Source: Methylotenera oryzisoli (GTDB lineage Bacteria > Pseudomonadota > Gammaproteobacteria > Burkholderiales > Methylophilaceae). From it: a stretch of DNA of 34,688 nucleotides. Below the pieces are notes generated by a model. The model was not told the origin of the DNA, ran no database searches, and was given only the letters and a program-made list of their open reading frames with translations. The stretch covers positions 1-34,688 of the forward strand of contig CAMCVF010000014.1 of assembly GCA_945881735.1 (NCBI GenBank), written 5' to 3'. Within the stretch, counting starts at the first letter, position 1. Each line of letters starts with the position of its first letter. Shown here piece by piece: positions 1 through 34,688 of the stretch. The position numbers and the translations under genes were made by a program.

Positions 1-7
1 ATAAAAC

Positions 8-42
8 AAAGGCTTACAGTTTAACGACTGTGAGCCTTTTGT
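8..42. terminator. Bidirectional hairpin terminator
   Basis: A 13-bp stem (8-20 with 27-39, one G-U pair) closes a 6-nt loop. It has a T-run on the plus side and a short gttttat tail on the minus side. It could end a plus-strand gene left of the window and the ubiquitin-like gene on the minus strand. The rest of 43-254 holds no gene that I can see, only a partial echo of the stem (aaggcttatacag) near 67-80. Confidence 0.55.
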
Positions 43-254
43 ATTTATACTATTCAAGGCTTATACAAAGGCTTATACAGTTTTTTCACAAGACATCTCT
101 AAAGACCATAATCTCTAGGTTGTAATTAATTCTGTGTAAATGTCATTTAGAAAACGGTGTTAGACCCCGTATTAAATTTTTATAGAAATTTATAAGGTTT
201 TACGCCACATAGCCCTAAAACCGAACTGACCTATTTAATTACAGTAATGACTAG

Positions 255-1019
255 TTACAGTTTTTTTGAACGCTTTGTTACCACCACGTTGTAACCCATC
301 AAAACTAGTGCGAGAAGTGCGTATGCCCAAGGCGGCAGTGGAACATCACCAGCATCATTATTACCACCGACTGAAGCAGCAGTAACGTTGAAGCTCTGAG
401 ACAAAGTTGTTGCAGCGGCATATGTTTCATTACCTACCTGATCTGCGACTACCGTGCAGCTGCCAGTGACAACCAGCGTGACTACCCCATCGGTAACTGT
501 GCATACGTCTGGGCTAAGACTAGAAAAAGTTACTAACAAGCCCGAGTCTGAAGTGGCTGTTATTGGGAAGGGACTGGAGTCTAGCGACACATCCAATATC
601 GAAGGGAATGTGATTGTTTGGGAAAGGAGACGTAGACGTATTACTAGACTAAGTGTAGATTCTTTCTGAATATTGTAATCCTGAAGCGTTCGACCATCCT
701 CAAGTTGCTTACCAGCGAAAATCAGTCTTTGCTGATCCGGCGGAATACCCTCTTTATCTTGAATTTTTTGTTTTACATTTTCGATCGCATCGCTTGCCTC
801 AACATCAAGCGTAATCACTTTACCTGTTAAAGTTCTAATAAAAATCTGCATCGCAAACGCTGAGGTAGACACAACGAATATTGTTAAGAATAAGACTACT
901 TTATATAATTTATTGAGGATAAAACCCTCATCAACGGTTGCTGTAGATGTAAACTTGATGCCATCTTTTTCAGATACAACGTTTAAAGTAGTTTGGGGAT
1001 TTTTTTGAAAGATGGGCAT
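255..1019 (-). CDS. Secreted ubiquitin-domain protein with IPTL-CTERM-like sorting tail
   Basis: 254 aa. Residues 1-38 are a polar, unusually long n-region. Residues 39-56 form a hydrophobic segment ending in STSAFA, a good signal peptidase I site. The next residue, Met57, is Met1 of a ubiquitin domain (57-132, nt 624-851). By eye it agrees with eukaryotic ubiquitin at about 64 of 76 positions. It keeps Lys11, 27, 29, 33, 48 and 63 and the Leu8/Ile44/Val70 patch. Lys6 is Arg, His68 is Ser and the terminal Gly75-Gly76 is Leu-Leu. Residues 133-212 resemble bacterial Ig-like repeats (QTITF start, Cys173 and Cys188, GNETYAAA). Residues 225-254 ([15 protein letters not shown], then a basic end) are an IPTL-CTERM-like anchor. 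The ATG is preceded by AGGT about 10 nt upstream, and I saw no better internal start. Conjugation is unlikely without Gly-Gly. A role as a surface domain or mimic is inference. Confidence 0.85.
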
Positions 1020-1088
1020 TTCATTAACCTAAGCTTACCTAATATTTATTCAGTATTAATATGATGAAAGCATAACATAGTTAATCAG

Positions 1089-2096
1089 ATGAAATTTACG
1101 GAAATTCTAGAGCAGTTTCGTGCATTAGGTGGCACAGCAAATAATATCGAATTGCGCTATGGTAGTTTTGGCAAAGGCTTGTTTCCAATCGATCCAAAAT
1201 TACCAATAAAAATCGTTGCTCCTGACAGCATACTTATATCGCCAAACTGTATTAAATTAAATAATAAAAATCAAATTCGGTTGAAATTAAGATATAAATT
1301 TAAAATAGATTCAAAACTAGTTACCTTTTTCGAACAATATCAAGATTTTTTTGGCTGGGGTGATGGTGGTGTAAGTGAAGTTCAGAGTCGTCACTTGGAA
1401 CTAAAAGCGCTCCCTGAAAAAATAAAACAACTCTTACTCTCGCTAGGATGGGTCAAAAATGATTTTTATGCAAAGTCTCCTAAAGATTACCTGAAAGATT
1501 ATTTCATAAGCAGGCAAATCGGAATCAAGGGTGAATCAAAAATTATGCCCATTTTTGACCTCATTAATCACTCCGCTAAAGGAAATTCATACATTGTGGA
1601 TAATGGTGTAAGGTTTGAAGGAATATTCAAGGGTGAACTATTAGGGAATTACCACAGAAATTTTGATGCATTCCACTTTTACAGAAATTATGGTGTTCCA
1701 TCCGAATCCTTCACTATTTTATCTTGTGATGTAAAAATAGAAATTCCTGACATCGGAGTAATTAAAATTGCACGGTTTGATAACACAATTAGCTCAGAAA
1801 ATGGCTTGCTCAAGCCAAGAATCATGGCAATTGATTCTGAGATTCATATTTCTTTTTTAGAAATCTCAGATAAGACAGGTTCAGAATTACCACGAAAAAA
1901 TTTCATTGAACAAATGCAGAAATTCAATATTCCAAAAGCAGAGCTAATCAAAATTTTTGATGGTTTAATTGATCACAACATTAAAATGCGTAAAGACCTG
2001 ATAGCCCATAGCAAGTATTGTTTATATAAAATCGCCAGGGATATAGAACAGATTGCTGGAGAGCAACTTAATGCAATCTCAAAAGGAAAAAACTAG
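1089..2096 (+). CDS. SET-domain protein, putative lysine methyltransferase
   Basis: 335 aa, soluble, no signal peptide. SET-like landmarks appear in order: a GKGLF motif near residue 28 after a short beta-strand, ISRQIGI near 140 (the Ser-Arg-x position of the family), PIFDLINHSAKGN near 153-165 (the Asn-His-Ser cofactor-binding motif), then GELLGNY and a NYG near 182-205 (equivalent to the GEEI ... YG end). The arrangement resembles the RuBisCO-methyltransferase/SETD6-like branch, which methylates protein lysines with S-adenosylmethionine. The C-terminal 100 residues may be the substrate-binding lobe. The gene is divergent from the ubiquitin-domain gene with 69 bp between them and is followed by a hairpin terminator. 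The substrate is unknown. The family is inferred from motifs only, and a catalytically dead member cannot be excluded. Confidence 0.6.
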   Translation: MKFTEILEQFRALGGTANNIELRYGSFGKGLFPIDPKLPIKIVAPDSILISPNCIKLNNKNQIRLKLRYKFKIDSKLVTFFEQYQDFFGWGDGGVSEVQSRHLELKALPEKIKQLLLSLGWVKNDFYAKSPKDYLKDYFISRQIGIKGESKIMPIFDLINHSAKGNSYIVDNGVRFEGIFKGELLGNYHRNFDAFHFYRNYGVPSESFTILSCDVKIEIPDIGVIKIARFDNTISSENGLLKPRIMAIDSEIHISFLEISDKTGSELPRKNFIEQMQKFNIPKAELIKIFDGLIDHNIKMRKDLIAHSKYCLYKIARDIEQIAGEQLNAISKGKN

Positions 2097-2098
2097 TT

Positions 2099-2184
2099 AA
2101 ATTAATTAGAACATAAAGGAGCTTAGGCTCCTTTTATAGATTTTGAGGGGTGAGATTTAAGGTGGGGATTTATAGGTGGGATTT
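2099..2184 (+). repeat. 85-bp dispersed repeat, copy 1
   Basis: This copy runs from TTAAATTAATTAGAACA through the terminator hairpin to ATTTAAGGTGGGGATTTATA and GGTGG. Copy 2 is at 30360-30445. The two differ at roughly 12-15 positions by eye, and the 3' part is almost invariant although it lies beyond the terminator. The 3' part contains near-periodic units of the form AGGTGGGATTTA, with further degenerate units to about 2205. Confidence 0.7.
2115..2136 (+). terminator. Rho-independent terminator after SET gene
   Basis: A perfect 8-bp stem AAAGGAGC/GCTCCTTT with loop TTAG, followed by a short T-run. It lies inside the longer repeat that recurs near 30.4 kb. Confidence 0.7.
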
Positions 2185-2245
2185 GACAGATATGAGATTT
2201 ATATAAGCTGAAAGGACTAGTAAAAACTTGCTTGATTTAATAAAT

Positions 2246-2263
2246 ATTTAACATAAGTTAAAT
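2246..2263. promoter_or_regulatory. Inverted repeat upstream of PEP-CTERM gene
   Basis: A perfect 7-bp inverted repeat (ATTTAAC, 4-nt spacer, GTTAAAT) lies 45 nt before the PEP-CTERM start codon in an AT-rich promoter-like region. It could be an operator, but there is no second copy here to support that. Confidence 0.25.
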
Positions 2264-2307
2264 AATCTTGATTGCATAACTATAACCATAAGAAAAGACT
2301 TTTATAA

Positions 2308-2769
2308 ATGCGTAACAAACTCCTAAAACTAGCCCTAGCGTTGACTTTATCATCCCTTACAGCCAATGCGACTCCCGACACTACAAACATTACATTTGAT
2401 GGGAATACGTATAACGTAAGCACAATCACTACTACTTGGGACGCAAACTCTGTGCTTCTTCAATCATCATCACCTTGGTGGGGTAGTGTTAGTCAAGCGG
2501 GAACTGCGTCAGAACAATTAGCTGGTTCTCACTTTGCTTACGGCTTCGATTCAGACAATAATAATGTTTTTACAGCATTCAATGATCCAATAATACTATG
2601 GACTCAATCCATTAAATCTACCCATATCGTGTCTTATGCTTTTGTTAACTCAGCCACAGTTGCAGCCCCAGTTCCAGAAGCAGACACCTCAGCAATGCTT
2701 TTAACGGGTCTTGGCTTAGTAGGATTTATGGCTAGACGTCAAAAAGCTATTAAGTCTAATCAAAAGTAA
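2308..2769 (+). CDS. Small PEP-CTERM exosortase-targeted protein
   Basis: 153 aa. The N-terminus ([14 protein letters not shown] ... TANA) is a typical signal peptide cleaved near residue 22. The mature part is short, Thr/Ser/Asn-rich and without a recognisable fold. Residues 123-153 form a PEP-CTERM tail: VPEADTSAMLL, then a Gly-containing transmembrane segment, then ARRQK. The signature reads Pro-Glu-Ala instead of Pro-Glu-Pro. Such tails are recognised by exosortase (EpsH family), which removes them in the inner membrane during export to the surface or extracellular matrix. No exosortase gene is in this window. The gene follows the 85-bp repeat and is followed by a 12-bp stem hairpin. Confidence 0.8.
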   Translation: MRNKLLKLALALTLSSLTANATPDTTNITFDGNTYNVSTITTTWDANSVLLQSSSPWWGSVSQAGTASEQLAGSHFAYGFDSDNNNVFTAFNDPIILWTQSIKSTHIVSYAFVNSATVAAPVPEADTSAMLLTGLGLVGFMARRQKAIKSNQK

Positions 2770-2773
2770 CAAT

Positions 2774-2805
2774 ATAAGGCCCCACTTTTCAGCGTGAGGC
2801 CTTAT
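2774..2805. terminator. Hairpin after PEP-CTERM gene
   Basis: A 12-bp stem with one mismatch (ATAAGGCC arm and AGGCCTTAT arm) and an 8-nt loop. The U-tract is poor, so it may end transcription weakly or act as an mRNA-stabilising structure between the PEP-CTERM gene and the next gene 15 bp further on. Confidence 0.45.
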
Positions 2806-2819
2806 AAATCTGTAGAGAT

Positions 2820-3482
2820 ATGACAACGCATCTAACCAAGTTCGCTCTTTTCTTAACACTCGCAATTATTCAAACTCCTGCGCATGCAGATGAGCCAAAT
2901 AACAATTGTGCGCAATTGGCACAACCAACATTGGTACGAGTTATTTACACAGATGTGGCTAACACCGAAGACTATACTCAATCGATAACATACCTGAAAG
3001 CACTATCAGGCCGTGCTATGGATCAGCACCATAGTGTGTATGGTCTAACCCATGCCACCCCCAAGCTAGATTACGAATTCAAGGCAGTGATCTCATCATC
3101 GCCTGATGGTAAGGTTTGTATGGTGCCAGAAGTCACGATTAAAGCAGGTTTTTCAGACATGCAGGTTTATCTTGCCAAGGAATTACAGGATAATTGTAGA
3201 AAGCAGATCATTCGTGAGCACGAATTTGAGCACGTCTCTGCATGGAAGTCACATATGCGTGCTGGTACAAAGCTGATGGAGCTTCCACTAAAAAATGCCT
3301 TTGCGCAACCTCGGCAGTATGATTCCATAAGTCAGGCTGAACAAGATTTGCGGCCTTGGGTGCAATCGGTCATGAAGCCACTAGTAAGCAGGCTAATGGA
3401 AAATATTACCACCACTCAGCGCTCAATTGACTCGTCGTTTTCTTATGGAAATGTTGAGAATCGCTTGCGAACCTGCCCATAG
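2820..3482 (+). CDS. Secreted HEXXH-motif protein, possible zinc metalloprotease
   Basis: 220 aa. The signal peptide (residues 1-23) ends in PAHA before DEPNN. The mature protein has an HEFEH motif near residue 133 (REHEFEHVSAWKSHM), matching the HEXXH zinc-binding and catalytic signature of gluzincin-type metallopeptidases. Cys residues at roughly 29, 99, 124 and 219 could form disulfides in the periplasm. The arrangement resembles the DUF922 group of predicted secreted zinc proteases, but I cannot confirm membership. It follows the PEP-CTERM gene by 50 bp, so the two may be co-transcribed if the hairpin between them leaks. No substrate can be proposed from sequence. Confidence 0.65.
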   Translation: MTTHLTKFALFLTLAIIQTPAHADEPNNNCAQLAQPTLVRVIYTDVANTEDYTQSITYLKALSGRAMDQHHSVYGLTHATPKLDYEFKAVISSSPDGKVCMVPEVTIKAGFSDMQVYLAKELQDNCRKQIIREHEFEHVSAWKSHMRAGTKLMELPLKNAFAQPRQYDSISQAEQDLRPWVQSVMKPLVSRLMENITTTQRSIDSSFSYGNVENRLRTCP

Positions 3483-3838
3483 GTTGAACAAGGCATTGGG
3501 TAAAATTAAAAATGCAACTGCTTAATAAAAAAGTGTTTTCATTATTTTTAAGCATATAAATCCAATAATTACTTGTTTTTGACTTATGAGGCTAGAGAAG
3601 CCTGCCTACCCCACCAGCAGGAGGTAATTTTTCCCTCTCTGAAATACTCTTATACGCGGTTACAAAAATTCACTAATTTTGACTATTTTGTTGATTCGTA
3701 ATTATCGACTTTATTGCTGTTTATCTAAGCCTTCAAAGATTTTTTACTTAGTGAGTTTCACGCGTACATCTCGTGCGGACTTGTTTTATCGAGCGTGTCT
3801 TTGTACTGTTTAATCCAACTCAATCGTACCTTTGCTTC
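3483..3838. other. Gene-free stretch between convergent genes
   Basis: 356 bp between two convergent genes. On the minus strand, in frame after the blh stop codon, about 26 more codons stay open (3761-3838), but they resemble nothing convincing. A small CCTGC/GCAGG hairpin lies near 3601-3621. I see no terminator with a clear T-run and no gene. Confidence 0.4.
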
Positions 3839-4732
3839 TTAATGAGATTTTAGCCACTTTAGAAAACCAACTTTACTTAATAAAAATGCATGAGGTAAAG
3901 TTAAGGCGGAGAGTGTTGCAAAGGTTACTTTTATTAGGTTTTCATTGAATTTTTCGATTGGTAGCAGTTGGAAAACACCTGCGCAAAACAGCAATACAAT
4001 TAATGTTGGTACTATTAATGTAATGAGCAGAGCTGTGTTGGAGTATTCAACAAAATAAAATTTAGCTCTTAATACATGACGCGCGCTATGCATAAAACAA
4101 AAATAAATGGTAAATGCTAATAAAGGTTCAGCTAGCAACATTAATACGCTTACAGCTACAATTTCCCAAATGTGCCGCTGTTCAATTGGATATTTTTTTA
4201 GAGAAATAACTACAGTGATTAATATCGTTAATGCAGCAAAAACTATTGAAAATGGCATCATTACGTTTACGATTTCTACCGCATGACCATAATCAATCAA
4301 ATAGCCATATAATTTTGCTAATTCGTTTGAGTGCAAAATACTTGGGAGCGTAATGATATTAAATCCATATAGCGTACCTAGAAGTTTGGGATTTATACTG
4401 CCCAGATCATCCGAAAAGTGGATTGCTGAGAAACATAATAAAAGAATGAAAAAAAAGGTAGGTAATACCATCCAGAAAATTAAGACACCAATGGAGAGTG
4501 ATAAATAAACACTTACAAATTGAAGCCATTTTTTTATGCTGTTGAGCGCAAAGGCTTTTTTTGCAAATAGGGTATCAAGCGCGCCATGCGGTACGCCAAA
4601 AAAAGTAATGATCAAAATAAGTGCTAAAACATTAGTTGTGCTGGTGTTACCTAATCCCAAATAAAACAAAGCAATTGTCACGATGGTAACAACCATAAAT
4701 ATATTACTTTGTAATATTAAGTACTTAGCCAT
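3839..4732 (-). CDS. blh: Beta-carotene 15,15'-dioxygenase, Brp/Blh family
   Basis: 297 aa, polytopic inner-membrane enzyme with about seven to eight hydrophobic helices. It cleaves beta-carotene symmetrically with O2 to give two retinal molecules, the chromophore of the rhodopsin encoded at the head of this operon. Iron-ligand type His motifs are visible: GVPHGALD near residue 48, AIHFSDD near 105 and FMHSARH near 213. Length matches the family. It is last in the pigment operon and starts 8 nt after crtY ends, which suggests co-transcription and possibly coupled translation. The call rests on motifs, topology and context and is strong. Confidence 0.9.
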   Translation of the reverse strand: MAKYLILQSNIFMVVTIVTIALFYLGLGNTSTTNVLALILIITFFGVPHGALDTLFAKKAFALNSIKKWLQFVSVYLSLSIGVLIFWMVLPTFFFILLLCFSAIHFSDDLGSINPKLLGTLYGFNIITLPSILHSNELAKLYGYLIDYGHAVEIVNVMMPFSIVFAALTILITVVISLKKYPIEQRHIWEIVAVSVLMLLAEPLLAFTIYFCFMHSARHVLRAKFYFVEYSNTALLITLIVPTLIVLLFCAGVFQLLPIEKFNENLIKVTFATLSALTLPHAFLLSKVGFLKWLKSH

Positions 4733-4740
4733 GTTAAACC

Positions 4741-5913
4741 CTAGTCATGCTGATATTTAAATAGTCGCTTAAAGATATAAGCTGGCAATTCTTTAATAAA
4801 TAGTAATTTTGGCATGGAGGCAATAATAGAGAAATAATCCGCCATGCGGGCATGATCACTTAAAAATCGAATAACTGTAGAGGTTTTACAATTCAAAAAT
4901 AAGTTATAAAATAAATGAACAGATGATTTGGGGTTTGACTTTAGTACATTTAAAAAAAGGTCATCCATTCTGGCCAAAATCCATGTGTCTTTTTTAGGCG
5001 CTACTAATAATTGATGATTAATTAATGCATGCGCACACTCTTTTGCCCAACGCTGTATCCTTTGGAAAGCATAGCCAGAGCTTGGTCTTGCTGCCCCTGC
5101 ATATAACCCCGCATAAACATAACTAGGGTCATTGGTTTTGTTTATTTTTTGATTACCCATTGGCAGCTTGCCGTATTCGGTTCTCAATATTTTATAATTA
5201 ATATCTTTTAAATATTTTAAAAGGGATTGTTGCATGTATCCGCTAAACTCATCAGCCGCGAAAGTTTGCTTTGCGAATATAGTATATTCAATAAGCGCGC
5301 GTTTGGATGAATAAGGCAACACATAAACAAAACCAAGTCCTTGATTGAACGCAGCATCAAAATCCATTAGAACAAAGGTGTTGGAATCAAACATATCTTG
5401 GCTAGTTTCAACTTCAAAACCTATAAATGACTGCCACAATATAGAATCTTCATCTTTATTTTGCGTGATAGGCCTAGTGTCGACAATTTTGTCAGCAGTA
5501 TAAGTACCCTTAGTGGTAATGATTTGCCAGGTTTGATTATGTGTTTTAGAAACTTCTAAAACATCTTGATTATTCAATAGCGTAATACCTTGCCCATTTG
5601 ATGCTATTTTTGCAAGTGAATGTTCATAAAATGTTTGAGCAGAGAGCATTAAATAAGCATATTTTTTACAGCCCCTAGTAAAATTTTTGATACCATTTTT
5701 TATTTCAAAATTTAACCAAGAGTGATCTACCCAATCTTTAAGTTCAGGGTTAGCTACATCCCAAAAGCACCAAGTTCTATCATTTTTATAGTGTGCATTT
5801 CTTTCTAAAACAAGAGTAGATGGAGCAGACGACCCTGCCTCTGACAAACGCATAGCAAGGCTTAACCCTGCACAACCACCGCCTAATATAGCCAAGCTGT
5901 AGTGTTTATCCAT
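4741..5913 (-). CDS. crtY: Lycopene beta-cyclase, CrtY type
   Basis: 390 aa from the chosen start. The flavoprotein converts lycopene to beta-carotene by cyclising both ends. It has an N-terminal dinucleotide-binding motif LAILGGGCAGLSLAMRL, the cyclase signature NDRTWCFWD near residue 45, and the PSSGYAF motif near 280. I chose ATG 5913 (MDKHYS) because the Rossmann motif should begin within about 10 residues. The frame remains open for 26 more codons to 5991, but these lie inside crtB. With this start the gene overlaps the crtB stop by 8 nt (ATGGATAA), typical of translational coupling. Confidence 0.9.
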   Translation of the reverse strand: MDKHYSLAILGGGCAGLSLAMRLSEAGSSAPSTLVLERNAHYKNDRTWCFWDVANPELKDWVDHSWLNFEIKNGIKNFTRGCKKYAYLMLSAQTFYEHSLAKIASNGQGITLLNNQDVLEVSKTHNQTWQIITTKGTYTADKIVDTRPITQNKDEDSILWQSFIGFEVETSQDMFDSNTFVLMDFDAAFNQGLGFVYVLPYSSKRALIEYTIFAKQTFAADEFSGYMQQSLLKYLKDINYKILRTEYGKLPMGNQKINKTNDPSYVYAGLYAGAARPSSGYAFQRIQRWAKECAHALINHQLLVAPKKDTWILARMDDLFLNVLKSNPKSSVHLFYNLFLNCKTSTVIRFLSDHARMADYFSIIASMPKLLFIKELPAYIFKRLFKYQHD

Positions 5914-6847
5914 TACAAAATGGTAACTTGTTGATATGTTGGTGCAGCTGTTTAAGATGAACAGAGTTATAGAACCAAAATTTTCGATCAAATATCGCTT
6001 TAAAGCACACTTGAATACTGAGAATTAGCTTCATGTGATGCGGTATGAAGATCTTATTTTTAAGGTTGTTAAAATGCTTATGCTTTATTTTAAACCCAAT
6101 TTGCTGATAGAGTTTTGCAGCAATCAATATGCTCACACGTGACCTAAACGGTAGATGCACTAGTCCAGAGTAGCCACTCGCATAATATTGGTCTGCTTGT
6201 TTTAAAAGTACTTGTGATGCTTGTATAATTTTTGTTCGATCTGAATCGGTTAGTGCAATCACATCATCAGCTGATAATGCCCCTGCTAATGATTCGGGTA
6301 AATAAACCCGTTCTATCAAAGCATCTGCGTAAACGTCTCTAACAATATTGGTGAGCTGCATGGCTATACCTAAATCTACGGCATGAAATAAGGCTTTTTT
6401 CTCGGAAACATTAAGCACTTTGCACATCATAATCCCCACGGTACCCGCAACTTGGTAGCAATATTCCATAAGTTGTGCTTCAGTTTTTATGCGAACAACT
6501 GCTAAATCTGCCAAAACACCATTGATTAATTCGATCGGAATTTGAACAGGAATATCACACTCATCAAACAATGCTAATGCATCTGTGATGATGACATCTT
6601 TTGACTCGCACGCATAAATCTCTGCTTTGATTTTGTTTAGACAATCAAGAGCATGGCCTTTATCTGGTGCTTCATCGGCTAAGTCATCAATGTATCTGCA
6701 AAATCTGTATAAACGTGTAGCTTGTTTGGCCGAATATTTGCTTAAAAAGAATTTGGCCCAATAAAATGTTTTGCCTTTATTAAATAGAATATCATTCGAT
6801 TGATTTATATAATCTGCTGAACCCAAATAATTAGATGGGTGAGCCAC
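5906..6847 (-). CDS. crtB: Phytoene synthase
   Basis: 313 aa. It condenses two geranylgeranyl diphosphates head to head to phytoene, the first committed carotenoid step. Both Asp-rich magnesium-binding motifs are present: CRYIDDLADE near residue 50 and TNIVRDVYAD near 165, as in the squalene/phytoene synthase family. The start is GTG, and its G is the last base of the crtI stop (TAGTG), a 1-nt overlap. The short C-terminal tail overlaps the start of crtY. Length and order within the operon fit the family. Confidence 0.92.
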   Translation of the reverse strand: MAHPSNYLGSADYINQSNDILFNKGKTFYWAKFFLSKYSAKQATRLYRFCRYIDDLADEAPDKGHALDCLNKIKAEIYACESKDVIITDALALFDECDIPVQIPIELINGVLADLAVVRIKTEAQLMEYCYQVAGTVGIMMCKVLNVSEKKALFHAVDLGIAMQLTNIVRDVYADALIERVYLPESLAGALSADDVIALTDSDRTKIIQASQVLLKQADQYYASGYSGLVHLPFRSRVSILIAAKLYQQIGFKIKHKHFNNLKNKIFIPHHMKLILSIQVCFKAIFDRKFWFYNSVHLKQLHQHINKLPFCNG

Positions 6848-8319
6848 TAGCTAGCCTCTGGCAACATGCTATCTATTACTTTAGCAGAACATAACACACC
6901 CGGAAGCCCAGCGCCTGGGTGGGTACCAGCGCCTACTAAGTAAAGGTTTTTAATTTTCTCAGATTGGTTATGAAATCTAAACCAAGCAGATTGCCTAAAG
7001 ATTGGTGCAATTGAAAACCCTGCCCCATGCGTACTGAGATAATTTTCTTTAAAATCTGCGGGGCTCATATAAAAATCTTCAACGACATGCTGTTTAAGAT
7101 CAGGCAAGATAGTTTTATCGAGCGCTTCAATGATTCTATTTTTTAATAGCTCGCCTTCATCTTTCCAGTTTATATTGCCCAGCAAATTAGGAACTGGGCA
7201 AAGCACATAAAAACTATCACAGCCCTCTGGCGCAAAGCTTTCATCAGTTGCTGTAGGGCGATGAAGGTATAACGAAAAATCATCCGACAGAATTTTTTGG
7301 TCAAAAATACGGTGCAAAAGCTCTTTGTAAGTCTTGCCTAACCAAATAGTGTGGTGCGCAACATCATCATATTTTTTAGTGCTACCAAAATACAAAACAA
7401 ATAGCCCCATTGAATAATGCGCGGCTTTTATTTTGAGCTTAGTAGAAATGGCGACATCGTGCCGATCAATCATGTTTTCATAAAGATAAGTTGGATCTGC
7501 GTTAGAAACGATAACATCCATTTCGTGGCTTGTGCCATCGGCAAAAATCACTTTTTTTGCAGTATTATTTTCAATAACTATTTTTTTAACGGTCTTGTTG
7601 AGAAGAATTTCAATGCCATTTCTTTTCATTAAATCCGAGAGTGCGTTTACGATTGCACCAGTACCGCCCATGGCAAAAAATACACCATATGCTCTTTCTA
7701 AATAATGAATCAGTCCATATATGCTGGTTGTTGAAAATGGATTACCACCAACTAAAAGTGGCTGTATTGAAAAAGCTTGCCTTAACTTTTCGTTTTTCAG
7801 GTAACGGCATACCATATTCCAAACTGTTTCATGGCTTTTTAATGCAATAAGTTTGGGAACAAGCGCGAGCATTTTAAAAAAGTGATTGAATGGCACGCTT
7901 GATAATTGAATAAAAGCAATATTGAATATTTTTTGTGAATGCTTAAGTAATCTTTGATAACCATACACGTCGTTAGGCGAAATTTTAGCAATTTCTGCCA
8001 GTGTTTCTTCAAGCGTGCCACCATAATCAAAAGTGGTTTTATCAGTAAAATAGAAACGGTACCAAGGTTTAAGTGGCACTAGCTTAATGTGATCTGATAA
8101 TTTTTCGTTAAATAATTGAAAAAGCTCTTCCAATAGAAAAGGCGCAGTAATAACTGTTGGCCCGGCATCGTGCTTATAGCCGTTTCTAATAAAAACTTGA
8201 CCCCTGCCGCCCAGCATAGAACTGCGATCTATCAGCGTCACCTGATAGTTTTTTGCCCTTAGCCTAAGCGCAGCTGCTATACCGCCAAACCCACCGCCGA
8301 TTACTAGTGCGCGCTTCAT
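6847..8319 (-). CDS. crtI: Phytoene desaturase
   Basis: 490 aa. FAD-dependent desaturase that converts phytoene to lycopene in the bacterial one-enzyme pathway. The N-terminus has the FAD-binding GGGFGGIAAALRL motif, with an acidic residue ending the second strand (LIDRSS) and LGGRG. The C-terminus has the CrtI signature YLVGAGTHPGAGLPGV near residue 460. The gene overlaps crtE upstream by 4 nt (ATGA) and crtB downstream by 1 nt. No frameshift or missing motif is seen. Confidence 0.93.
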   Translation of the reverse strand: MKRALVIGGGFGGIAAALRLRAKNYQVTLIDRSSMLGGRGQVFIRNGYKHDAGPTVITAPFLLEELFQLFNEKLSDHIKLVPLKPWYRFYFTDKTTFDYGGTLEETLAEIAKISPNDVYGYQRLLKHSQKIFNIAFIQLSSVPFNHFFKMLALVPKLIALKSHETVWNMVCRYLKNEKLRQAFSIQPLLVGGNPFSTTSIYGLIHYLERAYGVFFAMGGTGAIVNALSDLMKRNGIEILLNKTVKKIVIENNTAKKVIFADGTSHEMDVIVSNADPTYLYENMIDRHDVAISTKLKIKAAHYSMGLFVLYFGSTKKYDDVAHHTIWLGKTYKELLHRIFDQKILSDDFSLYLHRPTATDESFAPEGCDSFYVLCPVPNLLGNINWKDEGELLKNRIIEALDKTILPDLKQHVVEDFYMSPADFKENYLSTHGAGFSIAPIFRQSAWFRFHNQSEKIKNLYLVGAGTHPGAGLPGVLCSAKVIDSMLPEAS

Positions 8320-9239
8320 TCATTAATGCTTAATTTGACTTTCAGATTTTCAGCCAGACTAATCAGGATACTGCCTGAATTATTTGGTAGATGAAGTGCA
8401 TCCTGGATAGCTTCATCTAAATAATGTAAACATAGAGCGACAGATTGCTGGTGTGCATTTTTATAACCTAAGTTTTTTAATACATACGTTATGTTAACGG
8501 ATTGACTTGCGTGGTTATAGGCGCCATCTTTTACCACGTCTTCTAAATCGTCTGCAATCTGGTAACCTATGGCGAAGTTTGCACAGGCTTTTCTAGCTAA
8601 ATCGGTACAATCATTTCGTTGTGCTGCTACCAAGGCTAATTCAATAGGCAAACTAAAAAGCGCACCAGATTTTTGGCTTGCAATAACAACATACTGCTCA
8701 AGTGAAAGTTGTGGATTTTTTTTAAACAAAACATCTAAAGATTGACCTTCAATAGCCAACCTAGTTTGTTTATTAATAATTGAAATGAGTTGAGGTATTA
8801 GTGATGGTTTGCTGTATCTCGCCAACATTCCATAAGCTGTAGATAACAATAAATCACCAGCACATATTGCAATGTTAATACCATATTTTTTCCAAACGCT
8901 TGTCTGGCCTCTGCGAATTTCATCTTCGTCTTGAATATCATCATGAATCAAAGATGCGTTGTGCAGCAACTCCGCCGAGGCTGCTAATATCAACATATCG
9001 TCGTACTCTACGGCAAGTTTCATGCAGGCATCTAGGCATGATTTTGCTCTAACTTGCTGACCTGGAGAATCAAAATGATACTTAATTGCTTCAATACAAA
9101 TATTCTGTACTGAAAATGGAGCTGATTGTTCTAATAATGTATTTTGTATTAGACAATCTACTTGCTGAGTTAAATCATCAATAGAAAATGATGAATAAAA
9201 ATTGGCAGTGGATTGATAATTTAAAGCTTGAATAGTCAT
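8316..9239 (-). CDS. crtE: Geranylgeranyl diphosphate synthase
   Basis: 307 aa prenyl transferase that elongates farnesyl or shorter diphosphates to GGPP, the substrate of CrtB. It has the first Asp-rich motif HDDIQDEDEIRRG (DDx4D form, near residue 94) and the second motif ADDLED near 229, both chelating magnesium. It is the first pigment gene after the intercistronic hairpin, and no clear Shine-Dalgarno precedes its ATG. Chain length (C20) is inferred from operon context rather than from pocket residues. Confidence 0.9.
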   Translation of the reverse strand: MTIQALNYQSTANFYSSFSIDDLTQQVDCLIQNTLLEQSAPFSVQNICIEAIKYHFDSPGQQVRAKSCLDACMKLAVEYDDMLILAASAELLHNASLIHDDIQDEDEIRRGQTSVWKKYGINIAICAGDLLLSTAYGMLARYSKPSLIPQLISIINKQTRLAIEGQSLDVLFKKNPQLSLEQYVVIASQKSGALFSLPIELALVAAQRNDCTDLARKACANFAIGYQIADDLEDVVKDGAYNHASQSVNITYVLKNLGYKNAHQQSVALCLHYLDEAIQDALHLPNNSGSILISLAENLKVKLSINE

Positions 9240-9276
9240 TTTTAATCACATTCGATGTCAATTAAAAAAGAAGTGC

Positions 9277-9327
9277 TTTGCGGCGATGTAATTGAATTTG
9301 TTAATTCAATTTAACATTTGCCGCAAA
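9277..9327 (-). terminator. Attenuator-like hairpin between rhodopsin and crtE
   Basis: Between the rhodopsin and crtE genes the minus strand can fold into a long stem. The outer part is TTTGCGGC/GCCGCAAA, the middle ATGT/ACAT, and the inner part a perfect 9-bp AATTGAATT/AATTCAATT around a 4-nt loop. After it the transcript would read GCACTTCTTTTTTAATTG, a T-rich tail. This is a rho-independent terminator shape inside an operon. It would give more rhodopsin mRNA than crt mRNA. Confidence 0.65.
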
Positions 9328-9335
9328 TCACTATC

Positions 9336-9365
9336 ATGGTTTAGCAACTAATGGTTTAGCAACTA
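9336..9365. repeat. Perfect 2 x 15-bp tandem duplication
   Basis: ATGGTTTAGCAACTA is present twice in a row, with no difference, 8 bp beyond the rhodopsin stop codon. It looks like a slippage duplication in the rhodopsin 3' untranslated region. Confidence 0.9.
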
Positions 9366-9372
9366 AAAATTA

Positions 9373-10164
9373 CTATTTTTTCTCACTTTCAGTGACCGCA
9401 ACAGACCAAATAATCACACCAAAAGCAATTTTGTTTAATACGTCGGCTAAGTTATAAACAATATTTAAAGCTTTCATGCTTTCAGTTGGATCTGAACCTG
9501 ATAGATAACCGAAGAAGTAGCCGATAGGGTAAATAGCCCAACCGATTGTGACAATCCAACGCATTAAATTAAAGGCAGATTGCACGTTTGCTGGCGCTTG
9601 ATTTGCATTAATTTTGCTTGCTTCGCCACCAAATATTTCCCATAAAATATAAGCCCAACCTAACATGCCAATTACAAATGCAGGTAAAACGCCCATGTAG
9701 CCAGCTTCACCTAAATATCCGCCAACTAACATGACTAATGTACCAATCATTAAACGCCAAAATACGCCTGTTGGCACTTTAGCAATCGCTGCCAAAATCA
9801 GATAAAACTCAACCATCAACAGCGGTACTGTAATTAACCAGTCGATATAACGATATACGGTTGGAGTTGAGCCTGTCGCCACCCACACATCTCGCATGTA
9901 AAAGTAGTGCACTGCAGCGATAAGTGTAACCAAGCCAGATACAGTTAATGATGTTTTCCATTTTCCTGCGACACGATCTCTTTCAAGAAAAAAGAAAGCC
10001 GTTGAAGCCACCAAAGCCATTGATATTAACCAAAAAGAAATGCCCACAAAGTCACTTGATTGTAAGATGACACTATTTTCCGCGAACGCTGGTGTGCTTA
10101 AGCCAAAAGTGGCCATAGATAATAAGAACTTATTTTTAATAGATAGAACTGGAAGCTTAATCAT
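9373..10164 (-). CDS. Proteorhodopsin, green-type light-driven proton pump
   Basis: 263 aa. A signal-like N-terminus (cleavage likely after PAFA, residue 28) precedes seven transmembrane helices. Asp108 (proton acceptor), Thr112 and Glu119 (donor) give the D-T-E pattern of outward proton pumps. His86 matches the His that pairs with the acceptor in proteorhodopsins. Leu116 occupies the spectral-tuning position (Leu in green forms, Gln in blue forms). Lys245 in LADVLNKIAFG is the Schiff-base lysine for retinal. A GGGGA ribosome site sits about 8 nt before the ATG. It heads the operon crtE-crtI-crtB-crtY-blh, which supplies its retinal. Expected location is the inner membrane. Pump activity and colour are inferred from these residues. 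Confidence 0.95.
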   Translation of the reverse strand: MIKLPVLSIKNKFLLSMATFGLSTPAFAENSVILQSSDFVGISFWLISMALVASTAFFFLERDRVAGKWKTSLTVSGLVTLIAAVHYFYMRDVWVATGSTPTVYRYIDWLITVPLLMVEFYLILAAIAKVPTGVFWRLMIGTLVMLVGGYLGEAGYMGVLPAFVIGMLGWAYILWEIFGGEASKINANQAPANVQSAFNLMRWIVTIGWAIYPIGYFFGYLSGSDPTESMKALNIVYNLADVLNKIAFGVIIWSVAVTESEKK

Positions 10165-10592
10165 TCATTTCCCCAATATATTTAAATTAAATATTTAAAA
10201 AAAACGTACACAAATGTTACACCCTTATTAAAAATATGTAACTAAATGTAGAGGCAGTTTAGTGTGTAAATTTTGATATGACAACCTTTTTTTAAAACTT
10301 TTACATCACATGCTTCAATAGAAGGACCATATTGTCGAAATTAGAAAGATTTCAGGTAAGCAGCAATTAAATCACATGAACTTCTCTTACGAGGTTAGTA
10401 ACGACTGCCATCAATATTATGCTTCAACTATAAATAGCGCAGTTTCCTGCAAAATGATGTTTACACAATATTGATTACACCACCAATTGCGATTAAGCCA
10501 AGGCCAGTTGCGCTGAAGTATTGTGTGAGCATACAATAAAAGCGGTTTGCAAGATTTTCATTTGAATCATCACTTGGCCTTTAATTACCAAG
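10165..10592. other. Gene-free leader region upstream of proteorhodopsin
   Basis: 428 bp, AT-rich, without a credible gene. Besides the promoter candidate it holds an inverted repeat GTTACA ... TGTAAC with a 15-nt spacer near 10215-10241, between promoter and start codon, which could bind a regulator or fold in the leader. A weak ACTTGG/CCAAGT hairpin near 10572-10593 may end the apt transcript. Confidence 0.45.
10256..10284 (-). promoter_or_regulatory. Candidate sigma70 promoter of the rhodopsin operon
   Basis: On the minus strand TTGTCA (10279-10284) is followed after exactly 17 nt by TAAACT (10256-10261), about 90 nt before the rhodopsin start. The -35 box is good and the -10 box modest. 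Confidence 0.35.
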
Positions 10593-11120
10593 TCAAACAG
10601 ATAGTATCGAATATGCAGAAATGCCATTTTTCAACAAACGACTGTTGCCAGCTAAATCAGCAATTTCCAATAAACTAAGGGCACCGACAATGTCTATTTT
10701 TGCTTGGCGTAACAGCTCAGCCGCGGCCAATAAGGTGCCACCTGTCGCCACAACGTCATCTATAATCAATACTTGTGCCTGCGCTGGGATGATCTGGGCT
10801 TGAATTTCCAATGCATCTTGACCGTACTCTAAGCCATAAGATTGCCTATGACTAACACTGGGCAATTTGTTGGGCTTTCTTGCCAACAATAATGGCTTTG
10901 ACATGGTGATCGCCAAAGCTGAAGCAAAAATAAAGCCTCGCGACTCTATGGCCAGAATGTGCGTGAATTCTGATTGATTGGCATAAAGGGATAACTGCTT
11001 AATTGCAAATTCAAATGCTTGCGTATCGGCTATCAATGGCGAAATATCCCTAAACATGATACCAGGCTTAGGAAAGTCGGAGACGCAGCTTAAATAATCT
11101 AGTAAGCGAATATCAGCCAC
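10593..11120 (-). CDS. apt: Adenine phosphoribosyltransferase
   Basis: 175 aa. It salvages adenine by transferring phosphoribose from PRPP to make AMP. The PRPP-binding signature VLIIDDVVATGGTLLAA lies near residues 117-133. The N-terminal FPKPGIMFRDISPL and the ESRGFIF segment near residue 59 are typical of Apt. Length is normal for the family. The start is GTG (11118-11120), overlapping the upstream reading frame by 8 nt. An apt start this close to another frame suggests coupling, but that frame looks like a gene remnant. Confidence 0.92.
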   Translation of the reverse strand: MADIRLLDYLSCVSDFPKPGIMFRDISPLIADTQAFEFAIKQLSLYANQSEFTHILAIESRGFIFASALAITMSKPLLLARKPNKLPSVSHRQSYGLEYGQDALEIQAQIIPAQAQVLIIDDVVATGGTLLAAAELLRQAKIDIVGALSLLEIADLAGNSRLLKNGISAYSILSV

Positions 11121-11337
11121 GGTTTATGTTAATTTGCAATAAAGAAAAGTCGTCATCAAACGGTACGTTTTCCGCCTGCAAGCCTTGAATAATTTTTAAT
11201 ATACCATCAAGGTGGGTGACTTTAATATCGGTCAACCATTTCATAATATCTGTGTATTCAAGCAAAGTCATCATCTCGCTATCCTCTTTGAAAACTTCAT
11301 AATGCTTACCAAGCGCTGTTTGATCACAGTTTTGCAC
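11113..11337 (-). pseudogene. Possible C-terminal remnant of a SpoIIE/PP2C phosphatase
   Basis: 74 codons from a GTG directly after an in-frame TAA. The last part (a short amphipathic helix, then FDDDFSLLQI) resembles the DDD-[IF]-[ST]-L-L end of SpoIIE-type PP2C serine phosphatases, whose Asp residues bind metal. The N-terminal four-fifths of such a domain is absent, so I read it as a remnant rather than a working small protein. It overlaps the apt start by 8 nt. If it is translated it could still help apt translation. Assignment is tentative. Confidence 0.4.
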
Positions 11338-11858
11338 GATGAATTAACAGCAAGGAAATCTTATAAATGTTTTTAAAGTGCAAATGTTGCTGCATCCTCT
11401 ACTGTTTGGTCTGTTGAAATGATATTTGGACGAGCCTCACCGCTAATCAATCTTTAATCCGAATGTAAGCTTTTCGCGCCTAAAATTATTCAAAATTGTC
11501 TCTTCATTAACAGCCCAATCAATTAGTTATTACCAGAACATTTTAGGCCTAATAATTATTAATATCTAGCATAAACCAAGTGCAGCTTAACAGGATGCTG
11601 ATATAAAAATTAGTTAAATGCCATATTTGGGAGTCGACCACCTATCGATTAATCTGGGACGCAAAATAATTCCAAACAGAAACCATCAAATCAATGCTTA
11701 TATCACGAAGAAAATCAGTAAGGATTAATACAATGAAAAAACTGTTTAAATACAATTGTTGAATTGCACTAATAATCGATGCACCAAATGAATTGCATAT
11801 TGACCAATTAAAATTCAGAAACGTATCAAATAAAATATTTAAATAGATTAGTATTTAG
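11338..11858. other. Degenerate non-coding stretch
   Basis: 521 bp, AT-rich, with no open frame of note. A good ribosome site (AGTAAGGA) precedes an ATG at 11731, but that frame stops after 9 codons, possibly the stump of a lost gene. A TTAGGCCTAA palindrome lies near 11542-11551. The stretch leads into the decayed transporter fragment. Confidence 0.4.
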
Positions 11859-12117
11859 TTTCAAGGTAAGCAAAAAATCACCTTTAATATTTTTGTAATT
11901 ATCAGCAGCTCCATTCAACGCTATATGTTTATGCTAGTTGTTATCAATGCAATAGGCATTATGTCTTGGATGGCTTTGCGTATGCTGGGTATAGAAAATG
12001 CTGGCGCTTGGGCAGTTGCCGCCGGTTTTATGTATATCGTGCCTTATTTTAGTTCTCAAAGTCATCTGCGAACATATTGAGCATCTGCAACACGTTGCGG
12101 AATCATTAAGCGATTAA
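11859..12117 (+). pseudogene. Fragment of an AI-2E family (PerM-like) transporter
   Basis: One frame reads SSSIQRYMFMLVVINAIGI ... ALRMLGIENAGAWAV ... MYIVPYFSS (about 11907-12056). That is the conserved RYL-x-N-G-LG-W-IPY core of AI-2E exporter-family membrane proteins. Then, in a different frame, 12058-12117 reads KVICEHIEHLQHVAESLSD and a stop, the usual C-terminal end of the same family. The middle and the whole N-terminal half are missing, and the junction shifts frame. It is a clear decay product by internal deletion, just upstream of selO. Confidence 0.7.
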
Positions 12118-12140
12118 ATTTGGATTTATGGACACCCTAT

Positions 12141-13616
12141 ATGGCAACGGCTACACAATCAGATACTGTTGGCTTTTATTTTGATAATAGCTATTTGCAA
12201 TTACCAACCATTTTTTATCAAAAACAACAACCTAGCCCTGTTAAAAATCCAAAATTAGTTCTATTTAACGAATCACTAGCAATTGAGCTTGGTTTAAATG
12301 CAGATGTGCTTAAAAATCAAGGGGCTCAATGTTTAGCGGGCAATTTGCTTTTTAATAATAGCGAACCTATTGCACAGGCCTACGCGGGTCACCAATTTGG
12401 TCATTTTAATCGACTGGGTGATGGCCGCGCCATCTTGTTAGGTGAACACATCACGCCCAATAATCAGCGATTTGATATTCAGCTAAAAGGTGCTGGCAGA
12501 ACACCCTATTCTCGTTCTGGCGATGGGCGTGCAGCACTAGCGCCAATGCTGCGCGAATATATCATCAGTGAAGCGATGCATGCGTTGGGCATTGCCACCA
12601 CCAGAAGTTTAGCCGTCACAACTACAGGCGAAACGGTCTACCGCGATGCAGCCTATTCAGGCGCTGTGCTTACGCGCGTTGCCGCTAGCCATATCCGTGT
12701 GGGAACGTTTCAATTTGCAGCGGCGAATCAAAATCAGGTACAGTTAAAAGCGCTGGCTGATTACACTATTCACCGCCATTTTCCCGAAACTGCCGTTGCA
12801 GATCACCCATACCTTGATTTACTAAAACGAGTGATTGATTTGCAGGCATCTCTAATTGCAAAATGGATGCAGGTCGGCTTTATTCATGGCGTGATGAATA
12901 CTGACAATATGAGCATCTGCGGTGAAACAATTGATTACGGCCCCTGCGCTTTTATGAATGGCTATCACCCAGAAACGGTATTTAGCTCTATAGATACTAA
13001 TGGCCGCTATGCTTTTGGCAATCAGCCTAATATTGCGCACTGGAATCTCATTAGATTAGCCGAAAGTTTAGTGCCACTGATTCATGAATCGGAAGAACAA
13101 GCAATTTCAATGGTTACTGAATGCCTGCACGAATACCCGAATCAATTTTTTGCCTACTGGTTAGCTTGCATGCGAAAAAAGCTGGGGATTTTTAATGAAG
13201 AAGAAGGTGACATTAAGCTGGTCGAGGATTTATTGATGCATATGCAAAAAAATCAAGCCGATTTTACTAATACATTTAGATCATTATCAGATGATGCTGT
13301 GCAAAACAGCGCCTTTTACCAAGATGCTGGATTTAAAAACTGGTTATCGCTGTGGAAAGCCAGATTATCAAGGCAAAATGAAACATTTGCAGACAGCATA
13401 CCGCTCATGCAGTCGGCAAATCCAAAAGTGATTCCAAGAAATCATTTAGTAGAGGCTGCGCTTAGTGCGGCGACTGACCGTAACGACTTAATTTTATTTA
13501 ATGAGCTATTAATGGTTGTATCAAAACCATACGCCAACATAGCGCATGATGCCAAATACACGCAAGTGCCTGAGCCTTTGTTTGACGCTCAATATAAAAC
13601 ATTTTGCGGTACTTAA
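12141..13616 (+). CDS. selO: Protein adenylyltransferase SelO (YdiU/UPF0061 family)
   Basis: About 491 aa. SelO is a pseudokinase-fold enzyme that transfers AMP from ATP to Ser/Thr/Tyr of proteins in redox-stress responses. Conserved blocks: AYAGHQFGHFNRLGDGRA near residue 83, QLKGAGRTPYSRSGDGRAAL near 120, TTRSLAVTTTGE near 155, then FIHGVMNTDNMSICGETIDYGP near 250 with the catalytic/metal Asn and Asp. The frame is open from a TTG at 12120. I prefer ATG 12141 (MATATQ) because family members begin shortly before the FDNSY-LP motif. The C-terminus ends in CGT and may be a Cys variant of the family's Cys/Sec end. Confidence 0.92.
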   Translation: MATATQSDTVGFYFDNSYLQLPTIFYQKQQPSPVKNPKLVLFNESLAIELGLNADVLKNQGAQCLAGNLLFNNSEPIAQAYAGHQFGHFNRLGDGRAILLGEHITPNNQRFDIQLKGAGRTPYSRSGDGRAALAPMLREYIISEAMHALGIATTRSLAVTTTGETVYRDAAYSGAVLTRVAASHIRVGTFQFAAANQNQVQLKALADYTIHRHFPETAVADHPYLDLLKRVIDLQASLIAKWMQVGFIHGVMNTDNMSICGETIDYGPCAFMNGYHPETVFSSIDTNGRYAFGNQPNIAHWNLIRLAESLVPLIHESEEQAISMVTECLHEYPNQFFAYWLACMRKKLGIFNEEEGDIKLVEDLLMHMQKNQADFTNTFRSLSDDAVQNSAFYQDAGFKNWLSLWKARLSRQNETFADSIPLMQSANPKVIPRNHLVEAALSAATDRNDLILFNELLMVVSKPYANIAHDAKYTQVPEPLFDAQYKTFCGT

Positions 13617-13625
13617 TCATTTAAT

Positions 13626-13637
13626 GCTAATGCATTA
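13626..13637. repeat. Perfect 12-bp palindrome after selO
   Basis: CTAATGCATTAG, 10 bp after the selO stop. It has no T-run, so it is not a good terminator. Its role is unknown. Confidence 0.4.
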
Positions 13638-13651
13638 GTGTTAGTCCGCAA

Positions 13652-13759
13652 ATGTTGTCTGATACTGAAGCACTATCAGACGACTTAGGCTTTAAAGTAT
13701 CGCCGCGTATTGGCGAACTTGGTGACTACGTCATCGAGCTTGCATTTGTCGAAAAATAA
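13652..13759 (+). pseudogene. Possible C-terminal remnant of a GNAT-type acyltransferase
   Basis: 35 codons starting QMLSDTEALSDD; the segment LGFKVSPRIGELGDYVIEL resembles the LGF-x-V-x(6-10)-V-x-L end of GNAT domains, such as those at the end of acyl-CoA synthetase/acetyltransferase fusions. Everything upstream of this tail is absent. From 13760 to about 14039 I see only AT-rich non-coding DNA. Confidence 0.35.
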
Positions 13760-14039
13760 ATGAAGCGATCAATTTAAAATTAAGCAACAAGGCGTAAAAC
13801 AATGCGCGCCTTTTCCTTTGTCTCACCTTCAACGCATAGCGAAACTGCTGCAGCAATAGCTTAAGATCAATCCACCGCCGCCCAATAATCCCAAGCATTA
13901 ATAAATAAGCAAATTAAAAGCCTGTCCTTTATATTCTATTTAATTATATCTATATAAAAACAATTTCTTTTTAATTATTTAAAAGCCAGTTTATAGTGAG
14001 CAAATTCGTGTTTAACACAGGCTTTATAAAGATTAAATT

Positions 14040-14126
14040 ATGCCTTCTTTACAGACAACGCAAGCCGCTTCGCAAACCAATCAGCAGATTGCAGATGAAA
14101 TTTTGCGTGCGTTTCAGCGCAGTTAA
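14040..14126 (+). CDS. Tentative 28-residue peptide upstream of the porin gene
   Basis: ATG to TAA, 28 aa, reading MPSLQTTQAASQTN and ending ILRAFQRS; polar, Gln-rich, with an amphipathic end. No clear ribosome site. It lies 60 bp before the porin start and could be a leader peptide or the stump of a lost gene. I cannot assign a function. Confidence 0.25.
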   Translation: MPSLQTTQAASQTNQQIADEILRAFQRS

Positions 14127-14185
14127 AAATAAGCATTAAAACTGTTTTGACAACCAATATGCAGTTTCATATTGAAGGAAAAATA

Positions 14186-15910
14186 ATGAAAAAATCAAAA
14201 CATTTTGTTACAAAAAAAATTCTACAAGCTCTGCTCACTAGCGGTGCTTTAATCAGTTGCACCAGCGTCTTTGCTTATGATGAAGTAGCAAATCCGGTAA
14301 CAAAAACAGAAACAGAACTGGCCCAACCAACTGTTACTGTTGAAGATATTGAACAAACAGAAAAAATCAAAGCTAGCTTAGCGGAAATTGATGCAGAAGC
14401 CAAAGCTGCAGACGTGGCAAAGAATGGTTACTACGTAGAGCGTAAAAGTTACGGTACACAAAAAGAGACCGAGCCACCGCGTTACGTTAAACAAGCGAAT
14501 AAAACATGGTTAAAAGATTACGAAGCTTTTGAAGATGCTAGCTGGTTAGACTTAGGTTTGGAATACCGGGCCCGTTATGAACATCGTGAAAACGATTTTC
14601 GTCGAGGACAGGGTGTTGTAGATGATCCAATTTTATTACGTACTCGCGCATATGTAGGGATTAAGGAAATTTTAGATCCTGTTCGTTTTGCTTTAGAACT
14701 TCAAGATTCACGCCGTAATAATGTAGACTTTACGCGTGAGTTTGATACACGAGATATTGATCAAGCTGATATTTTGCAAAGCTATTTAGAACTGCATTTC
14801 AAAGAAACGCTTTTCGGCAAAGATGATTTGGGCAACAACCGTCCGTTATGGGTCAGAGCTGGACGCTTAGCATGGGAATCATTAGATAGGCGATTAATTG
14901 CGCGAAACGAATGGCGCAACACCACCAATACATTTCAAGGTGTTCGTGCCAACATTGGTGATAAAAAGAATGACTGGCAACTAGAAGCTTTTGCCGTAAA
15001 ACCAGTTCAGCGCTTCACCAAAAGCTTAGATGAGGTGGATCATGCACAGGATTTTTATGGGGTAATTGGTGATTGGCGTCGCTGGTCGCAATACGTGACA
15101 TTACAGCCTCATTATTTCTTGCTAAAACAAGATGGTAATAAAGTTAAATATAACTCTGATGGCAAAGAATATTCGGATCGCGCTTTTTTCACCGTGGCTC
15201 AACAAAATGAGGTCAGAATTGACCGCACTATCCACACCGCAGGCTTGCGTGCTTATGCCGTGTTTAATTCGGGTTGGGATTACGATGCCAGTTATGTTAA
15301 ACAATGGGGTAATCAAGACCGCTTCTTGAGTAATGCATCAGGCAAGATCAATGTAGATCATGATGCGCATGCGTATAACGCTGAAGTAGGTTATTCGTTC
15401 ATGCACCCATGGAAACCACGGGTGAGTGCTTATTATGGTTTGGCTACTGGAGATAAAGCAGCACCCGTCGCAGCGGATGACAGGTCAGGCAATCAACGTT
15501 TTGAGCGCTTGTTCGGCTTTGCACGCCCTTGGTCGAATAACGACTATATTCAGATAGAAAATATCAGAGCACCTAAAGTGCATTTGGAATTTGAACCGAA
15601 AGTATCTTTCTTGGAAAATGTCAGAGTAGACACAAGCTTTAGTTGGTACAAGCTAGACAGTGAGTCAGATCGCTGGAATGCAGGTAATAATTTACGTGAC
15701 AGAACAGGAAATAGCGGTAAAGACTTAGGTAAAGAATATGATTTTAGAGTCCGTTTCCCACTCACTCAATACGCATCCCTAAATATTGGATACGCACATT
15801 TCTGGGCAGGTGATTTTGTTAAGACTACTTCGCGAAAGGTTGCTGGTCAGGCTGATAGATCCGATTCATCCGACTTTTTCTACACAGAATTAACCTTATT
15901 AGGTTTTTAA
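14186..15910 (+). CDS. Alginate-export-family outer membrane beta-barrel
   Basis: 574 aa from ATG 14186. The frame stays open back to a TTG at 14147, but GAAGGAA about 7 nt before 14186 and a signal peptide starting MKKSKHF fix the start. Cleavage is likely after SVFA. A Glu/Ala/Lys-rich, possibly helical stretch covers about residues 35-90. Alternating beta-strand pattern follows: GLEYRARYEHREN near 125, LLRTRAYVGIKE, then AGRLAWESLDRRLIARNEWRN near 230, a hallmark of the alginate_exp (AlgE/AlgJ-like) domain. The C-terminus ends in Phe (LTLLGF), as expected for barrel insertion. Such channels export alginate or admit small solutes. No alginate genes are nearby, so the substrate is open. Confidence 0.85.
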   Translation: MKKSKHFVTKKILQALLTSGALISCTSVFAYDEVANPVTKTETELAQPTVTVEDIEQTEKIKASLAEIDAEAKAADVAKNGYYVERKSYGTQKETEPPRYVKQANKTWLKDYEAFEDASWLDLGLEYRARYEHRENDFRRGQGVVDDPILLRTRAYVGIKEILDPVRFALELQDSRRNNVDFTREFDTRDIDQADILQSYLELHFKETLFGKDDLGNNRPLWVRAGRLAWESLDRRLIARNEWRNTTNTFQGVRANIGDKKNDWQLEAFAVKPVQRFTKSLDEVDHAQDFYGVIGDWRRWSQYVTLQPHYFLLKQDGNKVKYNSDGKEYSDRAFFTVAQQNEVRIDRTIHTAGLRAYAVFNSGWDYDASYVKQWGNQDRFLSNASGKINVDHDAHAYNAEVGYSFMHPWKPRVSAYYGLATGDKAAPVAADDRSGNQRFERLFGFARPWSNNDYIQIENIRAPKVHLEFEPKVSFLENVRVDTSFSWYKLDSESDRWNAGNNLRDRTGNSGKDLGKEYDFRVRFPLTQYASLNIGYAHFWAGDFVKTTSRKVAGQADRSDSSDFFYTELTLLGF

Positions 15911-15990
15911 TCCTTACAAAATTTAAGAAAGAAATAGAATTAAAACATTTAATTTATTATCCATAATTCAATTTAATACAATATTAAACT

Positions 15991-17838
15991 TTAGTCGCGG
16001 TAAATAGCGATTTCTAACACTTTCAAAAAGTCGACACCATAGCGGTCTAATTTAGCCTGACCTACGCCAGAAATTCGGCTCATTTCGGTAAGGTCTTGTG
16101 GGCGCTTATTTAAAATTTCCAGTAGCGTACTGTCATGAAAAATCACATACGGTGGCACCGCCTGTTCGCGCGCTAATTCTAACCGTCTAGCCTTTAGTGC
16201 ATGCCACATTGGATCGTCCTCTAAACCATCATAAGCCGCTTTGGCGTTTGAGCTGCGCTGCGCTTTGCTTAAGCTGGCTTTGGCTTTGCCAGCCAGTTCA
16301 ATATCGCGTCTTAACCATATTTCCGCCTCGCCTTTTAGTACAGGGCGTGCTGCTTGTGTTAGCTTTAAGCCGCCATAGGCTTGAATATCGCTTTCTAAAT
16401 AGCCACCCGCCACTAGCTGCCTAAATACGCTACTCCACTGCGCGGATACAATATGTTTACCCACACCAAATACGCTTAAGGCTTGGTGATTAAATTGTGA
16501 TACCTTTACATTGGCTTTACCCAGCAAAACATCAATCAAGTGTACCACACCAAAACGCTGCCCCGTGCGATACACCGCCGATAATGCCATTTGAGCGGCT
16601 TGCGTCGCATCCCAAGTATCGACTGGATTTAAACAATTGTCGCATTGGTTGCAATTACCCGCATGTTGCTCACCAAAATAACGCAACAAAATTTGGTGAC
16701 GGCAAGCGGTTGATTCGCAAAATCCTAATAATGCATCTAATTTTTGCCGCTCTACCTGCTTGCGCTCTTCTGGCGCATCGCCACTATCTAGCATCTGGCG
16801 CATGCTTACTACATCGCCCAGGCCGTAAGCCATCCAAGCATTTGCAGGCAAGCCATCGCGGCCTGCGCGGCCTGTTTCTTGATAATAACTTTCCATGCTT
16901 TTGGGCAAATCTAAATGCGCAACGAATCTGACATTTGGCTTATCAATACCCATACCAAACGCAATGGTCGCCACAATAATCACGCCTTCTTCGCGCAGAA
17001 ATCTACGTTGGTTTTGGCTGCGAATACCAGCATCCAAACCCGCATGATAGGGCAACGCATCCCAACCGCGCTCTTTTAACCAACTGGCGGTTTCTTCTAC
17101 TTTTTTGCGCGATAAGCAATACACAATACCCGCGTCATTGGCGTGTTCGGTTTCTAAAAACGCTTCTAATTGCTCACGCGCTTTTAACTTGTGAGTAACA
17201 CGATAGCGGATATTGGGCCTATCAAAGCTCGCCACAAATTGGCGCGCATTTTCAAGTGATAACCGTTCTACTATATCAGCGCGCGTAGGAGCATCGGCAG
17301 TAGCGGTAAGCGCAATACGCGGTACGTTGGGAAACTGCGTATGTAATGCCGTCAGCTTCCGGTATTCGGGCCTAAAATCATGACCCCATTCCGATACGCA
17401 ATGCGCCTCATCAATCGCGAAGAGCGCAATACCTGTATGCATTTCAATCTGTTCTAATTGTGCTAAAAAACCGCTTAATAATAAGCGCTCTGGGGCCACG
17501 TATAAGATTTCCAGATCACCTTGGATTAGCTGAGAAGTGACTTGGCGCGACTGCTCCACATCTAAACTTGAATTTAAAAACGCGGCTTTTACACCCAATT
17601 GCTGCAACGCTTCTACTTGGTTTTGCATCAAAGCAATCAGTGGTGAAACCACAATAGTCACACCGCTTCGCAGCAAGGCAGGCAGTTGATAACACAGCGA
17701 TTTTCCGCCACCAGTCGGCATTAAAACCAGCGCATCGCCGCCCGCTGTTACATGCTCAATAATGGCTTGTTGCTCACCGCGAAATGTGGAATATCCGAAT
17801 ACTTGGTGCAGGCGTTGCTGGGCGAGAGAGGCAGTCAT
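15991..17838 (-). CDS. recQ: ATP-dependent DNA helicase RecQ
   Basis: About 615 aa. A 3'-5' superfamily-2 helicase acting in recombination and restart of stalled forks. Walker A is [13 protein letters not shown] near residue 48, the DEAH box is [19 protein letters not shown] near 140, and motif VI is [12 protein letters not shown] near 325. The zinc-binding region has the four-Cys set ([11 protein letters not shown] ... CNQCDNC) near 375-400. An RQC winged helix and a C-terminal HRDC domain ([14 protein letters not shown]) complete the RecQ layout. I chose ATG 17838 (MTASLAQQ) because it fits family N-termini. The frame also holds an ATG at 17859. Confidence 0.95.
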
Positions 17839-17903
17839 GACATGAATTGTACACTGCATGCTTGCATGCTTTTAGGTAATAAGCGCTTATTGAAATCAAA
17901 AAT

Positions 17904-19310
17904 TTAAGCGACTAAATTGTTAAACTGAATCACTTGCGTTTTAGGACTATTAAAAGCTTTTAATAGCAATTTATAGGTATCTAAATCAAACTTTAGCTGC
18001 ACGTTTTCTTGCAGCTTTTCGGCCAACTCTGATTCGGTTTCAATTACGCCCAGATAGGTCCAGTACTCAAAAATATGCAGTTGGGTTTTATCGTTTTCAC
18101 CGCTATGTTCACGAATACCGATTTTGCCTGCATAAGGCCAATTTTTTAATCGGTGCGAAATTAATGCTTGTTGCAGGCGCAAGTAATGGATTTCGGGTGA
18201 TTCTTTGCCGCAACACACGCCTTTGCAACGTTTGATTTGGCTGGAAAAGCAGGCGCCACTGCCAGCGGCTTCTAAGCCTAAATAGCGCGGGCAAAGTTGA
18301 TGTGCTTCGGCAATACCGCGTAAGGCTTCTACAGCTTGGCGCTTGCTTTTAAACGTGCCAAATAATTGGCCTAATTCAACGGGATTAATATCGCTTTCTC
18401 GCACTAGTTCTAATAAATTCTTGGCTAGCGGATTACTATTTAGTTTCCAGCTGCACAATTGGCGCTCATTACGTAGCTGACGGTTATGAATGGGTTGGCG
18501 CTCTTTTACCAATTTTGATTCTAATAGTAGTGCACTGAAATCACCTGCGGTGGTTATCCACTCAACCTGCTTAATCTCTTGTGTAATGCGCATTTCTTTA
18601 GTGCTGGCGTGATCACTACTAAAATGGCTAAGTACACGTGCACGAATATTGATACTTTTACCAATATATAAGGGCAAATCATTGTCGCCATAAAACAAGT
18701 AAACGCCTGGTGTTTCAGGCAAATCATCTAACAAGTTAGCATCTAAATGTGATGGCAAACTGGGTGCGCTCATTAATTTTGCAGCCGCGTTTCTAATAGC
18801 CGCATCACCCAGCTCTAATTGTGCAGACTCAATAAAGCCTAACATCACGTCTACATCGCCCATGGCACGGTGGCGGGCGATGGTAGTCAGATTGTGGCGC
18901 TGCATAATGGCATCTAAACCGTGGCTTTTATGTTGCGGATACAGTAGGCGTGAAAGCTTAACCGTACAGATGACTTTTTGGCGTAGCGTAATGCCAATAC
19001 GCTTAAATTCCGACTTTAGAAACCCATGATCAAAGCGCACATTATGCGCCGCCAAAACACTGCCTTCTAAAAATGCCAATAGCGTATCTGCGACATCCTT
19101 AAACAAAGGAGCATTAGCAACCATTTCATTATCAATCGTAGTCAGCTGTTGAATAAAAGCAGGAATGGGTTGCTCTGGATTGACCAAAGTTTGCCAGCGT
19201 GCTGTCTCCGTACCATTATCAAAGCGCACCAAAGCAATTTCGGTGATGCGGTCGCGCAAGGGTGTGGCACCTGTGGTTTCAAGATCTAAAAAGGTGATGG
19301 ATGGTAGCAA
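17904..19310 (-). CDS. DnaQ-like 3'-5' exonuclease fused to a UvrC-type GIY-YIG nuclease
   Basis: 468 aa, two nuclease modules. Residues 1-165 are a DEDDh exonuclease: FLDLETTG (first Asp/Glu pair), AAHNVRFDHGF near 90 and HRAMGDVD near 147. Residues about 200-285 form a GIY-YIG domain (TPGVYLFYGDNDLPLYIGKS near 205) as in UvrC and Cho. The rest, with Cys residues in CFSSQIKRCKGVCCG near 355, resembles the UvrC/Cho middle region. Proteobacterial homologues are usually labelled DNA polymerase III epsilon-like or Cho-like. It probably acts in DNA repair and is not necessarily part of the replicase. It lies 45-65 bp upstream of recQ on the same strand, so a repair pair is plausible. Confidence 0.9.
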   Translation of the reverse strand: MLPSITFLDLETTGATPLRDRITEIALVRFDNGTETARWQTLVNPEQPIPAFIQQLTTIDNEMVANAPLFKDVADTLLAFLEGSVLAAHNVRFDHGFLKSEFKRIGITLRQKVICTVKLSRLLYPQHKSHGLDAIMQRHNLTTIARHRAMGDVDVMLGFIESAQLELGDAAIRNAAAKLMSAPSLPSHLDANLLDDLPETPGVYLFYGDNDLPLYIGKSINIRARVLSHFSSDHASTKEMRITQEIKQVEWITTAGDFSALLLESKLVKERQPIHNRQLRNERQLCSWKLNSNPLAKNLLELVRESDINPVELGQLFGTFKSKRQAVEALRGIAEAHQLCPRYLGLEAAGSGACFSSQIKRCKGVCCGKESPEIHYLRLQQALISHRLKNWPYAGKIGIREHSGENDKTQLHIFEYWTYLGVIETESELAEKLQENVQLKFDLDTYKLLLKAFNSPKTQVIQFNNLVA

Positions 19311-19390
19311 GTGTTAAACCATGAAGTATTAATAAATAAAAGTGTAGCTTGAATTGAGTAAATGCGTAATCAGTCGTTGATCGAGATGAA

Positions 19391-19470
19391 GAATAAGGCG
19401 CACGGAGCACCTAAACCAAGACACTACATTAGTAAGGCTTGGATACGAGCACCACGCAACGCCTTAATTC
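19391..19470. repeat. Imperfect inverted-repeat element
   Basis: Outer arms GAATAAGGCG (19391-19400) and CGCCTTAATTC (19460-19470) pair with one bulge. Inside, CCAAG near 19416 can pair with CTTGG near 19438. GAGCACC also occurs twice as a direct repeat. GC content is higher than in the surroundings. It could be a REP-like element or an RNA structure. No second copy is in the window. Confidence 0.35.
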
Positions 19471-19499
19471 GCACGCGCAAACACTTATCAATCGCTTCC

Positions 19500-19655
19500 T
19501 TAGCTTAAAAACATAAAATAAATCATCAACCCAAAATATAAAAATGCAAAAAAACCCACTATCCAAAATACATTGAGCAGATTTTTATTGATGATTCTTA
19601 ACTGGTTTTCAATGGCGATAAGTTGCGGGTCTTTTTCTTTATTGTCAGCTTGCAT
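19500..19655 (-). CDS. Small single-pass membrane protein
   Basis: 51 aa. A polar, charged N-terminus (MQADNKEKDPQL) and an amphipathic stretch precede one transmembrane helix (VFWIVGFFAFLYFGLMIYF, residues 29-47). A good ribosome site (AGAGGAA, about 7 nt before the ATG) supports translation. It lies divergent from the MOSC gene. No family was recognised. Its form suits a small membrane anchor or regulator. Confidence 0.6.
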   Translation of the reverse strand: MQADNKEKDPQLIAIENQLRIINKNLLNVFWIVGFFAFLYFGLMIYFMFLS

Positions 19656-19684
19656 AGCATTTCCTCTGTAAAATAGTACTTATA

Positions 19685-20254
19685 ATGACCATAACACCGG
19701 CGACTAATTCAGACTTACGCTCACTGACCACGCAATTCGCGCAGAATGGTCGCTTAGATGCTATCTATTTGCGCCCAGCGCGCAATGCGCCGTGTGTACA
19801 GGCCACTTCTGCGCAAGCAGTTACAGGGCAAGGCTTAATTGGCGATAGAACACTTAATTCCCCTTCTCGCAATCCGATTGGTAGCAATCGGCAAATCACT
19901 TTGATTCAAGCCGAACATATTGCGGTGCTTGCGGCTTTCTTAAACAAACCGATTGATGCAAGCTGGTTAAGGCGCAATTTGGTGGTATCTGGTCTTAACT
20001 TGCTGGCTGCCAAAAGCTTATTTAAAGACCAAACCATGCAACTGCACATTGGTGAAGTGGCTTTAGAAATAACTGGCCCATGCGAGCCTTGCAGCAAAAT
20101 GGAAGCCATATTAGGCCAAGGTGCTTATAACGCTATGCGCGGCCATGGCGGCGTCAATGCGCGCGTATTAGTTGGTGGCGAATTAAAGATTGGGGATATT
20201 GTGCGTTGCGAAGTACAAAATGTACTAAATAATCCGCAATCAGCCTTGTTTTAA
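19685..20254 (+). CDS. MOSC-domain protein
   Basis: 189 aa. The MOSC (molybdenum cofactor sulfurase C-terminal) fold is shown by GLIGDRTLNSP near residue 51, the NRQITLIQAEHI segment near 68, LRRNLVVSGLNL near 94 and GPCEPCSKME near 131, whose Cys is the conserved sulfur or cofactor ligand. GHGGVNARVLVGG near 153 is the usual end. Single-domain MOSC proteins (YiiM-like) are linked to Moco-dependent reductions or sulfur transfer. The exact substrate is unknown. Neighbouring genes give no added clue. Confidence 0.88.
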   Translation: MTITPATNSDLRSLTTQFAQNGRLDAIYLRPARNAPCVQATSAQAVTGQGLIGDRTLNSPSRNPIGSNRQITLIQAEHIAVLAAFLNKPIDASWLRRNLVVSGLNLLAAKSLFKDQTMQLHIGEVALEITGPCEPCSKMEAILGQGAYNAMRGHGGVNARVLVGGELKIGDIVRCEVQNVLNNPQSALF

Positions 20255-20276
20255 CTGCCCAAATTTACTAATTAAT

Positions 20277-20459
20277 CTAGCCTTTATCGCCCGCCAACAT
20301 TGCCTCTGCATACAGATTGCGATGCTTTAAGCAATCTGGGCTGGTTTTATCAATACAATGCGTGCGTAATTTACAGTCACAACTTTTGGCGACTAATTGT
20401 TCTAACTTCTGCAACATGAGATTGCTAGTTGGTGTTGCGCATTTCTCTGTTTCCAACAT
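20277..20459 (-). CDS. Small cysteine-rich protein
   Basis: 60 aa with five Cys (residues 7, 27, 29, 35 and 43), including a CDCKLRTHC cluster that could bind a metal or form disulfides. No signal peptide. AAAGGA lies about 8 nt before the ATG, which supports real translation. It is convergent with the MOSC gene, 22 bp apart. No family recognised. Confidence 0.55.
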   Translation of the reverse strand: MLETEKCATPTSNLMLQKLEQLVAKSCDCKLRTHCIDKTSPDCLKHRNLYAEAMLAGDKG

Positions 20460-20623
20460 CCTGCATCCTTTTAATTAAGTACGTTTTAATTAAACACCTT
20501 ATTTGTCATGCATTTTAGTCCATTTTGCCTAGTTTAAATTGCATCAAACTGACATTTTTATTCAATCAAACTGACACAATCAACAACGATAATACACTTT
20601 TAACAAAGAGATAGAGTTTAAAA

Positions 20624-20851
20624 ATGAAATTATTGAATCGCTTACGCGAAATGCGCGAAGAGCAAACTTTACAACAAAACGATGATGAATATGCCCCTGA
20701 TGAGCATAGCTTTTATGCATTTGAAAATACTGAAGATACTGATGATGACTACTTAAACACCATTGGCGTGGGCGCTACAACGATTGACGATATTATTCGT
20801 TTAAACGGTGAGAGCCACAATTTACAAATCAGTCATTACGCAACATTTTAA
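20624..20851 (+). CDS. Small acidic protein
   Basis: 75 aa. A basic helical start (MKLLNRLREMREEQ) is followed by a strongly acidic middle (NTEDTDDDYLN) and a predicted short helix (TTIDDIIRLNG). A Shine-Dalgarno-like AGAGATAGAG precedes the ATG. It has no membrane segment or signal peptide and no family I recognise. It is convergent with galE, 21 bp apart. Confidence 0.55.
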   Translation: MKLLNRLREMREEQTLQQNDDEYAPDEHSFYAFENTEDTDDDYLNTIGVGATTIDDIIRLNGESHNLQISHYATF

Positions 20852-20872
20852 ACATTTTTCAACGTAATTTTT

Positions 20873-21892
20873 TTATGGTTTATTTGCAAACCCATTTGGG
20901 TTGCTCGATTGCCAATGCCAAGTATCGCGGCACATATCGTCTAAATTTCGGCTTGCCTGCCAGCCTAACAGCGTTTTAGCCACTGTTGCGTCGGCATAGT
21001 TAATCGCTACATCACCTAATCGTCTGGGTAAAATTTCATACGGAATATTTTTGCTGCTGTTTGCAGCAAAGGCTTCTACTACATCCAATACGCTGTAACC
21101 AATGCCAGTGCCTAAGTTAACCGTAATCATGGCTTGATTGCTTACCAAGTATTCTAATGCTGCCACGTGGCCATCGGCCAAATCCATCACATGAATATAA
21201 TCACGAACGCCAGTGCCATCATGCGTGGCGTAATCGTTACCAAATACGCGCAACTTTTTCAGACGCCCAACCGCCACTTGCGCCAAGTAAGGCAATAAAT
21301 TATTGGGGATTCCATTGGGGTCTTCGCCGATTAGGCCAGAGTTATGCGCGCCAATTGGATTAAAGTAGCGAAGTAAAGCAATGCGCCAAGTGTTATCGGC
21401 TTTGTGCAAATCGCGAAGAATATCTTCAATCATTAACTTGCTTCGGCCATATGGATTAGTCGCACTAAGCGGAAAGTCCTCTTTAATCGGCACCGTTGCT
21501 GGGTCACCATAAACGGTGGCAGAAGAACTAAACACAATATTTTTAACACTAAATTCGGCCATTACCTCAAACAAATTAAGGCTGCCCACTACATTGTTAT
21601 CGTAATAAAGCTGCGGTTTTTCAGTTGATTCGCCTACCGCTTTCAAGCCTGCAAAGTGCACTACCGCGCTAATATTATGCGTTGTAAAAATGTCACGCAA
21701 TGCTGATTTATCGCGAATATCGGCCTTTACAAAGGTAAAAGATTTGCCTGCAATTTGGGTGACACGCTTGAGAGATTCTGGCGAGCTGTTCGATAAGTTA
21801 TCCATAATGATAATTTCGTGTCCTGCTGCCAGCATTTGCACGCAAGTATGCGTTCCAATATAACCTGCGCCACCTGTTACTAATATTGCCAT
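20873..21892 (-). CDS. galE: UDP-glucose 4-epimerase
   Basis: 339 aa. NAD-dependent short-chain dehydrogenase/reductase-type epimerase that interconverts UDP-glucose and UDP-galactose for lipopolysaccharide and exopolysaccharide. The N-terminal VTGGAGYIGTHTC binds NAD, SSSATVYGDP near residue 122 carries the catalytic Ser/Thr, and NPYGRSKL near 146 holds the Tyr-x3-Lys pair. FNPIGAHNSGLIGEDP near 178 and GTGVRDYIHVMDLADGH near 225 are typical of GalE. Full length. Confidence 0.95.
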   Translation of the reverse strand: MAILVTGGAGYIGTHTCVQMLAAGHEIIIMDNLSNSSPESLKRVTQIAGKSFTFVKADIRDKSALRDIFTTHNISAVVHFAGLKAVGESTEKPQLYYDNNVVGSLNLFEVMAEFSVKNIVFSSSATVYGDPATVPIKEDFPLSATNPYGRSKLMIEDILRDLHKADNTWRIALLRYFNPIGAHNSGLIGEDPNGIPNNLLPYLAQVAVGRLKKLRVFGNDYATHDGTGVRDYIHVMDLADGHVAALEYLVSNQAMITVNLGTGIGYSVLDVVEAFAANSSKNIPYEILPRRLGDVAINYADATVAKTLLGWQASRNLDDMCRDTWHWQSSNPNGFANKP

Positions 21893-22025
21893 TTAGATAC
21901 TTTTTGAAAGTTTAAAATGCCATGATACTGTATAAATTGTGCAGATTTATTTCAGCTGATGATTTTTAATGTAAATCATTTTAACTTAAAAGTGCGGCCA
22001 ATCAATCATGCATTGATTAAAGCTT

Positions 22026-22766
22026 TTAAGCGTTAAACATCATTTTTTCCAAACGATCTTGCTCTTTTTTTGCAACAGCATAACATTCACAACTACGGCT
22101 TTCTAAGGCCTCGCGGTCTAGCACAGTGATTAGGCCGCGTTTGTAGCTAATGATACCTGCTTCTTGCAACTTTAACGCCGCATCCGTCACGCTTTCGCGC
22201 CTCACGCCTAAAATATTTGATAGCGTTTCTTGCGTCATCGAAATTTGATTAGAAGATAACCTGTCCAAGCTTAGTAGTAAGCGACGGCTTAATTGCTGAT
22301 CAATTGAATGGTGACGATTGCACACCGCAGTTTGTGTCATTTGTGTAATCATGGCCTGCGAATAGCGCAATAGAATATTTAGGATGGCCCCATCACGATT
22401 CATGGCGTTTTTAGCGGCCTGCGCGCGCATTCTGTAGCCCTTGCCTGCAAATTGCACCAAGGCTTGGTTAGGGGTGTTACTGCCAGATAGCAACAATGAA
22501 AGACCTATAACGCCGTCGTTACCAATCACGGCCACCTCAGATGAAGCGCCACTTTGTGTCATATATAATAGGGATACAATGGCCGTGGTGGGAAAATACA
22601 TATAAGCGGGTGTTTTGCCAGATTCTTATAGAACTTGATTTTGCGAAAAATCCACAGGCTCCATATCTGGTTCAAGTTGGTGCCACTCTTTTTCAGACAT
22701 GGCTGCTAGAAGATGATTTTGATGAGGGATTGAAGCTGTGTTGTCTGTAAGTGTGTTCATGCTCAT
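22026..22766 (-). pseudogene. Crp/Fnr-family regulator interrupted by an in-frame TAA
   Basis: Reading from ATG 22766 (good GGGGA ribosome site) gives a 246-codon frame with one stop, TAA at 22626-22628 (codon 47), exactly where relatives have Tyr in a QVLYE-type strand of the cyclic-nucleotide-binding domain. After the stop the frame continues without damage: YMYFPTTAIVSLLY, EVAVIGNDGVIG, then a helix-turn-helix SMTQETLSNILGVRRESVTDAA near residue 180. The intact paralogue at 28349-29071 aligns along the whole length and shows what is lost. A restart at Met56 (22601) lies inside the sensor domain without a ribosome site, so a working product is doubtful. One base change would restore it, so a sequencing error or recent mutation are both possible. 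Confidence 0.8.
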
Positions 22767-22874
22767 GTAATTCCCCTAGTTGAGGGTTCCATGATGCGAT
22801 TATTTAGCCTACTAACTTATCAGCCACAAACGGATTATGATGTAAGCCATATCCTACGGGTTTTCTGTAATCTC

Positions 22875-22893
22875 TGTGTACGATAACGCACTT
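22875..22893 (-). promoter_or_regulatory. Operator-like site upstream of the interrupted Crp/Fnr gene
   Basis: TGTGTACGATAACGCACTT matches the site at 28239-28257 at 16 of 19 positions and is about 109 bp before the regulator start. Its core is a GTGNG-type inverted pair (GTACG and CGCAC). It probably binds a Crp/Fnr-type dimer, perhaps the product itself. Confidence 0.5.
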
Positions 22894-22967
22894 TTTCTTT
22901 TACTTAAATTACTTACACTGATCTTAGTTGCGATTTAAATTATTTATTATTATCACCTGAGCTTAAC

Positions 22968-23720
22968 TTGGTTAACACATTACGCATTGCTACCTTTAAT
23001 ATTCACAAGGGCTTTAGCCATTTTAACGCCCGTTTCTCCTTGCATCAGCAACGCGAGTTGTTGCGCAACTTGCATGCAGATGTGCTCTTTTTGCAAGAAG
23101 TGCAAGATAATCACAAAGGTCACAGCAAGCGCTTTTCTGGCTGGCCCATGGCAGGGCAAGTGGAATTTTTAGCCGATAGTATTTGGCCACAATTTTCGTA
23201 TGGTAAAAATTCAGCCTACCCTGATGGTCATCATGGCAATGCATTGCTTTCAAAATTTAATATTAGTAGTACTAATAATATTGATATTTCGGCGCACCCA
23301 ACCGAGCAACGCGGGATGTTGCACTGCTCAATTGAATTGCCAGGCTGGGATGTGCCTTTGCATGCTATCTGCGTGCACTTAGGTTTGTTTGCACACTGGC
23401 GGCGCCAGCAATTGGGGCGAGTGGCTGATTATATTGACGCACATGTACCCGCCAATTCGCCGCTTATTATTGCGGGTGATTTTAACGATTGGAGCTCACG
23501 CGCAGGCCGCACATTTGCATCGCGCCTACATTTAAAAGAGGTGTTTGAGCAATATGCTGGCAAGTCGGCGCGCAGTTTTCCATCGTGGTTACCATTGCTA
23601 AGGCTAGACCGCATTTATGTGCGCGGCTTTGAAATTAAGCAGGTTGAGGTACATGCTGGCGCACGATTTGTTACAGTATCTGATCACGCCATATTAACGG
23701 CGACACTTTTAAAACAATAA
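22968..23720 (+). CDS. Endonuclease/exonuclease/phosphatase family protein, YbhP-like
   Basis: 250 aa. The EEP fold is shown by RIATFNIHKG near residue 6, FLQEVQ with the metal-binding Glu near 41, HGNALLSK near 88, ICVHLGLF near 133, IIAGDFNDW near 166 and a final SDHAIL near 240 (catalytic Asp-His). Start is TTG (22968-22970). There is no ATG before the first motif and an in-frame stop lies upstream. It is 5 bp before clsB, the same order as ybhP-clsB in Escherichia coli, so a role in phospholipid metabolism or membrane maintenance is likely. The substrate is not known from sequence. Confidence 0.85.
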   Translation: MVNTLRIATFNIHKGFSHFNARFSLHQQRELLRNLHADVLFLQEVQDNHKGHSKRFSGWPMAGQVEFLADSIWPQFSYGKNSAYPDGHHGNALLSKFNISSTNNIDISAHPTEQRGMLHCSIELPGWDVPLHAICVHLGLFAHWRRQQLGRVADYIDAHVPANSPLIIAGDFNDWSSRAGRTFASRLHLKEVFEQYAGKSARSFPSWLPLLRLDRIYVRGFEIKQVEVHAGARFVTVSDHAILTATLLKQ

Positions 23721-23725
23721 CCGCC

Positions 23726-24907
23726 ATGAACGCATTTATTGCTGGCAATCAAATTGAATTATTGCGAAACGGCAGAGCGTATTTTCCCGCACTGGCGGCA
23801 GCAATTGAACAGGCCAAACAAACCATTTATCTGCAAACCTATATTTTTGAAGTGGATGCGGCAGGCAAGCAAATTGCAGACGCTCTTAAGGCGGCCGCGC
23901 AACGCGGTGTAACCGTGCGTGTGTTGCTAGATGGTTTTGGTTGCAAAGATATGCCCGATAGTTTTGTAAAAGCCTTTAAAAAATCGGGTGCGCAATTGAT
24001 GTTTTACCGCCCCAAAATCTCACCATGGTCGTTCAAAAAAAATCGTTTGCGCCGCATGCATCGCAAAGTAGCGGTGATTGATGAAACAATTGGCTTTGTA
24101 GGCGGCATTAACATTATTGATGACAGCAACGTTCCCGAACAGTTGCCACCTCGCGTAGATTACGCTGTAAGGGTAGAAGGCGCTTTACTGCCCAGCATGA
24201 CAGCCAGCGTGCAAAAGCTATGGCGCCGAATTAAATTGACGCATTTGGAGCCGCAAAATTTGGCCACTGATAATGCTACCCATTTGCCAAAAACCGTGAA
24301 GAAAGTTACTAATAAAAATGTAATTAAAAGCGTAAGCGCCGCATTTCTATTGCGCGATAATTTTCTGCACAGGCGGGATATTGAAACTGCTTATTTAAAA
24401 GCAATCAACGCGGCCAAAACAGAGATTATTATCGCCAACGCCTATTTTTTACCTGGCAGGCGTTTTAGGCAAGCCTTAATAAAAGCCGCAAACCGCGGAG
24501 TAGCGGTGCAACTGTTATTGCAAGGCCGTATGGAATATTTTTTAATGCCAGCAACGCACGCTTTTTATAGTATGTTTTTAAAAAGCGGCATTGCTATTTT
24601 TGAGTATCGTAAAAGTTATATGCACTGTAAAGTGGCGGTAATTGATGGGACTTGGGCCACTGTGGGCTCATCTAATATTGATCCGTTTAGCATGCTGCTG
24701 GCGCGCGAAGCCAATATTATGGTGCAAGATAGCGCTTTTGCTAGTGAATTGCGTGCTGAAATCCTGCAATCTATTCATCAACAATCGGTACCTGTTTCGG
24801 CACAAGAGTGGCTCAAAAGAAACAAGCTTAAACGCGCCATGTCGTGGTTGACATATGGCATGGTTAAGGCGATTTTGGGCATGATTGGATATTCGAACGA
24901 GCGCTGA
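23726..24907 (+). CDS. clsB: Cardiolipin synthase B, phospholipase D superfamily
   Basis: 393 aa. Two HKD motifs, H112-x-K114-x4-D119 (MHRKVAVID) and H300-x-K302-x4-D307 (MHCKVAVID), form the shared active site of phospholipase-D-type transferases. ClsB makes cardiolipin from phosphatidylglycerol or with phosphatidylethanolamine. The early YLQTYIFEVD and the late VGSSNIDPFS segments fit the bacterial synthase branch. There is no N-terminal membrane pair, as is usual for ClsB and unlike ClsA. It is 5 bp after the YbhP-like gene, clearly one operon. Confidence 0.92.
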   Translation: MNAFIAGNQIELLRNGRAYFPALAAAIEQAKQTIYLQTYIFEVDAAGKQIADALKAAAQRGVTVRVLLDGFGCKDMPDSFVKAFKKSGAQLMFYRPKISPWSFKKNRLRRMHRKVAVIDETIGFVGGINIIDDSNVPEQLPPRVDYAVRVEGALLPSMTASVQKLWRRIKLTHLEPQNLATDNATHLPKTVKKVTNKNVIKSVSAAFLLRDNFLHRRDIETAYLKAINAAKTEIIIANAYFLPGRRFRQALIKAANRGVAVQLLLQGRMEYFLMPATHAFYSMFLKSGIAIFEYRKSYMHCKVAVIDGTWATVGSSNIDPFSMLLAREANIMVQDSAFASELRAEILQSIHQQSVPVSAQEWLKRNKLKRAMSWLTYGMVKAILGMIGYSNER

Positions 24908-24939
24908 GTATCAATACGTGTACTGATGTAAGTGGTGAT

Positions 24940-25350
24940 TTAATAAATGCGATTCATGCGATTAAATATCCATTTGCCAAACGCCGCACTTGCGCCACTG
25001 AGCAGGGTTCCCCAAGTAACATCAATGACTGATAAGCTAAGCGACCAATCTTTTAATAATGCTAAGTTGGTCAAATCATAGCTCGCGTAAACAAAAAATC
25101 CAAAGGCAGCTGCTGTGGCAAAGGTATTTTTTAAGCCTCTGTGATGGCGATTTGGCATTAGTGCAAACCATATAAGCCCTGCAGCATATACAAGATAGAA
25201 CATGCTAGCAAATAAAAAATTGGGCTCATCTGCCATTAGATGACCAATACCTTGTTGGTAAAGAGGCTGCGCAATCATGCTTAACCAAATAATATCTAAT
25301 ACAAACATCACAACGATGATGGTTAGATAGGCAGGTAAAAATTTTAACAA
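24940..25350 (-). CDS. DUF2177 family membrane protein
   Basis: 136 aa with four predicted transmembrane helices (about 5-25, 45-63, 75-95 and 108-125). The pattern VLDIIWLSMIAQPLYQ near residue 17, the FFVYASYDLTNLALLKDWSL segment near 85 and VTWGT match the DUF2177 family of small inner-membrane proteins of unknown function. The full family length is present. It is convergent with clsB. Confidence 0.85.
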   Translation of the reverse strand: MLKFLPAYLTIIVVMFVLDIIWLSMIAQPLYQQGIGHLMADEPNFLFASMFYLVYAAGLIWFALMPNRHHRGLKNTFATAAAFGFFVYASYDLTNLALLKDWSLSLSVIDVTWGTLLSGASAAFGKWIFNRMNRIY

Positions 25351-25435
25351 GGTGAAGCTTCCTCTGTGAGTAAAGTGATGGTGATAAAAGTCGTAGCATT
25401 TACAAGTGAATATAGTTTAACCTACTTTAAACAAA

Positions 25436-25560
25436 CTAATCTGATAGCGTGCTGGATGTCACACGCCAAATAGTATTACCCACATCATCGGCCACTAGTA
25501 ATGCGCCTGATTTATCTAATACTACGCCAACTGGTCTGCCAGTAGAGCGGAATGATTACG
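25436..25560 (-). pseudogene. C-terminal fragment of a PQQ-type (sorbosone) sugar dehydrogenase
   Basis: The minus strand reads [19 protein letters not shown], then [15 protein letters not shown] and a stop. This is the characteristic end of soluble sorbosone/glucose dehydrogenases (the ADD-x-x-N-x-W-R strand of the last propeller blade). Only about 35-40 codons remain. The rest of the propeller is missing and its place is taken by the VIT gene region. Confidence 0.65.
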
Positions 25561-25621
25561 TTGAAATGAAAAGAAAAGAATATCAACGCCAAAATGGGGT
25601 GAATTAATACGATTCGCCCGA

Positions 25622-26317
25622 TTAAACAACAGTACCAAAAAATTTACCCACAAGCGCTGTCAGCCCTATTGCAACCACACCCCAAAACGCAACCCGCATG
25701 CCTCCTTTCATTACGGCTGCACCGCCTAAGTGAGCAGCAGCAACGCCTAAAATAAATAAAGTCAGCACGGCAACGACTGATGAAATTTTTGTGACCCAAT
25801 CGGCAGGGACTAAAAATACGGTTGCCATAGGCACTAACGCACCTACAGTAAATGACGCGGCAGAGGCAATTGATGCTTGCAATGGTCTCGCTCTTAAGGT
25901 ATTTGAAAGGCCAAGCTCATCGCGAACGTGTGCGCCTAGTGCGTCGGTTGCCATCAACTTTTCGGCCACTTTTTTGGCCAAAGTAAAATCAAGCCCCCTG
26001 CCTACATAAATAGCGGTCAGCTCTTCCAATTCATGTTCTGGCTGTATGATCAATTCGTTGCGCTCTTTTTCAATATCCGCCGCTTCTGTATCGGCTTGCG
26101 ATTGAACAGAAATATATTCACCTGCAGCCATAGAGATAGCACCTGCTACTGTACCAGCCAAGCCGGCCAGTAACACACTGGCCTCTGTGGCGCCAGAGGC
26201 AGCAACTCCTACCACCAAGCTTGTTACGGAGATAATGCCATCATTAGCGCCTAACACCGCCGCCCTAAGCCAGCCAATGCGGTCCGATTTGTGAAATTCA
26301 GAATGGATTCTAGGCAT
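25622..26317 (-). CDS. VIT1/CCC1-family metal ion transporter
   Basis: 231 aa inner-membrane protein. The N-terminal WLRAAVLGANDGIISVTSLVVGVAASGA and the SMAAGEYISVQSQADTE segment near residue 63 are signatures of the vacuolar iron transporter family, which moves Fe2+ or Mn2+. A cytoplasmic Glu-rich stretch (ELEELTAIYVGRGLD) near 95 is the metal-binding region. Five transmembrane helices are expected. Length is typical. No Fur-like box was recognised upstream. Confidence 0.9.
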   Translation of the reverse strand: MPRIHSEFHKSDRIGWLRAAVLGANDGIISVTSLVVGVAASGATEASVLLAGLAGTVAGAISMAAGEYISVQSQADTEAADIEKERNELIIQPEHELEELTAIYVGRGLDFTLAKKVAEKLMATDALGAHVRDELGLSNTLRARPLQASIASAASFTVGALVPMATVFLVPADWVTKISSVVAVLTLFILGVAAAHLGGAAVMKGGMRVAFWGVVAIGLTALVGKFFGTVV

Positions 26318-26390
26318 GTAACCTATCCTTAAAAATGTGATTTAAAACCCTATTTGCAATCAATTTTAGCCATTCAATTTATATAAACTG

Positions 26391-26690
26391 AGAGCCAAAA
26401 ACAGTGATGGGAATCAGTAACAACTTCCGCTAAAAATTCTTCAATCGTGCGGACTTCTAGCAATAAATAATAGCAGTGCCATTTCAAATTTTGGCGCATC
26501 CCAGTATATTTTAAATATCTTGAGCCTTAACATATGTGGCTTCGGCAACAGAGGATTCTATTTTTTCTTTAGTGTGCTGCCAGCGTGGACGGATTTCAAA
26601 TACTTCTATACTTTAATCTTTTGTTCTAGAGCCAAGCTCCTTGCATAATACATCAAGCGCCTTGTTGACGATTCCCTTGCCTATTAAACA
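26391..26690 (-). pseudogene. Decayed DUF3024-family gene
   Basis: Pieces in several frames of the minus strand: SIEVFEIRPRWQHTKEKIES, then SVAEATYVKAQD, then after a frameshift KWHCYYLLLEVRTIEEFL and EVVTDSHHCFW. This order (IFEIRPRW, ATYVK-Q, KWH-Y, T-IE-FL, D-CFW) is that of DUF3024 proteins. A TAA interrupts the frame just before SIEV (a likely former CAA) and another follows AQDI. At least two lesions make it non-functional. From 26691 to 26820 I see only the promoter region of the next gene. Confidence 0.65.
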
Positions 26691-26820
26691 TAACCTTGCT
26701 ACATTTGCATGCTTTTAGCACTATTAAAACCACAGTAATATAAGCTTACTATTAGGTTTGCGGAAATAATACCTCAGCGATCAATAACCGATACTTACAA
26801 AAAACTCAGGATACCTGCAG

Positions 26821-27534
26821 ATGAATCCATCTAACGAAAAAATTCTTTTTATCACCGCCCCTGTTAACGCATTGGTTGAGGGGCTTTACCGAGAAGATAC
26901 TTGCATTTCTGAGATTCTTACACGTGGAGACTTTGGTCTAGGTACCTTTAATGACTTAGATGGAGAAATGGTGGTGATGGATGGAAAGGTCTATCAACTG
27001 CGCTCGGACGGTCAGGCTTATCAGGTTTCTGCTGAGACCAAAACCCCTTTTGCCTGCGTCACGTTCTTTAAACCTTACAGCTTTGAAAATATTGATAAGC
27101 CCTTATCTTATTCAGAGTTAATTGCGCTTTTGGATAGCACTTTACCTTCAAAAAACATGTTATACGCGATCAAAATTGAAGGTGAGTTTTCTTATGCCAG
27201 AACCCGATCCGTCCCTCGTCAAGATGCATACAAACCGTTGGTAGAGGTTGCTAAAGAGCAGTCTGAGTTTGTTTTTGAAAATATTGCTGGCAGTATGGTG
27301 GGGTTTTGGACTCCCAACTTTTTGTCTTCGGTTGCAGTACCAGGGTATCACTTACATTTCCTTACTGCCGACAAGCAACATGGCGGCCATTTGCTTGAAT
27401 GCCACGCAATCAAGATCAAAATCAGTCTACAACATATGTCCAGGATAGAACTAGGCCTTCCCATTACACTAGATTTCATGACCGCTGACTTGAGTCGGGA
27501 TATTACTAAAGATCTTAAAGAAGCTGAGCATTAA
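26821..27534 (+). CDS. budA: Alpha-acetolactate decarboxylase
   Basis: 237 aa. It decarboxylates 2-acetolactate to acetoin, diverting pyruvate overflow to a neutral product. The zinc ligands are visible as His177, His179 and His190 (GYHLHFLTADKQHGGH), with the same 2- and 11-residue spacing as the characterised bacterial enzyme. ISEILTRGDFGLGTFNDLDGE near residue 29 and IEGEFSYARTRSVPRQ near 119 are conserved parts of the active site. No acetolactate synthase or butanediol dehydrogenase gene is adjacent, so it stands alone here. Start ATG fits. Confidence 0.93.
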   Translation: MNPSNEKILFITAPVNALVEGLYREDTCISEILTRGDFGLGTFNDLDGEMVVMDGKVYQLRSDGQAYQVSAETKTPFACVTFFKPYSFENIDKPLSYSELIALLDSTLPSKNMLYAIKIEGEFSYARTRSVPRQDAYKPLVEVAKEQSEFVFENIAGSMVGFWTPNFLSSVAVPGYHLHFLTADKQHGGHLLECHAIKIKISLQHMSRIELGLPITLDFMTADLSRDITKDLKEAEH

Positions 27535-27709
27535 CTTATAGAAGACCAAGCTAGTTTCTGATTAGGTATTGCTATGTGCGTAAGCCAATACCATGCAGAC
27601 TTGTGTTATTAAGTGCACCCTAAATCTTGAAAAACGGACCTTTGAGCTTGAAAAATCTACTTCTATTGTCGACACGAAGCGGATCTTTAAAAAATATAAT
27701 GTAATGAAA

Positions 27710-28120
27710 TTAGATTTCCCGCCAAAGCATCCTCAATGTTTCTAAGGTTTTCAAATCAGGGTCGTCAATTTTGGCATTCAGTTCTCCAAATTGGGGGAAA
27801 TGTATTGAAAATTCTTGAGGATCAAACAATCTCATCGACCACTTTGGGAAGCGCCTCTCTTCGATTTCCTTGATATCTAATAATTCAATATTGGTGTGTC
27901 TAGAATCGTTTTTAATTCTGCTCCATGTATTCGTTACAGCTCTTAAATTACCTTCAAGGATTTGTCCAAAATAACCTTTGTCAAAAAAGAGGATGCCCGT
28001 AACGGAGAACAGCTCGTTTGAAGCTGTGGAAACATTCATTATCGATGTCAAAGCCACTAAACTCATACCCGGTTTAGCTTCACTTACGTATTTTAATTCA
28101 AGCAAATCGGATTTATACAT
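27710..28120 (-). CDS. BLUF-domain blue-light sensor
   Basis: 136 aa, a single BLUF domain that would bind FAD and sense blue light. Key positions are present: Tyr11 (LKYVSEA), Asn35 (ASNELFSVTGILFF), Gln53 (GQILEG), and Trp94-Ser95-Met96 (RFPKWSMRLF). Tyr and Gln form the flavin hydrogen-bond switch. There is no output domain, so it must act through a protein partner. It is divergent from a Crp/Fnr regulator with two operator-like sites between them, which makes that regulator or its control a candidate output. Confidence 0.92.
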   Translation of the reverse strand: MYKSDLLELKYVSEAKPGMSLVALTSIMNVSTASNELFSVTGILFFDKGYFGQILEGNLRAVTNTWSRIKNDSRHTNIELLDIKEIEERRFPKWSMRLFDPQEFSIHFPQFGELNAKIDDPDLKTLETLRMLWREI

Positions 28121-28207
28121 AGCGTGAATCCTAAAGAGATTAAAAAAACAATTGCCAAACCAACCGATATGACTTTTTACTTAATTTTTTTTGTATTTTC
28201 GAAAATG

Positions 28208-28259
28208 TTATGTAGGGTAGCGTACATTTCGCAAATGTTATGTACGGTAACGCACATAA
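28208..28259. promoter_or_regulatory. Two operator-like palindromes 30 bp apart
   Basis: Site A (28208-28228) and site B (28238-28259) are near-palindromes. Site B reads TTATGTACGGTAACGCACAT and then AA; its half sites match at 9 of 11 bp. The sites are a 30-bp direct repeat, about three helical turns, so a regulator could bind both on one DNA face. They lie between the divergent BLUF and Crp/Fnr genes, 90 bp before the latter. Confidence 0.6.
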
Positions 28260-28348
28260 GTAATACACTGTTCTCTTTACAATGTGAATAGGTCACTTTT
28301 GATAAATAGATTCAAAATGTAACATCAAATTCGATTGTGAATATAAAA

Positions 28349-29071
28349 ATGATAGATGAAGTTAAGTTAAAAGACCAGAATGGGCTTTTTCGCTCGATCT
28401 CTGAAGATACATGGCGAAAACTTTTGCCTCATATTGAAGAGTTCGATATGCCTCTGGGCTTGGTTTTATCAGACTCGGGCTGCAGTCAGTCTTACCTTTA
28501 CTTTCCTACCAATGCCATTGTTTCTCTGCTTTATAACTTAGAGAATGGGTCTTCAGCTGAAATTGCCGTTGTCGGTTATGAAGGCTGCTTCGGAGTATCA
28601 ATCTTTTTGGGCGGACAATCCACCCTGACCACGGCAGTAGTTCAGAGCGCTGGCAAGAGTTATCGCATTAAAGCAAGCGTCATAATGGAAGAGTTCAATA
28701 ACAGTAGTCCATTAAGGAACTTATTATTACGCTATACCCAAGCCGTAATTACACAAACAACTCAAACGGCTGTTTGCAATCGGCACCACACCATAGATCA
28801 GCAATTTTGTCGTTGGTTGCTCTTAAGTTTAGATAGATTAGATGGCAATGAGCTTGTGATGACCCAAGAACTGATTGCCAATATGCTGGGGGTTCGCAGG
28901 GAAGGCGTTACTGAGGCGGCTCATAAAATCCAAGCAGAAGGTATTATTAAATACACTCGTGGCCATATCAGCGTACTAAATCGACCGATGCTAGAGAAAC
29001 GAGCTTGCGAGTGTTATCACGTTGTTAAAGATGAGTATGATCGGCTTCTGCCACATACCCTGGCTATTTAG
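28349..29071 (+). CDS. Crp/Fnr-family transcriptional regulator
   Basis: 240 aa from ATG 28349; a GTG at 28337 in the same frame is an alternative, and neither has a strong ribosome site. N-terminal cyclic-nucleotide-like sensor domain (residues 20-130: LLPHIEEFDMPLG, YLYFPTNAIVSLLY, AVVGYEGCFGVS). C-terminal winged helix with recognition part VMTQELIANMLGVRREGVTEAA near 175. The sensor lacks the Arg/Ser pair of cAMP-binding Crp, and I see no Fnr-type N-terminal four-Cys cluster, so the signal is unknown. It is the intact paralogue of the interrupted gene near 22.4 kb, and both have the same operator-like sequence upstream, which suggests autoregulation. Confidence 0.88.
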   Translation: MIDEVKLKDQNGLFRSISEDTWRKLLPHIEEFDMPLGLVLSDSGCSQSYLYFPTNAIVSLLYNLENGSSAEIAVVGYEGCFGVSIFLGGQSTLTTAVVQSAGKSYRIKASVIMEEFNNSSPLRNLLLRYTQAVITQTTQTAVCNRHHTIDQQFCRWLLLSLDRLDGNELVMTQELIANMLGVRREGVTEAAHKIQAEGIIKYTRGHISVLNRPMLEKRACECYHVVKDEYDRLLPHTLAI

Positions 29072-29092
29072 TAAAATTACGGTAAATAATCA

Positions 29093-29302
29093 TTAGAGAT
29101 CAATAATTGAAACCATTGACGTCCTACTTTCAATAGTTTGGTTGTCCGGTGTAGTTACATAATCCTCGCCCCTTAGTCTGGCTTTAATGCCCTCTAATTG
29201 CTTGTGAAAACCAGCAATTAGCTTGTTTCAATTCATGAGAATGGGTGGTAAATGCTTAGGACGACTTACATTGACTGCTTTTAACTCTGAAAGAAGTGGC
29301 AT
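29093..29302 (-). pseudogene. Decayed small gene, DUF6641-like
   Basis: From ATG 29302, with a strong AAGGAG ribosome site, the frame reads MPLLSELKAVNVSRPKHLPP and ILMN, meets TGA at codon 25, then continues NKLIAGFHKQLEGIKARLRG to TAA at 29093. Related small proteins have an RRNKL or RRQKL run here, so the TGA looks like a former CGA. The tail beyond codon 50 no longer resembles the family. The family name is from memory and tentative. The interrupted frame is seen directly. Confidence 0.5.
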
Positions 29303-29673
29303 GACGTTCTCCTTGTTAGGTTGGTAATTCAACATCGATGCTATATGAACGACTCTAAGTGTCGATTAATTGTAGATATGTTTAATTGTTATTCAGAGTA
29401 ATTTTATTAAAAAAATGTTGGTTACATAACGCTGTTTGAGTATCTTAATTCATTACAAAATTAAGACGCTGAATAATTCCATACTAATCAACGTGTTGCT
29501 ATTTTAAAATAGTATTTTTTACTCAAATTGCACATAGAATAATTGTCAGTTTTTTATAAATATAATCTGAATAGACTATTTTAAAGTTGTTGTTTTGTCA
29601 CAATTTGCGTGTAATGTAAAATATAAATTAAGTTTATCAATAGTTTTAAATTTCAAACTTCAAGGGTATATAA
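29303..29673. other. AT-rich upstream region of the lamin-tail gene
   Basis: 371 bp without a gene. An 8-bp inverted repeat TCTTAATT/AATTAAGA with an 8-nt spacer lies at 29443-29466. TATAAT occurs near 29560 but without a -35 box at normal distance. AAGGG about 8 nt before the start is the ribosome site of the next gene. Confidence 0.4.
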
Positions 29674-30354
29674 ATGAAAAAATCATTATCTTTAATAGCG
29701 TTAGCAATGCTATCCGTATTGACAACTCAAGCAAATGCGGAAATCAGAATTACCGAAGTTACTCCATGGGGAAATTCTGGTGGTTCTACTTACTTAACCG
29801 ACTGGTTCGAATTGACGAATATTGGTTCTTCTGCTGTTGATATTACTGGTTGGCAAATGGATGATGATTCAAATGGCACTGAAAAAAAGAACCTTACAGG
29901 CATTACTAGCATCGCAGCTGGCGAATCTGTGATATTCACAGAAAATGCTGCAACAGCGAGTTTTCTGAGCACTTGGTTTGGCACAAACGTACCCGTAGGT
30001 TTGCAAATTGGTAACTATACTGGCACTCGCGTTGGATTAAGCGGTGGTGGTGATGCAGTTAACATTTACAACAATACTGGTGCGCTTCAGGCTAATGTTG
30101 TATTTGGCGCATCTGATGCTGTAAATCCTTTACAAACTTTTGACAACGCAGCAGGTTTAAACAATACAACCATCTCACAATTAAGTGTTGTTGGCACAAA
30201 CGGCGCATTTGAGGCGTTTAATACTGCTAACCAAATTGGTTCACCGGGACGAATTGCTGCGCCAGTACCAGAGCCAGAAACTTACGCTATGCTATTAGCT
30301 GGATTAGGCGTTATGGGTGCTGCAGTACGTCGTCGTAAAAATACTCAAGCTTAA
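29674..30354 (+). CDS. Lamin-tail-domain protein with PEP-CTERM tail
   Basis: 226 aa. Signal peptide MKKSLSLIALAML ... ANA (residues 1-22). Residues 23-135 match a lamin tail (LTD) domain, an Ig-like fold found in nuclear lamins and in secreted bacterial proteins: IRITEVTPWGNSGG, DWFELTNIGSSAVDITGWQM, then SIAAGESVIFTE. Residues 197-226 are a canonical PEP-CTERM tail (VPEPETYAMLLAGLGVMG, then RRRK), marking export and processing by an exosortase. Bacterial LTD proteins are thought to be surface or matrix proteins, sometimes next to nucleases. None is here. It is followed by a UUCG-loop terminator in copy 2 of the dispersed repeat. Confidence 0.88.
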   Translation: MKKSLSLIALAMLSVLTTQANAEIRITEVTPWGNSGGSTYLTDWFELTNIGSSAVDITGWQMDDDSNGTEKKNLTGITSIAAGESVIFTENAATASFLSTWFGTNVPVGLQIGNYTGTRVGLSGGGDAVNIYNNTGALQANVVFGASDAVNPLQTFDNAAGLNNTTISQLSVVGTNGAFEAFNTANQIGSPGRIAAPVPEPETYAMLLAGLGVMGAAVRRRKNTQA

Positions 30355-30359
30355 TTAAA

Positions 30360-30445
30360 CTTAAATTAGTTAGAACAGAAAGGAGCTTCGGCTCTTTTTT
30401 GCTTTTGGAGGGGTGATATTTAAGGTGGGGATTTATAGGTGGAAT
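30360..30445 (+). repeat. 85-bp dispersed repeat, copy 2
   Basis: Same organisation as copy 1 at 2099-2184: TTAAATTAGTTAGAACA, a GGAGC hairpin, then GGGGTGATATTTAAGG and TGGGGATTTATAGGTGG. The conserved part extends 40 bp past the terminator. Similarity stops after GGTGGA. Confidence 0.7.
30379..30400 (+). terminator. Rho-independent terminator after lamin-tail gene
   Basis: Stem AAAGGAGC/GCTCTTTT with a stable TTCG tetraloop, followed by T residues. Lies 25 bp after the stop codon, inside repeat copy 2. Confidence 0.8.
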
Positions 30446-30675
30446 GACGTTCGCTTTCTCAACAAAATTTGCCAGTGAATAATAGCCTAACATCAGGGTT
30501 GCGCAAGATTATATTTCGGCACACATGTGGTTAAACTTAGTGGCTATAACAGGCTATTAGGATAGCTATAGCCAACATTACTTAAAGGAAATATTAGCAT
30601 TTAAATGTTTACTTTAATTCGTCTTAAAACGAGAATAATCCAACTACTTTCGTAAGGTTGGGATAGGGAATTCAG

Positions 30676-32415
30676 ATGATAAAAAAACAATCAAAACTAA
30701 TTAAGTCGCTATTAATTCTGGCAACCTGCACGCTCGCCTCCTGTATCAATCAAAGCACTAATATTAAAAGCACGCTCAATGCACAAACTCAATATGGTGC
30801 TGTTAAAGGTGTCGAACGTAACGGAGCTATTGAATTTCGTGGAATTCCCTATGCCGCAGCGCCTGAAGGTAATCTGCGCTGGGCTATGCCGGCACTACCA
30901 AAACCATGGGAGGGCGTGCGAGATGCCAGCGCGTTTGGAAACGCCTGCCCGCAGCAGGCGCGCTTTAACCTTACCGATGCTAGCACCACTGAAGACTGCC
31001 TGAATTTGAATGTGAGCATTCCAGCCGATATTCGAGATGGTGAAAAGCTGCCAGTATTGTTCTGGATTCACGGTGGCGCCTTTGTGGGTGGTTCATCTAA
31101 CCTGTATCGAAATGACAAGCTGGCAAATAAAGGCCGGTTGATTGTGGTGACCCCTAATTACCGTCTTGGTGTTTTAGGGTTTATGCCGCACCCAGCCTTT
31201 ACAAATGCCAACCAGTTAAATGGTAACTACGGCCTTGAAGATCAGCGCGCAGCTTTAAAATGGGTGCAGAATAACATAGACTCCTTTGGGGGTGACCCCA
31301 AAAATGTAACACTAGCAGGCGAGTCTGCTGGTGCAGCTTCTATTTGCATGCATTTGGCTAGCCCGGAAAAAGTAACTGGCCTGTTTCACAAGGCAATCAT
31401 GACCAGTGCCGGTTGTTTATCGCACCTTAAAACGGTAGATGTTGCAGAAAAAACCGGCGTTGCAATTTCAGATGCACTGGGCTGCAAGGGCGATAACGCC
31501 AGTGTTTTGGCTTGCATGCATAGTAAAGACCAGGCATCTGTAGAAAAAATATTGGCAGTGCAGGGTGCCTATGCAGATAAAAACCCATTGGATTTAATCC
31601 CTTTTGCGCCGGTAGTAGGCTCAGAGCATTATCCAAATGCAACTATTCCCAGATCTGTAAAAACTGCGCTCGACAGTGGGCAGTTTAAGGCGGTGCCATT
31701 GATGGTAGGTGGCATGACTAATGAAATCAGGCTGTATGTGGGCTATTGGTGGCAAAACTGGAAAGCAGGCAAAGGCCCGGCCTTAAATGCTGAGTCTTTT
31801 AATACCTGGTTGGGTTCTTTTTACACCAAAGACCAGGTGCAAACAATCGCTAGCAGATACACGCCCGCAGAAGGCTGGTCAACAGAGAGTGCAGTGCCTT
31901 CAGCATTGGGTTCGATTTTGTCAGACTATAATCCGGCAATCGGCATAAACAATTGCCTGTATTTGCAAACCACAAACTCAATACTGGAAACCGCTGCCAA
32001 ACATGCTTTAGGTATCCCGGTTTATCAATTTGAGTTTAGTGAGCCTAACTCTGTGGTAAATGGTGTGGGTATTGCAGAGCCGTACCCTGATTTTAAATTA
32101 GGCGCAGTGCACTCATCTATTATCAATTTTATATTTCCGCGCTATTCAAATACAAAGCAGATTAACGCACCTGAGCTATCAAAAGAATCTGAAAAGCTGG
32201 GCAATGATATCGTAAATTACTGGGCAAGCTTTGCGTATAAAGGCCAACCCGCAGCAAAGGGTCTGCCTGCATGGCAGCCATACAATAGCGGCGCTAAACC
32301 TTCAGTGCTGAATATGTCGGCAGCTAACATACATATGTACGATGCTGAAACTAGCCATAGCTGCAAATTCTGGAAAAGTTTGTATCCAGGTAAACTGGAT
32401 AAGATTTCGAACTGA
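30676..32415 (+). CDS. Carboxylesterase type B, predicted lipoprotein
   Basis: 579 aa alpha/beta-hydrolase. The N-terminus ends in lipobox Leu20-Ala-Ser-Cys23, so it is probably lipidated and held at the membrane. Family blocks: FRGIPYAAAPEGNLRW near residue 54, EDCLNLNV near 106, oxyanion hole HGGAFVGG near 132, and the nucleophile elbow GESAG with Ser217. Glu350 (GGMTNEIRL) and His479 (GAVHSS) complete the triad. Full length for bacterial members. The natural ester is unknown. It faces the HIT-like gene tail to tail. Confidence 0.92.
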   Translation: MIKKQSKLIKSLLILATCTLASCINQSTNIKSTLNAQTQYGAVKGVERNGAIEFRGIPYAAAPEGNLRWAMPALPKPWEGVRDASAFGNACPQQARFNLTDASTTEDCLNLNVSIPADIRDGEKLPVLFWIHGGAFVGGSSNLYRNDKLANKGRLIVVTPNYRLGVLGFMPHPAFTNANQLNGNYGLEDQRAALKWVQNNIDSFGGDPKNVTLAGESAGAASICMHLASPEKVTGLFHKAIMTSAGCLSHLKTVDVAEKTGVAISDALGCKGDNASVLACMHSKDQASVEKILAVQGAYADKNPLDLIPFAPVVGSEHYPNATIPRSVKTALDSGQFKAVPLMVGGMTNEIRLYVGYWWQNWKAGKGPALNAESFNTWLGSFYTKDQVQTIASRYTPAEGWSTESAVPSALGSILSDYNPAIGINNCLYLQTTNSILETAAKHALGIPVYQFEFSEPNSVVNGVGIAEPYPDFKLGAVHSSIINFIFPRYSNTKQINAPELSKESEKLGNDIVNYWASFAYKGQPAAKGLPAWQPYNSGAKPSVLNMSAANIHMYDAETSHSCKFWKSLYPGKLDKISN

Positions 32416-32500
32416 ATTTCCCTAGGCAAAGTCGGAGGACTAATAAACTTTAAATTGCCTAAAGAGCGGTGATGCTTTGAATAGTGTTTTGGTACAAAGC

Positions 32501-33190
32501 TTAATTGCAATTCCAAATGGTAAATTCACCTTCTGGACTATTTGGGGTAATTAAAACAATAAATTGATTCGAAGTAGCTTGAGTTACTAAAATGCCATAG
32601 TCAATTAAAGAGTTTTTTGCTGCTAATTTATCAGCAGTTTCCCAAACATGTTCCAGATTTTTTACGTACGCATAGCTATATGTATTAAATTTATTTTTCA
32701 CTTTTGGATCAATTCGAACCAAATGCACATGCAGCTGATTTTGACTGCGGCGAGATTTTGGATTTACTGCTAAAGCTATTAAATCGGGCTCAATAATTTT
32801 TTTAGAGGTGTCCCAGGCAAACTGCCAGATTTCTTCTGGACGCCTTATATCTTCAACTCCTGTCACCTCGTATTTAGGCATGGCTAAACCGTGAATGAAG
32901 CCTTTAGCACAGCCACACATTTTAATATCTCTAATAGCAACAAACTGTTCATTTTCAGACCAAACTTCAGTAGTATTTTTGCACTCTCTGATATTTCCAC
33001 AATTGCCTTCAGTTCTAGGGGATATACATTGATTGCAATAATTTTGAGCTTTAGGGTTTATGCATTGCGTGGCGATATTTAATAAGATATCGCCTCTAGG
33101 TATCTCTATTGCGAAACTTGGATAAATTAATCCAAGTGTAAGAATAAGAATGAGATATTGAAATTTTTTAATTATTTTTAAAGCTAGCAA
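32501..33190 (-). CDS. CDP-diacylglycerol pyrophosphatase-like HIT-fold protein
   Basis: 229 aa, exported (hydrophobic segment ending YPSFA, residues 12-27). IHGLAMPKYEVTGVEDI near residue 98 and AVNPKSRRSQNQLHVHLVRI near 140 match the Cdh family, with LHVHL as the HIT-like catalytic His pair. Cdh hydrolyses CDP-diacylglycerol to phosphatidate and CMP in the periplasm. Compared with the enterobacterial enzyme, this one has a Cys-rich stretch at 43-96 with about eight Cys (QCINP, YCNQC, NCGN, ECKN, MCGC), which may form disulfides. Start is TTG with AGGA about 10 nt upstream; no nearby ATG fits. Substrate preference could differ. Confidence 0.75.
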   Translation of the reverse strand: MLALKIIKKFQYLILILTLGLIYPSFAIEIPRGDILLNIATQCINPKAQNYCNQCISPRTEGNCGNIRECKNTTEVWSENEQFVAIRDIKMCGCAKGFIHGLAMPKYEVTGVEDIRRPEEIWQFAWDTSKKIIEPDLIALAVNPKSRRSQNQLHVHLVRIDPKVKNKFNTYSYAYVKNLEHVWETADKLAAKNSLIDYGILVTQATSNQFIVLITPNSPEGEFTIWNCN

Positions 33191-33264
33191 TTAATTGACT
33201 TCCTATGAAAATAATAACTGATAAAAAAGCTTAAAGTTTTTTATAACTCATAAGATAGCAGAAA

Positions 33265-33429
33265 AGACAAATCCTTAGTTACGCTATTTCTAAAGGACTA
33301 GAGCTCAGTGAAGAAAGCATATTCATTGAAGCCGGCGTTAGCGGTGGTATTTAATTTGCAAATCGAACTGAAGGCTCAAAACTCACCGAGCTAGTTACTC
33401 AAGGCGACATCATCATAATCAACAGGTTA
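33265..33429 (+). pseudogene. N-terminal remnant of a serine recombinase
   Basis: The frame reads RQILSYAISKGLELSEESIF, then IEAGVSGGI, a TAA, then FANRTEGSKLTELVTQGDI and IIINRL. This follows the resolvase/invertase catalytic domain (YA-x-x-x-GL, EAGVSG, NR-EGSKL-L-GD-V-x-RL). The start with the catalytic Ser and the DNA-binding part are absent, and similarity stops abruptly at 33429. It marks a lost mobile element or inversion system. Confidence 0.7.
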
Positions 33430-33448
33430 TATTTGATGTGTAGTAAAG

Positions 33449-33470
33449 TGTGTAGTGCTTCCACTACACA
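33449..33470. repeat. Perfect 9-bp hairpin
   Basis: TGTGTAGTG, loop CTTC, CACTACACA, just after the recombinase remnant; TGTGTAGT also occurs as a direct repeat 12 bp before. There is no T-run. It could be a recombination scar or crossover site. No gene is seen from here to 33629. Confidence 0.5.
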
Positions 33471-33629
33471 CCAAGTCGATTAAGCGTTACTTTAGGTAAC
33501 GGTTCATGCATCTCTTTCAAGCGCTAGGAACTCTTAAAACGTTAATCATTAATCATAATAAGGCTGCTATCAACATTAGCTTTTTCTATTAGCGTATAGA
33601 AGAGATTAAAAGTACTTTGGGTAAATAAT

Positions 33630-34688
33630 CTAAACAATAAAGAAATCACCATTGGTCAGTGTGGGATGTGTCGTTGCTCCAATAAGGGCGATTTGAACTG
33701 CAGCACCTGAACCACTGCCATCAGCATCATAATAAAGCGCGCCCGAGGTGGTGTTGTACACAATTCGATCACTCGCATCATTTCCTCTTACGGCAGTGCT
33801 CGATGCAAAAAACTGATCCGCAGTTAAAGCGCCTGTTGTGATACCTAAGCCCGTCATAATCGCATTTTCTAAGGAGATTTTGTCAGTGCCAGAGATGAAG
33901 TCAGTAATGGTGTCTCTATTATTATTAGCGTTTAATGCTGTGTTAAAAGTAAAGATATCTGCTCCAAGGCCACCTGTGAGCGTGTCATTACCTAATCCAC
34001 CTATCAGAGTATCATCACCTGCACCACCACTAAGAATGTTGACACCACTATTGCCCGTGATGATGTTATTAAGCCCATTGCCTGTACCATTGATTCTACC
34101 GGTTCCGGTAAGCGTGAGATTTTCTGCTCCAACTGCGTTAACTGTATCGAGGCTGTAAGTCACTGAAGACTGCACAAGGTCAGTACCAGCATCAGCAATC
34201 AGTTCTCTTACAATATCTCCTGCATTATCGACCACATAGGTGTCATCACCCACACCACCTATCATGGTGTCTGCTCCAGCAAGACCGTTTAAGTTGTCGT
34301 TGCCAATACCGCCTGTTAAAGTGTTGGCTGCGGCGTTGCCAGTCAATATATTGTTGAGATCATTGCCTGTGAGGCTGTAAGCAATGGTATTGGTGAGGGT
34401 GGCATTCTCTACATGATTACCCAGGACAAAGGTGCCGCCTCTGGTTGCAATGGCGACTTGTGCTAAGTCAGTCCCTTCATTGTTATTTTCAACAACTGTG
34501 TCGCCTGCATTGTCTACTACGTAAGTGTCATTGCCAGCTCCACCTGCCATGGTGTCTGCACCGGCTAGTCCATTAAGGATGTTATTAGCAGCATTGCCTG
34601 TGAGTCGGTTGTTGGCAACGTTGCCCGTGAGATTAAGTAGGCTTGATCCAGTATTGCTAGCATCAAGGTGTTCCAGATTGACTGATAG
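33630..34688 (-). CDS. RTX-type calcium-binding repeat protein, C-terminal part
   Basis: 352 codons seen. The frame is open to the right edge, so the N-terminus lies outside. It consists of repeated blocks: LTGN-x-x-x-N-x-LTG glycine/asparagine repeats, GGxGxD nonapeptides (GGVGDDTYVVDNAGD, GGAGDDTLIGGLGNDTLTGG) and intervening 40-residue strands. The final 110 residues (GADIFTFNTAL, DTITDFISGTDKISL, ending GDFFIV) are a typical type I secretion C-terminal module. Such proteins bind calcium after export by an ABC transporter/MFP/TolC system. No such genes are in the window. A met at 34550 is internal, not a start. Confidence 0.88.
   Translation of the reverse strand, partial: LSVNLEHLDASNTGSSLLNLTGNVANNRLTGNAANNILNGLAGADTMAGGAGNDTYVVDNAGDTVVENNNEGTDLAQVAIATRGGTFVLGNHVENATLTNTIAYSLTGNDLNNILTGNAAANTLTGGIGNDNLNGLAGADTMIGGVGDDTYVVDNAGDIVRELIADAGTDLVQSSVTYSLDTVNAVGAENLTLTGTGRINGTGNGLNNIITGNSGVNILSGGAGDDTLIGGLGNDTLTGGLGADIFTFNTALNANNNRDTITDFISGTDKISLENAIMTGLGITTGALTADQFFASSTAVRGNDASDRIVYNTTSGALYYDADGSGSGAAVQIALIGATTHPTLTNGDFFIV

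Follow-up and report, generated by a model that had tools for sequence, protein, structure and literature searches.

The ubiquitin gene and its product

How does a ubiquitin of near-eukaryotic sequence come to stand behind a putative signal peptide in a bacterium of the Methylophilaceae, and what could it do there? The window analysed here is the whole stretch of 34,688 nt from Methylotenera oryzisoli (contig CAMCVF010000014.1). The source genome has a size of 2.02 Mb in 34 contigs and is 92.7% complete with 0.03% contamination. The ubiquitin gene, its parts and the divergent neighbouring gene are listed in Table 1.

Table 1. Features of the ubiquitin locus in the window
Feature	Position	Strand	Basis
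Ubiquitin-protein gene P0001, 254 aa	255..1019	minus	ORF, Pfam match, alignment to human ubiquitin
N-terminal leader, residues 1-56	852..1019	minus	alignment of 11 loci (one leaderless) and hydropathy
Leader parts of P0001 in this order: conserved motif of 15 residues, hydrophobic signal core, A-F-A junction			
Ubiquitin domain, residues 57-130, then LL, not GG	630..851	minus	Pfam, alignment
Ig-like (Big-like) domain, residues 163-205	405..533	minus	below Pfam cut-off; relatives in another genome
C-terminal sorting-signal-like tail (stretch of 17 residues ... KRSKKL)	258..344	minus	by eye
Intergenic region of 69 bp separating the two divergent start codons	1020..1088	no strand	
Partner gene P0002, 335 aa	1089..2096	plus	divergent neighbour of ubiquitin gene

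The Pfam ubiquitin profile PF00240 recognizes P0001 with E = 1e-28, its score of 99.4 bits exceeding the cut-off of 25.4; the match spans residues 59-130 and covers the profile as a whole (positions 1-72 of 72). When aligned to human ubiquitin, 64 of the 74 domain residues are identical. The original prediction had counted 64 of 76 by eye, which is exact because ubiquitin positions 75-76 are occupied by LL. The terminal GG of the conjugatable type is absent and 124 residues follow beyond residue 130, hence this is not a free 76 aa protein. The same profile found this one match in the source genome and none in 14 control genomes.

At the N-terminus the mean Kyte-Doolittle hydropathy reaches a maximum of 3.0 over 11 residues, and a signal-peptide-like junction of the A-x-A type (STSAFA, then MQIF) lies directly before the ubiquitin Met1. 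As far as the sequence can tell, this hydrophobic core and junction bear out the predicted signal peptide and an export-type architecture. The proposed Ig-like domain held in part: the profile match is weak (PF22359, 20.3 bits vs. a cut-off of 27), but relatives of the C-terminal half of P0001 exist in a second genome from this order (E = 5e-19). For the IPTL-CTERM-like anchor, in contrast to what had been predicted, neither PF18203 nor TIGR04174 matched P0001 at E up to 1; the tail, consisting of VPLPPW, a hydrophobic stretch and KRSKKL, is therefore signal-like by eye only. Two exosortases (PF09721 proteins) are encoded in the source genome, and one IPTL-CTERM match above the cut-off lies elsewhere in it. 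An autotransporter barrel (PF03797) was not found in P0001 at E up to 1.

By eye, two other regions of the window stand out: positions 3839-10164 have the appearance of a rhodopsin and carotenoid gene cluster, with a rhodopsin-like gene at 9373-10164, and an RTX-type repeat protein at 33630-34688 runs off the contig end.

Probably exported ubiquitins in the family and beyond

Ten of the 187 genomes of the family, the source genome included, carry a ubiquitin gene, distributed over 4 of 24 genera. All nine other carriers combine a signal or leader, the ubiquitin domain and an autotransporter barrel (PF03797 in L124-L132, E from 6e-31 to 3e-42); L133, the tenth protein scanned for PF03797 and from the same order, has no barrel. 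Ubiquitin matched in seven of 399 genomes sampled evenly across the order, in four of them above the cut-off, and in two of 398 genomes of the phylum; both counts include the source genome.

Scanned with two peptide patterns, 84,980 species genomes yielded 444 confirmed relatives. The best 80 of these, ranked by similarity, are the genome-scan loci considered here; two family loci recur among them (L003 = L017, L004 = L083). The original prediction had taken the architecture for one not known as described. It does not stand alone but belongs to a broad set of exported ubiquitins, given these 444 relatives, of which the best 80 were inspected, and the kin within the family that have a barrel instead. 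A hydrophobic stretch precedes the ubiquitin in 62 of the best 80 and in 7 of 14 viral-contig loci. Anchors were scanned in 60 proteins, i.e. the window protein and 59 of 94 loci, picked by hand, in most cases because the start was signal-like and the frame usable; 14 had an autotransporter barrel, six a dockerin, four an IPTL-CTERM, two an SLH and one a T9SS tail. Taken together, the scans suggest that near-eukaryotic ubiquitins of the exported kind occur repeatedly in different phyla, joined to many sorts of anchor. The terminal GG is present at positions 75-76 in 8 of 69 exported loci of the fetched set.

With regard to mobile elements, a plasmid of Ruminococcus albus encodes an exported-ubiquitin relative, whose annotation reads ubiquitin family protein, and three plasmid records match P0001 at <60% identity, one of them mainly via the Ig-like part. 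A phage origin of the gene was rejected, as 50,697 phage records gave no match at E 1e-5 and none for the ubiquitin domain alone at 0.01. Viral contigs contain 14 ubiquitin relatives; those at L092-L094 and L096, which do not begin with a signal-like sequence, may be ubiquitins of viruses or eukaryotes.

Might the locus be a eukaryotic contaminant or an assembly chimera? The gene stops 254 bp short of the contig end, and several of the best 80 loci (e.g. L013, L045) resemble eukaryotic contigs in MAGs, which would speak for it. Against this, ubiquitin shares its reading frame with a leader and an anchor of bacterial type, and a conserved neighbour gene lies next to it. Such a ubiquitin gene recurs in 9 of the 186 other family genomes, among them the two single-contig genomes G042 and G115 with the same design, and exported ubiquitins are present as well in isolate records such as those of Dyella, Loktanella and Pseudohaliea. 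Because of the family recurrence, the isolate records and the conserved neighbour we reject contamination, the probability of which appears negligible.

Several forms of different build were seen along the way. The locus L057 (Dyella sp. OK004, 5905-6228) encodes a signal-like peptide and a complete ubiquitin, identical to human ubiquitin at 71 of 72 positions, which ends exactly with LRLRGG and a stop; L068 and L091 are built alike, so that all three look like apparently exported, conjugatable mature ubiquitins. L135 (same order, 7396-7794) is a divergent exported ubiquitin of ~130 aa without leader and without partner, which runs almost straight into a short tail of PTM, a hydrophobic stretch and basic residues. 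Very short exported ubiquitins, in which the domain leads directly into an IPTL-CTERM-like tail, are found at L097-L099 (viral contigs) and L079. Ubiquitin proteins of ~230 aa from actinobacterial MAGs (L025, L034, L043, L055, L082), bacterial or eukaryotic, start with the ubiquitin Met1, show no visible signal peptide and end with P-x-FTG or similar. Finally, L106 (5977-12246) is a Pseudoalteromonas plasmid protein of >2000 aa, in which a signal-like peptide is followed by a ubiquitin-like domain of divergent sequence (43% identity).

A partner gene linked to ubiquitin

The gene P0002, which together with the conserved leader goes beyond what had been noticed in the original prediction, is a conserved neighbour of leader-bearing ubiquitin genes. 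A homologue lies beside ubiquitin in 5 of 12 further family and order loci (G042, G146, G115, G111, G158), and the outer flanks differ among the partner-bearing loci, except for the near-identical pair G115/G111. Within the 187 family genomes the partner occurs in seven and ubiquitin in ten; both are present in six and adjacent in all six of them (Fisher p = 2.6e-8 for the co-occurrence). The seventh partner is a broken copy in a genome without ubiquitin match (G181), where the homologue is in two pieces (L144, 744-1756) and lies, by eye, near an integrase-like gene. Four of the ten ubiquitin carriers of the family show no partner, and among the 399 order genomes it was found in the source genome only.

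The arrangement of the two genes varies. In L022 and L036 the partner adjoins the ubiquitin gene divergently, as in the window, and in L031 and L051, both of which have IPTL-CTERM matches, it lies ~30-40 bp upstream in the same direction. No relative of the partner was confirmed on viral contigs and none was found among plasmid records. The protein belongs to no Pfam, PADLOC or PHROG family and gave no meaningful NCBIfam match. With no PADLOC match a role in anti-phage defence was discarded, and a first guess by eye, a HEPN/ApeA-type protein, was unsupported in Pfam and PADLOC.

The leader and the partner

Ahead of the signal core, partner-bearing loci have a leader motif in common, approximately LxVxSxxxGI/MxF(T/K)(S/T), as seen on aligning 11 loci of which one has no leader. 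A pattern for this motif, composed after the family sequences had been seen, matches 7 of 94 loci (L011-L104), and six of these seven have the partner, vs. none of the 87 loci without the pattern; for 72 of those 87, upstream sequence of 1.3 kb or more is present. The exception, L021, possesses the leader and has no partner within 3.1 kb upstream; almost no downstream sequence is present there. Leader and partner occur together in the window, G042, G115 and G111. In G016, a genome that is 69% complete, the leader is shortened and the contig carries no partner.

Two mosaics illustrate how the parts are exchanged. Between the loci L017 and L022, identity is 0.91-0.99 (0.78 in one stretch) from close to the ubiquitin start through the barrel, vs. 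0.57-0.85 over the partner and the early leader. The switch in identity falls within the leader, thus partner and leader travel together there. The window and L036 have partners that are 84% identical and leaders that are alike; their DNA identity is ~0.9 in the partner, ~0.8 in leader and ubiquitin and ~0.4 past the ubiquitin, where L036 continues with a barrel and the window with the Ig-like domain and tail. From both mosaics, the anchor on one side and the partner plus leader on the other look like separate exchangeable units flanking the ubiquitin. Proximity alone could also hold partner and leader together. As the leader motif contains no invariant lysine, it is not an obvious methylation site itself.

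What the partner may be

By eye, P0002 displays the elements SR...MPxxELINHS...E...Y, as they occur in LSMT and SETD3. The residues R142, N160, H161, E183 and Y188 are invariant in all nine partner sequences, and the G preceding E183 is variable. We take R142, N160-H161 and Y188 to be the upstream Arg, NH and catalytic Tyr positions of SETD3/LSMT, judged by eye. A profile comparison of the partner with LSMT and SETD3 scored 34.3, vs. at most 22.2 in 40 column shuffles; hhalign gave a probability of 28% over 26 columns at the NH motif. A comparison with seven other, ordinary bacterial SET sequences showed no signal (hhalign probability of 2%). The partner has no SET match in Pfam, and PDB sequence searches returned no match of weight.

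An AlphaFold2 model built from nine sequences reached pLDDT 72 and pTM 0.72, and one from six sequences was discarded as unusable (pLDDT 46). In a Foldseek search of the former against the PDB, the six top matches were plastid polymerase entries containing PAP7/pTAC14, the best with E 0.0099, prob 0.80, TM 0.35 and rmsd 13.6 over 457 columns; chain 8qma_J is PAP7/pTAC14 and 8w9z_J is pTAC14-like, the other four being assigned by entry only. None of the 53 PDB matches had E <= 0.001, and the viral library gave none at 0.001 either. PAP7 is a SET-domain protein (PMC4080259). The C-terminal helices of the partner model (m84e6cb946860) also gave weak fold matches, at chance level, to GGA GAT domains (E 1.1, 4.0), one of these entries being a complex with ubiquitin.

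On this mixed evidence we have moderate confidence that the partner resembles SET methyltransferases of the LSMT/SETD3 type. It is probably of SET-type origin; that it possesses SET methyltransferase activity we rate lower.

Ubiquitin folds fast, which can hinder export through Sec. The main alternative to an enzyme is a pilot, a SET-like protein that would bind the leader and keep the fast-folding ubiquitin export-competent. The six of seven vs. none of 87 loci in which the partner follows the leader, the joint transfer of both in the L017/L022 mosaic and the variable G before the invariant E183 all agree with such a role. However, five positions that are invariant in nine of nine sequences are what one expects of an active site, and leaderless kin with an identical exported design have no partner. 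We therefore consider a non-enzymatic pilot unlikely.

Selection and origin

Over 11 loci the ubiquitin part has a median pN/pS of 0.14 (55 pairs). The partner reaches 0.45 (36 pairs), the leader 0.53 (45 pairs, each of >30 codons) and the barrel region 0.56 (28 pairs). All these medians are to be read with a median pS of 0.71-0.83, that is near saturation, with few codons (73 for ubiquitin) and with pairs that are not independent. The values indicate, at the sequence level, strong purifying selection on the ubiquitin part, and from this pattern its near-eukaryotic sequence seems to be old in these bacteria and retained. G016 deviates: compared with L036, whose barrel region is almost the same, its ubiquitin has a pN/pS of 0.71 (small numbers, and a genome 69% complete); this ubiquitin looks to be under relaxed constraint. 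Its locus (L129, 12363-13658) shows a cut leader and many unusual changes in ubiquitin, which may be decay after loss of the partner.

These data also bear on the reading that ubiquitin is a mere stable structural spacer of a surface protein without any ubiquitin-specific role. The great diversity of anchors and hosts would suit a spacer, as would the two family members in which the I44 region is missing (L009, L010). Yet a spacer would hardly be held at 0.14 next to a barrel region at 0.56 and a leader at 0.53. Furthermore, I44, K48 and K63 are retained in 94%, 91% and 99% of 67 distinct exported domains, a set biased to close relatives since it was drawn from the best 80 of 444 and the viral-contig loci. 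A spacer is very unlikely for these reasons.

Another reading takes the exported ubiquitin as a weapon against related bacteria, similar to BfUbb of Bacteroides fragilis, with the partner as an immunity or producer-protection factor. BfUbb begins at Met1 after a signal peptide, is without GG and inhibits other strains of its own species, B. fragilis (PMC5705921), and the patchy spread of the genes described here (10 of 187 family genomes) fits such a role. On the other hand, BfUbb producers seem to do without an immunity protein, according to the same source (PMC5705921). The partner is large, was not found in 4 of 10 carriers and evolves no faster than other parts (0.45 vs. 0.56 for the barrel region), and anchored forms would require contact. 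We hold this reading to be rather unlikely.

As to the origin, a tree of 95 ubiquitin rows over 73 columns does not resolve the branching order. The end branch of human ubiquitin measures 0 and leaves from an open fork together with exported bacterial domains, and the leader group does not form one clade (4 changes, of which the starred branches force 2). The domain is of eukaryotic type, and its capture from a eukaryote, as originally suggested, is likely to judge from its sequence; where it came from and how often it was captured is beyond the resolution of the 73-column tree.

A possible function of the gene pair

Putting these results together, we propose a transferable two-gene cassette consisting of an exported ubiquitin mimic and a leader-recognising SET-like partner that modifies or pilots it, a proposal to which we give about even chances. 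What the sequences themselves contribute to it are the ubiquitin domain, the junction, the exchange of anchors, the genetic linkage and the association of leader and partner. We infer from there that export takes place, that the partner has a SET fold and activity and docks to the leader, and what the target is. The product of the first gene, a ubiquitin of eukaryotic type, would be exported via the long leader and signal core and cut, as predicted, just before Met1. An exchangeable C-terminal anchor, a barrel in the kin and the Ig-like domain plus tail in the window, would hold it on the surface or free it. The product of the second gene would be a cytosolic SET-like protein, most likely reading the leader prior to export, which then might methylate the ubiquitin passenger or pilot its export. 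Once displayed, the ubiquitin could bind proteins by which a different cell recognises ubiquitin. That cell would most plausibly be a protist that grazes on the bacteria, or else a competing bacterium, as with BfUbb.

Usual conjugation of the exported ubiquitin is not expected since the terminal GG is missing, and because nearly all surface residues of ubiquitin are retained a mimic in binding is most likely. Thus, with a free Met1 end, mostly intact binding faces and no GG, a binding decoy fits best. The known methylation of exported surface proteins in bacteria favours a partner that docks to the leader and modifies ubiquitin. In its most specific form, the proposal is that a SETD3/LSMT-like methyltransferase reads the leader and writes on an exported, non-conjugatable ubiquitin, and that exported ubiquitin is a general, interchangeable surface module in many phyla; this we put forward tentatively, as possible rather than probable. 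If true, bacteria would combine two signature eukaryotic regulatory parts in one surface system.

The linked SET-like partner offers a direct handle on function, as the two genes form a movable and testable system. Should the target be a protist, bacteria not known as pathogens would display a ubiquitin mimic on their surface. Should it be bacterial, antagonism of the BfUbb type may be far wider than described. BfUbb has been titled 'a unique homologue' (PMC3352274), and B. fragilis has been counted as 'one of a few bacteria' that possess a ubiquitin resembling that of eukaryotes (PMC5705921). In the literature we found a tested function for no exported bacterial ubiquitin other than BfUbb (PMC5705921, PMC3352274). 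Among the matches listed from the open-licence PMC literature, no title or abstract opening reports a ubiquitin autotransporter or the gene pair, which does not prove their absence.

Comparison with known systems

Unlike in ubiquitination operons of the Bil type, no E1 or E2 gene was seen by eye among the window ORFs beside the ubiquitin gene, for which one flank is visible. ThiF-family matches of the source genome sit on other contigs, and an E2 model gave no match in this genome, as it also gave none in its control. With the substrates of exosortases (IPTL-CTERM/PEP-CTERM) the window tail shares a hydrophobic stretch and basic residues, and exosortases are present in the genome, but the tail lies outside the model matches. 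The barrel of type Va autotransporters (PF03797) is present in the nine other family carriers, all of which place ubiquitin N-terminal to it, whereas the window protein itself is without one.

The partner is comparable by eye to LSMT, SETD3 and PAP7 (pTAC14) in the elements SR...P-x-x-D/E-L-I-N-H-S and the E..Y positions, but is too divergent for sequence matches in Pfam or PDB. If it acts as proposed, it would resemble KmtA, which methylates the autotransporter AtaA, and the rickettsial PKMT acting on OmpB, whose methylation prevents ubiquitination and autophagy (PMC11784438), in being a bacterial methyltransferase for an exported surface protein. Different from these, the gene of the SET-like partner adjoins that of its presumed substrate, which would be a ubiquitin; the enzyme families are not equated here.

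The closest comparison is BfUbb, which covalently binds human E1 and inhibits ubiquitination in vitro (PMC3352274). Both are ubiquitins of eukaryotic type without GG behind a signal peptide, which is predicted in the window protein and in BfUbb is cut exactly before Met1, and both are found in some strains only (PMC3352274, PMC5705921). BfUbb, however, is a free protein of 76 aa that is 63% identical to human ubiquitin, whereas the window domain is 86% identical over 74 residues, continues into an Ig-like domain and tail, and is preceded by a leader that is long and conserved; a partner gene is linked to its gene.
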